Virus record (IMG/VR): IMGVR_UViG_3300049491_001078
Coordinates: 1-51,118 of that record
Direction: 5' to 3' (one strand)
Source of the DNA: a virus
Length of the DNA stretch: 51,118 bases
Positions within the stretch are counted from its first letter, which is position 1; each line of letters opens with the position of its first letter. The notes under the pieces are model-generated. The model ran no database searches and had not been told where the DNA came from. It saw nothing but the letters and a program-made list of their open reading frames with translations. Of this stretch, positions 1-51,118 are shown piece after piece. Position numbers and translations under genes: made by a program.

Positions 1-323
1 ATTGTTTCCGTTGGTTCATGAACCAACCAATAAGAAGGAAGCCAATACTGTAGTAACGCTGGCTGATGGTTTTACAGAAACCACCAGGGAAGGGTTACCA
101 TCCTATGATCTCAAGATCATCACCGACCTTTACCAGGTAACACAATTGCGTAAAGGAAACAACAGGCGTACCCGCTATGCATTCATCGATGATAAGCTGC
201 AGTTTCTTGCAACTTTTAACAGCGATGGAGAAGTAGTGGGAAGGTCCGGTAAATTCTTTACTGATGGTATCGATGCCAAAGGCTATGATAAAGCAACCGG
301 CGAAACAATGATCGCCATACAGG
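1..323. repeat. Terminal direct repeat, left copy
   Basis: The first 323 bases recur at 50796-51118 with the same reading frame. They differ at only four positions (100, 124, 175, 238), each a third-codon-position transition that leaves the amino acid unchanged. The repeat shows that the linear window is a circularly permuted or circular genome with an overlap at its ends. Confidence 0.95.
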
Positions 324-1096
324 CTGAAAACGCTTTTGAAACATTTGATCTGCCTGCGGTAATTCAATTGTCAAAAGATCCATCGTTCCTGTTTAAATCA
401 CTATTGGATATCTACCTGTATGAAAAAGCAACTGCTACTGCTATATCTGCCGTTGGTGGTACTGCAGCTACAAGAACAGTAACTATTACAGCGATTGGGT
501 CTAATGGAGATACCATTGATGTGCTGGATGATAATGGAGACAGCATTTCCCAGGGGCCTTGTAATAAAACATCTTCTGAAAGCACCGCAGCTTTGCTGGC
601 TACCAAGCTGGCATTAGCCATTACACTGGGTACAACCGGTTACAGTGCTGCTGCGGTTGGTGCAGTGATTACCATTACGGCTACTGCTGCGCTGGGTGCT
701 ACTGTTAATACCATTGATACAGCACCGGTAGTTACAGGAGGTATTACTACAACCCATACAGCATTCACCGGAGGTGTTACAGCTATAGCTGCCGGCACTA
801 AATTAAAGTTGAGTGGTAAAACTCCCTCTCCACTGGCAACCGTTGTGCTTGATTTTTATGAAGATTATGGGGCAAGTGCACTGGGCACCGATGAAAGTTT
901 ATACAGTGTAAAAAAATCTGATGGTACAGTGATGACCGTTAGTGCCGTTGCGCCAAATGCAGCGGGGTATTTTGATGTAGACACTAATATCACTGTTGCA
1001 GGAAACTATATTATAAGTACGGTTACTCCGGATGCACTGGATACTGCATTGGTTAAGGGCATTGAAATTAATTCATTCGTATTCGTGAAAAGCTAA
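2..1096 (+). CDS. Probable major tail (tube) protein, C-terminal part
   Basis: This is the 3' part of a gene that starts at 50596 and crosses the circle junction; the joined product is about 431 residues. It lies between the head-tail connector genes and the tape-measure gene, which is where siphoviruses encode the tail tube. The middle (about residues 125-250 of this part) is very rich in T, A, V, I and G and looks like an inserted beta-sandwich (Ig-like) domain, as often decorates tail tubes. The assignment rests on position and composition; no diagnostic motif was recognised. The window starts inside the gene, so the apparent TTG start at position 2 is not real. Confidence 0.65.
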   Translation: MFPLVHEPTNKKEANTVVTLADGFTETTREGLPSYDLKIITDLYQVTQLRKGNNRRTRYAFIDDKLQFLATFNSDGEVVGRSGKFFTDGIDAKGYDKATGETMIAIQAENAFETFDLPAVIQLSKDPSFLFKSLLDIYLYEKATATAISAVGGTAATRTVTITAIGSNGDTIDVLDDNGDSISQGPCNKTSSESTAALLATKLALAITLGTTGYSAAAVGAVITITATAALGATVNTIDTAPVVTGGITTTHTAFTGGVTAIAAGTKLKLSGKTPSPLATVVLDFYEDYGASALGTDESLYSVKKSDGTVMTVSAVAPNAAGYFDVDTNITVAGNYIISTVTPDALDTALVKGIEINSFVFVKS

Positions 1097-1115
1097 TAAC
1101 CAGGTTATTTAAAAG

Positions 1116-1149
1116 GCGCTGCTGTAAAAGGCAGCGCACTTTAATATTT
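1116..1149 (+). terminator. Hairpin after the tail-tube gene
   Basis: A perfect 7-bp inverted repeat (GCGCTGC at 1116-1122, GCAGCGC at 1131-1137) with an 8-base loop lies 20 bases after the tube stop codon and just before the next start. The downstream T-tract is interrupted (ACTTTAATATTTT). It may act as a leaky terminator or a 3' mRNA stabiliser that sets tube expression above that of downstream genes. Confidence 0.6.
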
Positions 1150-1150
1150 T

Positions 1151-1597
1151 ATGGCAAGTATCCAAACAATAATAAAGCGCTTTGAAGATCTTAAAGGGAA
1201 AGAGATGGAATTTGCTGCGGAAGCTTTACAGGATAGCGAACAAACAGCATTGGACCTGGTAGCAGGCCAGTTGGCACAGGGTATAAAGAGTGATGGTAAG
1301 AGGGCTAATTTTACATATACACCGTTTACCATTGCCAGTAAAAAGAATAAGTCCGGTCTTGCAGCAGTTACCAGCCATCTTACCAACTACGATACCGGTG
1401 AAAGTTACCGAGGCTTATACATGAAAGTAAATGGCAGCGATGTAGAGTTTGGCACAACAACCGATAAAGAAGCTGCCATCAGCGACAGAATGGATAGCCA
1501 GGCATTCAGGCCAACTAAAAGCAGCCGGGAAATATTGGTAAGGGAAAATTTAATGCCCAATTTCCTTAAAAAGATTCGGGAGCTGGTGAAGATTTAA
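1151..1597 (+). CDS. Putative minor tail or tail-completion protein
   Basis: This 148-residue charged protein has no signal peptide or membrane segment. The N-terminal half is predicted helical; the C-terminal half carries a run of charged residues ending in LVKI. Its place directly behind the tail tube and before the tape measure suggests a virion assembly role, such as a gp10-like neck or tail-completion factor. No family motif was recognised, so the role is inferred from position alone. Confidence 0.45.
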   Translation: MASIQTIIKRFEDLKGKEMEFAAEALQDSEQTALDLVAGQLAQGIKSDGKRANFTYTPFTIASKKNKSGLAAVTSHLTNYDTGESYRGLYMKVNGSDVEFGTTTDKEAAISDRMDSQAFRPTKSSREILVRENLMPNFLKKIRELVKI

Positions 1598-1628
1598 CGG
1601 TGATATTGTTTAATTTTAATTATTATAA

Positions 1629-1829
1629 ATGACCGGCTGCACTGACTGTTTTAAAGAGCAGTCAACAATCAACGAAAAACTTCAAACTACTATAGAGCAT
1701 GCCCAAAAAATGGCAAATAGAGAAAATAAAAAAATTGCTGTCTTCGTGGAAGGGCAAGGGTTCTCTTTCGCACTCATCAGCGGCCAGCTCCCGGCCTGCA
1801 CCGTTAAAGTTGTTGTGCCGGTGCGGTGA
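1629..1829 (+). CDS. Small cysteine-containing protein before the tape measure
   Basis: This 66-residue protein starts MTGCTDCFKEQ, with a CxxC pair, followed by a helix. It ends 7 bases before the next start codon at 1837. The spot is where tail-assembly chaperones are usually encoded. The next frame is also open through the second half of this gene, so a frameshift fusion is formally possible but not supported by any clear slippery heptamer. Function unknown. Confidence 0.5.
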   Translation: MTGCTDCFKEQSTINEKLQTTIEHAQKMANRENKKIAVFVEGQGFSFALISGQLPACTVKVVVPVR

Positions 1830-1836
1830 GGTAAAC

Positions 1837-2424
1837 ATGGAGCAATTTATTGCCTGTATCTGCGATAATGATTTTTCCAAATTGGTTGTTTCCGGTCAGC
1901 CATCTGCTGAGGAAATATTAGAAGCCTGGCAAACACTTTTTTTTGAGTATTGCGACCTGATAGAAATGTCGGAAGATACCTTTATTGAGATACTAGACCT
2001 GGTGTTAAAGGCCCGTGAAAGGCATTTGGATATTGTAAGAAACTGGATCAAAATATTAAAGAGCTACAAGAGCGAAAAAATTGCGGAAGCAGTTGAATAT
2101 TTATACCCGGTAAAGTTTGATTTAGATAATGAGTATAATTACAACCAGGCCATTGCAGAAGTAGAAGCTGAATTAAGAGCCATGAGTTTTGATATAAAAG
2201 TTCGCAGGGCAGAATACGAAGCGCTGTCTAAATATCAATCCACCAAAAAAGACCTGGTGAACAGGAAGTTCTTTACCACCATTATCATGAGGTTAAATAA
2301 TTACCTGAAGATGAATCCCCCTATCAGCATGCAAACATCTGTAGAAATATATTGTGCAGCATTAAGAGATTTTATTGCGGCTATTGATAAATCAGAAAAA
2401 TCACTGAACGATGCCGGAATTTGA
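1837..2424 (+). CDS. Putative tail-assembly chaperone-like protein
   Basis: This is a 195-residue, mostly alpha-helical acidic protein starting MEQFIACICDND. The frame is open upstream to 1699, but that extension overlaps the preceding gene and has low-complexity S/A/P composition, so the ATG at 1837 was chosen. The stop overlaps the start of the tape-measure gene at 2411. Position just before the tape measure fits a tail-assembly chaperone, but no sequence signature confirms this. Confidence 0.5.
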   Translation: MEQFIACICDNDFSKLVVSGQPSAEEILEAWQTLFFEYCDLIEMSEDTFIEILDLVLKARERHLDIVRNWIKILKSYKSEKIAEAVEYLYPVKFDLDNEYNYNQAIAEVEAELRAMSFDIKVRRAEYEALSKYQSTKKDLVNRKFFTTIIMRLNNYLKMNPPISMQTSVEIYCAALRDFIAAIDKSEKSLNDAGI

Positions 2425-5400
2425 TAAACTAAGTTCATACGCAGACAGGGCCGCTCTTGAAAAAGAGACGGCCTTTGTTATATCCAAACTAAAAGAAATT
2501 GAAGAAGAAGGATTAAAAACTGCCAAATCATTAAAAGGTATCCAGCTAAAGATAGATGATAAAAATAGTGGCATTGGGCAGAAGATAAAAGACATGAAGG
2601 ATTTTGCAGCGGCTACTGATCTGTATGGCAAGAAGGTTACTTATGTAGCCAATGAAGAAAAGAAACTGGCTGCTATCCAGAAACAGTTATCAGATGAAAG
2701 GATTAGGGCAGCTAAGGAAACAAAGAATTTAGTGCAGGTAGAAAATGAAGTGATTAAGCAAATTACGCTGGAAGAGAAAGCTACCCAGGCCAATATCAAA
2801 ACAAAAAAAGAGGCGCTCACTTTTGAACAGGCGCTGGAAAAACAAAAAGCCAAAGGAGCATCTGCATCAGCAGCCGAAGCTAAGATTGCAGATGAACTTA
2901 CTAACGAATATGCACAGCTAAATAAAGCATTGCGTGACGCAGAAATTAGGTACAAAAATTTAGCGTTAGCCACCAACTTTCAAGGGGAAGCTCAAGAAGA
3001 GGCGTTGCAAGAAGCTCTTAAAGTAAGAGCCGTATTAGATAAACTGGATATTAATTTACGAAACAATCAGCGTAATGTTGGAAATTATAAATCGGCCTTT
3101 GATGGACTTGGTTTTTCTTTTACGCAGGTAGCAAGGGAACTGCCTTCTCTTACAATTTCTGCACAACAATTCTTCCTTGCTATATCAAATAACCTTCCAA
3201 TGGTATTTGATGAAATTAAACGGGCAAAAGTAGATATTGCCGCTTTGAAGGCTGAAGGACTGGAAGCGCCGAGTATCGCTTCCAGGGTTGCGAAGTCTTT
3301 ATTTTCCTGGAATGTGGCTATAGCAGTAGGTATCACATTATTAACAGCTTTCGGGGGTAAAATTCTTGAAGGTATTAAGTCATTGTTTGGATTTGTAGAT
3401 GCAGAAGAGGTGGCTGCTAAAGCAACAGCAAAACTGCAGCAGGCTCAATTAGAACTCATAAAGACACAGAAGGAATTAAATGAGCTGTACAGCGATCCGA
3501 TTAATAGCGTTGACCGTTTAGAGGAAGAATTAAAGCTATCTCAAAACTTAAATAAATCCCGAAAGGATATTCTTGAAATTGAAAAACAAATTGCTTTTAA
3601 ACGTGGCGTGTCAGCTAATGAAAAGTTTTTTGAAGTTCAGCAAGATAATAATTTAGCTGGATTTGCTGCATTGGAAGATTATGAAAAAAAGTTATTAATG
3701 GCTGACATTAAATACTCAGAATTAATTACCCAAATTTCAAAAACAACCGATGAAGAGGAAGTAAAAGAGCTAGAGAAAAAAAGAGACAGGATTAAAATTG
3801 AACTTGATTTATACAAAGAAAAAGTTGGAACGCAAAAAAAAATAATACAGGAAAACTATGCTTCGCTTTCAGTAATCGAACAAAATAACGCAGAAATAGA
3901 AGAGTACAACCGTGAGCAAAAATTATTAAAAGAAGTAGAGTTTGCAAAGATCAGGTACAATACCATCATTGAAGCCAATGAAAGAATTTTTGCAGATGAA
4001 AGGAATTTTGAAGCAAAAAAGATTGCTGCTTTAAAAGCAGAAGCTATAGCAAGAAAAAAAATTGTAGATGCCGATTTACAAACTATAACAAAGGACCCTA
4101 AAAATAAAAATGCAACCCGTGATGCAGAAGGTTCATTCTTTACAGCCGAAGCTAAGGTCGCAATTAAAAAAGCCAACGCAGACCGTATTAAGATCGAGAA
4201 AGATCTGCAGGTTGAGATATTCAACGTCCGGGAAGAGTTCCGCAAGCGTTTTCTTGCGGCGGTATTAGATCAGGCCAATACAGAATTTAATGAACGGATC
4301 AATTTCAATAAAAATATTATTGATGCTGATTACATGGGTTATAAAGTACGTATTGAAGCACTCGGCGAATATGTAAATACAAAAAAAGACCAGGTAATAA
4401 CCGAAGCTAAGTTTGAAAAAGCAACCAAAATACTTACTGCAGATGAACTATTAGCCATTGAAAAAGCTACGGATGCAAAATTAAACGCCATCCTTAGAGA
4501 AGCATTGCAGCAACGCAGTGACATTATCACCAGCTCCAATGCCAGGGAAATAGCACAATATGAATCTAACGAAAACAGGCGGCTATCGCTTCTGAAATTG
4601 ATCAATGCAAAATTCAGCCGCAATAAAAAAGAAAGGGATGAAAAGAATGAGAGAGAGGAATATAGTAGCCAGCGTACATCATTGCTGCTTGCTATTGATA
4701 AAGACTATGAGCAATTAAAAAGCAGTGAAGTTACAGCCGCAGACAAAGAAAAAGTGCAAACTGACCTGAATGGAAGAATGGCTGCATTGTACAAACTGGA
4801 TACTGATCATTTTATTAGTGAACAGGATAAAAAACTGGCAGCAATAAAACGTTTTGGCGAAATAACCAGTGATGTATTTGATTTAATGGCCAGCCTGGTG
4901 GAGAGGGATCAAATCATTCAAAAAAATGTGCTACGGGATCAGATGGATGAGGCAGAAAAGAAAGCTGCAAGAGATATTGAATTGGTTAATGCATCTACAT
5001 TAAGTGAACAGGATAAAGCTGCTAAAATAGCCATCATCAATGCACGGTCCGCTGCACAAAAAGAGCAGTTTGCAAAAAGGGAAAGGGAGATCGAATTGCA
5101 AAAGGCCAAGTTCGAAAAAACAAGAACCATCTTCAGTATCACATTAAAAATAGCTGAAGCCTTTGCATCCGGAAATTATTACCAGGCAATATTAGGCGGT
5201 ATACAGTTAGCCATTGCCGCTGCAACACCACTGCCACGATATTTTAAAGGAAAGAAAAAAGGAGAGGGCAAAAGCAGTATGGCTATCGTAGATGATGGTG
5301 GTACGCCGGAGCCAATTGTAAGAGCAGACGGGACAGTAGAAATGGGCGGTAATACACCCCGTGTTACCTACATCGATCAACAGGATGAAGTATTTAAAAA

Positions 5401-5671
5401 TAAACAGGCCTTTTTGCAATCGATGCAGCTTACGGCCATGGGGGAAACAAAGAGAGTAGCGGAAAAACAGATTGACAATACCACTTATGAAATGCTGATG
5501 TTAAAAACCATGCAGCAAAAAGCTCAGTTAGAGATCGAAAATCAAAGATTATTACAGCAGATAGCTGATAAACCAGTACAAATGATATCAGGATCAGAAA
5601 AAGGAGTTGATGTGATGATACAATGGGCATCTCGAAGAGTAAGTTATATTGAAGACCGTACAAACTTTTAA
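2411..5671 (+). CDS. Tail tape-measure protein
   Basis: At 1086 residues this is the longest gene in the window and sets tail length in siphoviruses. It is almost entirely charged coiled-coil helix rich in K, E, A and Q. A hydrophobic segment near residues 290-325 (around VAIAVGITLLTAFGG) follows a conserved-looking stretch with NNQRNVGNYKSAFDGLG, and another short hydrophobic stretch occurs near 915-935. Long helical repeats plus a membrane-active segment are typical of tape measures. It overlaps the upstream gene by 14 bases and the downstream baseplate gene by one base, consistent with translational coupling. Confidence 0.9.
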   Translation: MPEFDKLSSYADRAALEKETAFVISKLKEIEEEGLKTAKSLKGIQLKIDDKNSGIGQKIKDMKDFAAATDLYGKKVTYVANEEKKLAAIQKQLSDERIRAAKETKNLVQVENEVIKQITLEEKATQANIKTKKEALTFEQALEKQKAKGASASAAEAKIADELTNEYAQLNKALRDAEIRYKNLALATNFQGEAQEEALQEALKVRAVLDKLDINLRNNQRNVGNYKSAFDGLGFSFTQVARELPSLTISAQQFFLAISNNLPMVFDEIKRAKVDIAALKAEGLEAPSIASRVAKSLFSWNVAIAVGITLLTAFGGKILEGIKSLFGFVDAEEVAAKATAKLQQAQLELIKTQKELNELYSDPINSVDRLEEELKLSQNLNKSRKDILEIEKQIAFKRGVSANEKFFEVQQDNNLAGFAALEDYEKKLLMADIKYSELITQISKTTDEEEVKELEKKRDRIKIELDLYKEKVGTQKKIIQENYASLSVIEQNNAEIEEYNREQKLLKEVEFAKIRYNTIIEANERIFADERNFEAKKIAALKAEAIARKKIVDADLQTITKDPKNKNATRDAEGSFFTAEAKVAIKKANADRIKIEKDLQVEIFNVREEFRKRFLAAVLDQANTEFNERINFNKNIIDADYMGYKVRIEALGEYVNTKKDQVITEAKFEKATKILTADELLAIEKATDAKLNAILREALQQRSDIITSSNAREIAQYESNENRRLSLLKLINAKFSRNKKERDEKNEREEYSSQRTSLLLAIDKDYEQLKSSEVTAADKEKVQTDLNGRMAALYKLDTDHFISEQDKKLAAIKRFGEITSDVFDLMASLVERDQIIQKNVLRDQMDEAEKKAARDIELVNASTLSEQDKAAKIAIINARSAAQKEQFAKREREIELQKAKFEKTRTIFSITLKIAEAFASGNYYQAILGGIQLAIAAATPLPRYFKGKKKGEGKSSMAIVDDGGTPEPIVRADGTVEMGGNTPRVTYIDQQDEVFKNKQAFLQSMQLTAMGETKRVAEKQIDNTTYEMLMLKTMQQKAQLEIENQRLLQQIADKPVQMISGSEKGVDVMIQWASRRVSYIEDRTNF

Positions 5672-7839
5672 TGATGGAAGGGCACGAATATATATTTTTC
5701 ATACAGGACAGCAATTATCGTTTTTGGCAATTAGATGCCGATGATAATCTATTGCTGAATGCCAATACCTATGCCCTGGATAAAGCGCCGCTGGGGTGGG
5801 AAGATATTGCCATACAAAATGTACGTAATGATAAATATTTTGGGGTTGACAGGTCAGCGACCGTGCCATTGAGATTTGTTAAGGACGGGGCTAAGATATT
5901 AAAGTCTATTTTTCTTCAGTTTGGTCATGAAGCAGATGGTTTTCTCACCGTTTGTAAACGCAGGCTTAATTACCAGGGCCTTACTGGATATGCTTATGAA
6001 TACCGGCAGATATATAAAGGGCAGATTGATTTTTCTACTTATAAACATACAGGAGCAGGGGTAAGCTGTAGTTTACTGGAAGATGGGCTGGCAAAATATT
6101 TAAAAGCAAATGAAAATACGCCATATGAAATTGACATGTATATTCCTGAAGCCATCCTGGTTACCATGGACGGTGTTACATTGCAGCAGCGTGCAACCTA
6201 TTTTGTATCAAATGGAGGGTTGATCAATGATAACTTTCAGCATGTGCTGGATCTTGGCTTACTGGGTACAGAGGCAGTTGATCAAATCGGTGCTGTTTCC
6301 TCTCAGCGAACCACCTTCACCAATAACACGGAACTTGTTGGCAGCAATCAATATTTTTATTCAACAGAGGGCGCTGCCGCTGATACACAGTTTACAATAA
6401 AATATAGTTTGGGATTTACCTGCACCTTAGCTCCTGGCATAACTCCCAATCCACTGGCAGCAGGCAGGTTGCTGGTAAGGCAATTTGATCTTACCGGTAC
6501 CACTGCTACCGATGTAAATATTATTGAAGATTATGGAACAGGCGGAACATTATATCAGCACCATCAATTGGATGGTGAAATAACATTTACCGTTCCACCA
6601 AACCGGCATTTGTTCATGGCTAATTTCCTTACTATAGCAGGCGTTATTGCAACCGGAGATTCAGCAGACGGTTCTGTATTATGGACCTACGATAATAAAG
6701 ATGAAGATATTATCAAAACCAGCTCCACCTTCAGGTTTAGGGCTACCAAAGTAAGGCACCTTACAGCTCAATATATTTTCAGTTTCCTGGTCAATAAAAT
6801 TACACAAGGAAAATACCGGGCCTCAATTTCTAAGCTGTTAAAAGAACAGGAATCCATTCTGTTTACCTGCGGCGATGCTATCAGGGAATCAACAGATGCA
6901 AATGGAAATATTACACAGATAATGAAAATTTCTCTTTGGGAGTTTTTTCAATTTTGGGATTACCGGTTTAATACTGGTATGACGGAAAGAGAGGCTGAAG
7001 TGCTGCTGGAAATAAAAGAAGATCTTATTGATGAGGATCATATAATTGATCTTCCTGAGCCTGCTTTAACACCATCTTTTGAATGCGATGGCAAAGCGCT
7101 GTTCAATGAATATGAATATGGCTATCCGGAGATTTCAAATGAGGTGGGCGTATTAAATGGAAAAGAAGAATTCAATTGCAAAACATTGCGTTCATTAGGC
7201 ACCACCATTAGTCCAAAAAGAATCAGCAGGGTAAGTCCAATTATTGCCAGTTGTTATGAGCAGGAAAATATCAGGATCAGGCTTTTGCAAAAAACAACCA
7301 CTGACAGCAAAACAGATAATAAACTGTATGTAAACAAGGTAGAGCCGCTGATTGACGGTGTTTTAACGGCCAGCCTGGACCGCTCATTAAATGCATCTGT
7401 TGATGCTGGTTTAACTGAAAAAGCAAGCATCTGGAATCTTTACCTGCGGCCAGATTTGATGTTGCAATCAAATGGTTCATTTATTCGGTCCAGTCTTTAT
7501 AAATGCGAAAACAAAACATTGAATTTTATCAGCGCCGACAGAAACAGCAGCATTGTATTCGCAGGCGTAGCTGATAACAGGGCAATCAATGTAGGAAGCC
7601 TCAACGCTCCTTACATATATCCATTTATAACCAGTGCAGATTTTGCGGCACCAGATGATTTAATTCAAAATCTTGATATCAATCCACTGCAGGTATTTAG
7701 GTTTCCTTTAAATGGATTCTTGTATACCTGGCTGGCAAGAAAGGTCAGCAGCGGAAGCAGCTCTAAAAGATCACAAGGTTATGAGCTGGTATCGCTGGCA
7801 TCAAACAATTTACTTTCCCTTAAAAATTATGAAGGATAA
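5671..7839 (+). CDS. Distal tail / baseplate protein
   Basis: This 722-residue protein is encoded immediately after the tape measure. It lacks a signal peptide and is predicted to be mainly beta-structured. In the tape-measure, distal-tail, fibre order of siphoviruses this is the slot for the distal tail protein or tail hub. ATG codons at 5671 and 5674 are both possible starts; the first overlaps the tape-measure stop. No catalytic motif was seen. Confidence 0.65.
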   Translation: MMEGHEYIFFIQDSNYRFWQLDADDNLLLNANTYALDKAPLGWEDIAIQNVRNDKYFGVDRSATVPLRFVKDGAKILKSIFLQFGHEADGFLTVCKRRLNYQGLTGYAYEYRQIYKGQIDFSTYKHTGAGVSCSLLEDGLAKYLKANENTPYEIDMYIPEAILVTMDGVTLQQRATYFVSNGGLINDNFQHVLDLGLLGTEAVDQIGAVSSQRTTFTNNTELVGSNQYFYSTEGAAADTQFTIKYSLGFTCTLAPGITPNPLAAGRLLVRQFDLTGTTATDVNIIEDYGTGGTLYQHHQLDGEITFTVPPNRHLFMANFLTIAGVIATGDSADGSVLWTYDNKDEDIIKTSSTFRFRATKVRHLTAQYIFSFLVNKITQGKYRASISKLLKEQESILFTCGDAIRESTDANGNITQIMKISLWEFFQFWDYRFNTGMTEREAEVLLEIKEDLIDEDHIIDLPEPALTPSFECDGKALFNEYEYGYPEISNEVGVLNGKEEFNCKTLRSLGTTISPKRISRVSPIIASCYEQENIRIRLLQKTTTDSKTDNKLYVNKVEPLIDGVLTASLDRSLNASVDAGLTEKASIWNLYLRPDLMLQSNGSFIRSSLYKCENKTLNFISADRNSSIVFAGVADNRAINVGSLNAPYIYPFITSADFAAPDDLIQNLDINPLQVFRFPLNGFLYTWLARKVSSGSSSKRSQGYELVSLASNNLLSLKNYEG

Positions 7840-9065
7840 TGAGAACATTTAATGGAGATAAATATGGTTTTGTTTTAACGGAAACTGCCGTTGGCTCGGC
7901 CCAACTGGCTTTGTCTTTTTCATGGTCAACGTTACCAGGTGCAAGTTATACAACAATCATTTCTTACCGGCCTGCTGCAGGTGGTTCATGGACCAACAGC
8001 GCCGGTGGTATTGTACAACCAAGAACATGGGCCATTCCTGCAGGCGACTATGAATACCAGGTAACTATTTATTACGGATTAGCATTAACAGATGTAGTAT
8101 CGTTTACACTGGAGGTAACCGATGATAATAATTACATCTATGATCCTGAGATGAACCCATTGATATTTTACAGGCAGGGTAAAACCAACCTGCCAAAATA
8201 TTTCACCAAACATTTTGAGGATTATCCATTTGAAGAGCGTGGATATTATTGGCAGGATAAAGAAACTTTTTGTCAGCCATGGCAAACCACAGACATAGTA
8301 CAGGAGCAATTTGAAAGCACCTATTCCCCGATCGTCATTAATTTACTCAATAAATATGATGATATCATCTTGAGTTTTGCAGCTGATAATGTGATTCCGC
8401 ATTTATACTTGCCAAATACCTATTCTTATGAATTCCACATGAGCCTTGCCGGGCTTATATCTGGATGTTACAGGTTTGAAAGAATATCAGGATTTGGAAG
8501 TTACCAGCGAAGGGATTTAACCGGCTGGCAGTACATCAGCGAAACAGCATTGGAAAATACCGGGTTCCTGGAATATTATGATACTTCCAAAAGTCATAAT
8601 GATGTAATGTTTTCAACCGGTATCAAATTTGGCTTGCGCTTGCCCATGAGTGTAGGTTTATTAGACGTAAACAGGAAAGATGAATTTTTTAGGGATCAGC
8701 GCTATAAATCTACTTTATTAACCAGTAAAATATCCAAACAAATACCGCTGACAATTGGCCGTCCGGATGGTATTCCTGATGATATAATCAACATTATTCA
8801 CCAGGCATTTACATGTGATACAGTAACACTGGATAATAAATTATTTGGCCTTGCAGATGGAAGCAAAGTTGAATATGTTACTATTCACCGGTCTCGTAAA
8901 CGCTATATGATACTACAACTGGAGGATGGATTAAACAGGAACAGCCGGATATTCCAAACCACCAAAGACAATCAAAAGCGCTTGATCGTAACCGGTATGG
9001 TGGATGGCAAAGTTTGGGGTGTACAGTCAGGAACTAATACAATACCAGTAACAATAATTGAATAA
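7839..9065 (+). CDS. Baseplate / tail tip protein
   Basis: The product is 408 residues. The N-terminal 90 residues resemble a fibronectin-III-like beta sandwich (the motif YTTIISYRPAAGGSW and later YEYQVTIYYG). The rest is a mixed domain without recognised motifs. The gene overlaps its neighbour by one base (TAATG) and sits between two other tail-tip genes. A tail hub or receptor-binding complex component is likely, by position. Confidence 0.55.
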   Translation: MRTFNGDKYGFVLTETAVGSAQLALSFSWSTLPGASYTTIISYRPAAGGSWTNSAGGIVQPRTWAIPAGDYEYQVTIYYGLALTDVVSFTLEVTDDNNYIYDPEMNPLIFYRQGKTNLPKYFTKHFEDYPFEERGYYWQDKETFCQPWQTTDIVQEQFESTYSPIVINLLNKYDDIILSFAADNVIPHLYLPNTYSYEFHMSLAGLISGCYRFERISGFGSYQRRDLTGWQYISETALENTGFLEYYDTSKSHNDVMFSTGIKFGLRLPMSVGLLDVNRKDEFFRDQRYKSTLLTSKISKQIPLTIGRPDGIPDDIINIIHQAFTCDTVTLDNKLFGLADGSKVEYVTIHRSRKRYMILQLEDGLNRNSRIFQTTKDNQKRLIVTGMVDGKVWGVQSGTNTIPVTIIE

Positions 9066-9067
9066 CT

Positions 9068-10483
9068 ATGGCACCAATAAAAATATCAGTAGGCACTATT
9101 AACTACACCGATTGGCTGAGAGTAACAGCGGCTCCCGTAGGCAATGAAACAGCACTTGTTTTTGAAGAATGGTATGATGTGCCTGGCCTTACTTTCTTCT
9201 ATTTGTTATTACCCCAGGCTGGCAACTATGTCATTAAGTTTTATGATGCACCGTCTGATGGCGAAGCTGGCTTATTGCTGGAGCCGGAGTTGATACTGGA
9301 TAGCAGGGCCTTCCTGGATCAGTATGAAGAGCGTTGGTACACCGTTGGATCATTGCCGGTCGGAGCTACATTAAATGCGGAAGGTACAGAGCTAACAGAT
9401 CCTTATTTAATTGGTAAAATAATTGACTCTTATTTTAAAGAACAATTCAGGTTTCTTAAGGCTGTGGATGAGCTCAGCTTTAATGATACAACAGGGAAAA
9501 TTATATTGCTCGGAACTACATTGGCATTAAATGAACGCTTCAGGGTTGTGATCAAAAACCCAGTAAGTATATCAAACAGCGTAGGGGCATTATTTGCCGG
9601 CACAGTAGATGTAGTGATACAGGATTATACCATCCTGGCGGCTGATATCAATAAAAGATTCAGGTGTATTGGCAGTGCAGCAAATCAATCCATCACCCTG
9701 CCATCATTACTGCTTGTTAATAACGGGGATTTTGTTTATATCGATAACACTGTTGGAGGAGTCGCACTGCAGCCAAGAATATTATTACCGAGTACCGACC
9801 GTATCTTATTTAACGGATGGGATTTGTCAATAAATGAATTCGCTGAGTTTTGGGCAAGTAAAGGAGAAGCGGTCAGGTTAATGAAAACAACAACGGATGC
9901 GGTAGCATATTGGGAGGTGATTGGTGATTACCAGGGCATTCACGTTGGGGAAAAACTATATACTACCAGTAGAACAAATCCAAATGCTAAACCAAATAAC
10001 AATGCAAAATTTACTGCGGATGAATTGCCCAGGTTAATGTGGTGGGGTAAAAATATTCTGCTCGATAAAATTATTGATGACAGCATCAGCAGTGATAGCT
10101 GGGTAAGGCCATCCGATAAACCGGGTGTGTTTGCATTTAACACAGATTATACGCTGTTAAGAATGCCGGACACACAGAATATTGCCGTAAAGCATTTAAA
10201 AACATTTTCATTTCCTTTTGGAGCTGATGCAGACAGAGCTTATAATGCGCCTGGAGGTTTTCAGGAAGAGAAATCTCCAGCCCATAATCATGAAGAAACA
10301 ATCGGTGAATTGCCGGCAACAATATTTGGTAAAGGAAGAATATTATCTAATAAAGGAAGTTACTACAATGTAGAATCAGGAAAACTTGATTTAACTGGCC
10401 CACCAACTGATGATGCTGGTAATCTGCTGAGTGGTGATGGAGCTGTTAAGAATGTTGGATACATCGAATTTACCAGAGTGTAA
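9068..10483 (+). CDS. Tail fibre / tail-tip protein with collar-like C-terminus
   Basis: This 471-residue protein starts two bases after its upstream neighbour and lacks a signal peptide. The central part (about residues 190-290) contains a segment resembling fibre repeats (AADINKRFRCIGSAANQSITLP, shortened here to its pattern of beta turns). The C-terminus has a collar-like stretch with GGFQEEKSPAHNHEETIGEL, similar in style to phage collar domains, which often contain an N-H-x-H-type histidine motif. It is the last gene before the first AT-rich regulatory repeat, so it closes the core tail operon. Confidence 0.55.
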   Translation: MAPIKISVGTINYTDWLRVTAAPVGNETALVFEEWYDVPGLTFFYLLLPQAGNYVIKFYDAPSDGEAGLLLEPELILDSRAFLDQYEERWYTVGSLPVGATLNAEGTELTDPYLIGKIIDSYFKEQFRFLKAVDELSFNDTTGKIILLGTTLALNERFRVVIKNPVSISNSVGALFAGTVDVVIQDYTILAADINKRFRCIGSAANQSITLPSLLLVNNGDFVYIDNTVGGVALQPRILLPSTDRILFNGWDLSINEFAEFWASKGEAVRLMKTTTDAVAYWEVIGDYQGIHVGEKLYTTSRTNPNAKPNNNAKFTADELPRLMWWGKNILLDKIIDDSISSDSWVRPSDKPGVFAFNTDYTLLRMPDTQNIAVKHLKTFSFPFGADADRAYNAPGGFQEEKSPAHNHEETIGELPATIFGKGRILSNKGSYYNVESGKLDLTGPPTDDAGNLLSGDGAVKNVGYIEFTRV

Positions 10484-10489
10484 TATTGA

Positions 10490-10527
10490 TTATTTAAAAT
10501 AAATAAAATTATTTAAAATAAATAAAT
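10490..10527. repeat. AT-rich regulatory repeat, site A (two tandem 19-bp units)
   Basis: Two head-to-tail copies of a 19-bp unit, TTATTTAAAATAAATAAAA (10490-10508 and 10509-10527, one mismatch), fill the gap before the fibre operon. The core TTATTT-A-AAATAA is a 6-bp palindrome. A TAAATTTG box at 10527-10534 matches the Bacteroidota -7 element TAnnTTTG, but it lies so close to the ATG at 10538 that it would give a leaderless message. The same unit occurs near 41.1 and 44.8 kb. Confidence 0.8.
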
Positions 10528-10537
10528 AAATTTGATC

Positions 10538-11878
10538 ATGAAACAAGCCTTTCGGGGGCTGTTTTCGGGAGGGGCTTTCAGGAATAACTATCTTGCAGCC
10601 GCAATCGCAACAGCTCTTTTACTCCTTTCATTGTGTGCGTCTGCACAAATACCCACGTCTCCGCCACATTACGACAGCTCCAGGGCCCTGCAGCCGGTAA
10701 ATGCAGATGGTTTTAACTGGACCGGCTCCGGATCATTTGGCGGTATGTTGCGGATACCCCGTGACACCATCAAATTAGCGTATAAAGATTCCGGTGCAGT
10801 AGCTTACAAGAATGGCAGCATTTACACTTTCAACGGCAAAAACTGGCAATCTGCCAACGGCGGCACAGCTACCATTGTAATTACAGACACTTCCAAAGGA
10901 ATAGACTCTATTACCTTTGCCGGGTATCAAATGTGTTGGTACCCACATGACTCCATTGTTCCTAAATGCTGGAACTTAAACACCTTTTTCGATGATGCCC
11001 GCCTAAGCGATGACACAGCGAATATTGAATTCCTCAACAATGGAACTGTTATTAAAACCATACCCAGTGGTTTTAAAACCTTTGGGTTGCGGTGGCCACT
11101 GTACATCGATAGCGTAAAGGATATTCATGTAAGCAAAACTTATTTTGATTCGCTGTATGTGAGTAACATCAAATTGATTGGCACCAGCCTGTATAAATAC
11201 TATGCAACTGGCGACAGCGCTTTGATTGGAACAATTACCAGTGGAAGCGGTGGGATCACTGATCTTACCAATGATGTAAGCGCCAGCGGTACCGGTAGTG
11301 TGTCCGCAACCGTTACGGGCCTTCGAAATTCGGCATTGCCTTCTTTAGCGCCAGGTAATTTGCGATATAGTGGCAGTGCCTGGGTGTTTGATAACCTGGC
11401 TTATTTAACAGCAGAAGCCGATCCTAAACGGGTGGTAACAGCAGCCTTTACAGGCACCGGCACCAAAACACTCACACTAACGTTAGCGGATGCCAGCACA
11501 GTTACCGGCACATTTACTGACCTTGGTTTAACGGCTTCCGATACCGCTTTTTTGCATAATAAAACAGTTGCATCAATTGCGTTTAGTGGCACAACTTCCA
11601 AAACGCTGACGGTAACATTTAGAGATGGTACTACTGCTACGGGAAGTTTTACGGATAATGACAGTGGTGGTACTACCTCCGAGCAAGTATTAACAGCCAC
11701 AGCAGCACAAACAGCATTCACGTTTACCAGTGTACCAGCTTCTTACAATGACTATATAATTTTTGTAAATGGTTCTGCATGGCAATCTACTACAGGATAT
11801 ACTACATCAGGGAATATTGTAACAACAACCACAGGATTGGCAGCAGGTGATATTGTAACATTCAGAAGAATTAAATGA
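10538..11878 (+). CDS. Secreted-type fibre protein
   Basis: The product is 446 residues from the ATG at 10538; a TTG two codons upstream is less likely. The N-terminus has basic residues, a hydrophobic stretch (AIATALLLLSLCASA) and an AQ cleavage site near residue 31, a clear Sec signal peptide. The mature part is beta-rich with repeated T-G-T-x-K-T-L-T-L-type strands near residues 300-380. The C-terminal 60 residues end in a compact domain (FVNGSAWQS...VTFRRIK) like fibre tips. It opens the fibre cassette downstream of repeat site A and overlaps the next gene by 4 bases. Confidence 0.65.
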   Translation: MKQAFRGLFSGGAFRNNYLAAAIATALLLLSLCASAQIPTSPPHYDSSRALQPVNADGFNWTGSGSFGGMLRIPRDTIKLAYKDSGAVAYKNGSIYTFNGKNWQSANGGTATIVITDTSKGIDSITFAGYQMCWYPHDSIVPKCWNLNTFFDDARLSDDTANIEFLNNGTVIKTIPSGFKTFGLRWPLYIDSVKDIHVSKTYFDSLYVSNIKLIGTSLYKYYATGDSALIGTITSGSGGITDLTNDVSASGTGSVSATVTGLRNSALPSLAPGNLRYSGSAWVFDNLAYLTAEADPKRVVTAAFTGTGTKTLTLTLADASTVTGTFTDLGLTASDTAFLHNKTVASIAFSGTTSKTLTVTFRDGTTATGSFTDNDSGGTTSEQVLTATAAQTAFTFTSVPASYNDYIIFVNGSAWQSTTGYTTSGNIVTTTTGLAAGDIVTFRRIK

Positions 11879-13788
11879 GAATACTCTTAACGATATTATT
11901 GTTTAGCAGCAAGGCTTTTGCAACCAATTACTACATCAGTAATACCGGCAGCGACGCAGCCAACGGACTTTCCACAGTAACCGCATGGCAGACTATTGCA
12001 AAAGTAAACGCTACTGCAACAAGAGGCGACAGTGTTTATTTTAAACGTGGCGATATTTGGAACGAAAAACTAACACCTGCATCTTCTAATATTTATTTCG
12101 GTGCTTATGGCACGGGCTTAAAGCCATTGATTACAGGCTTTCAACCATTGAGCATGTCAAGTATTGGCAGCAACCTTTATACCGGCACCGCAACCAATAG
12201 TGTATTAAAGCAAAATACTGTTTTAATCAATGGGCAAATCAGGTACAAGGGCCGCTATCCTAATCCATCATTCCAGGCCGTAACTTTTCCGTTTGGCTGG
12301 CATACAGGAATAATGAGAGGTAGTAATGCAACTGATACGATGCTGGTAAGTGATCAGCATTTTCCAAGTGATCCAACGGGAGCAGAGATCGCAGCACGTC
12401 CATATTCATTTCTTTTGGATGTTGCTAAAATAAGTTACCGGTCAGGGGACACTATAAAGTATTACCCTCCGCTTACCTATGCACCTGGGGGAACTGTGAC
12501 AGATTTCCATGTACAGAATTTGGCGAATTTATGCGACCAGCAAAACGAATGGGCTTACGATTCCACTACTAAACTAATTACTATTTATTCAACCAGTTTG
12601 CCAACGGTTAAATATTCAAGCATTGACACGCTGGTAAATCTTCACCGAAAAGATTCTATTCACTTTGAAAATATAACATTTGAGGGGGCGAATAAAATAT
12701 TGATTTCTGCTGATACAAACCGAGTGGTAACAACATTAAACTGCGGTTTTAAAAATGCTTTTAACGGGGTGGTATTAAACAAATCTTCTCTTTTTGTTTC
12801 GCAAAGTGATTCCATGAATGACCTGTTAAATGACGGAATATTTACCGCTCAATTATCTGATTCAGGGACTGTTTATAATGGAACTTTTAGAAATATAGGA
12901 ATGTTTTACGGCATGGGTGCAAATGCTAATAATGCGTATTTAGCAATATTTAATGCAGGTACTTTTTGGAAAATAAAATACAATAGAATTGACAGCATAG
13001 GCTTTAATGGCATCTCATTTAATGGCGCAAAAGATACTATTCAGTACAACTATATTACCAACACCTGCCAGATAAAAGAAGATGCAGGCGCTATTTACAC
13101 TTCTGTTGTTGCACCAAACACAGGTAGTTATGTTGGTTATAATATTATTGAAAACACACCCGGCTTTCATGGAGCCAACCAGCGCACTGCTTCAACCATG
13201 TATTTTGATAGCCAGACATCAGGAGTAACTTATGAATACAATTCCGGCAGCAACGCATTCACATACGGAGTATTTGTAAACGGTGGCAGCAATTTCACCA
13301 TCCGTAACAATACGCAGATTGACAGCCTGGCCAATCCATTTGTAATACCAGGAGGTTTCAACACAACAGGAACCACTATCCGCAGAAATATATTTTATTC
13401 AAAGAATGCAGCAAATGCTGTGATGTATATTTCAAATGTTCATGCAACTTCAAATTCAGATTCCAACGCAGTATTAAGACCATCCAGCACCGCTAATATT
13501 TTCCGGTTTGATAATACAACCTATGGAATGGCATCATGGAGAACAGCGAAAACATGGGAGACACATTCTGATAGTGCTGTAGCTGCATCAAATGATGCGG
13601 CACCATTATATTATACAAACCCATCCACTTCTAATAGAATTATTTCTTTAAATGGTTCATACATAGATGCAAATGGGGTTGTATATAATAATACAATCAC
13701 AATTCCTCCTTACCAATCAGCATTACTTTTTTACGCATCCACACAACCGAGATATTCATTCAGATTAAAAGGTTTTAAATTTTATTAA
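11875..13788 (+). CDS. Secreted right-handed beta-helix protein (possible depolymerase)
   Basis: This 637-residue protein starts with a short signal peptide (MRILLTILLFSSKAFA). Next comes YYISNTGSDAANG...TAWQTIAKVN and a GDSVYFKRGD motif, the usual opening of right-handed beta-helix (pectate-lyase-like) proteins. The central portion shows N/D/G-rich rungs such as IRNNT and NYITNT. Such folds in tail spikes bind or cut surface polysaccharides, but no catalytic residues can be assigned by eye. The N-terminus is paralogous to the protein at 16435. Overlap with the previous stop (ATGA) shows coupling. Confidence 0.7.
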   Translation: MRILLTILLFSSKAFATNYYISNTGSDAANGLSTVTAWQTIAKVNATATRGDSVYFKRGDIWNEKLTPASSNIYFGAYGTGLKPLITGFQPLSMSSIGSNLYTGTATNSVLKQNTVLINGQIRYKGRYPNPSFQAVTFPFGWHTGIMRGSNATDTMLVSDQHFPSDPTGAEIAARPYSFLLDVAKISYRSGDTIKYYPPLTYAPGGTVTDFHVQNLANLCDQQNEWAYDSTTKLITIYSTSLPTVKYSSIDTLVNLHRKDSIHFENITFEGANKILISADTNRVVTTLNCGFKNAFNGVVLNKSSLFVSQSDSMNDLLNDGIFTAQLSDSGTVYNGTFRNIGMFYGMGANANNAYLAIFNAGTFWKIKYNRIDSIGFNGISFNGAKDTIQYNYITNTCQIKEDAGAIYTSVVAPNTGSYVGYNIIENTPGFHGANQRTASTMYFDSQTSGVTYEYNSGSNAFTYGVFVNGGSNFTIRNNTQIDSLANPFVIPGGFNTTGTTIRRNIFYSKNAANAVMYISNVHATSNSDSNAVLRPSSTANIFRFDNTTYGMASWRTAKTWETHSDSAVAASNDAAPLYYTNPSTSNRIISLNGSYIDANGVVYNNTITIPPYQSALLFYASTQPRYSFRLKGFKFY

Positions 13789-15576
13789 ATGAAAAAATAC
13801 ATTTTTATATTATTAGCGATTGTTTCAACTGCTGCATCTGCCCAGGTAGTTGTTCAGCAACGTGCAGGTTTTTACCCCAACGGGCAAGCTGGTAAAATTT
13901 ACAATGATACCATCCATTACCTGCCAAGTATTGCCAATTATTATTTTAACTCTTTTGGAAACTTTGTTGCATTTAATACAGATTCTATTTCGGAAGGAAG
14001 TACAAATAAATGGTATACTGATGCAAGGGCAAGGGCAGCGATAAGCTTAACATTTACAACATCCGGTTCAAGTGGTGCTGCAACTGGTTCTTACAATAAT
14101 AGTACAGGTGTTTTTAATATAAATGTACCTCAATATGCAGGAACAACTTATACAGGAACAACCAATAGAATTACAGTTACAGGATCTGTTATTGATATTA
14201 GTTCTGCTTATGTAGGGCAAACTTCTATTACCACACTGGGAACGATTGGAACAGGGATATGGAATGGCACACCTGTTACCGTTCCTTTTGGTGGCACAGG
14301 TAATAATACATTTACAGCTTACTCATTGATAGCAGCAGGTACAACTCCAACAGGTACGTTTCAAAATGTTTCAGGGGTTGGTACAAGCGGTCAGGTTTTA
14401 ACATCCAACGGTGCAGGAGCATTACCAACATGGCAAACAGCGGGTGGTGGAAGCGGATGGGCATTAACCGGCAATGCCTCCACAACACCGGGAACAAATT
14501 TCGTTGGAACAACAGACGATCAAAATATTGTTTTTAAAAGAAATGGTTACCCGGCTGGCTTAATTGATTCCTCTGGAACCGCCAACGGTAAAACATTTTT
14601 TGGCGCAGGCGCAGGCGCAATTAATACCGGAACAGCAAATACTGGTTTTGGGTGGAAAACTTTATCGTTAAATGTATCAGGAACCGATAATACAGCGGTT
14701 GGTAATGCCGCATTAAAAGCTAATACAGGAAACTATAATGTAGCAGTGGGTTCTGGCGCACTTAAGTTGAATACAACAGGATCCAGTTCTATAGCAATAG
14801 GAGCTGATGCGTTAGGTGCTAATCTAACAGGATCTAATGTCGCAATGGGGAGAAGTGCGCTGGCTTTAGCTACAGGTTCATATTACACAGCAGTAGGTAC
14901 AGAAGCTTTATCGTCAACAACATCGGGTCAATCATCAACTGCTATGGGCCATCAAGCAGCAAAATTAACCACAGGGTCTTATATAGCAGCCTTTGGTGAA
15001 TTAGCCTTGGTGACAAACACATCTGGACAATATCATGCAGCTTTTGGCGCAAGGGCATTGCAGTTTAATACGGGTACAGGCAATACAGCCATCGGAGCAT
15101 TTGCAGGACAAAACTTAACATCAGGTAATTATAATACAAGAGTGGGTGCAGAAGCTGTTGCAAACACAGGTATAACAACCGGCGCAAAAAATACATTAAT
15201 CGGTGCAAATATTGGTGGGCTTTCATCTTCACTTTCCAACACAGTAATACTTGCGGATGGTGACGGTAACCAGCGTTTCTATAGTGGCAGCACCGGCGTA
15301 GTAAGTTTATTTAAAGGCGCAGATGTTGCCAGTGCTGCCGCTATTGTTCCTACGGGTAGTTTATTCCATGTAACAGGTACAACCACAATCACCAGTATCA
15401 CAACAACCGGTTTAGTGGCGGGGGCAATAATAACAATCATTTTTGATGGGGCATTAACATTTACCGATGGCAGTAATTTAAAGTTAGCTGGTGATTTCTC
15501 AACATCAGCAGGTGCAACTATTAGCCTTGTTTATGATGGTACAAACTGTTATGAAAGATCAAGATCAACCAATTAA
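13789..15576 (+). CDS. Secreted fibre with YadA-like head repeats
   Basis: A signal peptide (MKKYIFILLAIVSTAASAQ) leads this 595-residue protein. A GGTG motif near residue 165-170 and the phrase SGQVLTSNGAGALPTW are typical of phage fibre shaft segments. From about residue 284 to 470 there are about ten degenerate 16-17-residue repeats of the form N-x-A-V-G-x-x-A-L-x-x-N-T-x-G (NTAVGNAAL, NVAVGSGAL, SIAIGADAL, YTAVGTEAL), the pattern of trimeric autotransporter (YadA) head domains. It is probably a trimeric adhesive fibre. The family is shared by bacterial surface adhesins and phage fibres; which role applies here is inferred from its neighbours. Confidence 0.75.
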   Translation: MKKYIFILLAIVSTAASAQVVVQQRAGFYPNGQAGKIYNDTIHYLPSIANYYFNSFGNFVAFNTDSISEGSTNKWYTDARARAAISLTFTTSGSSGAATGSYNNSTGVFNINVPQYAGTTYTGTTNRITVTGSVIDISSAYVGQTSITTLGTIGTGIWNGTPVTVPFGGTGNNTFTAYSLIAAGTTPTGTFQNVSGVGTSGQVLTSNGAGALPTWQTAGGGSGWALTGNASTTPGTNFVGTTDDQNIVFKRNGYPAGLIDSSGTANGKTFFGAGAGAINTGTANTGFGWKTLSLNVSGTDNTAVGNAALKANTGNYNVAVGSGALKLNTTGSSSIAIGADALGANLTGSNVAMGRSALALATGSYYTAVGTEALSSTTSGQSSTAMGHQAAKLTTGSYIAAFGELALVTNTSGQYHAAFGARALQFNTGTGNTAIGAFAGQNLTSGNYNTRVGAEAVANTGITTGAKNTLIGANIGGLSSSLSNTVILADGDGNQRFYSGSTGVVSLFKGADVASAAAIVPTGSLFHVTGTTTITSITTTGLVAGAIITIIFDGALTFTDGSNLKLAGDFSTSAGATISLVYDGTNCYERSRSTN

Positions 15577-15965
15577 TGAAATTCCTCCTCACCATATTAT
15601 TCTTCATCGCACTTTCAGCATCCGGGCAAAAAACAAATTTCCCGATGCCGGATCTGCATGTGCCGGATAAAATAATTGTAAAGGTGCCGGTGAATGATCC
15701 GCCTATTGTTCCGGGCATATCCTGGAAAAGAACAGACACCATTGATACAGAAGTAACCGGCTATGATACTACCGATGTGGTTACTTATATCGGCTGTGAC
15801 AGCTGCGATATTTTACGGGCTCAATACCCATTAAAAATTGAATCGGCCAAGCTAATAAAAGTGATCCGCAACAATGTGGTTATGCAGTGGAATCTGTATG
15901 ACAGAAATTTTTATCCGTTCCCTAAAACATTCAAAATAAAATCACCAAAAGCATTTAGCGAATGA
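15576..15965 (+). CDS. Small secreted protein in the fibre cassette
   Basis: This 129-residue protein has a signal peptide (MKFLLTILFFIALSASGQ). The mature part contains a CDSCD cysteine pair near residue 70 and a basic C-terminal half. No family was recognised. The gene overlaps its neighbours by one and four bases, so it is co-translated with the surrounding fibre genes, perhaps as a fibre chaperone or accessory subunit. Confidence 0.55.
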   Translation: MKFLLTILFFIALSASGQKTNFPMPDLHVPDKIIVKVPVNDPPIVPGISWKRTDTIDTEVTGYDTTDVVTYIGCDSCDILRAQYPLKIESAKLIKVIRNNVVMQWNLYDRNFYPFPKTFKIKSPKAFSE

Positions 15966-16438
15966 AAAAATTATTGATACTCTCCGGAATTTTCTTTTGC
16001 CTGCAGCAAAGCCAGGCACAAACAGTACCGAATCAAAGCAGTACAACGTTCACGTATAAGCAAGTGCAAACACTCGTAAAGAAAACAGCTGACAGTGTAC
16101 GAAAAGAATTGACAGCGGCTATTGCTGCAGAAAGAGCTGTCACAAAAAAAATGATCAGTGATACATCGTTTAAAATCGGCACTTACTACAATAATAAGAT
16201 TGCAACGATTGAAGCCACCATCAAAAATTTACAGGATGAATTTTTTACCAGGTTAACGGCACAAAGAGATTCACTGCAGTTGGATTATATAAATAAAATT
16301 GGCTCAGTAAGCAAGGGCATTAATGATTCAATATCCAAAATGTCAAGAGGCTTAGACCCCACTTATTTTAAAGATGTAAACGGATTGTACTACACCCCAA
16401 TTTTTCCTGCAATTAAAAACGCACTAACTACACAATGA
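15962..16438 (+). CDS. Secreted coiled-coil protein in the fibre cassette
   Basis: The product is 158 residues: signal peptide MKKLLILSGIFFCLQQSQAQ, then a long helical, probably coiled-coil region (about residues 30-130) with regular K/E/L spacing and the stretch IATIEATIKNLQDEF. It ends in a short PTYFKDVNG... tail. It could trimerise as a fibre stalk or link fibres to the cell surface. No known family was recognised. ATGA overlaps occur at both ends. Confidence 0.55.
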   Translation: MKKLLILSGIFFCLQQSQAQTVPNQSSTTFTYKQVQTLVKKTADSVRKELTAAIAAERAVTKKMISDTSFKIGTYYNNKIATIEATIKNLQDEFFTRLTAQRDSLQLDYINKIGSVSKGINDSISKMSRGLDPTYFKDVNGLYYTPIFPAIKNALTTQ

Positions 16439-18954
16439 GAAAGCTACTCACCATACTGCTTTTTGTCTGCAATCATGCTTTTGCCACCAACTGGTATTTG
16501 AGCAACACCGGCAGTGATGCTAATGCTGGTAATTCAACAGTTGCTCCCTGGCAAACCATTGGGAAATTAAATTCCATGTTTGCGTCTATGTCTGCCGGTG
16601 ATAGTGTACTCTTTAAAAGAGGCGATACTTTTTACGGAGCCATTGTGTGTGCAAAGAGCAGCATCAATTTCCGTTGCTATGGCACTGGTGCCAAACCGAT
16701 AATCACGGGCTTTAGTACCATCAGCAGCTGGACGCTGATCAGTGGATCAATATACGAAGCTACTGTGCCGGTTACTCTAACAGCACTCAGCATGGTAACC
16801 ATGAACGGTACTCCACAGGCAATTGGGCGTTATCCAAACGCAGGCACTGCAAACGCCGGTTATCTTACTTACGAAACATTCAGCGGTGCCACCAGCATCA
16901 CCGATAATCAGTTAACCGGTACACCCAACTGGACCGGCGCTGATGTAGTGGTTAGAAAAAACGACTGGACCATCGACAGGCGGGTGATCACCTCTCATGT
17001 GGGTGGCAACATTACTTCCAGTACCGGTAATTATGTTATCAGTGATAATTATAACAATCCAGGCATCTATAGTGGCCTGGCAAATTTTGGTTATTTTATC
17101 CAGAATGATATCCGGACCCTGGATCAATTGGGGGAATGGTTTTTCAATAAAACAACCAATAAAATCAGTATGCACTTTGGAGCAGAAGCTCCGCCATCCT
17201 ATAACATTAAGGTTGCAACACAATCGGTATTGCTAAACATCGGTTCTTACAACAGCATTACGGTAAAGGATATCGCTTTTGAAGGATCCATCCGGCAGGG
17301 AATTTATTTTACTAACTCCAGGAACATTACGGTAAGCGATTGTGATTTTAATAATATCGGTAAAACTGCAGTGCAGGGATTTCAAAGTGATAATTGCATT
17401 GTACAACGCTGCACCGTTACCTGGGCATTGAATGTAGGCATTCAACTCTATTCCGGGAATTCTCATTCCGGCGCAACCATCCGTGATTGCACGGTAAAGA
17501 ATGTGGGCTTATATGCAGGCTTGGCCAGCTACTTTGATTTCCCGGACATGGTGGGAATATTTGCCCAGGGATTATCCAATATCTACGTAGGCGGAAACAG
17601 GATAGACAGTACCGGCAGGGATGCAATAAAAATAGGCGGCAGTAATTTACTGGTAGAAAATAACTGGGCAACCAATGCAGATGCAACCGGCCAGGATCAA
17701 GGAATTATTTACATGTACCAGGCAGGCACAGATGCAAGCCCAGGTGTATCACCAACTAACCGGGTGATCCGCAATAATATTATTAGTCACACCGTGGGAG
17801 CAGCAGGAGGTACCAGCAGCACCAGTACTGATGTGGCTGGTATTTACTTAGATGGAAGAACACAGAATGTGGAAGTGTATGGCAACTTCATTGATTCAAT
17901 TAGTAAGAATGGTATTCATTGCAACAATCCCTGGAATGTGTATGTGCATGATAATATATTCTTCAGCTGTGGCAGATCTTTATCGTACATGGATTGGGGT
18001 TGGGGTAGTATCAAAAACCTGCACATGACCAATAATGTGATTTGGAATACTACTACCAGCCAGATCAGTAATTATTATACGAACGCTGCATTGAATGTTT
18101 CGGGAGCACCCACAAGCATTACCGTTAGGCAAACACTGGATACACTTGGGTATCTTGACAGTAACTATTATAACAACACGGCGCTCACTGCCTGGAAGGT
18201 AGAGAAGTATGATTCAGTCGGCAAAGGCTATGGTTTACTTAGTTACAATTTTGCCAACTGGAAAACCTTTAGCGGATATGAAAGCCATGGTACTGCATTG
18301 ACAAATGTTAGAGCAGACAGTGTTTTGCGAGTGATCAATCCAACCGGGGCAGACAGCACTATTACTTTCTCCGGAACGTACAAGGATATCAAAAATAATA
18401 AGTATGCAGGCAGCATAAAGTTATCACCTCACACTGGCCAGCTGTTATTTAAAACTGCCGCTGCGGCCAGCACACCCATTTCAATATCATTTGTAGTTAC
18501 CAATAATAGTTGTTTCGGTGATGGTACCGGGTCCATTGTAGCCACGGCCACCGGTGGCACTGGTTCAAAAACTTATTTATGGAGTGATGGCACTACAGGT
18601 AATACCATCAGCGGAAAACCTGCAGGTAATTATTCGGTGACGGCAACTGATGCTGCTGCAGCTACCGCAACGATGGTTGGAACGATCACTCAGCCGACAC
18701 CGTTAGTAGCCAGTGCAACCTTTGGAGTGATCAGTGCAGCTGGTGATTCAACAAATGTAATTGTTAGCGGTAGTGGTGGTACTGCCCCTTATTTCAACAC
18801 CGGATCATTCACCGCTGCAGCAGGTGCGAATGCATTTACGATCACTGATGCTGCAGGTTGTACCAATACCATCAACATTAATATTCCGGTTACGCCAATT
18901 GATAGAGTAATTATTACAGGATATAAAGTAACGTTCATCAATAAACCACATTAA
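16435..18954 (+). CDS. Secreted beta-helix protein with SprB-like repeats
   Basis: This 839-residue protein begins MRKLLTILLFVCNHAFA (signal peptide) and a YLSNTGSDANAGN...PWQTIGKLN segment paralogous to the gene at 11875. Residues about 270-600 form beta-helix rungs (FTNSRNITVSDCDFNNIG, VYGNFIDSISKNGIHCNN). From about residue 681 a SprB-type repeat appears (NNSCFGDGTGSI, TGGTGSKTYLWSDGTTGN, AGNYSVTATDA), and a second degenerate copy follows. SprB is the mobile surface adhesin of gliding Bacteroidota, so this module is a sign of exchange with host surface proteins. Likely a tail spike or exported surface protein that binds or degrades glycans; the catalytic role is unproven. Confidence 0.7.
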   Translation: MRKLLTILLFVCNHAFATNWYLSNTGSDANAGNSTVAPWQTIGKLNSMFASMSAGDSVLFKRGDTFYGAIVCAKSSINFRCYGTGAKPIITGFSTISSWTLISGSIYEATVPVTLTALSMVTMNGTPQAIGRYPNAGTANAGYLTYETFSGATSITDNQLTGTPNWTGADVVVRKNDWTIDRRVITSHVGGNITSSTGNYVISDNYNNPGIYSGLANFGYFIQNDIRTLDQLGEWFFNKTTNKISMHFGAEAPPSYNIKVATQSVLLNIGSYNSITVKDIAFEGSIRQGIYFTNSRNITVSDCDFNNIGKTAVQGFQSDNCIVQRCTVTWALNVGIQLYSGNSHSGATIRDCTVKNVGLYAGLASYFDFPDMVGIFAQGLSNIYVGGNRIDSTGRDAIKIGGSNLLVENNWATNADATGQDQGIIYMYQAGTDASPGVSPTNRVIRNNIISHTVGAAGGTSSTSTDVAGIYLDGRTQNVEVYGNFIDSISKNGIHCNNPWNVYVHDNIFFSCGRSLSYMDWGWGSIKNLHMTNNVIWNTTTSQISNYYTNAALNVSGAPTSITVRQTLDTLGYLDSNYYNNTALTAWKVEKYDSVGKGYGLLSYNFANWKTFSGYESHGTALTNVRADSVLRVINPTGADSTITFSGTYKDIKNNKYAGSIKLSPHTGQLLFKTAAAASTPISISFVVTNNSCFGDGTGSIVATATGGTGSKTYLWSDGTTGNTISGKPAGNYSVTATDAAAATATMVGTITQPTPLVASATFGVISAAGDSTNVIVSGSGGTAPYFNTGSFTAAAGANAFTITDAAGCTNTININIPVTPIDRVIITGYKVTFINKPH

Positions 18955-18958
18955 AGTC

Positions 18959-19234
18959 ATGCCTCCTACCAAAGAAAACAAAATTATGCATTGGGTACAA
19001 ACCATCATGTTATCGTTGATCACCGCCGCCATTATATCCGGCGTAGGAACATTAAGACGCATGGAAGTGCTGGTGGCCAATCATGAAAAAGCTTTTGAAT
19101 ACAATGCCCGGGAACATGCCAGTTATGAAATAAGATTAGGCACCCTGCAAAACAAGCAGGATAACCAGGAAGGCCGGTTGATAAAAATGGAAGCCATATT
19201 ACCGGAGCTGCTGTATAAAAAAAAAGGAAGATAA
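18959..19234 (+). CDS. Membrane-anchored coiled-coil protein, lysis region
   Basis: This 91-residue protein has one N-terminal membrane segment (about residues 12-29, WVQTIMLSLITAAIISGV) followed by a charged helix suited to a coiled coil. The layout resembles small lysis accessory proteins or hemolysin-XhlA-like membrane proteins, but no diagnostic residues were found. It starts just after the fibre cassette and leads into the lysis genes. Confidence 0.55.
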   Translation: MPPTKENKIMHWVQTIMLSLITAAIISGVGTLRRMEVLVANHEKAFEYNAREHASYEIRLGTLQNKQDNQEGRLIKMEAILPELLYKKKGR

Positions 19235-19244
19235 TTTTTACAGG

Positions 19245-19334
19245 ATGAGTAACCGGCAGTTTATAAATGATTATTGGTGGGTAATTGCCGGAGTGGTACT
19301 TGGATGCATTGCAGGCTACTTAATATTTGAATAA
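19245..19334 (+). CDS. Tiny single-pass membrane protein
   Basis: A 29-codon frame, MSNRQFINDYWWVIAG..., encodes one transmembrane helix (VIAGVVLGCIAGYLI) with almost nothing after it. It is preceded by ACAGG and fills the space between two membrane-protein genes in the lysis region. Single-helix miniproteins here can be pinholins or antiholins. Support is the fit in the operon and the composition only. Confidence 0.5.
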   Translation: MSNRQFINDYWWVIAGVVLGCIAGYLIFE

Positions 19335-19355
19335 TAAAATTTTAAACATACAACT

Positions 19356-19730
19356 ATGAACCAGTTAACAGCAGCTTTAAAAATTATTTTGGGAGACAAA
19401 CCAGACGGTTACTATGTGGCCGGTTTTGTATTCTCGTCCCTGGCAATATTGCTTTCTCTTTATTTCTACTCCCGCAAGACCAGGAATAAAGACAGCATTG
19501 CTACGCCAAGAGACTTCAGTTTTAGTTTTATGATCGGCGATAACATTAAAAGAATTGGCGCCACGCTGATCGTTGAATTTTTCTTATTCCGGATGTTCGA
19601 CCTCAGTGATATCAAATACATGATCGGTGTAGGATTTGCCGTGGCGTATGGCCTGGATAAAATTATTCAGTTCCTTATAGATCATACGGACATCATGAAT
19701 TTTTTACAACCAGCACGAAAAACCGAATGA
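19356..19730 (+). CDS. Putative holin (multi-pass membrane protein)
   Basis: This 124-residue protein has about three hydrophobic segments (near residues 20-38, 68-80 and 86-106), with a basic loop (YSRKTRNKD). It sits directly upstream of a spanin-like gene and a lysin candidate, which is the usual position of a holin that permeabilises the inner membrane. It is slightly larger than common class I holins. The stop overlaps the next ATG. Role inferred from topology and context. Confidence 0.55.
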   Translation: MNQLTAALKIILGDKPDGYYVAGFVFSSLAILLSLYFYSRKTRNKDSIATPRDFSFSFMIGDNIKRIGATLIVEFFLFRMFDLSDIKYMIGVGFAVAYGLDKIIQFLIDHTDIMNFLQPARKTE

Positions 19731-20374
19731 CTATGACATTTAATTCCGATACAAAAAGACTTGTGTATTTATATACAGCGCTGATCATTGCAGCGTTGAC
19801 TTTTTTATTAACCTCCTGCTCATCTACCCATAAAATTAAAACCAGCAGCATGGTGAAGATTGACAGTGCTGCTGAAAATTCACTGACTAAAAAAGGCATC
19901 AGTACTTCAGACAGCACCGGCATGCACCAGGAGGACAGCAGCTATCAAAATGATTTTGGAATTGAGTTCGATCTGAGCATCTCTGCAGAGGATCCTGTTG
20001 AAAAAGCAAAAGACCTTGCCGGTGCAGATTCTTCTTTATCCGCAGTTCACATTGTGACCGTTGATGGCACGACGATATCTTCTAACAAACCAATGAAGAG
20101 CCTGAATTTTAAACAAGCTGGAAAAACAAAGAAGATTGATTTAACCACCCTAAAGAAAAAAGACAGTGGCCAGCTGGCAGAAAAAAATAAAGTGGTATTT
20201 CACAAGGAGGAAAAAAAGAAAGATAAAGAGGTGAAGCGAACGGGAGCCAGTCCATTGATTTTTATCAGCCTGGGCATTGCGCTGATCGCTGCTGCCATGA
20301 TCAGCTGGAAGTTTGGTTTATTCAGGAGAAAGAAAGATGATATCGAAATTATAAAATCTAAAATCGTTACATGA
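19727..20374 (+). CDS. Probable unimolecular spanin (u-spanin)
   Basis: The 215-residue product has an N-terminal lipoprotein signal with lipobox L-T-S-C (Cys about 31), a long hydrophilic, lysine-rich periplasmic region, and one C-terminal transmembrane helix (about residues 172-192, PLIFISLGIALIAAAMISW) followed by a basic tail. An outer-membrane lipid anchor at one end and an inner-membrane helix at the other is the defining layout of u-spanins, which fuse the two membranes in the last step of lysis. Position between the holin candidate and the lysin candidate supports this. Confidence 0.75.
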   Translation: MTMTFNSDTKRLVYLYTALIIAALTFLLTSCSSTHKIKTSSMVKIDSAAENSLTKKGISTSDSTGMHQEDSSYQNDFGIEFDLSISAEDPVEKAKDLAGADSSLSAVHIVTVDGTTISSNKPMKSLNFKQAGKTKKIDLTTLKKKDSGQLAEKNKVVFHKEEKKKDKEVKRTGASPLIFISLGIALIAAAMISWKFGLFRRKKDDIEIIKSKIVT

Positions 20375-20949
20375 GTAATAATGTTCCCGGTAGCCGACCA
20401 CAAATAACCAGGCAGCAGTTGGTAGATAAAATTGCTGCAGCTCATCCAGGATATATCCTTCCGGATTTTTTTACTTGTGGCATCCGTGGATATTATAAAG
20501 ACAGCATGGGCAAGCCTGGCCAGAACGATAGAATGATCTATGATGATGCCATGTTTGTGGTGGGTAAAAATGAATTCTTTGCATATAACGGTAATACAGA
20601 TCCATCCGCATTTAGATTGGGCATCGCAACATTAAAACCGGGTATCTGGCATGTATATAAATTTGATCTGCACCGGGGAAAAAAATTGCCTCCTTACCTG
20701 GCGTTATGCCAGAGAGCCGGGCCGGTAACAGTAGTTCGTGATGGTAAAGGAGAAGACACGGGAAACTTTGGTGTTAACCAGCACCGGGGTGGCATTTGGA
20801 GCACCAGTTCTTTAGCCTGTCAAACCGTTCCACCGAGTCAATATGATGGGCCGGATGGATACATTACAAAAGCTCAGTTGATAGCAGAAAAATATTATGG
20901 ACCTGATTATAAAAAATTAGTGTACACCTACATTCTTTTAGAAAATTAA
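20371..20949 (+). CDS. Putative endolysin, L,D-peptidase-like
   Basis: This 192-residue protein lacks a signal peptide. The C-terminal half has a G-x-N-x-H-R-G-G motif (near residue 137-143) followed by STSSLACQTVP, reminiscent of the His...Ser-x-Gly-Cys arrangement of YkuD-like L,D-transpeptidase/carboxypeptidase folds, although Gly is replaced by Ala before the Cys. In context it is the best candidate for the cell-wall hydrolase of the lysis cassette. No lysozyme, amidase or CHAP motif is present in any other gene. The reaction is inferred. Confidence 0.5.
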   Translation: MSNNVPGSRPQITRQQLVDKIAAAHPGYILPDFFTCGIRGYYKDSMGKPGQNDRMIYDDAMFVVGKNEFFAYNGNTDPSAFRLGIATLKPGIWHVYKFDLHRGKKLPPYLALCQRAGPVTVVRDGKGEDTGNFGVNQHRGGIWSTSSLACQTVPPSQYDGPDGYITKAQLIAEKYYGPDYKKLVYTYILLEN

Positions 20950-20950
20950 T

Positions 20951-21289
20951 ATGGCAAAAGCAAGAACTTGGGGCAACTGGCCTCCGGAAAATGAGAAGGG
21001 TAACATAGCAATATTCTGTCCTGGTTGTAAAACCCATCATGTTATTGCAACCAAGGCTCCTCAATCAAATGGTGCTATGTGGAGTTTTAATGGTGATATG
21101 TATTCGCCCACTTTTTCACCATCGCTGCTGATCAGAACAGGCAGTCATGCAGTACCGGGCTTTATTGATCCGGAAGGTTTGCCACCGGTTACCTGTCATT
21201 CATTTATTACCAATGGAAAGATTCAATTTTTGAGTGATTGCACACACGATTTAAAAAATCAAACAGTAGATCTACCGGAAGTAGATTGA
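20951..21289 (+). CDS. DUF6527-like zinc-binding protein
   Basis: The protein is 112 residues. It shows the pattern F-C-P-G-C (Cys 23 and 26), then W-S-F-N-G-D, P-T-F-S-P-S and a C-terminal CHSFITNGKIQFLSDCTHDL. This combination matches a small phage family I recall as DUF6527, often found beside lysis or late genes, with Cys/His residues that could hold a metal ion. Its biochemical role is unknown. It is the last rightward gene before the minus-strand regulator. Confidence 0.65.
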   Translation: MAKARTWGNWPPENEKGNIAIFCPGCKTHHVIATKAPQSNGAMWSFNGDMYSPTFSPSLLIRTGSHAVPGFIDPEGLPPVTCHSFITNGKIQFLSDCTHDLKNQTVDLPEVD

Positions 21290-21336
21290 TAACGAAGCTT
21301 TGTTTTAACTATGAGGGTTAGGCTTAGCAGTTTTTC

Positions 21337-21870
21337 TCATAAGCAGTTAGTTTTGGTAAACAGGCCCTGGTTTATGCCGGGGCCTCTGTATTTCAAAAGT
21401 TCAACGGAATTAGATTGTTTCTGCTCCAGTAAACTAATCAGCCTGGCACAGTTACTCACAGCCAAATTACAGGTATGTACCGCCTCCTGGTTGGTATCAG
21501 TCATTTTTGCTATGACCTGTAATTGTAAATCCTTGGCTGTTTTTACATCATCTTTTTTTATTGATTTCTTCTTATCAGCAGAGTTGGTACCGGTTTCGGA
21601 GTTGCCATTTTTTTCAAGTGGTGTATGTGGTTCATTAACGATGGATTGAACAATTTCTTCGCTACCATGAGTATACTTTAACTTCTCGTTTTTTAGAATG
21701 TTTGAAAATGTAAGATTCAGTTTATTAAAAACAGTCTCCCGATTTTTTGTAATGGCATCAGATAGATATTCTCTTTTGTAATCTGCCTTAATAGCAATAG
21801 CCTCCTGAGTTTCCCCAGTTGTAAATTTTATAAAATCAACTAATTGTTTAACGGAATTTATTTGCGCCAT
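21337..21870 (-). CDS. HTH repressor-like protein (only minus-strand gene)
   Basis: This 177-residue protein is transcribed against all other genes and diverges from the early rightward genes. The N-terminal 60 residues have helix-turn-helix character (TGETQEAIAIKADYKREYLS), followed by a polar linker and a helical C-terminal part (about residues 110-165). No LexA/CI-type Ser-Lys protease site is evident. The location, with operator-like repeats upstream of its start, fits a CI-like regulator of an early/lysogeny switch. A simple early-gene repressor in a lytic phage is equally possible. Confidence 0.65.
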   Translation of the reverse strand: MAQINSVKQLVDFIKFTTGETQEAIAIKADYKREYLSDAITKNRETVFNKLNLTFSNILKNEKLKYTHGSEEIVQSIVNEPHTPLEKNGNSETGTNSADKKKSIKKDDVKTAKDLQLQVIAKMTDTNQEAVHTCNLAVSNCARLISLLEQKQSNSVELLKYRGPGINQGLFTKTNCL

Positions 21871-21961
21871 CTAACAAAATCTTACTTTTTTTAAATAATA
21901 TCTAAATATTTTATAAATCTTACAAATTGTTAGATAATGTAAGATATACATTCTATATTTG
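21871..21961 (+). promoter_or_regulatory. Divergent operator/promoter region
   Basis: The 138-base gap between the minus-strand regulator and the rightward early genes contains three copies of a 7-mer: ATCTTAC at 21879-21885 and 21917-21923, and its reverse complement GTAAGAT at 21939-21945. The last two form an inverted repeat with a 15-base spacer. A TATATTTG box at 21954-21961 matches the Bacteroidota -7 consensus and would drive the rightward genes. The 7-mers lie where a repressor would block that promoter. Confidence 0.65.
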
Positions 21962-22008
21962 TATGACAAAACACACAAGTACACAAAATAATCAAAAAAT
22001 ATTGGACC

Positions 22009-22224
22009 ATGAAAAGATTAACTGAGGCCACTGTAAAAATGATCAATAACAATGGGCTGCTGTTCGGAAAAATTGCTGATGAGCTTAAAATTGCTCCTGC
22101 TTATTTGATAAGATTATTGGTTGCCAATACCGATGAAAGATTAGTAAGTGTGGGAGTAGTTGAACTAATCAAAAATCATCTGGCAGACATGCAAGATATG
22201 CAAATTGTTGAAGAAGCAGCATAA
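22009..22224 (+). CDS. Small HTH-type regulator (Cro-like position)
   Basis: This 71-residue protein has an N-terminal segment readable as a helix-turn-helix (LLFGKIADELKIAPAYLIRL). It is the first rightward gene after the divergent operator region, the position of Cro-type regulators. No second domain is present. DNA binding is inferred from the helix pattern and location. Confidence 0.55.
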   Translation: MKRLTEATVKMINNNGLLFGKIADELKIAPAYLIRLLVANTDERLVSVGVVELIKNHLADMQDMQIVEEAA

Positions 22225-22265
22225 ATACTCAATAGTAAAACTACTCAATTTTTAAAGCAGCCCCC

Positions 22266-22616
22266 ATGTGCCAGCACTGTGAATATAACGGACGACTTCT
22301 TACTAAGCTGATTGAAAAAGTTAGCACCATGGAGAAGATCATCACTCACAACAGCGGTGCATTGATACAACCTAAATGGGTAAATGCAGAAGTGGCGAGT
22401 AAGATCACCGGCATGGGAAAAACCTGGATGAAGTTACGCCAGGTGAGAACTGGTGGTCAGTATAATCCCATCGGGATTTTCAGAACGAGGATACAGGATA
22501 AAGAGCTGGTGTTTTTTAAGAAGGATTTAGATGCCTACGAAAGATTCCAGTTAGGAGAGTTGCCGGAGCCGGAGCCAATTCAAATGAAAATGTTTTTACT
22601 AAAAAAAGCTATATGA
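22266..22616 (+). CDS. MerR/excisionase-type DNA-binding protein
   Basis: The 116-residue product has a CxxC near the N-terminus (CQHCEYNG) and a winged-helix-like segment (VNAEVASKITGMGKTWMKLR) resembling the helix-turn-helix of MerR/Xis-like proteins common in Bacteroidota elements. A basic and then acidic C-terminus follows. It overlaps the next start by 4 bases. An excisionase role is not supported because no integrase is seen; transcription control of early genes is more likely. Confidence 0.55.
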   Translation: MCQHCEYNGRLLTKLIEKVSTMEKIITHNSGALIQPKWVNAEVASKITGMGKTWMKLRQVRTGGQYNPIGIFRTRIQDKELVFFKKDLDAYERFQLGELPEPEPIQMKMFLLKKAI

Positions 22617-22915
22617 GCAATCAGATCACAGGCAAAAAAATATACAGCTTCGACAGCCTGGCTGTGTATGAGCATGCAGACGGCTACATCATTGCAGATA
22701 ACTGCCGGATGGTAATTGTAAAACAGATGCCCTGCCTGAATGCCAATGTGCTGAGGGTATTGCTGGATGAAAATTCCACTGAATACAATGCATGGCAGGT
22801 AACAAAAACCGGCAATATTATAAACCAGGCAAGCAATGCAGTGCAGGCAGATCCATTTGATAAATGGTATGCAAGGGAATGCGAATTACAGGACATGGAT
22901 ACAATCGGTTACTAA
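22613..22915 (+). CDS. Hypothetical early protein
   Basis: The 100-residue product has no membrane segment or recognised domain. The start overlaps the preceding stop (ATGA), so the two are translated together. Its acidic C-terminus ends DMDTIGY. Small early phage proteins of this type often act on host functions, but nothing in the sequence identifies a target. Confidence 0.5.
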   Translation: MSNQITGKKIYSFDSLAVYEHADGYIIADNCRMVIVKQMPCLNANVLRVLLDENSTEYNAWQVTKTGNIINQASNAVQADPFDKWYARECELQDMDTIGY

Positions 22916-22935
22916 ACTATAAAATCATTTTTCGG

Positions 22936-23190
22936 ATGGCTACAACATTAGAATATCCCGTGATCACAATGCAGGCCTGGAGGCTGGTAAATGAGGTGGT
23001 TGAAAAGCTGAACAAAAGAAGCCCCCAATCTCCAAACCTGCTTGTGAATTCAATTAAGCATGCGGTTGCAAATAATGTTGGTCCTGCACAATTGATTGAA
23101 GAGTTGCAGGAAGTGGCTGAGGATCGCTACACGGCATTGGCTGACCTCATCGGAAATGAATTAACTGACAAGATTAAATCCTTTCAATAA
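22936..23190 (+). CDS. Hypothetical early protein
   Basis: This 84-residue, mainly helical protein starts MATTLEYPVITM. The frame is open further upstream, but that overlaps the previous gene, so the ATG at 22936 was chosen. The stop codon overlaps the next ATG (TAATG). No family recognised. Confidence 0.5.
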   Translation: MATTLEYPVITMQAWRLVNEVVEKLNKRSPQSPNLLVNSIKHAVANNVGPAQLIEELQEVAEDRYTALADLIGNELTDKIKSFQ

Positions 23191-23342
23191 TGTTTTTACT
23201 ACCATCAAGATATTATTTCCTGTACTGGCAGATCAGCCACTACCGCTACCGGTTAGCTCATGCTAAAACTGTTCAGGAGCACAACTTCTTATCCGTTACC
23301 CTATGGAATCTTCAACAATCACTTTTAAACTTTTTACAATGA
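23190..23342 (+). CDS. Small hypothetical early protein
   Basis: A 50-codon frame (MFLLPSRYYFLYWQIS...) fits exactly between two genes: its ATG overlaps the upstream stop and its stop overlaps the next ATG. It is aromatic, amphipathic and partly hydrophobic and could associate with a membrane. The chained overlaps are the main support. Confidence 0.5.
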   Translation: MFLLPSRYYFLYWQISHYRYRLAHAKTVQEHNFLSVTLWNLQQSLLNFLQ

Positions 23343-23584
23343 AAAAATTAATGCTGTTGCTGGTGGTTTTCTTTTCGCTGAGTGCTTCGGCACAATATCC
23401 GCCAAGGCTGGATACTTTAAAGAGTGGCCAGATCATTTTTACGGATGAAAATGGATTGAAGTATGAAACATTTATTTCAGATGGTGGCAAGCGGTGCATC
23501 ATTAAGGATAATAAACAGATCGCTCTTTTTAAAAGAGAGCCTAAGCGGTTTCCAAAGATTTCAGATATCGCAAAATCAAACTGA
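23339..23584 (+). CDS. Small secreted protein
   Basis: The ATG at 23339 gives an 81-residue protein with a canonical signal peptide (MKKLMLLLVVFFSLSASAQ). The mature part is about 62 residues, basic and beta-rich (SGQIIFTDENGLKYET). A periplasmic or surface protein made early could alter the envelope, for example in superinfection exclusion, but this is speculative. It overlaps both neighbours. Confidence 0.6.
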   Translation: MKKLMLLLVVFFSLSASAQYPPRLDTLKSGQIIFTDENGLKYETFISDGGKRCIIKDNKQIALFKREPKRFPKISDIAKSN

Positions 23585-23694
23585 TGCAAATCATTTTAGC
23601 AATACTTTTTTATATGGTCTTTCGACTGTGGTATTACCACAATGTGGTGAAGCCAGTAGACACAACATTTGAGCAACATTGTAAAAACCTTTAA
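23584..23694 (+). CDS. Tiny membrane protein
   Basis: A 36-codon frame starts in the TGATG overlap with the previous stop: MQIILAILFYMVFRLWYYHN and a polar tail. It has one N-terminal membrane helix. It is one of three consecutive genes for small envelope proteins, and the next gene starts two bases later. Confidence 0.5.
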   Translation: MQIILAILFYMVFRLWYYHNVVKPVDTTFEQHCKNL

Positions 23695-23696
23695 CC

Positions 23697-23930
23697 ATGA
23701 TATACTTAGCAATTTTCATTTTGGTGGTAGCAGTTATTGGATTGTGGATTTTTCTGGCTGCGGTATTAAAAAGCGACTGCCTGGATCATCCTCAGATGGA
23801 GGGTTTATATAAGCCGAAAAAGAAGACAGCTATAAAGCGTTTATTTTTTTGGCGGCAAAAAAAGCAAGTATATGGTTTTGATGAACGGGATATATATAAC
23901 GACAAACGTTTTGATACATTAAAATTTTGA
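23697..23930 (+). CDS. Small membrane protein
   Basis: This 77-residue protein has one N-terminal transmembrane helix (about residues 2-24, IYLAIFILVVAVIGLWIFLAA) and a basic cytoplasmic tail (KPKKKTAIKRLFFWRQKKQ). Part of the early small-envelope-protein cluster. No known family. Confidence 0.5.
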   Translation: MIYLAIFILVVAVIGLWIFLAAVLKSDCLDHPQMEGLYKPKKKTAIKRLFFWRQKKQVYGFDERDIYNDKRFDTLKF

Positions 23931-24139
23931 AGAAGCTCAAGCAAGCAATCGTTACAAATCGCCCCGGTAGATTTTCTAATCTGGCCGGCTCTTTAAAACA
24001 TGTAGCATTTTTAGGTTTCAGATAGGTAGATACTAAGTCAGCCGGTTAAGTGCTGACACTTTTAGGGTAAGGATTTTTTTTCAATGACGGTGGCTTTGTT
24101 CTCATCGCCACCCTTTTAAAACATTTAAAAACTTTAATC
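23931..24139 (+). other. Structured non-coding gap with several hairpins
   Basis: No open frame fills this 209-base gap. It contains a hairpin around 23968-23995 (CCGGTAGATT-TTCT-AATCTGGCCGG, one bulge), a perfect 6-bp stem GTCAGC/GCTGAC at 24037-24057, and a terminator-like stem at 24089-24117. The succession of stems ending in a terminator could be a small RNA or the leader of the gene at 24140. It does not fold into an evident tRNA. Confidence 0.4.
24089..24117 (+). terminator. Rho-independent terminator candidate
   Basis: GGTGGC (24089-24094) pairs with GCCACC (24107-24112) around a 12-base loop and is followed by CTTTT. It would end transcription from the small early genes just before the gene at 24140. 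Confidence 0.55.
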
Positions 24140-24463
24140 ATGTTAGATACCATTCACTATCACACGGACGTACATCACCACTATGGAGCAAGTGGTTTAG
24201 CACAGGAACAATTTTTAATCATACAAAACCAATTTACAAAAATGAGCGAAGAACTCTTGGCGATCAAGGCCTCTTTAGAAGAAGCCAAAGCAAAAGTTGC
24301 AAAGGTATCTGCAGACGTAGATAGCCTGCACACAAAGATTGATTCAATCACCGGTGAAGTACCAACAGCCGATGAATGGAATGAAGTAAAAACGTTGGCA
24401 GCAGATCTTAACTCCTCGTTGCAGGTAGTTGATGATAAAACTGCCGATGCTACATCAGAATAG
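24140..24463 (+). CDS. Small coiled-coil protein flanked by terminators
   Basis: The 107-residue product starts with a His-rich segment (MLDTIHYHTDVHHHYG) and continues as an acidic coiled coil (about residues 30-75, LEEAKAKVAKVSADVDSL) with a short C-terminal domain. Terminator-like hairpins on both sides make it a single transcription unit, which suggests distinct and perhaps strong expression. No known family was recognised. Confidence 0.55.
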   Translation: MLDTIHYHTDVHHHYGASGLAQEQFLIIQNQFTKMSEELLAIKASLEEAKAKVAKVSADVDSLHTKIDSITGEVPTADEWNEVKTLAADLNSSLQVVDDKTADATSE

Positions 24464-24485
24464 TAGCATCTATTACAAACTAAAA

Positions 24486-24513
24486 GCGCCGGTGTTGGAG
24501 CCGGCGCCTTTTT
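24486..24513 (+). terminator. Strong rho-independent terminator
   Basis: GCGCCGG (24486-24492) and CCGGCGC (24501-24507) form a perfect GC-rich 7-bp stem with an 8-base loop, followed by CTTTTT. It ends the single-gene unit at 24140 and insulates it from the recombination operon. Confidence 0.85.
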
Positions 24514-24523
24514 AAAGACAATC

Positions 24524-24540
24524 ATTATTTCTCAAATAAT
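24524..24540. promoter_or_regulatory. Palindrome upstream of recombination operon
   Basis: ATTATTT-CTC-AAATAAT is a perfect 7-bp inverted repeat located 14 bases before the ATG at 24554. Its TTATTT...AAATAA arms resemble the core of the 19-bp AT-rich repeats, with a 3-base spacer instead of one. It may be an operator or a related protein-binding site. Confidence 0.45.
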
Positions 24541-24553
24541 ATAAATCAAAGTT

Positions 24554-26557
24554 ATGAAAATTCAACTTGAATCAATCAAGCTAACCAACTTCAAAAAGAT
24601 CAGATCTTTTTCAATTAATTTCCACTCACACATTACCAACATCTACGGAAAAAATGAGGATGGAAAAACATCGTTAATGGATGCTTTTTTATGGGTACTG
24701 TTCGATAAAGACAGTACTGATCGCAAAGATTTCTCCATTAAAACACTGGATGAAAACAATGTAGCATATCCCAGGCTGGATCATGAAGTAGAGGTTGTTC
24801 TCAATGTAGATGGCAATACCATCACATTGAGGAAATGTCTGAATGAAAAATGGGTAAAGAGAAAAGGATCCACGGAAACTGAGTTCACCGGTCATGAAAC
24901 TTCTTATTTCTGGAATGATGTGCCAATGAAGAAAGAAGTTTACCAGGCTAAAATTAGTGAGCTGTTAAACGAACAGGTGTTCAAGCTTATCACCAACACA
25001 ACTTACTTTAATGCCCTCAAATGGGAAGACCGCAGGGCCACCTTAATATCCATCGCTGGTAAAATTAATGATGCTGATATCGCTGCTGGTAATCCTGCAT
25101 TCGAAGCATTGATTAAACATATTGCTGGTAAAAAATCTATTAAAGAATACAAAAGCGAAATAGCAGCCAGCAAGAAAAAAATAAAAGATCAGTTAGATCT
25201 TCTTCCTTCCAGGATATCAGAAGCAAAATTGGCTTTACCCGAAGAAAAAGATTATACACTACTGGCCGAGCAGGCAGCAGGTGTACAGGTGGATATAGAT
25301 GGCATTGACGGATTGCTTTCTAACAAGAGCCTGGCTTACCAGGATCACCAGAATAATTTAAATACACTTATTACAAAGAGGCAGGGACTTCGCCAGTTGA
25401 TGAATGACATTGAATTCACAGCTAAAAACAAAGTGCAGCAAAACAAGCAGGCACGGCAGGGAAAGATCAATGAAGAAAAGAATGCACTGTCTGCAAAGAA
25501 TAATGAACGGACTACTTTCCTCGGTAGTTATAATTCTTCTATTGATAGAAAAACTGCATTGGTAAAAGAGCAGGGTGAGTTACGCATTAAATGGGGAAAT
25601 ATCAATGATGAAAAACTGGAGTTTAAAGAAGGTGAGTTTTGCTGCCCTGCATGCAAAAGAGAATTTGAAGCTGCTGATGTAGATGCAAAGAAAACTGAGC
25701 TGACCAATAATTTCAATAACGATAAAAGCACCAGGCTTATGGCTATCACCAACCGTGGAGCTGCCATCACAAAAGAACTTGAAGACCTTGAAATTAAAAT
25801 ATCCAATATCACTGCAGACGGAATCAAATTAAAATCTGAAATCGAAGTGATCGATGCCAGGATCATTGAATTGCAAAAGGAACACGACAGGCTTTCTGCT
25901 GATGAAATTGGCGAACAGGAAAAAGAAATTGCCGGCAGTGAAACTTATCAGAAGTGCCGCAGAGATATTGTTGAATTAGAAGAACAGATCAACACACCAT
26001 TCCAGGCAGAAGATAACAGCGCCCTTGTTCAACGCAAAAAGGATTTGATCATTCAACTGAATCAGTTGCAAAATCAAATGGCATCTAAGGGCCAGCGTGA
26101 GCAACAGCTAAAACGTGTGCAGGAACTGGAAGACCAGGAAGGAACCATGGCACAGCAGCTTGCTACGCTGGAAGGAACAGAATACACCATTCTGCAATTT
26201 GAAAAAGCACAAATGGATGAACTGGAAAACCGCATCAATGACCGGTTTAAGATCGTCAAGTTCAAAATGTTCAAACAAAATATCAATGGCGGTGAAGAGC
26301 CTTGTTGTATCACACTGGTGAATGGTGTTCCTTATCCCGATGTAAACACTGCCGGTAAAATTCAGGCTGGCTTAGATATCATCAATACACTTTCCAGTCA
26401 CTATGGTGTGCAGGCTCCGGTGTGGGTTGATAACAGGGAGTCTGTTACCAATCTTCCGGAGACAGAGTGCCAGTTGATCAACCTCATTGTAAATGAGCAT
26501 GCTCCTAAACTTACGCTGGTGAAACCGGTGCCAACATTGGAGATGGAACCTGCATAA
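24554..26557 (+). CDS. SMC/SbcC-like ATPase
   Basis: This 667-residue protein has an N-terminal P-loop (G-K-N-E-D-G-K-T-S, residues 32-40), then a long charged coiled coil (about 190-350 and 375-560) interrupted by a zinc-hook motif (CCPAC near residues 362-366). The C-terminal ATPase half has a Walker B-like strand (APVWVDNRES). This is the Rad50/SbcC/gp46 layout, in which the ATPase handles DNA ends with a nuclease. It opens an operon with RecT and a metallo-nuclease, so end resection for recombination is the likely role. Confidence 0.85.
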   Translation: MKIQLESIKLTNFKKIRSFSINFHSHITNIYGKNEDGKTSLMDAFLWVLFDKDSTDRKDFSIKTLDENNVAYPRLDHEVEVVLNVDGNTITLRKCLNEKWVKRKGSTETEFTGHETSYFWNDVPMKKEVYQAKISELLNEQVFKLITNTTYFNALKWEDRRATLISIAGKINDADIAAGNPAFEALIKHIAGKKSIKEYKSEIAASKKKIKDQLDLLPSRISEAKLALPEEKDYTLLAEQAAGVQVDIDGIDGLLSNKSLAYQDHQNNLNTLITKRQGLRQLMNDIEFTAKNKVQQNKQARQGKINEEKNALSAKNNERTTFLGSYNSSIDRKTALVKEQGELRIKWGNINDEKLEFKEGEFCCPACKREFEAADVDAKKTELTNNFNNDKSTRLMAITNRGAAITKELEDLEIKISNITADGIKLKSEIEVIDARIIELQKEHDRLSADEIGEQEKEIAGSETYQKCRRDIVELEEQINTPFQAEDNSALVQRKKDLIIQLNQLQNQMASKGQREQQLKRVQELEDQEGTMAQQLATLEGTEYTILQFEKAQMDELENRINDRFKIVKFKMFKQNINGGEEPCCITLVNGVPYPDVNTAGKIQAGLDIINTLSSHYGVQAPVWVDNRESVTNLPETECQLINLIVNEHAPKLTLVKPVPTLEMEPA

Positions 26558-26592
26558 TTCAAATCATTACTTAAAATTCAAACAGAATAATC

Positions 26593-27399
26593 ATGGGAAA
26601 CGAAACAGCGTTAGCAAAAATTAACACCCTTCAATCTGCAATGAACGAAGACTATGTGCAGAACCAATTGAAGGCAGCACTGGGGGATAATTCTTCGGCA
26701 TTTGCTGCATCACTGATCGATCTTTTTACAGGCGATAATAACCTGCAGGAATGCAATCCAAAGCTGGTGATCATGCAGGCGATGAAAGCTGCCATCTTAA
26801 AACTTCCGATCAATAAAAACCTGGGCTTTGCTTACCTGATAGCATACAAGGGAAAGGTGGAAATGCAGTTAGGATATAAAGGCATTTACCAACTGGCATT
26901 GAGAACTGCACAGTATCGGGTGATCAACGTGGATGTGATCTATGAAGGAGAATTAAAAACCGTGAATAAATTGACCGGTGAATGTGATCTCACTGGCATG
27001 GCAATCTCTGCAAATGTGGTTGGCTACTTCGCCCACTTTGAATTGCTGAACGGGTTTGCTAAAACCCTGTTTATGACCAAGGATAAAGTAACTGCACATG
27101 CAAAGAAGTTCAGTAAAACTTTTGGCAACGGTCCATGGCAAACTGATTTTGATGCGATGGCTAAAAAGACAGTGTTGAAATATTTGCTGTCTCACTTTGG
27201 CCAGCTGTCTGTTGAGATGGCAAATATCCTGGACAAAGAAGATGAAGCAGATAAACTCCAGACTGAGATTGGAGAAAATGCCAATAAGAAAAACATGAAT
27301 TTTTCTAACGTGGAGGATGCAGAATTAGAAACCTCTCATAACGGAAGTCAGCAACAGAATAATCAACAATCAGGAGAGCAGCTTAAAGCACCATTTTAA
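26593..27399 (+). CDS. recT: RecT-family single-strand annealing protein
   Basis: The 268-residue product matches RecT proteins in length and in landmarks: a helical N-terminus (DYVQNQLKAALGDN), the segment LPINKNLGFAYLIAYKGK, then VEMQLGYKGIYQLALRT and a central AMAKKTVLKYLLS near residue 196-208. RecT binds single strands and anneals complementary DNA. Its stop is adjacent to the metallo-beta-lactamase-fold gene, which probably supplies the partner exonuclease. The C-terminal 40 residues are polar and Q/N-rich. Confidence 0.9.
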   Translation: MGNETALAKINTLQSAMNEDYVQNQLKAALGDNSSAFAASLIDLFTGDNNLQECNPKLVIMQAMKAAILKLPINKNLGFAYLIAYKGKVEMQLGYKGIYQLALRTAQYRVINVDVIYEGELKTVNKLTGECDLTGMAISANVVGYFAHFELLNGFAKTLFMTKDKVTAHAKKFSKTFGNGPWQTDFDAMAKKTVLKYLLSHFGQLSVEMANILDKEDEADKLQTEIGENANKKNMNFSNVEDAELETSHNGSQQQNNQQSGEQLKAPF

Positions 27400-28148
27400 T
27401 GAGACTACAGGTAATCAACAGCAACTCAGCCGGCAACGCTTACATCCTTGAATCATCTACCGGTGAAGCGTTGCTGATTGAGTGCGGTGTAAGGTTTGAC
27501 AGCATCAAAAAAGCACTTGGTTTTATTCTTAGTAAAGTGTCTGGTTGCATATTAACTCATGAGCATGGGGACCATGCTAAGAGTATCACTGATGTAATGA
27601 AGGCTGGTATTAAAGTATATGCTTCAAAAGGAACACACGAAGCCTGCAACACTACTTATCATCATCGTGCTGGCATCCTTGCGTCAGGAAAAGAACAGCG
27701 GATCGGCAATTTTACAGTAATGCCTTTTGATGTATTACATGATGTAAAAGAGCCTCTTGGGTTTCTTATTTATCACCTGGAGTGTGGCACTGTTCTTTTC
27801 ATGACTGATACAAAGTACTGTGAGTATAATTTTAGCGATATCCGGCTTAACAATATCATCATTGAAGCAAATTATTGCCAGACTATTATCGACAGGCGTG
27901 TTGCAGAAGGAGTCAATCCGAAGTTCTTACGGGATCGTGTATTGCAAAGTCACATGAGCCTGGCCACCTGCAAACAAACGCTGGCTACTTATGATCTCAG
28001 TGCTGTTAACAACATTGTATTGATTCACCTGAGTGATGGCAACAGTCACGAAGCCAGGTTTAAAAAAGAAGTGCAGGAGCAGACTGGAAAAGTCGTTCAC
28101 GTTGCTACTCCAGGTTTAAATATTCAATTCAACAGAATACCATTTTAA
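27399..28148 (+). CDS. Metallo-beta-lactamase-fold nuclease
   Basis: The 249-residue protein contains the metal-binding H-x-H-x-D-H motif as T-H-E-H-G-D-H (residues 53-59), a second histidine region (FDVLHDVKEP) and FMTDTKYC, with a C-terminal IHLSDGN. These are features of MBL-fold exonucleases/phosphodiesterases. It immediately follows recT (TAATG overlap), so it probably takes the place of the lambda-Exo-type partner that makes single-stranded ends for RecT. Confidence 0.8.
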   Translation: MRLQVINSNSAGNAYILESSTGEALLIECGVRFDSIKKALGFILSKVSGCILTHEHGDHAKSITDVMKAGIKVYASKGTHEACNTTYHHRAGILASGKEQRIGNFTVMPFDVLHDVKEPLGFLIYHLECGTVLFMTDTKYCEYNFSDIRLNNIIIEANYCQTIIDRRVAEGVNPKFLRDRVLQSHMSLATCKQTLATYDLSAVNNIVLIHLSDGNSHEARFKKEVQEQTGKVVHVATPGLNIQFNRIPF

Positions 28149-28152
28149 AATT

Positions 28153-28452
28153 ATGAAAGCAACACACACAGAGGGCCCATGGTATTTAGTAGACAGCTGT
28201 CATCAAATGAATTTTGCTGACACCACTATTTGCCACATAAAATATCACGGACAGGAAAAAGAATTCTTTGTTGCATCTGAAGCCACCAACCACGGTGATG
28301 TTGAAGCAACGGCAAAGCTCATAGCTGCCGCACCTGAATTACTTGAAGCCCTGAAAGAGATGATAAGGATGTATAAAAAAGTTCAGCCTGCAGGTGGCTG
28401 GCAGGGAGTCTATGAAGAAAGTATTGACGCAGTAAAAAAAGCAACTAAATAA
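28153..28452 (+). CDS. Hypothetical phage protein with KLIAAAPELL motif
   Basis: The 99-residue product starts HTEGPWYLVDS and contains A-K-L-I-A-A-A-P-E-L-L-E-A-L, a signature widespread in small phage proteins of unknown function. It starts four bases after the nuclease gene. Likely part of the recombination/replication operon; no activity is known. Confidence 0.6.
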   Translation: MKATHTEGPWYLVDSCHQMNFADTTICHIKYHGQEKEFFVASEATNHGDVEATAKLIAAAPELLEALKEMIRMYKKVQPAGGWQGVYEESIDAVKKATK

Positions 28453-28454
28453 TC

Positions 28455-28718
28455 ATGGAAGAAAAAATCATTGAACACTTCACCGCATTAGGCCGATTCA
28501 AAATTGTTTTTAATCCAGCCATCAGAGTGGTAAAAGAAAAAATTGTTACGCTGTGGATTGATGAGATGTTCCTGGTGAATATGAACTACGTAGTGAAGCT
28601 CAGCTCACTTGAGGATAGCACAATAATGGACATCAGTAAGCTGGATGAACTTGAAAGCAAGTTATTGCACTTGAGACTACACAGCATGGTTGAACAATCT
28701 AAAAAACAAACAGCATAA
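28455..28718 (+). CDS. Hypothetical protein
   Basis: An 87-residue protein with a beta-strand-rich N-terminal half and a helical C-terminal half (LDELESKLLHLRLHSMVEQ). Starts two bases after the previous stop. No family recognised. Confidence 0.5.
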   Translation: MEEKIIEHFTALGRFKIVFNPAIRVVKEKIVTLWIDEMFLVNMNYVVKLSSLEDSTIMDISKLDELESKLLHLRLHSMVEQSKKQTA

Positions 28719-28720
28719 TT

Positions 28721-29014
28721 ATGGAAGACAATTTACAAAACCAACGGTTGCTGGAAAGCATCACCAGGTTAATTGCCGTGCAGGATACACCCATTTATTT
28801 TCCAAATCCTGTGGTGGTTAAAACGCCTGCACAAACAGAACTGTGCAGATGCTATGGTGCTGAGTTAACGCATGCAGGAGAGCTGAAAGTAATGGACCCG
28901 GAACAGGAATGGGAAGTGGTGAAAGTTGATGAGCCACACTCCGGAGCTATCCTTCATTCATTGTATCACCGGATGAAAAGCCTGGCCATGAAAAGTGTAG
29001 CTCACAATTATTAA
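28721..29014 (+). CDS. Hypothetical protein
   Basis: A 97-residue protein starting MEDNLQNQRLLESITRL, with a central ELCRCYGAEL stretch containing two cysteines. It ends 19 bases before the first DGR target gene. No family recognised. Confidence 0.5.
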   Translation: MEDNLQNQRLLESITRLIAVQDTPIYFPNPVVVKTPAQTELCRCYGAELTHAGELKVMDPEQEWEVVKVDEPHSGAILHSLYHRMKSLAMKSVAHNY

Positions 29015-29033
29015 AATTTTCAATTCATAAACC

Positions 29034-29522
29034 ATGATAAAATTAGCGACCGACAAAAAGACCATTACTGATCAGTATAAAAAAGCAGATCCATCAGGCA
29101 AAAAATTGCTGAACCAAATATTTGGCGACAAATTCTTTCTCTCCATTCCTGAAAGGATAAAGACCTGGGAAGATGCTGCTAAAGAATATGGTGTAGATCC
29201 TGTTGAATCATTGCCCTATCCAAAACCAACTAACAACAGGCAGGAAGCTCTCAATGCATTCTATATGCTCGATATCATTTCAGAAATTCTTTGCGAAGGA
29301 GTAGTGTTGGATTGGGAGGATAGTGATCAAAAAAAGTGGTATCCGTACTTCAACGATTATACACCGGGTTCGGGCTCTCGGTTCATCGGTACGGATTACG
29401 ACTGGGCGAATGCGAATGCGGCTGGCGGCGCTCGGCTTTGCGTTCCAACCAGTGAGTTAGCTGGGTATTTCGGGGAACAATTTTTATCAATCTGGAAGCA
29501 ATTTTTAAACCCAATAAAATAA
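29034..29522 (+). CDS. DGR target protein 1 (variable protein)
   Basis: This 162-residue protein has a helical N-terminal region (KTWEDAAKEYGVDPVESLP) and a C-terminal region holding variable repeat 1 at residues 112-136 (GSGSRFIGTDYDWANANAAG), followed by ARLCVPTSELAGYFGEQF. The family resembles small proteins I recall from Bacteroidota genomes and phages, with a conserved F-x-F...W...G-x-R-L pattern and hypervariable residues between. The variable codons are those with A in positions 1-2 of the template, so the diversified positions are probably ligand contacts on a C-type-lectin-like or similar scaffold; the fold is inferred. Confidence 0.8.
   Translation: MIKLATDKKTITDQYKKADPSGKKLLNQIFGDKFFLSIPERIKTWEDAAKEYGVDPVESLPYPKPTNNRQEALNAFYMLDIISEILCEGVVLDWEDSDQKKWYPYFNDYTPGSGSRFIGTDYDWANANAAGGARLCVPTSELAGYFGEQFLSIWKQFLNPIK
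29367..29441 (+). repeat. DGR variable repeat VR1
   Basis: This 75-bp segment aligns without gaps to the template at 29970-30044. There are 14 differences; 13 are at template adenines (A to G, T or C) and one is T to C at repeat position 11. It is in frame with the target gene and lies near its 3' end. Confidence 0.9.
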
Positions 29523-29527
29523 TAAAA

Positions 29528-29935
29528 ATGTACAAAGAAATTACAACAGTTGAAGAAGCAATGAAAAGGTATAAGGAGCCTTTTGATCTTGAAAAAATGA
29601 AAGAGGCTGTGTCTGTATTGCCGCCATCCATTAGCCGGGGAATGCTTGCGCTGGCAGTTTTGCAAGTGGTTACCTGGAGTGTGAATAATGATGATCCTAA
29701 AGAACCAGAATTCAAACCAGACTATAACAATTCAGATCAGTACAAATGGTCTAACTGGTTCCGTGGAGGTGATGAAACGGGTTCGGGCTTTCGGTTCTTC
29801 GATGCGTTTTGCGACTGGGCGAATGCGGATACGCGTGGCGGCGCTCGGCTTGCTTGCAAGGACGAAGAACGGGCCCTTCATGTGAAACAATATTTTGAAG
29901 AGCAGTACAAAGAGCTGTTCCTGATTTTGAAATAA
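29528..29935 (+). CDS. DGR target protein 2 (variable protein)
   Basis: A 135-residue paralogue of the preceding protein, starting 5 bases after its stop. The N-terminal half is charged and helical. Residues 85-109 are variable repeat 2 (GSGFRFFDAFCDWANADTRG), followed by ARLACKDEERALHVKQYF. The invariant positions (G-S-G, F, D-W-A-N, G-G-A-R-L) are shared with target 1, whereas residues between differ. The two N-termini share little sequence, so the genes are not a recent simple duplication. Confidence 0.8.
   Translation: MYKEITTVEEAMKRYKEPFDLEKMKEAVSVLPPSISRGMLALAVLQVVTWSVNNDDPKEPEFKPDYNNSDQYKWSNWFRGGDETGSGFRFFDAFCDWANADTRGGARLACKDEERALHVKQYFEEQYKELFLILK
29780..29851 (+). repeat. DGR variable repeat VR2
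   Basis: 72 bp aligned without gaps to the template (29970-30041). All 16 differences fall on template adenines; none is at G, C or T. Homology stops right after this segment. Confidence 0.92.
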
Positions 29936-29969
29936 AATAGTAAGGTGGTGTGCTGCAGTAGCCAGGCCA

Positions 29970-30044
29970 GGTTCAGGCTTTCAGTTCAACGATACGAATT
30001 ACGACTGGACGAATACGAATACGAATGGCAGCGCTCAGCTATGC
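29970..30044 (+). repeat. DGR template repeat (TR)
   Basis: A non-coding, adenine-rich copy of the variable repeats, located between the second target gene and the reverse-transcriptase remnant. In the target register it reads G S G F Q F N D T N Y D W T N T N T N G, i.e. AAC, AAT and ACG codons at the sites that vary. This codon bias is typical of DGR templates because adenine mutagenesis of AAY codons reaches many amino acids. Confidence 0.92.
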
Positions 30045-30162
30045 AGGAGAATTTTTAAAGCAGCACAGACCCTGGCTCTTGCCAAAAAACGACATACAAA
30101 AATAAAGGGCTTTAGTAGCGGTGAATCTGCAAGCAAGACCTTTTGCCCAAGCAAAGAAAATA

Positions 30163-30312
30163 ATGAAAAGAATCAATAACCTTTATAGTAAGATCATTAG
30201 CATGGAGAACCTTGCTGAGGCTGAACAAAAAGCCCGGAGAGGAAAATCCCATCAATACGGAGTGCAGGCATTTGGCAAGGCTCCTGAAAAGAATTTAGCG
30301 GAGTTCCAGTAG
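30163..30312 (+). pseudogene. Truncated DGR reverse transcriptase (N-terminus only)
   Basis: The 49-codon frame begins MKRINNLYSKIISMENL and continues with QKARRGKSHQYGVQAF, the typical opening of DGR reverse transcriptases (M-K-R-x-x-N-L-Y...ENL...A...KAR-x-GK). It ends at TAG after NLAEFQ, about where the first conserved RT block should begin. No downstream frame continues it, and no YxDD-type RT exists elsewhere in the window. An in-frame GTG at 30121 could extend it upstream but adds no homology. A full-length enzyme would be roughly 300-400 residues. Confidence 0.8.
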
Positions 30313-30428
30313 CACAAAATTTAGAAGCTGCACCTGATACGGCAGTACAACATAAAACAATTATTCACCGGGCACCTGTATCAAAGAAAAAAGTGGAGGT
30401 GCCCATCAATCAAACACAACTGTTTTAA
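30288..30428 (+). other. Orphan 3' gene fragment ending in a clamp-like QTQLF
   Basis: Overlapping the end of the reverse-transcriptase remnant in another frame is a 46-codon open stretch without a start codon. It ends KKKVEVPINQTQLF and a stop. The terminal Q-T-Q-L-F resembles sliding-clamp-binding peptides (QxxLF). It looks like the tail of a deleted gene fused to the broken RT; translation is doubtful. Confidence 0.4.
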
Positions 30429-30429
30429 C

Positions 30430-31113
30430 ATGGCAAAAGTAAAAGTTTTAGGAAACACGATCTCAGGTACTGCAGAGGACATTGCAAAAGTATTTGACAA
30501 AGCAGCAAAGCGCCTGGCCGGAGATAACTCCGATGAAAAGCTGTATATCATCACAAAGGCTGCATTCAAAGGCCTGTTCTGTAACTACTCTTATGAATTT
30601 GCCACCGGCGATACAAAGGGTGATGAATGTGACAGGAAGGGATCATTGATTGTGCATGATGATATGAAGAACGCATTTAAAAAATTGCATGCACACCTGG
30701 CGGTGATCTGCGAAGAAGTAGATGGTTCCAAGATCAGGGATATTGAAACCATCGAAGAATATGATGAAGATGAGCACAAGGAAAATGGGATAGAATTTAA
30801 AATATCCAAATTCTATGTTGACTCATTCACCATTAAAGGAACCGGTGAAAACCTGAGTGTTATTTTATCGGGCAGCAAGATGCTTTCAACAGGAGATTAC
30901 GTTGCATTGACCACACCAAAAAGAGAACTGGAAGGTGAGTACAAATTTGCCAATGAGCTTCGGGTTGCTATTGATGATTGTGTATTTGAGGTAGAAGAAT
31001 ATATGAAGGGAAAATCAAAACCCAAAATGATCCAGCCTGAATTGCCGGGACTTGATGGAAGTACAGAAGGTGAAGGAAAAAATGAAAGTTTTGATCAAAC
31101 TACAATGGACTAA
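30430..31113 (+). CDS. Hypothetical protein, single-strand-binding-like candidate
   Basis: A 227-residue acidic protein (MAKVKVLGNTISGTAEDIAKVF...). It has mixed alpha/beta composition and a polar, acidic C-terminal tail (DGSTEGEGKNESFDQTTMD), a feature of single-strand-binding proteins, but no OB-fold signature is evident by eye. It is directly followed by the SNF2-type helicase gene. Replication/recombination accessory function is inferred from context. Confidence 0.5.
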   Translation: MAKVKVLGNTISGTAEDIAKVFDKAAKRLAGDNSDEKLYIITKAAFKGLFCNYSYEFATGDTKGDECDRKGSLIVHDDMKNAFKKLHAHLAVICEEVDGSKIRDIETIEEYDEDEHKENGIEFKISKFYVDSFTIKGTGENLSVILSGSKMLSTGDYVALTTPKRELEGEYKFANELRVAIDDCVFEVEEYMKGKSKPKMIQPELPGLDGSTEGEGKNESFDQTTMD

Positions 31114-32837
31114 TGCGAATCATCGATTACGATACACACTTTCATATAACATGGGAATACGACCATTGGCACAAGCATAACCTGCAGGGGGTGAAGGCTA
31201 TTGGATACATGCATGGTGACGGCAGTTTTGTTACCGAGGCAAAGTACATCGTGAAGAAAGATAAAAAGTTTTGGTATGTGCCAGGCAGCTACCGGGATCA
31301 GGTTACCAAACTGATGTATAGCCACAAAGCAGAAATGATCCTGGCCAACAATATTAAGCCGGAGCAAATTGGAGAAGTGCCACCGATGGCGAAACTGGAA
31401 ATTGCTATCCCATGGAAAGAAGGTGTGATCACAAGGCCCTACCAGGATGAAGGTATTGCCCAGGGAATAATTTTCAAACGCTGTTTGATCGGAGATGAAC
31501 AGGGCCTTGGTAAAACATTACAGTCTATTGGCATCATGATCGGCCTGCAGATTAAACCCATCGTTGTTATTTGCCCGGCTTCTACAAAATTGAACTGGTC
31601 CAGGGAGTTTGAAAAATTCAGCCATTACAGAACCTTGGTGCTGGATAGCAAGATGCCCGCTGCAATGCGAAAAAACTGGCACCAGTATGTTGCCACCGGC
31701 CTGGTAGATGTAGTAATCATCAATTATGAAAGCATTAAAACATTCATGATTGAATACTATCCACAGGAAAGAACGAAGACCGGCAAGCGGAAGCCATGGC
31801 ACAGCAAGGATGTTGTGTTGAAAGAATTCATGAGCATGTTCAAAGGTGGTATACTGGATGAAAGCCAGCGGTGTAAAGATGTAAAGACTGATCAGGCAAA
31901 GTTTGTTATCATGATTTTTCATACGCTGGAGTACAGGTTGCTGCTGTCTGGTACGCCGATCGTAAATAAACCAATAGACCTGTTCTCTCAGCTGGGCATA
32001 TTAGGAATACTGAACAGGTTCGGCGGTCCCGAATATTACAAGCAGCGCTATTGTGATGGTGGCAAAGGGGCAAACAATTTACGTGAGCTGAATTACATGC
32101 TGCGGTTGAATTGCTTTTTTAGAAGAGAAAAGAAAGATGTGGCCAAGGACCTGCCGGATAAACAGCGCCAGACATTCTTGTGTGAGATCAGCAACCGGGA
32201 GGAGTACGATAAAGCAGAAAGTGATTTCCAGGCCTGGTTAAAAAGCAAAGGATATACCGAAGAAGAGGTGGCTAATAAAATGGAAGGTGAGGCCATCTTA
32301 AAAATGATGAACCTGAAAGACATTGCAGGAAGGGGCAAGATGCATGCGGTGAAAGAATTTGTGAATGATGTACTGGAGTCCGGTGAAAAATTGATCCTGT
32401 TTTGCTATCAGCGTTCGGTGGTTGATGATTGCCTGAAGCTGTGGCCGACTGCCGTGACAGTTACCGGTCGTGATGATACCCAAAAACGACAGCAGCACAT
32501 TGACGCTTTCCAGAATGATCCTAAATGCCAGTTGATAGTTTGTAACCACAAAGCTGCCGGTGTGGGTATTACGCTCACAGCATCCAGCAGGGTGGCATTT
32601 ATTGAATATCCCTGGACTTATGCAGACTGTGTTCAATGTGAGGACAGGGCTCACAGGATCGGCCAGAAAGACAATGTGATGTGCACCTACTTCAATGCAC
32701 AGAATACAGTGGATGAAAGAATTTGGGAAATGATCATTGAGAAGATGACCATTGGCAATACTGTTACCGGTGCCACGGATATGATGGACAATATGGAACA
32801 GGTTGATAAAACACTAACGCTCTTTAATCAGGCATGA
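31113..32837 (+). CDS. SNF2-family DNA helicase/translocase
   Basis: A 574-residue superfamily 2 protein. Visible motifs: Walker A (GDEQGLGKTLQS, near residue 127), motif Ia region (VVICPASTKLNWSREF), motif II as LDESQ instead of DEAH (near 247), motif III LLLSGTPIVNKP, and the C-terminal helicase motifs VGITLTASS and EDRAHRIGQ (near 511). Such phage helicases remodel forks or proteins on DNA. It starts at the last base of the preceding stop and overlaps the next gene by 4 bases. Confidence 0.85.
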   Translation: MRIIDYDTHFHITWEYDHWHKHNLQGVKAIGYMHGDGSFVTEAKYIVKKDKKFWYVPGSYRDQVTKLMYSHKAEMILANNIKPEQIGEVPPMAKLEIAIPWKEGVITRPYQDEGIAQGIIFKRCLIGDEQGLGKTLQSIGIMIGLQIKPIVVICPASTKLNWSREFEKFSHYRTLVLDSKMPAAMRKNWHQYVATGLVDVVIINYESIKTFMIEYYPQERTKTGKRKPWHSKDVVLKEFMSMFKGGILDESQRCKDVKTDQAKFVIMIFHTLEYRLLLSGTPIVNKPIDLFSQLGILGILNRFGGPEYYKQRYCDGGKGANNLRELNYMLRLNCFFRREKKDVAKDLPDKQRQTFLCEISNREEYDKAESDFQAWLKSKGYTEEEVANKMEGEAILKMMNLKDIAGRGKMHAVKEFVNDVLESGEKLILFCYQRSVVDDCLKLWPTAVTVTGRDDTQKRQQHIDAFQNDPKCQLIVCNHKAAGVGITLTASSRVAFIEYPWTYADCVQCEDRAHRIGQKDNVMCTYFNAQNTVDERIWEMIIEKMTIGNTVTGATDMMDNMEQVDKTLTLFNQA

Positions 32838-33169
32838 AAGGCTCTTCCATCATATTAGCGCTGCATCATTTGAAAATGTCAAAAGACTTTTTCCAGGATT
32901 GCATCCGCCAGCACCCGGGAACAAAAGGCGCAAACCTGTTTAGTGTTTATACCAACAGGATAGAATGGATTTATCGGGACATTATCACCACTCCTGCGCT
33001 GCCTGCTGTAGTGGTAGCAGGAATAAAAAAGGAATGGACCAGCGATGCCTTTACCGTTCCTGCACTGAACGAAAAGATAGCTGTACTAAACCCGGAGCAA
33101 CGGGAAGCGATTGAAAACATTATTGATAAAGTATTAGCAGGAGAAGTATTAACAGTTGAAAAAATATAA
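32834..33169 (+). CDS. Hypothetical protein downstream of the helicase
   Basis: The 111-residue product starts in the ATGA overlap with the helicase stop. Mostly helical with a basic middle. No family recognised. It could be a helicase partner by co-translation; this is inference only. Confidence 0.5.
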   Translation: MKGSSIILALHHLKMSKDFFQDCIRQHPGTKGANLFSVYTNRIEWIYRDIITTPALPAVVVAGIKKEWTSDAFTVPALNEKIAVLNPEQREAIENIIDKVLAGEVLTVEKI

Positions 33170-33170
33170 G

Positions 33171-33461
33171 ATGACAAACGAACCAATATTTTTAATAGTT
33201 GACCTGTTTTGCGGATTTGGTGGAACCACCACTGGTTTTACAGAAGCACACTTTGCCACTTTTCCGGAAGATTTAATAGTCGATTGTGTCAAAGCAGGAT
33301 GTCCATTGGGAGGGGTAGTTCTTGATCCTTTTATGGGTGCAGGCACTACGGCATTGGTAGCAAGAAAGCTGAACCGGAAGTTTATTGGTTTTGAGTTAAA
33401 TGCGGAATATATAGCCATTGCAGAAAAAAGATTACGTAACGAATTAGGAATGTTTTTATGA
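33171..33461 (+). pseudogene. Chimeric DNA methyltransferase remnant
   Basis: A 96-residue frame joins two unrelated enzymes. Residues about 1-23 are the opening of a C5-cytosine methyltransferase, with motif I D-L-F-C-G-F-G-G-T-T-T-G-F. Residues about 26-96 are the C-terminal end of a beta-class N4/N6 methyltransferase (HFATFPEDLIVDCVKAG, then LDPFMGAGTTALVA and FIGFELNAEYIAIAEKRL). The cytosine catalytic loop (PCQ), the DPPY motif and the target-recognition domains are absent. An internal deletion between two neighbouring genes is the simplest explanation; enzyme activity is unlikely. Confidence 0.8.
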
Positions 33462-34699
33462 AAACTGAACAAGTAAATATGTTTTCCAATAAGCGTTTAC
33501 AGATGAATGAATCAATTGATTTGACCATCCAAAGTATAAAGGCTTACTGTGAAAATTATGATCATGTTGCAATTGCATGGAGTGGAGGCAAAGATTCTAC
33601 TACTTTATTAACGCTGTATATTTTTCTGCTGGAATCCGGAGCAGTACCAAAACCGAAATCAATTAGCATATTCTATGCAGACACCCGGCTGGAATTAACA
33701 CCACTCAGTATTGCGGCTTATTCCATTATTGAAGAATTGAGAGACAAATGGTATGATGTTAATGTTGTGATGGCAGAAATGGATAAGCGTTTTATGGTAT
33801 ACATGCTTGGCCGTGGAGTGCCGCCTCCCAACAACAAAACTTTAAGGTGGTGTACACAGCAGATCAAAATAAAGCCGATGCAGGATGCCTTACAAAATGC
33901 CTATTGGGAATTGAATACCGGAAGAAGTTGCCGGGTGGAAACAAAAACTGATAACCCAATGAATAAAATACTGATGCTTACGGGTGTGAGGCAAGGTGAA
34001 AGCGCAATCAGAGACGGAAGGATTGCGATGAGCTGTAGTAAAGATGGTGCTGAATGTGGGCAGGGTTGGTATCAAACATCTATGCCGGAGGCCATGTGTG
34101 ATACGCTGGCACCCATACTTCACTGGAGGATATGCCATGTATGGGAATGGTTGAAACATTGGGCACCATTAACAGCTTACGGAGAATGGAACACTAAAAT
34201 AATTGGCGATGCCTACGGTGGTGATGAAGCGGAAGAAATAAATGCCCGTACTGGTTGTATTGGTTGCCCGTTGGCTAAAAAAGATACCGCACTGGATTCG
34301 ATTATTAAAATGGAGAAATGGAAATACCTGGCTCCATTAAAAGAATTGCGCCCGATTTATGAATGGCTTCGCCTGATCCAAAACCGTCATCGCATGAATG
34401 GAGAGGTGAACAAAGATGGAAATCTTTCCTCCAACCCTCAGCGAGTTGGTCCAATTAAATTAAGTATCAGATTAGAAGCCTTAGATAAAATACTGGATAT
34501 ACAAAACAGGATAAATCAAGAAGCTGTAAAAATTGATATGCCCTTACTTGATATTATAAATAAAGAGGAGGAGCAACGAATCAGGCAATTAATTGACCTG
34601 AAGCAATTCCCAAATAAATGGACCGGTGATGAAATTGGCGGAGAGGTTTCAATTGATAAAATATACAATGACGGCACTATTTGGAAAACACTTTTTTAA
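33458..34699 (+). CDS. DndC-like PAPS-reductase-family protein
   Basis: A 413-residue protein with the PP-loop W-S-G-G-K-D-S-T (near residue 42), LRWCTQQIKIKP and a later C-I-G-C-P-L (near 266), the pattern of PAPS-reductase/DndC proteins that hold an iron-sulfur cluster. DndC acts in sulfur modification of DNA; phage homologues may modify DNA or reduce sulfur compounds. A DndC-type role is suggested by its length, the cysteines and the neighbouring methyltransferase genes, but DndA, D and E are absent. It overlaps the methyltransferase remnant by 4 bases. Confidence 0.75.
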   Translation: MKTEQVNMFSNKRLQMNESIDLTIQSIKAYCENYDHVAIAWSGGKDSTTLLTLYIFLLESGAVPKPKSISIFYADTRLELTPLSIAAYSIIEELRDKWYDVNVVMAEMDKRFMVYMLGRGVPPPNNKTLRWCTQQIKIKPMQDALQNAYWELNTGRSCRVETKTDNPMNKILMLTGVRQGESAIRDGRIAMSCSKDGAECGQGWYQTSMPEAMCDTLAPILHWRICHVWEWLKHWAPLTAYGEWNTKIIGDAYGGDEAEEINARTGCIGCPLAKKDTALDSIIKMEKWKYLAPLKELRPIYEWLRLIQNRHRMNGEVNKDGNLSSNPQRVGPIKLSIRLEALDKILDIQNRINQEAVKIDMPLLDIINKEEEQRIRQLIDLKQFPNKWTGDEIGGEVSIDKIYNDGTIWKTLF

Positions 34700-34707
34700 A
34701 AACATTT

Positions 34708-34965
34708 ATGAATCACACAGATATCTGGAACAACATTAATGATGAATTACGAAAGGATAAACGGGAATACACTAATTATCCGGAGCATATAATGGCACAG
34801 GTTGGAATGATCGGAAAAGAATTGGGGTTATTAACACAGGCGGCTTACTCTTCAAAGTATGATAAGCTAAAAGACATCAATTCTTATTACCATGATATGG
34901 AGATCAGGAAAACAGCCATTAAAACGGCTGTTGCAGCAATTCGATTTTTAGAAAATATAAAATAA
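34708..34965 (+). CDS. Hypothetical protein
   Basis: The ATG at 34708 (MNHTDIWNNINDELRKDKREY) gives 85 residues; a TTG further upstream would overlap the DndC-like gene. Predicted helical with an AIKTAVAAIRFLENIK end. It resembles small phage proteins of unknown role. Five bases separate it from the next gene. Confidence 0.55.
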   Translation: MNHTDIWNNINDELRKDKREYTNYPEHIMAQVGMIGKELGLLTQAAYSSKYDKLKDINSYYHDMEIRKTAIKTAVAAIRFLENIK

Positions 34966-34970
34966 ACACG

Positions 34971-35582
34971 ATGCATTTATTTTACGCTCAAACCATTGCC
35001 CAAAGCATCCTGCAAAAGCTGGAACCTTACTGCGATATCATTAACATAGCAGGAAGCATCCGCCGCAAATGCCAGGAAGTAAAGGATATTGAACTGGTGC
35101 TGATTCCGAAGAAATTTAATAAGCAGGAAATAAACCTCTTCCAGGAAGTGGTGAAGGAATATACAGTCATTCACCCGGATTTTGAACGACTGGTAAAGGC
35201 AACTGGCCAGGTAGTGAAAGGAAAATTTGTTGGCCGGTACATGAAAATAGAGGTGAAGCAACAGATTGAAAACATTGAATACAGTATTAGCCTGGATATG
35301 TTTATGCCGCAGCCAGATGATTACTACAGGCAGTTTGCCATCCGTACCGGCAGTGCTGATTATAGCTTCCGGTATATCGCCAGCATGTGGAGGAAAAAAG
35401 GATGGGTTGGTACTGAAAATGGGTTACGGCTGATGAAAGAATGTTTCCAGGTTGCAGAAAATAAATGGAGTTTAAAGTCTGATGTATTTATGCCGACGCT
35501 GCCACCAGTGTGGAAAAGCGAAAATGAGTTTTTTTCATGGTTGGGTGTGCAGTATCTACAACCAGAACAGCGGAACTTATAA
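34971..35582 (+). CDS. Pol X-like nucleotidyltransferase
   Basis: A 203-residue protein that carries the palm signature of family X polymerases: A-G-S-I-R-R (residues 27-32), followed by D-I-E (39-41) and a third carboxylate in ISLDMF (near 109), with RTGSADYSF. The C-terminus FFSWLGVQYLQPEQRNL resembles the end of Pol beta/TdT proteins. It lacks the 8-kDa and fingers domains of full-size Pol X, so it is a minimal nucleotidyltransferase, possibly for end repair or tailing. It lies in the replication operon. Confidence 0.8.
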   Translation: MHLFYAQTIAQSILQKLEPYCDIINIAGSIRRKCQEVKDIELVLIPKKFNKQEINLFQEVVKEYTVIHPDFERLVKATGQVVKGKFVGRYMKIEVKQQIENIEYSISLDMFMPQPDDYYRQFAIRTGSADYSFRYIASMWRKKGWVGTENGLRLMKECFQVAENKWSLKSDVFMPTLPPVWKSENEFFSWLGVQYLQPEQRNL

Positions 35583-35595
35583 ACACACATCATTA

Positions 35596-35856
35596 ATGAG
35601 GAAGGATTTAATACTGAAGCGAAATTATTATATCCAAAATCAACACCGCATTAAAGAAATATTGACGGAAAGATTGGTGGAAAAAGGAATGATAAAAACA
35701 AATGATGCATGGCAATTGTGTAAAGATGATTTTGGATATAGTACAATAGCACATCATTTTAAAATAATTATGAAAGACATGGTAAAAACCGGGCAGGCAA
35801 ATTTTATTAACAATGGTCTGTGGTTTATCTATGGCAAAAAACACTATAAAATTTAA
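35596..35856 (+). CDS. Hypothetical winged-helix-like protein
   Basis: The ATG at 35596 was chosen; upstream reading overlaps the previous gene. The 86 residues (MRKDLILKRNYYIQNQ...) are basic and helical, with a C-terminal beta wing (GLWFIYGKKHYKI). It may bind DNA alongside the DnaA-like neighbour. No family recognised. Confidence 0.5.
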   Translation: MRKDLILKRNYYIQNQHRIKEILTERLVEKGMIKTNDAWQLCKDDFGYSTIAHHFKIIMKDMVKTGQANFINNGLWFIYGKKHYKI

Positions 35857-35859
35857 CCG

Positions 35860-36213
35860 ATGAATTACTGTCATCCATGCATCTGCTCACTGGAGGTGAA
35901 GCGGCTGAGAAAATTAACGATGGGAGATGTGGTTGAATATGCAGCTGATTTTTACGGCATGTCAGTAACCAGGCTTATTAAGAAGGAAAGGACAAAGGAA
36001 TTGGTGTATAGCAGGTTTGTTACCATTGATTACCTGGTGAAGCTTCAGACATATAGCCTGGTAACCATTGGAAAGTATTTTAAACGGAACCATGCTACCA
36101 TCATTCATGCCCGGGACAGAATACAGGAGTTAAAAGATTTGTACCCGGAGATTGTAAATGAGATGAAAGATTTTAAGGAGTACATGGACTCAAAGGTTTT
36201 TGAAGCAGCGTAA
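35860..36213 (+). CDS. Free-standing DnaA domain IV-like protein
   Basis: A 117-residue protein whose C-terminal 80 residues match DnaA domain IV: helix (VVEYAADFYGMSVTRL), basic helix, then the signature IGKYFKRNHATIIHARD at about 67-83, the helix-turn-helix that reads DnaA boxes. AAA+ domain III is missing, so it can bind DNA but not hydrolyse ATP. It may mark the phage origin or compete with host DnaA. It is followed by a DUF4373 initiator-like gene. Confidence 0.85.
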   Translation: MNYCHPCICSLEVKRLRKLTMGDVVEYAADFYGMSVTRLIKKERTKELVYSRFVTIDYLVKLQTYSLVTIGKYFKRNHATIIHARDRIQELKDLYPEIVNEMKDFKEYMDSKVFEAA

Positions 36214-36268
36214 TAAATAAGGTGGGTTTTGAACAATTGATTTCTCAATATCTAAATGAAAATATCTG

Positions 36269-37420
36269 ATGGCAAATAAAAAAACAGGTTTTCAATACTG
36301 GAGTATAGAGACGGACCGCTACCAGGATAAAAAAATAAAACGATTAAAGAAAGAATTTAAAGGAATGGGTGTGGCTGTTCATGATTTTATCCTTAATGAA
36401 ATATACCGGGATATGGGCTGCTTTATCATGTGGGACGAAAGTACTGCATTTGATGTGGCTGAATACTGGGATATCAAGGAGACTCTATTAAGTGAAATTG
36501 TCAACTATTGCTGTCATGTGGGTTTGTTCAATACAAAACTACTGAAGAGTGAGAGTATGCTTTCATCGAAAGGAATCCTGACAAGATGGATAGACTGGAG
36601 CACTAAAATGAAACGCACCAGTATTGTAATTCCAGAAAAATTAAAATTTATGCTGGAAGAACGGGACGAATTTCCGGAAGAATCCACCCATTGTTCCACC
36701 AGTTTGCCGGGTATTAAAAGGAAAGAAAAGGAAATAACTGAAAGAAAAGAAGTATTGGCACCGGGGGTGCCACCTGAGCAAAAAATTTATGAAGAAGGTT
36801 TAAAAACCCAAACAGCCGAAAGCAATAAAGCCGGGGCAAAAAAATTTAAAGCTCCTCAGCTGGAGGAATTAAAAGACTTCTTTCAGTCTACAGTCGGCAA
36901 TCCTAAGAATCCAGGACACTGGCCGCCGGATCTCTGTTACAACGAAGCAGCTAAAATGCTGGATCATTATTCGGCCAACGGATGGAAGCAGGGAAGGGGC
37001 AAACCGATTATTGACTGGCAAGCCGCCTGCAGAAACTGGATCAGGAATAAACGGGAGGGAGCATTTGAGCCGTTAGTAGCCATTGAGAAAAAAAGCAATG
37101 AATCAGGACTGGATAAACTTAGGTCGGAAGTGGACCCGGACAGGAAAATAAGAAATGACATTAATTTTTTGTATGAAAGTTTCCTGGATGGTAAAGAAGA
37201 TTTTACGAACATCGACACAACTCATTATGATTTTTTAAAGCAGTCCGGGTTGATCAATTTTCAAACAGAAGTTGTTACTGCCATCAGTGAAAAGGCTGTG
37301 AATTTTATTACTGAAAACAAGTACGAACTAACTGATAAATACAAGCTGATATGTATGAAAAAATTTGGTGTACTGGAATACTTTAAGCAGAAGCAAGAGC
37401 AGGAGGCTTTGACCGCATGA
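36269..37420 (+). CDS. DUF4373 / replication-initiator-like protein
   Basis: A 383-residue protein with an N-terminal DUF4373-type winged domain (residues about 5-125: FQYWSIETDRYQDKKIKRL, GMGVAVHDFILNEIYRDMGC) followed by a linker and a C-terminal region with WQAACRNWIRNKREG, as in DnaD-like primosome proteins. Such proteins load helicase at phage or plasmid origins. The position next to the DnaA-like gene supports an initiator role. It overlaps the next gene by 4 bases. Confidence 0.75.
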   Translation: MANKKTGFQYWSIETDRYQDKKIKRLKKEFKGMGVAVHDFILNEIYRDMGCFIMWDESTAFDVAEYWDIKETLLSEIVNYCCHVGLFNTKLLKSESMLSSKGILTRWIDWSTKMKRTSIVIPEKLKFMLEERDEFPEESTHCSTSLPGIKRKEKEITERKEVLAPGVPPEQKIYEEGLKTQTAESNKAGAKKFKAPQLEELKDFFQSTVGNPKNPGHWPPDLCYNEAAKMLDHYSANGWKQGRGKPIIDWQAACRNWIRNKREGAFEPLVAIEKKSNESGLDKLRSEVDPDRKIRNDINFLYESFLDGKEDFTNIDTTHYDFLKQSGLINFQTEVVTAISEKAVNFITENKYELTDKYKLICMKKFGVLEYFKQKQEQEALTA

Positions 37421-37824
37421 AAACAGTAATCACACTCGATGATCTGCGGAAGACCGCCTGCGCTCCATTGAACCAGGAACTTTTAAACTCCCCGAAATCG
37501 AGGGAATTAAAAAAGAAGCGGAGTAAATACAATGCAGAAAAAATTGAGTTTGACGGGCATGTATTCGATAGTCAAAAAGAATGTAACCGGTACATCAATT
37601 TGAGAGCTTTACAAACAGCTGGTGAGATAAAGGACCTGCGCTGCCAGGTGGAATACATCTTAACGGATTGCAGCTATGTAGCAGATTTTGTCTATCAGGA
37701 TTTAAAGACTGGAGAAATTATAGTAGAAGATGTAAAGAGCCCGGCGACAAAGAAGCTTGCCGTTTACCGGCTGAAGAAAAAATTAATGTTATCACAATAT
37801 AAAATTGAAATCAAGGAGGTATAA
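37417..37824 (+). CDS. DUF1064 nuclease-like protein
   Basis: The protein is 135 residues. The core KYNAEKIEFDGHVFDSQKE, YVADFVYQD and VEDVKSPATK show the E...D...E-x-K layout of a PD-(D/E)XK-type fold found in the DUF1064 family. These are thought to act as endonucleases or junction resolvases in phage replication modules. ATGA overlap with the upstream initiator-like gene. Confidence 0.75.
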   Translation: MKTVITLDDLRKTACAPLNQELLNSPKSRELKKKRSKYNAEKIEFDGHVFDSQKECNRYINLRALQTAGEIKDLRCQVEYILTDCSYVADFVYQDLKTGEIIVEDVKSPATKKLAVYRLKKKLMLSQYKIEIKEV

Positions 37825-37828
37825 AATT

Positions 37829-38185
37829 ATGAAGGGAAGTATAATAATATTTATGATGGTTGCGGTATTAGTAAATACGATCGTGCTAATTTTTGTAGCC
37901 TGCTGTTTAATTAATGAAACCGCAGAATCAGCATTGCAAATGAATATCCAGGGTGGATTAGACGAACTAAAACGTTTTGTAGGAGTGCCAGTGTTTTCAG
38001 TATTATCTTTTGTCGCAGTTATAGCAGATGCGGTTATTATGATGATGGGTATAAGTGCATGTCGAAATTTCGATCAATACAAAACACTATTTGAAGCAGA
38101 AAGAGAACTCAATGAAGAAAGGGAAAAGTATAAGCAAGCTACTGAGCAGCTTATAAAAATGCAGAAAATAACGGCTATTGTATAA
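37829..38185 (+). CDS. Two-pass membrane protein
   Basis: Starts at ATG 37829, preceded 9 bases upstream by a strong Shine-Dalgarno AGGAGG (37814-37819), unusual in this genome. The 118-residue product has two membrane helices (about 4-24 and 53-74) and a charged C-terminal coiled coil (FEAERELNEEREKYKQ). Function unknown. Confidence 0.55.
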   Translation: MKGSIIIFMMVAVLVNTIVLIFVACCLINETAESALQMNIQGGLDELKRFVGVPVFSVLSFVAVIADAVIMMMGISACRNFDQYKTLFEAERELNEEREKYKQATEQLIKMQKITAIV

Positions 38186-38282
38186 AGATTAAAAAAAAGG
38201 AGCGAATGGCGCTGTTTCTTATGTGGCATGCCTTCCGCAAAACAAAAATAGTAAGATAAAAATTATTAATAACCAAAAAAAC

Positions 38283-38534
38283 ATGTATATGAAAGCAGCA
38301 GATGCCAGAAGATTAGCCCTAACAAAAAATATTAGTCAATCTGATAGCCAATATGCAAATATCATTGATGTCGTTTCCAAGGCAGCGAGGAAAGGAAATT
38401 ATGAAATGTGGTGGTATGAAAATATGAACGACGATGTGAGGACTAAATTAACACAGGACGGATTTACTGTTGGCCAGGCCCAATTTGATCGAAATGAAAC
38501 ACTCATTAAAATTGAGTGGAAACAAATCATGTAA
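38283..38534 (+). CDS. Hypothetical protein
   Basis: ATG codons at 38283 and 38289 are both possible; upstream in-frame codons are not preceded by a plausible site. The roughly 83-residue product (MKAADARRLALTKN...) is soluble and alpha/beta. It belongs to a group of small proteins common in Bacteroidota phages by my recollection. Role unknown. Confidence 0.55.
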   Translation: MYMKAADARRLALTKNISQSDSQYANIIDVVSKAARKGNYEMWWYENMNDDVRTKLTQDGFTVGQAQFDRNETLIKIEWKQIM

Positions 38535-38549
38535 CCAAAAAAACAAATT

Positions 38550-38996
38550 ATGTCAATCAACTTAAAAAATTACACAACAGAAGTGCCGGCTGCCCGGAGC
38601 ATCGAAAACATTGAGAAGCTACTGGCCAGCTTCGGGGCATCCAACACCATGAGAGAGTACGCTCCGGATCAGACAGTGGCAGCACTATCATTCATCGTGG
38701 ATATGAATGGCATGAAGCTTCCTTTTCGGTTGCCGGCTAAACTGCCGAATGTTTACAAATGGCTCAGGAAAAAGAAACCCAACTCTGCGGAGAAAACGGT
38801 AAGGGAACAGGCATATCGTATTGCCTGGAAAACACAGCATGAATGGGTACATCTGCAGCTGACGCTGATAGAGCTGGATCAGGCGGAGAAACTGGAGTTG
38901 TTTCTTCCTTATCTGTACGATGTACAAAAACAGGAAACCTATTATCAAAAAATAAAGGGCGGTGGTTTTAAAGCGCTTCTACCAGAATCAAAATAA
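38550..38996 (+). CDS. Conserved hypothetical phage protein
   Basis: The 148-residue product contains DMNGMKLPFRLPAKLP and TVREQAYRIAWKTQHEW, a pattern seen in small phage proteins of the replication region. No catalytic motif was found. It may be a DNA-transaction accessory protein. Confidence 0.55.
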   Translation: MSINLKNYTTEVPAARSIENIEKLLASFGASNTMREYAPDQTVAALSFIVDMNGMKLPFRLPAKLPNVYKWLRKKKPNSAEKTVREQAYRIAWKTQHEWVHLQLTLIELDQAEKLELFLPYLYDVQKQETYYQKIKGGGFKALLPESK

Positions 38997-39002
38997 AAAA
39001 CT

Positions 39003-39503
39003 ATGATACCAGAAGGATATATATCAGGCCAGAGCCGTGATCACGACGATGATCATAAAGTAACACATTTGTATAAAGGAAATTTTGCTGATCCAGGCTG
39101 GCCAATGTGTGCCCGGGGATGGAACAGAGATGATGGCGAATCTTATTCGATCTGGCGAAATAATGTCAGTGATGCAGGAATATGTACTACCTGTTTTAAG
39201 AGAGCTCTGGCTGGGAAGGAACCTATTCCGTATAAAGGCTATAAAAAATATATTCCGGTAAATGTTGAAGGAAAAGAGTACCGGATCAGCCGGAAGAAAG
39301 TTATTATCGATACCGATGAAAAGTTTCACGCCAACTATGCAGGATACGAAATCATCTGTTCAATTGATGAACGTGATCTGAACCGACGTAAACCTTATTA
39401 CGCATGGTGCATGCATCCTTCTGGTGGATATGTAGTGGATGGATGGGTAGGTGAAACAATGAAGGAAGCAATCGAAGTATGTATGAAAAATATTCATTTA
39501 TAA
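39003..39503 (+). CDS. Hypothetical protein with CxxC
   Basis: A 166-residue protein with MCARGW, later CTTCFKRAL and a C-terminal YAWCMHPSGGYVVDGW. The cysteines and N-terminal His/Asp cluster (RDHDDDHK) could bind metal. No family recognised. Six bases after its neighbour. Confidence 0.5.
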   Translation: MIPEGYISGQSRDHDDDHKVTHLYKGNFADPGWPMCARGWNRDDGESYSIWRNNVSDAGICTTCFKRALAGKEPIPYKGYKKYIPVNVEGKEYRISRKKVIIDTDEKFHANYAGYEIICSIDERDLNRRKPYYAWCMHPSGGYVVDGWVGETMKEAIEVCMKNIHL

Positions 39504-39513
39504 AAAAAGTAAA

Positions 39514-39936
39514 ATGCAATACAGCCCAAAACTAAAACGTGTGATGGAAGATATCAAAGCCATCTTAAAGAAAGAAGATATTGCCGGAGTCGTTGTTCTT
39601 CATAATATAGAAGGCAAGCCAGCCATCACAAAGGAGTCGATTCATGTGCAGGGATTTACTGAGTATCTCTTTCACATCAACACTTCATATTCAGCAGCCA
39701 GTATCGAAAATGACAGGTTTAAAGTAAAAGGGAAAGCTGTCCATTATCCAACCAAGGGCGTGAGGGATGAGAAAGTCGCCAACGCCGTAAACATGCTGAA
39801 TCATCTTGGAATATGGACCAGTAAACTCGCTATGCAGGCAATTGACATGGAAGGCATGGTTGAAAAAATGGTGGAGAAAGACAAAGGCTTTGATGATCCT
39901 GGTACCCACACTTCTCATTCACAACAAAATAATTAA
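39514..39936 (+). CDS. Hypothetical protein
   Basis: The 140-residue product is alpha/beta with an N-terminal helix (MEDIKAILKKEDIAG) and a C-terminal helix (AIDMEGMVEKMVEKDKGF). Bacteroidota phages often encode such a protein by my recollection, but the role is unknown. Confidence 0.5.
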   Translation: MQYSPKLKRVMEDIKAILKKEDIAGVVVLHNIEGKPAITKESIHVQGFTEYLFHINTSYSAASIENDRFKVKGKAVHYPTKGVRDEKVANAVNMLNHLGIWTSKLAMQAIDMEGMVEKMVEKDKGFDDPGTHTSHSQQNN

Positions 39937-39937
39937 A

Positions 39938-40294
39938 ATGAAAAAGCTATTATTTGCTATGCTGTTATTTATTGGATGCAACCAAAAAAACTGGTATCCA
40001 GAAACTGATAATGAAACTTCAATGATTGTTTATACAATGGCCACTCATATTCCACTGGAGGACTTTTATAGAAAGCTAACAGGATATGACAGTCTACAAT
40101 TAATCATCCGCAATGGGGGAAAACTTGGTGCTAACTTTTGTTTTCCCAATCAATGGGAATTCGAAAAGTGGCGAAAGGACACGGTTTATATACACGATAC
40201 AGTAGTCAAAATTGTTTATATAAATCAACCCAACATAAAATCAGTGAATCAAACCGGCGGACAAACGGCAGAGACAATAATAAATAACGAATAG
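39938..40294 (+). CDS. Putative small lipoprotein
   Basis: Starting at ATG 39938, the product has an N-terminal MKKLLFAMLLFIGC, a lipobox with Cys 14, and a roughly 105-residue exported part. It is preceded by the stop of the upstream gene by one base. A phage lipoprotein in the early region can block superinfection; here this is only a possibility. Confidence 0.6.
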   Translation: MKKLLFAMLLFIGCNQKNWYPETDNETSMIVYTMATHIPLEDFYRKLTGYDSLQLIIRNGGKLGANFCFPNQWEFEKWRKDTVYIHDTVVKIVYINQPNIKSVNQTGGQTAETIINNE

Positions 40295-40320
40295 CAGCAT
40301 ATTGTAAACATTATTTTAAA

Positions 40321-40581
40321 ATGACCACCATTTATTTTATTAAGTACACGGACATAAGAGGCTACGGAAATATACCAGGTGATGTTGTAGAGTTCTTTTA
40401 TTCACAGCAAGACGCCTTTCAAAGAAAGATTGAAATTTTTAAATTAATGGAAGAGGACGGCGATGTTAACTGGTATGGACCGCAAGTTGTTCATGAAATG
40501 AAAATTCTGGTAGGAAGGGTAAAGCAAAAGACGATACACCATTTGATTGACGAACTTAATAAAATCAACAAAATACTATAA
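40321..40581 (+). CDS. Hypothetical protein
   Basis: An 86-residue protein (MTTIYFIKYTDIRGYGN...) with alpha/beta character. It overlaps the ASCH-domain gene by one base (TAATG). No family recognised. Confidence 0.5.
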   Translation: MTTIYFIKYTDIRGYGNIPGDVVEFFYSQQDAFQRKIEIFKLMEEDGDVNWYGPQVVHEMKILVGRVKQKTIHHLIDELNKINKIL

Positions 40582-41081
40582 TGAAAGCACTTACCTTATC
40601 ACAGCCCTGGGCATCTGCAATATTTAAAAAAGCAAAACTCATTGAAACCCGGGGCTGGAAATTATCGAAGAATACTTTGAAGCAGGTTCAGGCTGAAGGG
40701 CTTTTGATTCATGCAGGCAAATCAAAAACGTATGGAATAGGTACGGACAAAATTGTCTGTAGAAATATATCGATGCAGGAACCTTTTTATTCTGTTATCG
40801 GTGGCATGCGTGGATATGACGAATTACCTTTCGGTGCCATCATCGGTAAAGTAGATCTGATTGATATCCTGCCAACCGAACAAATTATTAAGCATCCGGT
40901 GTTAACAATCGGAGGCCACACCTGGTATATCAATGATAGCGAAGAGTATTGGGGTGACTACTCTCCTGGAAGATATGGCTGGTTACTGGCCAATCCAGTT
41001 TTATTCCCGTTACCAATACCATATTCAGGTAGCCAGAGTATTTGGGATTATAAATTTGAAAATATCCCTCCCACTATTTGA
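40581..41081 (+). CDS. ASCH-domain protein
   Basis: The 166-residue product opens MKALTLSQPWASAIFKKAK with IETRGW next, the typical start of ASCH-domain proteins, and continues with FGAIIGKVDLIDI and a C-terminal YGWLLANPVLFPLPIP. ASCH folds bind RNA or act as nucleoside/nucleic-acid-modifying proteins. It sits upstream of the ParB/methyltransferase gene. Confidence 0.8.
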   Translation: MKALTLSQPWASAIFKKAKLIETRGWKLSKNTLKQVQAEGLLIHAGKSKTYGIGTDKIVCRNISMQEPFYSVIGGMRGYDELPFGAIIGKVDLIDILPTEQIIKHPVLTIGGHTWYINDSEEYWGDYSPGRYGWLLANPVLFPLPIPYSGSQSIWDYKFENIPPTI

Positions 41082-41096
41082 CACATCCTCCCATTT

Positions 41097-41134
41097 TGTT
41101 ATTTATTTTAAATAATTTTATTTATTTTAAATAA
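41097..41134. repeat. AT-rich regulatory repeat, site B (two units, inverted strand)
   Basis: Two head-to-tail copies of the 19-bp unit on the minus strand (41097-41115, one mismatch; 41116-41134, exact: TTTTATTTATTTTAAATAA). They occupy the 79-base gap before the ParB/methyltransferase gene. Confidence 0.8.
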
Positions 41135-41160
41135 CTTTATGTCATAATAAGTCGTTTTTT

Positions 41161-42684
41161 ATTACAGCAGCAATTGAATCAAGGATTATAAAGACCCAAA
41201 ATATTGAGTGGAAAAACCTGCTGTTTATACAGGAGGAGAATTTTAAGGAATGGATAAATAACGGCGATGAAAAGCTTCAGCAATCTTTATTGAAGTACCA
41301 GTTTGTAGACCCTTTCAAAGTGTGGGAGCATGATGGTAAAATTTATTGTCTGGATGGGAAGCATAGATTTTTAGACCTGGTTCAGATACAAAAAAATGGT
41401 ATGCAGGTACCAGAATTATTACCAGCAACATTTATTAACTGCACCGACATTAAAGAGGCAGCCGAGTTAGTACTCGTATTTTCTTCCGCTTATGCTGCAA
41501 TAACAAAGGATGGTCTATCACTATTTATAAAAAAGTTTGAACTGGATTTTCCACAACTGCAGGAACTACTCTCTATCCCTAATTTAGATATCACAGGATT
41601 TAATACAAATGAACCCCACGGATTAAAAGATACTGATTTCATTATCAAAAATCTCCAGCAACGATTTATTATTCCGCCGTTTTCTATTTTCGATTCAAGG
41701 CAGGGATATTGGCAGGATAGAAAAAAGCAGTGGCATAGCCTGGGTTTTAACAGCCAGGAAACCCGGGAAGATATTGAACTGGTGGCGAAGAGCGGACAGG
41801 CTCCGGCAATTTATGAACTTCGAAATAAAATGAGGGAGCGGCTTGGAAGAGAACCATTATGGGATGAAATAATAGCTGAAGCCAAGAACAAAGGCATGCA
41901 TATTTATGAAGGTGCCAGCGTATTTGATCCAGTGCTGGCAGAGATTTGTTATAAGTGGTTTTGTCCTGAAGGAGGTATGATATTGGACCCGTTTGCGGGA
42001 GGAAGTGTTCGGGGTATTGTTGCAGGCATACTTGGTTTCGATTATTTGGGTATTGATTTGAGACCGGAGCAGGTAAGGGCAAATATTGACCAATGGGAAA
42101 ATTTAAGAAATCCGGACAGTGATATTGATATTAACTGGATTGCTGGGGATAGTAATGAAATGCTCGAGAATTTTCCTGCAGGTGAAAATGTGATTGATTT
42201 TATTTTTTCCTGCCCTCCATACTTTGACCTTGAGCAATACAGTGAAGATCCTGCCGACCTCAGTAACATGACTTATGAAAAGTTTCTCGATGTCTACCGG
42301 AGTATCATATTTAAATCACTCACTAAACTAAAAACAAATCGGTTTGCTTGTTTCGTAGTAGGAGACATTAGGGATGAAAAAGGGTTTTACCGGGATTTTG
42401 TAAGTGAGACAATAGATGCGTTTACACATCAGAGTTTATGTGATGGCAATCCAATACGTTTATACAACGAAATAATTTTGATAAATGTGGCAGGATCATT
42501 ACCAGTAAGAGTAGGCCGTCAATTTGAAACAGGAAGAAAAGTAGGTAAGATGCACCAGAATGTATTGGTGTTTTACAAAGGTGATCCTAAAAAGATTAAA
42601 GAAAATTTTCCAGAAATAAAGGTGGTGGAATACTTGCAGGAGTTGAATTATCAACCCAATATTGCCTTGTCAGTGATTGATTAG
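41161..42684 (+). CDS. ParB-like/DNA methyltransferase fusion
   Basis: N-terminal ParB/Srx-like domain (DPFKVWEHDGKIYCLDGKHRF) and C-terminal amino-methyltransferase: motif I LDPFAGGSVRGIVA, FDYLGIDLRPEQ and motif IV SCPPYFDLEQ. It probably methylates adenine or N4-cytosine in phage DNA. No ATG, GTG or TTG exists where homology begins: a TTG at 41290 would give 464 residues but cut off the first strand of the ParB-like domain (RIIKTQNIEWKNLL). An ATT at 41161 is in frame and would give about 507 residues; the given start is tentative. Stop codons lie in frame near 41127. Confidence 0.75.
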   Translation: MTAAIESRIIKTQNIEWKNLLFIQEENFKEWINNGDEKLQQSLLKYQFVDPFKVWEHDGKIYCLDGKHRFLDLVQIQKNGMQVPELLPATFINCTDIKEAAELVLVFSSAYAAITKDGLSLFIKKFELDFPQLQELLSIPNLDITGFNTNEPHGLKDTDFIIKNLQQRFIIPPFSIFDSRQGYWQDRKKQWHSLGFNSQETREDIELVAKSGQAPAIYELRNKMRERLGREPLWDEIIAEAKNKGMHIYEGASVFDPVLAEICYKWFCPEGGMILDPFAGGSVRGIVAGILGFDYLGIDLRPEQVRANIDQWENLRNPDSDIDINWIAGDSNEMLENFPAGENVIDFIFSCPPYFDLEQYSEDPADLSNMTYEKFLDVYRSIIFKSLTKLKTNRFACFVVGDIRDEKGFYRDFVSETIDAFTHQSLCDGNPIRLYNEIILINVAGSLPVRVGRQFETGRKVGKMHQNVLVFYKGDPKKIKENFPEIKVVEYLQELNYQPNIALSVID

Positions 42685-42774
42685 CTGGCGAGGCTTTAGG
42701 CTGTATTTTCTGCCAATACAATGGCTCTTTTGAGATCGGTTTTGGCCTTGATTAAAACCACTGAAAAGATTTAC

Positions 42775-42800
42775 ACGGTGCAATTTAACGATTGCACCGT
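42775..42800. promoter_or_regulatory. Perfect 10-bp inverted repeat before packaging genes
   Basis: ACGGTGCAAT (42775-42784) and ATTGCACCGT (42791-42800) form a perfect 10-bp stem with a 6-base loop in the gap between the methyltransferase gene and the packaging genes. It lacks a T-tract. It may be an operator, or part of a packaging (pac/cos) region, as such sites lie near the small terminase gene. Confidence 0.6.
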
Positions 42801-42848
42801 ACCGGTTCATCGCTGGTTTCATAAATTAGATGTCTAAAAGCCCTTTTT

Positions 42849-43106
42849 ATGACATCGTCCAGCAAACTAAAAGACATTGAAAAGCTATTGATTATGAAGC
42901 AAACAGTAAAACCTATTATCGATTTGATTGAGCAACGATTAAAGACCCGTCGCACAATGCTTGATACTTTAGTGATACAGCCAGTGGATAATGTACCGGA
43001 ATCCATCAAGAAAATGCGGGAGGAGGAGTCCAGCAAAATAAGAGCAGTGATCCAGGAGCAGGAGGATCTGCTGGCCACCATAAAAGTTTTATACCCCAAT
43101 GGATAA
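42849..43106 (+). CDS. Hypothetical coiled-coil protein before small terminase
   Basis: An 85-residue helical, charged protein (MTSSSKLKDIEKLL...), overlapping the small-terminase gene by 8 bases. It may be a packaging accessory; no family recognised. Confidence 0.5.
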   Translation: MTSSSKLKDIEKLLIMKQTVKPIIDLIEQRLKTRRTMLDTLVIQPVDNVPESIKKMREEESSKIRAVIQEQEDLLATIKVLYPNG

Positions 43107-43542
43107 TCCCAAGAAAAAGAGAGTTGACAAAACTGAATATCTCAAAAGAATTTTTGCGATACAGGGGTGGATTGTAGAAGGTGTGCAATCTGCACTAATT
43201 ATTAGACAGATACTTTCAAGTGAATGGTGTAACAGTCAGCGCCATGCAGAACGCATGTTAAAAAATGCCCGTGATCTATGGACAGAAATTCCAGAAGCAG
43301 AAATGGAACAAAAAAGACGGCTCCGAATTTCGAAACTGGAACAATATCAACGATCCTTAAAAGATTTATATAAAGGAACACCTGCAGGCATTTCCGCTTT
43401 AACTGCTGTTGAGAAACTTATTATTGAACTTGAAGGAATAAAGCCTGCACAAAAAGTTACGCACAGCGGTGAAATAGGAATCCGAAAACTAATGAATATA
43501 GACCCACTCTCCAATGATCCAGCAGACGACAGCATTGCGTAA
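43099..43542 (+). CDS. terS: Terminase small subunit
   Basis: The 147-residue protein is helical and directly precedes the large terminase, overlapping it by 29 bases. The N-terminal region (TEYLKRIFAIQGWIVEG...LIIRQILSSEWCNSQRHAERM) resembles the DNA-binding helices of small terminases, with a coiled stretch at 70-115. It recognises the packaging site. Identification rests on position and helical pattern. Confidence 0.75.
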   Translation: MDNPKKKRVDKTEYLKRIFAIQGWIVEGVQSALIIRQILSSEWCNSQRHAERMLKNARDLWTEIPEAEMEQKRRLRISKLEQYQRSLKDLYKGTPAGISALTAVEKLIIELEGIKPAQKVTHSGEIGIRKLMNIDPLSNDPADDSIA

Positions 43543-44788
43543 AATTGCCGGGCTCAAAAAAAGAATCAAGGGAATCCAGGGCGGGCAGGGTGCAGGTAAA
43601 ACCTATGCCATCATAATGCTGCTTGTCAATCACGCTTACTCCAAACCAAATAAAGAGATATTCGTTGCATCAGAGGAGCTTTCAAAAATGCGGATCACCG
43701 TTATTAAAGACTTTGTAAATATTATGAAGGCATTTGGAATATTTACAAAAGCAAGTTGGGTTGATGGTACTCTATACAGGTTTGAAAATGGAAGCTTTAT
43801 TAAGTTTATAGGTCTTGATAAGGAAGATATCGGTAAGGGTTTGCGATGCGATGTTATATTTATTAATGAAGCAAATAAAATAAAGTTTGAGACTTACAGA
43901 GAACTTACCAGCAGGGCCAAGCAGATCATTATAGATTTTAATCCTAATAAAAAATTCTGGTTTCATACCGAGGTAAAAACCCGTACCGATTGTGATTTCC
44001 TGAAACTTACCTACCTGGATAATGAATACCTGAGTGAAGAAGAGAAGCATGAAATTCTAAGATATAAACAACTGGGTTATGCGCCAGATGATGCAGATGG
44101 ATTTGCGGTTGATAAAAACGGTGAACTGATCATTGTAAATAATTATTGGGCCAATATGTGGCGGGTTTATGGCCTGGGAGAAATTGGGCAGGTAGAAGGA
44201 AGAATTTATACGTGGAGACCAATTCCCTACAGTGAGTATCTTAAAATCAATAAGAAGGTGTACAATGGTTGTGACTGGGGTAAAGTTGATCCTTTTGCGG
44301 TTGTAGAATGCAAATACAGCGACGGTAATCTCTATGTGCATGAATTAAACTATGCCAGTGAAAATGAATGGGAGCGGAAAATGAGCAGCGCCCAGCTGCA
44401 CCAGATAAAAGCAGGCGATGACGGCGATAATGAAGGATTGATAGCATGGTTGTTTAAACATATGAGCGTTGATAAATCCACAGTGATATCATGTGATAAT
44501 AACCGGCCCAATAAAATACTTTCACTTAGAAATTCGGGCTGGGAATATGCGGTTGCTGTTGGGAACAAAAGTAAATTGCTGGACAGGATAGGTATTTTAT
44601 CAGGTATGAATATTTATTATACAGATTGCTCTAAGAATATTGAAGCGGAACAGGAAAACTATTGTTATTCAAAAGATAAAAATGGGGTAATTCAGGAGGA
44701 GCCCATAGACCAGGATAATCATACAATTGATGCCATCGCCTATTGCTGTCAATACATGTTTAATGAAGGCATTATCCGTAATATTTAA
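43514..44788 (+). CDS. terL: Terminase large subunit
   Basis: The 424-residue packaging motor has Walker A GGQGAGKT at residues 23-30, a Walker B-type strand ending FINEANK (near 115-121) and coupling motif IIIDFNPNKKFWFH. The C-terminal nuclease has the acidic sites GCDWGKVDPFA, ISCDNNRPNK and DNHTIDAIAY. The pattern (Asp...Asp...Asp in an RNase H-like fold) is that of phage terminases. It translocates DNA into the prohead and cuts it. Confidence 0.95.
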   Translation: MIQQTTALRKIAGLKKRIKGIQGGQGAGKTYAIIMLLVNHAYSKPNKEIFVASEELSKMRITVIKDFVNIMKAFGIFTKASWVDGTLYRFENGSFIKFIGLDKEDIGKGLRCDVIFINEANKIKFETYRELTSRAKQIIIDFNPNKKFWFHTEVKTRTDCDFLKLTYLDNEYLSEEEKHEILRYKQLGYAPDDADGFAVDKNGELIIVNNYWANMWRVYGLGEIGQVEGRIYTWRPIPYSEYLKINKKVYNGCDWGKVDPFAVVECKYSDGNLYVHELNYASENEWERKMSSAQLHQIKAGDDGDNEGLIAWLFKHMSVDKSTVISCDNNRPNKILSLRNSGWEYAVAVGNKSKLLDRIGILSGMNIYYTDCSKNIEAEQENYCYSKDKNGVIQEEPIDQDNHTIDAIAYCCQYMFNEGIIRNI

Positions 44789-44798
44789 CTTCGATCTA

Positions 44799-44838
44799 AT
44801 TTATTTATTTTAAATAAAATTATTTAGAATAAATAAAA
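44799..44838. repeat. AT-rich regulatory repeat, site C (inverted pair)
   Basis: The 19-bp unit occurs here in divergent arrangement: a minus-strand copy at 44799-44817 and a plus-strand copy at 44820-44838, each with one mismatch. They fill the 62-base gap between the large-terminase and portal genes. Confidence 0.8.
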
Positions 44839-44850
44839 TATTTTATTATT

Positions 44851-46176
44851 GTGCAGAATTTACCCGATAAACACGGGTCATTCCGAAAAATCTTGAACAA
44901 GTACACTGTAAAATCTGTTTTATCAGGGCTGTTCAGCAGCATATATAAACCTCGCCGTGATGACGACGGTTTTATTCCCCTCACCAGTATTGTTGGTATT
45001 GCTCCCCGGTTTAATGAATATGGCAAGAATGTAGAAAAGCTACAGGCTATTCTTTCCAATCCTGCCCTGTTGAAAGTCTTCTGTCTTCAATGTGATATGT
45101 TCTCACTTGGAAAGATTTGTGTAGAGCAAGATGAAATAGAAGTACCCGATGATCCCATTGCTGAGCTTTTAAACAATCCTAATCCGTTGCAATCCCGCTC
45201 CCAGTTTTTATGGGACTTTATGTTTTGGACCATGGTAGGTACTTCTTACTGTTACGTAGACAGTGCCATCGCCAATAACAAGGAAAATAAGATCTATTTT
45301 TTAGACCCTACAAAAATGGAATTCCCTGATGAACTGGTAAGGGCCCAGGATAAGTTTGTTTTCTCCAACAAGACTAAAGCGGATCTATTAAACATGAAAA
45401 TCAAATACAAGTTTTTAGATGGCAGCTCTACGCAAATGCCGCTCTCAAAAATCATCATCATTACTGACATGACCAATGGAACCGGTAACTGGTTCAAGGG
45501 TAGCAGCCGCATTGATGCATTGTATAAAGTGATCTCCAATACCGAAGCTGCTTTGGATGCCACCAACATCAACACCAGGTATTCAGGAAAATTTTTAGTA
45601 TCCGGCACTCAGGATCCAAAAGATGTATCAAAGGTGCCCCTGAGCACGGAGGATGCACAGGATATGGAAACAAAGATCAATGGAAGAAAGCAGGTGCATG
45701 CCTACAAATCGATGGTAGAAATAAAGCGTTTTGTGGAGGACCTGAGAAAAATGGAACTGGGTAAAAATTACCTGGAAAGTTATTTTTTAATAGGATCAAT
45801 GTATAACATTCCAAGAGATGTGCTGGAAGCAAATGTAAGCAGTACTTATGAAAACCAGGAGAAGGCAAGAGCCAGTCATGTAAGCTATACACTGCAGCCA
45901 AAGGGAAATGATTTGATGCAACAGCTGGCTGCCTATTTTAAATACGATGTGCTGAAGAAAAAGATTGAAATTAAATGGGACCACCTTCCATTTATGCAGG
46001 TGTTTGAAAAAGACAGGGCACTTACCAGGCAAGCTCAATCAGTAACGTTAACTAACCTATTAAAACTTGGAGTGAGTATAGAGGAAGCCAATAGTTTTTT
46101 AGGTACAAATTTTACAAATGCAAAGTATGAACAACCAAAGCAAAACAACACAACCCAACCAGGAGCAGCAGCCTAA
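44851..46176 (+). CDS. Portal protein
   Basis: The 441-residue protein starts with GTG. Residues about 40-160 show EKLQAILSNPALLKVF and a DDPIAELLNNPNPLQSRSQF pattern, followed by YSG...SGTQDPKDVSKVPLS and a long helical C-terminal third (ENQEKARASHVSYT). Length, the DP-LLNNPNP stretch and the position between terminase and protease match phage portals of the HK97 type, through which DNA enters the head. Confidence 0.85.
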   Translation: MQNLPDKHGSFRKILNKYTVKSVLSGLFSSIYKPRRDDDGFIPLTSIVGIAPRFNEYGKNVEKLQAILSNPALLKVFCLQCDMFSLGKICVEQDEIEVPDDPIAELLNNPNPLQSRSQFLWDFMFWTMVGTSYCYVDSAIANNKENKIYFLDPTKMEFPDELVRAQDKFVFSNKTKADLLNMKIKYKFLDGSSTQMPLSKIIIITDMTNGTGNWFKGSSRIDALYKVISNTEAALDATNINTRYSGKFLVSGTQDPKDVSKVPLSTEDAQDMETKINGRKQVHAYKSMVEIKRFVEDLRKMELGKNYLESYFLIGSMYNIPRDVLEANVSSTYENQEKARASHVSYTLQPKGNDLMQQLAAYFKYDVLKKKIEIKWDHLPFMQVFEKDRALTRQAQSVTLTNLLKLGVSIEEANSFLGTNFTNAKYEQPKQNNTTQPGAAA

Positions 46177-46258
46177 AAAGTTAACTCCGGAGGAAGCAAA
46201 AAAACTACTTGAAAAGAAGGAAGCATTAATTAAATCAGGTAAACCTATAAAAAAATGA
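46127..46258 (+). CDS. Small basic protein between portal and protease
   Basis: A 43-codon frame overlaps the end of the portal gene by 50 bases and the protease start by 4 (ATGA). The product (MNNQSKTTQPNQEQQPKK...) is Q/K-rich, with an amphipathic helix LTPEEAKKLLEKKEALIK. The chained overlaps support translation; the role is unknown. Confidence 0.5.
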   Translation: MNNQSKTTQPNQEQQPKKLTPEEAKKLLEKKEALIKSGKPIKK

Positions 46259-47100
46259 TACAGTGTAAGGCCATATTCGATGATAAAGTTTTCTCCACGA
46301 AAGAGGAATTTCAAAAGCATGTTCGTGAGAACGTTGATGAAATTATACGGGTGAAAAAGGCATCTGTTTATGAGTCGTTAGGCAAAGGTGCATTGCTTTC
46401 TGCTTTCATTGATTATGCCGGTAAAACAGCCGAACAGGTAAAGGTTGGTCCTCAGATGAAGGAAGGATATATCTACCCTGTTATAAACAGTTGTAATTAT
46501 TTCGACAGTCATTGGGATGTTCATTTTGACGGAATATGGAACAGGTCAGCCAAAGATCAAAACGGTAAGTTGTTTTATGTACTGGACCATGAAGTAAAAA
46601 CCGGAACCATCATCGCCTGGCCGGAAGATGTAAATGTGATGGTGAAAAATGTACCATGGAGTTTTATCAACATGCCCTATGAAGGAACAACAGATGCACT
46701 CATTTATGAGATTGATAAAAATAAAATTGTGAGTGCTGTAGCCAAGGAAATTGTTGACAACCGCAGGCCGGTACAGAATAGTGTGAGAATGCAGTATGTC
46801 ACGATCAAATTAGGAATGAATAGTTCCCGTAAAGATGACGTGGAATACAAAAAATATTATGATGATCATATTGACCTTATTGTAAATAAAGAGGAAGTGA
46901 TTGATGGAGGGGAAGTGTTTTTTGGAGTGGAGGAAGCAAAGATCGTAACAGAAGGCAGTATGGTGATCCGTGGTTCCAACAGGGCCACACCAGTAAGACA
47001 GAAACAACCGGTGACCGCAACCAGCACCACCGTTGATATACCAGGGGCCGCAACCAGCACCCCAAAAGAAACAATATTTATCAATCCAAATTTATTTTAA
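46255..47100 (+). CDS. Prohead protease candidate
   Basis: The 281-residue product is in the slot of the HK97-type prohead protease/scaffold between portal and capsid. Histidine-containing segments (FDSHWDVHFDGIWN, YVLDHEVKTG) and the following strand of small residues could form the His-Ser-containing protease core, and the C-terminal tail is T/A/P-rich and linker-like. No unequivocal catalytic triad was found. Confidence 0.65.
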   Translation: MIQCKAIFDDKVFSTKEEFQKHVRENVDEIIRVKKASVYESLGKGALLSAFIDYAGKTAEQVKVGPQMKEGYIYPVINSCNYFDSHWDVHFDGIWNRSAKDQNGKLFYVLDHEVKTGTIIAWPEDVNVMVKNVPWSFINMPYEGTTDALIYEIDKNKIVSAVAKEIVDNRRPVQNSVRMQYVTIKLGMNSSRKDDVEYKKYYDDHIDLIVNKEEVIDGGEVFFGVEEAKIVTEGSMVIRGSNRATPVRQKQPVTATSTTVDIPGAATSTPKETIFINPNLF

Positions 47101-47101
47101 A

Positions 47102-48361
47102 ATGTTCAAGTATAAAACAGAAGCGGAACTAACCGCAATGACACCGGAACAAAGGGACATCTATGGCGAACAAAAAAGAGAGTTCGAAGCCAAAGCAACC
47201 TTAAAAATGATCACTGATGCGATCAAAGAAAGATTTCCTGAAAAAACAGCAGAAGAAATAAAAACTGAAGCTGATGCCATCAAAGCAAAAGAAACAGCGG
47301 ATAAACTGTTGGCTGATGAAGTAAAGGAAATCAAAGAAACTGTAAACCAGTTGAAAGAAAATACCGGTACTTCCACCACAAAAGAAACGTTGTTATCTGT
47401 TGTGGAAAAAAACTTTGATAAGATCAAAGCATCTAAGGAAAAGGGTAAGGAGGCAACATTTACTGTTAAGGCCGATACCGTTAGGGCATCTGTTACTAAC
47501 AATGCCATGGGCCAGATTGATCCGGTTATAGGATCGCTTGCTCATCGTAAATTAACTATCTACGATATCTTCAGGAAGATACCTATTGGTAAGGACATGA
47601 ACGGTGTTTATCGTTATGCTGATTGGGATAAAGACACTACCGTACGAGCAGCTGCTGCTGTAGCAGAAGGTGCCAACTTTCCATCAAGTACTGCTAAATG
47701 GCAGATGTATTCTATTAACCTGGAAAAGATTGGTGACTCTGTTCCAATGAGCGAAGAACTGGTGTATGACTCTGCCATGTTTGCTGCGGAACTGGATAAT
47801 TTCCTGCGTGTGAACGTAGCCATTAAAAGGGATGATGACCTTACTACAAGTAATGGTACCAGCCCTAATATCTTTGGCATTTTAACAATTTTAAGTGCTT
47901 ATGTACCTGCTGCAGCCGGCATTGTGGATGCAAGTATTTATGACCTGATTGTTAAAGTGAGAGAAGCTATCACTAAGCCTTTCGGCAGCAAATTCAGCCC
48001 TAATGTTGCGCTGATGAACATCACCGATATCAACAGGATGAAGCTGAAAAAAGATGCCAATAACAATTACATCCTTCCTCCATTCTTCAATAAAGACGGC
48101 CAGATCGTTGATACCTGCACAGTGATAGAGTGTAACTCTCTTACTGCAAACAGCATGATCTTAGGTGACAGCCGTTGGGGAGCGATAATTGAAGAAGGTG
48201 ATATCACTGTTACAACAGGTTTTGCAACAGGAGATTTTGAAAGTGATATGCAAACCCTTAAAGCCCGTCAAAGATTAAACCTGTTGATCAAAAACAGTGA
48301 GAAACTGGGTTGGTTAAAGGTTACTGACATTGATGCTGCTTTAACAACACTGGCATCTTAA
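47102..48361 (+). CDS. Major capsid protein, HK97 fold
   Basis: The ATG at 47102 gives 419 residues; the frame is open upstream inside the protease gene. Residues about 1-120 are highly charged coiled coil with K/E repeats, the scaffold-like delta domain removed by the prohead protease. The rest is HK97-like: RKLTIYDIFRKIPIGKD, SVPMSEELVYDSAMF, FLRVNVAIKRDDDL and the spine and A-domain region with ILGDSRWGAIIEEGDITV. It forms the head shell. Confidence 0.9.
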   Translation: MFKYKTEAELTAMTPEQRDIYGEQKREFEAKATLKMITDAIKERFPEKTAEEIKTEADAIKAKETADKLLADEVKEIKETVNQLKENTGTSTTKETLLSVVEKNFDKIKASKEKGKEATFTVKADTVRASVTNNAMGQIDPVIGSLAHRKLTIYDIFRKIPIGKDMNGVYRYADWDKDTTVRAAAAVAEGANFPSSTAKWQMYSINLEKIGDSVPMSEELVYDSAMFAAELDNFLRVNVAIKRDDDLTTSNGTSPNIFGILTILSAYVPAAAGIVDASIYDLIVKVREAITKPFGSKFSPNVALMNITDINRMKLKKDANNNYILPPFFNKDGQIVDTCTVIECNSLTANSMILGDSRWGAIIEEGDITVTTGFATGDFESDMQTLKARQRLNLLIKNSEKLGWLKVTDIDAALTTLAS

Positions 48362-48374
48362 AAAACTTTTTATT

Positions 48375-48734
48375 ATGAGACAGATAACATTTCTACAGGA
48401 TTTCGCAGTACATGAAAAGGGTAAAACCATTTCTATTGATTCAATGACGGCAAGTAACCTGGTGGCAAGGGAAGTAGCGGTTTATGCCGTTAAAGAAGTT
48501 CCCCTTATTCCAATAACTGAACCAGTAGTTGAAGCAACAAAGGAATTAATCAATGAGCAAAAGGAAAGCGCAATTACTACAGAAGAGGTAGCAGGGCAAG
48601 AGAGTATAAATTCAGAGACCCCTGAAAGTATTGCTGATGAACAATTGCCAGTAATCATTGCTGAAACAACACCTGCAATTCCTGAAGAAGACGTCTCCAA
48701 GAAACAACATTTAAAAAAAGTAAAAAACAAGTAA
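48375..48734 (+). CDS. Hypothetical acidic protein downstream of capsid
   Basis: A 119-residue, E/T/I-rich protein with a structured first 50 residues and a low-complexity acidic stretch ending in a basic tail (KKQHLKKVKNK). The position after the capsid suggests a head accessory or decoration factor. No family recognised. Confidence 0.5.
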   Translation: MRQITFLQDFAVHEKGKTISIDSMTASNLVAREVAVYAVKEVPLIPITEPVVEATKELINEQKESAITTEEVAGQESINSETPESIADEQLPVIIAETTPAIPEEDVSKKQHLKKVKNK

Positions 48735-48736
48735 CA

Positions 48737-49144
48737 ATGAAAAAGATCTTTTGTCTTTTAATAATGTCGATGATTTTTGTCTGTGGTATAAAAGCACAGA
48801 CAAAAGCTTCACTGGTGACAACGACCACCTATGGGAATACCCTGGATACTGTTGTCAACACGGCCTCCAAGGTTACAACTCCTTTGATTATAGGAGCCTG
48901 GAAATTAGGAGTAACAGCCCAGGTAATTGTAACAAAGATTTCCGGAACGGTCGGTGGTTCAATTGGTTTGTATGGATCAATGGACGGAACCAATTTTAAT
49001 TTAATTGGCTCTGCCTCTACTCCTTCGGATGCCTCTGCGAACTACAGTTTTAATACCACTGCGGCGTGGAAGTATTACCAGGTGAAGTACACGGGAACCG
49101 GCACCATGTCAGCTTCCATGAAAACTTATATAATGCCCTATTAA
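48737..49144 (+). CDS. Secreted-type protein in the head module (possible decoration protein)
   Basis: A 135-residue protein with a signal peptide (MKKIFCLLIMSMIFVCGIKAQ). The mature part is beta-rich, resembling a small jelly-roll: GTVGGSIGLYGSMDGTNFNL and YYQVKYTGTGTMSASMKTYI. An export signal on a gene between capsid and connectors is unexpected. It could decorate the head if the signal is not used, or act on the cell surface. Confidence 0.55.
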   Translation: MKKIFCLLIMSMIFVCGIKAQTKASLVTTTTYGNTLDTVVNTASKVTTPLIIGAWKLGVTAQVIVTKISGTVGGSIGLYGSMDGTNFNLIGSASTPSDASANYSFNTTAAWKYYQVKYTGTGTMSASMKTYIMPY

Positions 49145-49145
49145 A

Positions 49146-50024
49146 ATGTCATTGATTAACAGCTTATATTTTATTGGCGAAAGGAATATTCCGAACAGTA
49201 CTTCTAACGATGTACTGAGCACATTGAATTACTTAATTGAAATTCATGAAAAGAAATATCGCCTGAAGTCTTTAGGGTATGAGCTGTTTAAAGCATTTAA
49301 TATTGGGCTGCTGGAAGCAACTGTTGATCAGCGTTACCTGGATATTTTGCTGGGCAAAGAATTCACTGGCAGGGATGGACAGTTAAAGAAATGGAACGGA
49401 TTAGTATCTGTAACAGAATCTACTCCTTCATTACAAGTTTCTTTGTCCTCGGCCAATGATATATTTTTTACAGTGGGTATTGGCCCTGGCAATCCTGTTG
49501 ATGGTGACATTACTTACGTGAACACAAGCCTGGCTAACAAAAATTACCGTGTTGTGCAGCGAATGTATGGTCCACTGGAAACGTTAAAGGATGACAATAG
49601 TAACAGCGACAGAGCAGACATTATCATTAATCCATCAGGAGGCTTTACCTGGCGCAATGCTAACAAGTTTGCGGGTAACGACAAATATGTGATTGAGATG
49701 GCCTCTGCAATACTGGATATTAGTTCGGTAGAAGTTGTTCCAGAACCAGATAGTCCGGCAGCTGACTATGTTTATTACTACTGGCTAAAAAATCAATCTA
49801 CACAAACAACCGGAATTGGAGAAGTAAAGCCAGTGGCACAAAATGCAGCAGCCGTAACAGCAATGGAAAAAATGTGTAGTACCTGGAATGCTATGGTGGA
49901 AAAAACAAAGTTGCTGACAGAATTTTTATCTGTTAACAGTACCGTGTATCCGGAGTTTCAAAAATATGCCTTGAGCCAGGAACTGGAAATATTACTTACC
50001 AGGTTAAATCCATTTTTTAATTGA
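49146..50024 (+). CDS. Head-tail connector / head closure protein
   Basis: A 292-residue protein located just after the head genes. It has an N-terminal helical region (LKSLGYELFKAFNIGLLE) and a C-terminal helix (KYALSQELEILLTRLNP). The gene order (capsid, connector, connector, tail tube) makes a head-completion role likely. No definite motif was seen. Starts two bases after the upstream stop. Confidence 0.6.
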   Translation: MSLINSLYFIGERNIPNSTSNDVLSTLNYLIEIHEKKYRLKSLGYELFKAFNIGLLEATVDQRYLDILLGKEFTGRDGQLKKWNGLVSVTESTPSLQVSLSSANDIFFTVGIGPGNPVDGDITYVNTSLANKNYRVVQRMYGPLETLKDDNSNSDRADIIINPSGGFTWRNANKFAGNDKYVIEMASAILDISSVEVVPEPDSPAADYVYYYWLKNQSTQTTGIGEVKPVAQNAAAVTAMEKMCSTWNAMVEKTKLLTEFLSVNSTVYPEFQKYALSQELEILLTRLNPFFN

Positions 50025-50578
50025 GCCAGAAGCCCTCCATATCAAAAGCCTTTGCAAAGATTGTTACTGATACAGAAACAGCAATCATAGCAGATACTAC
50101 GTTGAATTGGGGATCACTTCCAAAGAAGGTTCATTTTATGTCTGGCAATTTACTGGAGATATCAAACCGGTTAACGGAAATGACCAACAGCCCCAATCCA
50201 CTTATTAGTAATGGTAAGTACCCGTTAGTGGCGTTGTTCAAGGATATAACCGAGGATATTATCCAGGGCGATAAAGGATTGGAAAGTACGTTTGATGCAA
50301 AGCTTGGAATATTTACGCTATCCACCCAAACAGACAGGCATGATCAGCGGCGGGATAAAAACTTCATTCCTATACTAATTCCGATACTGGAAAAAATGAT
50401 TGACGTAATCAGTAGAAGTACTCAGTTCGGAATGCCAGATATTAAAAGTATGAGGTTAAAAGCAACCAACTGCTATTTCTATGGCAGCACACTAAATAAC
50501 AAAAATCAGTTCAATGATTTCGTTGATGCGATTGAAATTGAAAGGATCTCTTTAAACATAAAAAACATTATTTGTTAA
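50021..50578 (+). CDS. Head-tail connector / tail terminator candidate
   Basis: A 185-residue protein starting with TTG at 50021 overlapping the preceding stop (TTGA). The protein is alpha/beta (VHFMSGNLLEISNRLTEM, FKDITEDIIQGDKG). Being immediately upstream of the tail tube gene, it is a candidate for tail terminator or connector. Identification is positional. Confidence 0.5.
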   Translation: MSQKPSISKAFAKIVTDTETAIIADTTLNWGSLPKKVHFMSGNLLEISNRLTEMTNSPNPLISNGKYPLVALFKDITEDIIQGDKGLESTFDAKLGIFTLSTQTDRHDQRRDKNFIPILIPILEKMIDVISRSTQFGMPDIKSMRLKATNCYFYGSTLNNKNQFNDFVDAIEIERISLNIKNIIC

Positions 50579-50595
50579 CTTATTAATTTAATAAT

Positions 50596-51118
50596 ATGTC
50601 ACTCAATTCAGCATGCATTGCAGCCGGTTACAATGGAGGTACTATACCATGTGCCCCAACACCCGGCGTATTAAAATATCTTGCAAAATGGGAAGGTAAG
50701 CTAACGCTTGAAGAACTTCTTTTGGGAGATTTAAACTGTGAAGTCATTTTAGCCGGCCACAGTAAAAAAAGTAAATCAGATGGCAGTAAACTGGTATTGT
50801 TTCCGTTGGTTCATGAACCAACCAATAAGAAGGAAGCCAATACTGTAGTAACGCTGGCTGATGGTTTTACAGAAACCACCAGGGAAGGGTTACCGTCCTA
50901 TGATCTCAAGATCATCACTGACCTTTACCAGGTAACACAATTGCGTAAAGGAAACAACAGGCGTACCCGTTATGCATTCATCGATGATAAGCTGCAGTTT
51001 CTTGCAACTTTTAACAGCGATGGAGAAGTAGTAGGAAGGTCCGGTAAATTCTTTACTGATGGTATCGATGCCAAAGGCTATGATAAAGCAACCGGCGAAA
51101 CAATGATCGCCATACAGG
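50596..51118 (+). CDS. Probable major tail (tube) protein, N-terminal part
   Basis: Starts MSLNSACIAAGYNGG and runs off the window end after 174 codons. The reading frame joins the left-end frame at base 2 through the terminal repeat, giving the full tube gene. The first 67 codons (up to base 50796 in the right copy) are unique to this end. Confidence 0.7.
   Translation, partial: MSLNSACIAAGYNGGTIPCAPTPGVLKYLAKWEGKLTLEELLLGDLNCEVILAGHSKKSKSDGSKLVLFPLVHEPTNKKEANTVVTLADGFTETTREGLPSYDLKIITDLYQVTQLRKGNNRRTRYAFIDDKLQFLATFNSDGEVVGRSGKFFTDGIDAKGYDKATGETMIAIQ
50796..51118. repeat. Terminal direct repeat, right copy
   Basis: Matches bases 1-323 with four third-position transitions. The overlap shows that the sequence wraps around, giving a unit genome of about 50,795 bp. 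Confidence 0.95.

Follow-up and report, generated by a model that had tools for sequence, protein, structure and literature searches.

In Bordetella phage BPP-1, whose diversity-generating retroelement (DGR) comprises mtd, avd, a template repeat (TR) and the reverse transcriptase (RT) gene brt, trans-complementation works for phage lacking avd, TR and brt (PMC3240598). Surveys of DGRs start from the RT (e.g., PMC8144416), and cassettes that have no RT are therefore invisible to them. A 2025 survey noted second variable repeats (VRs) near counter-defence genes (PMC12629997). Here, we analyzed the complete IMG/VR record IMGVR_UViG_3300049491_001078 (G000; 51,118 bases), referred to below as the window or the phage record. 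The results lead us to conclude that this record very probably carries a member of a DGR cassette family in which the RT is truncated to 47 codons and the accessory gene is lost, and which is now non-autonomous.

Template, variable repeats and target proteins

Sequence comparison places an adenine-rich TR at 29970..30044 (+ strand) and two VRs upstream of it, VR1 (29367..29441, +) in frame near the 3′ end of the gene T1 and VR2 (29780..29851, +) in frame near the 3′ end of T2. The coordinates of all three repeats, as well as the position of the VRs within genes of 162 and 135 codons, agree with the initial annotation. The repeats were compared over a 74-bp register starting at 29968 in TR, which holds 23 template adenines and 51 non-A positions, and p values are hypergeometric. 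VR1 differs from TR at 15 positions, of which 14 are TR adenines, the other being a T to C change (p 2.3e-8), while VR2 differs at 17, all of them TR adenines (17/17, p 4.4e-12). When the two VRs are compared directly, 10 of their 11 differences lie at TR adenines (p 1.4e-5). The non-A positions of TR are matched at 51/51 in VR2 and 50/51 in VR1, and we conclude that the whole record holds no third VR because the next best place matches only 27/51 of them.

Six differences are common to VR1 and VR2, with A in TR and G (or T) in the VRs (29969, 29975, 29983, 30030, 30037 and 30041). These fixed differences, present on both flanks, have equivalents in the relatives inspected and are therefore marks of the TR/VR boundary rather than independent mutation events. 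The restriction of changes to adenines, claimed earlier, thus stands in the counts, with the reservation that six of the counted sites in each VR are fixed across the family. Three of the fixed sites, A-to-G or A-to-T at the 3′ end of TR (30030, 30037 and 30041, again with equivalents in relatives), resemble IMH/IMH*, and by this likeness the fixed flank differences may function as TR/VR boundaries of that type. Between the fixed flank sites, every change in the core falls on an adenine (VR1, 8/8, p 1e-4; VR2, 11/11, p 1e-6). Decay of TR by G-to-A mutation was ruled out, the TR-A/VR-G sites being likewise fixed in intact relatives. A search of IMG/VR and GTDB contigs with an adenine-masked TR pattern gave no match. 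That TR, VR1 and VR2 arose without a retroelement, by simple duplication and divergence or by gene conversion, would fit the paralogy of T1 and T2, but the adenine-restricted changes, the RT remnant and the covarying RNA tail of TR described below all argue against it, as does the same adenine pattern in about 30 relatives that have an RT; we consider this explanation extremely improbable.

T1 (29034..29522, +) encodes a 162-aa protein of the phrog_11581 family (PHROG E 1e-22), and T2 (29528..29935, +) a 135-aa paralogue of T1, as seen by alignment and by a match to phrog_11581 (E 9e-6). Both combine the N-terminal homology of the phrog_11581 early targets with a C-terminal VR. In an AlphaFold model of T1 (pLDDT 84), the N-terminal part is helical and the VR poorly ordered; on the question of a C-type-lectin fold, the VR is modelled at a low confidence of pLDDT 56-58. 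A fold search with this model returned no relative in the PDB, significant scores being obtained only to uncharacterised viral proteins; neither T1 nor T2 could be assigned a function from PADLOC, Pfam or NCBIfam. The analysis confirms that these two small variable proteins belong to an early recombination/replication region and are not tail fibres, a location that the relatives share. It is plausible that the putative ligand of T1 and T2 is not an adsorption receptor. The proteins may instead bind a variable intracellular partner, such as a host defence factor, and a role against intracellular host factors would agree with the published second VRs near counter-defence genes (PMC12629997).

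The truncated reverse transcriptase and the RNA downstream of the template

The DGR RT is represented by a remnant at 30163..30312 (+), consisting of codons 1-47 followed by an in-frame TAG (hmmsearch 55 bits, E 6e-16). The remnant ORF has 49 codons, the match spanning 30163-30303 and model positions 1-47 only, with the stop at 30312. The profile, built from eight DGR RTs of relatives, was run in six frames at maximum sensitivity, and it found the catalytic part with the YxDD box nowhere in the record; Pfam RVT_1 had no match anywhere in the record either, and an RT alignment search of the record recovered the remnant alone. A candidate degenerate RT tail past codon 47 scored 63.5 bits, compared with a mean of 56.8 and a maximum of 62.1 for 60 shuffled tails. 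The accessory gene phrog_19665 was not found in any of the six frames of the record. No source was found for the post-break sequence (30313..30429, no strand assigned), nor a close relative with an intact RT that would fix the breakpoint. In the capsid relatives (L079 onward), most of whose records are fragments, neither T proteins nor an RT was found. The complete DGR implied by the initial annotation is thus not borne out, the RT being a 49-codon remnant and the RT-linked accessory gene being gone.

The ends of the record overlap by 323 bp (1-323 and 50796-51118, 319/323 identical, 98.8%), so the record is near the whole genome and little is missing. The contig self-closes, yet with 4/323 mismatches in the terminal overlap it joins two population variants. 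The deletion is known from one metagenomic contig, and it is possible that assembly made the deletion of the RT. A complete, autonomous and active DGR would then exist, the deletion being an assembly artefact or one variant of the population. The diversified core of both VRs, which is free of non-A changes, is compatible with this explanation, as are the 4/323 differences in the overlap, by which the population is mixed. However, the genes downstream stand in their natural order, and two other loci have no RT yet keep a TR, and we regard a complete element as quite unlikely.

Between TR and the RT start lies a structured RNA (30044..30162, +), identified by covariance model, with a hairpin TGGC-TCT-TGCCA at about 30070-30083 and a second helix. 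A model made from 30 loci that have an RT, with the phage record excluded, recovers the full-length element in the phage record (54.1 bits) and in two RT-less loci, L041 (61.3 bits) and L044 (45.5 bits), such that the element is intact in 3/3 RT-less loci. The structure from TR to the RT start is common to 33 loci, where 10 of 12 pairs show two-sided changes and 93.8% of cells are paired, vs about 38-54% with the partners slid. Rfam RT-17 matches the phage record at 30068-30158 with 24.2 bits, below the gathering score of 40.4.

A cassette family and its loci without a reverse transcriptase

About 30 relatives display the fixed order T-T-(T)-TR-RT-accessory, which defines a DGR cassette family in Bacteroidota phages and prophages. 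Homologues of T1 are found in the Bacteroides phages LoVEphage, BI-TP1, PV4-TP1 and Versailles, in 14 IMG/VR and 8 GTDB contigs, in 22/401 genomes sampled from the order of the Mucilaginibacter MAG G018 and in 7/36 from that of G016. When IMG/VR was scanned with T1, T2 or the phrog_9513 protein singly, no confirmed relatives emerged. In the loci that have an RT, 486/512 TR/VR mismatches are at A. The T genes are preceded by an early module (24554..28148, +, by Pfam) encoding an SbcC-like AAA ATPase, RecT and a metallo-beta-lactamase-fold protein (MBL), in the phage record as well as in L002, L038-L040, L045 and L048. The cassette is followed by a gene for a phrog_9513 protein (30430..31113, +), which also occupies this place in L031 and L044. 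Elsewhere, in Mu-like and exonuclease-bearing prophages, the cassette is near MuB-like genes (L213, which also has a Sak4-like annealing match, and L224) or near a phage exonuclease (L221); together with the SbcC-RecT-MBL contexts, these loci show that early/recombination modules of unrelated phage types carry the cassette. With this family, several unrelated phage types carry hypermutable proteins that belong to the early, intracellular stage of infection, and targets of the kind noted near counter-defence genes (PMC12629997) acquire a shared protein family and gene arrangement.

Nearly every intact locus has, after the RT and usually overlapping its end, the gene phrog_19665 (e.g., L034 11604-11903, L042 12410-12712, L027 9067-9381), which encodes about 100 aa; the last RT frame of LoVEphage runs on into a similar sequence. 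The phrog_19665 product is a candidate DGR accessory protein, and its structural model is beta-rich, with weak, non-significant PDB matches. T-family genes also occur at L220, L223, L227 and L229, where there is no local TR or RT and where the genomes have no match to the family RT; these are possible orphan targets. Further along the phage record, just upstream of a replication initiation protein, an ORF at 35860-36213 encodes a protein of 117 aa, in essence the DNA-binding C-terminal domain of DnaA (PF08299, E 1e-12), and a short ORF at 33156-33461 reads as the C-terminal fragment of a DNA methylase (N6_N4_Mtase, profile 160-221), perhaps a remnant.

L041 and L044 also keep TR, the RNA element and the VRs without an RT. 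In L041, the RNA element is directly followed by other ORFs, which replace the RT and the accessory gene. In L044, the accessory gene is kept and the RT that would separate it from the RNA hairpin is missing. L044 is the closest syntenic relative of the phage record, with which it shares the order SbcC, MBL, T genes, TR, phrog_9513, SNF2 helicase and replication protein. Across the three RT-less loci, 54/60 TR/VR mismatches are at A. In intact relatives, RNA transcribed from TR and carrying the structured element as its 3′ tail would be the template for the RT, which would miscopy adenines, and the cDNA thus made would supplant the VRs located at the 3′ ends of the two small early proteins. 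The VRs of the phage record would have been written by this RT mechanism before the RT was lost, and the cassette would now be either frozen or supplied in trans with an RT. Since its RT is reduced to a stump, the cassette would be either freshly dead or borrowing the enzyme of another element in the cell. Given the loss of the RT, a frozen cassette after recent loss has in our judgment slightly better than an even chance, and an RT in trans slightly less than one; the two states predict the same single sequence. The second of them, a sub-case of our preferred explanation, holds that the non-autonomous cassette is kept because an RT of the host, of a prophage or of a co-infecting phage acts on its TR RNA. 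The preservation of TR, RNA element and VR pattern in 3/3 RT-less loci points to it, and so do the RNA element common across the family and the trans-complementation achieved in BPP-1 (PMC3240598). Against it, the MAGs hosting the L041 and L044 loci (G015 and G018), which are possibly incomplete, show no match to the family RT, and recent loss accounts for the same facts; overall, we hold an RT in trans to be possible but short of probable. The broader proposition, that non-autonomous phage DGR cassettes owe their diversification to RTs encoded by other elements of the cell, with the hypermutation machinery shared between genomes, is tentative and in our view rather doubtful. The three RT-less cassettes, with their template, RNA element and VRs, make the question of diversification in trans directly testable.

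Comparison with known systems

Like the BPP-1 DGR, the family shows adenine-specific TR/VR changes, a VR at the 3′ end of the target, a structured RNA between TR and RT, and an RT downstream of TR. Unlike in BPP-1, the targets of the phage record and its family are small early proteins rather than a tail fibre, the partner gene of the family is phrog_19665, placed after the RT, and the phage record is without a functional RT. Among known RNAs, the element can be compared with the RT-17 RNA of Rfam (RF03020): the elements of L029 and L030, between TR and RT, score above threshold (57.7 bits), whereas that of the phage record is below it. The RT-17 RNA coincides with the structured tail of the DGR template RNA in these two loci (L029 1619-1710 and L030 1693-1784).

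The double-VR DGRs of LoVEphage type (OY725593 and MW660583; PMC12629997) have an early target that is a homologue of T1. This early target is hypervariable, records about 99% identical nearby differing mainly at TR-A positions. In these phages, however, the RT and TR are at the tail module beside a tail VR, and the early VR is remote, whereas in the phage record TR adjoins two early targets and there is no tail VR. In six phage records (L012 1150-2702, which is OY725593 at about 41477-43020; L064), the DGR RT of the LoVEphage group lies in three overlapping frames separated by two +1 shifts. A homologue only 74% identical in DNA keeps the split and has no insertions or deletions at the shift sites; these sites seem unusually conserved, despite clear diversification of the VRs. 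This pattern suggests that the RT may use programmed frameshifting.

Bacteroides phage Versailles (ON453897) resembles the phage record in having a T1 homologue downstream of SbcC-RecT-MBL, whose match to a distant TR is 61/70, with 9/9 differences at A, and differs from it in that its RT is intact and close to the tail genes. For both LoVEphage and Versailles, the T1 family represents a remote VR of the tail-side DGR. The Mucilaginibacter MAG prophage locus L044 has the early gene order, several T genes, the TR and the RNA element of the phage record and, as described above, no RT; there the RT is wholly removed and the accessory gene kept, whereas the phage record retains a remnant of the RT and has lost the accessory gene.
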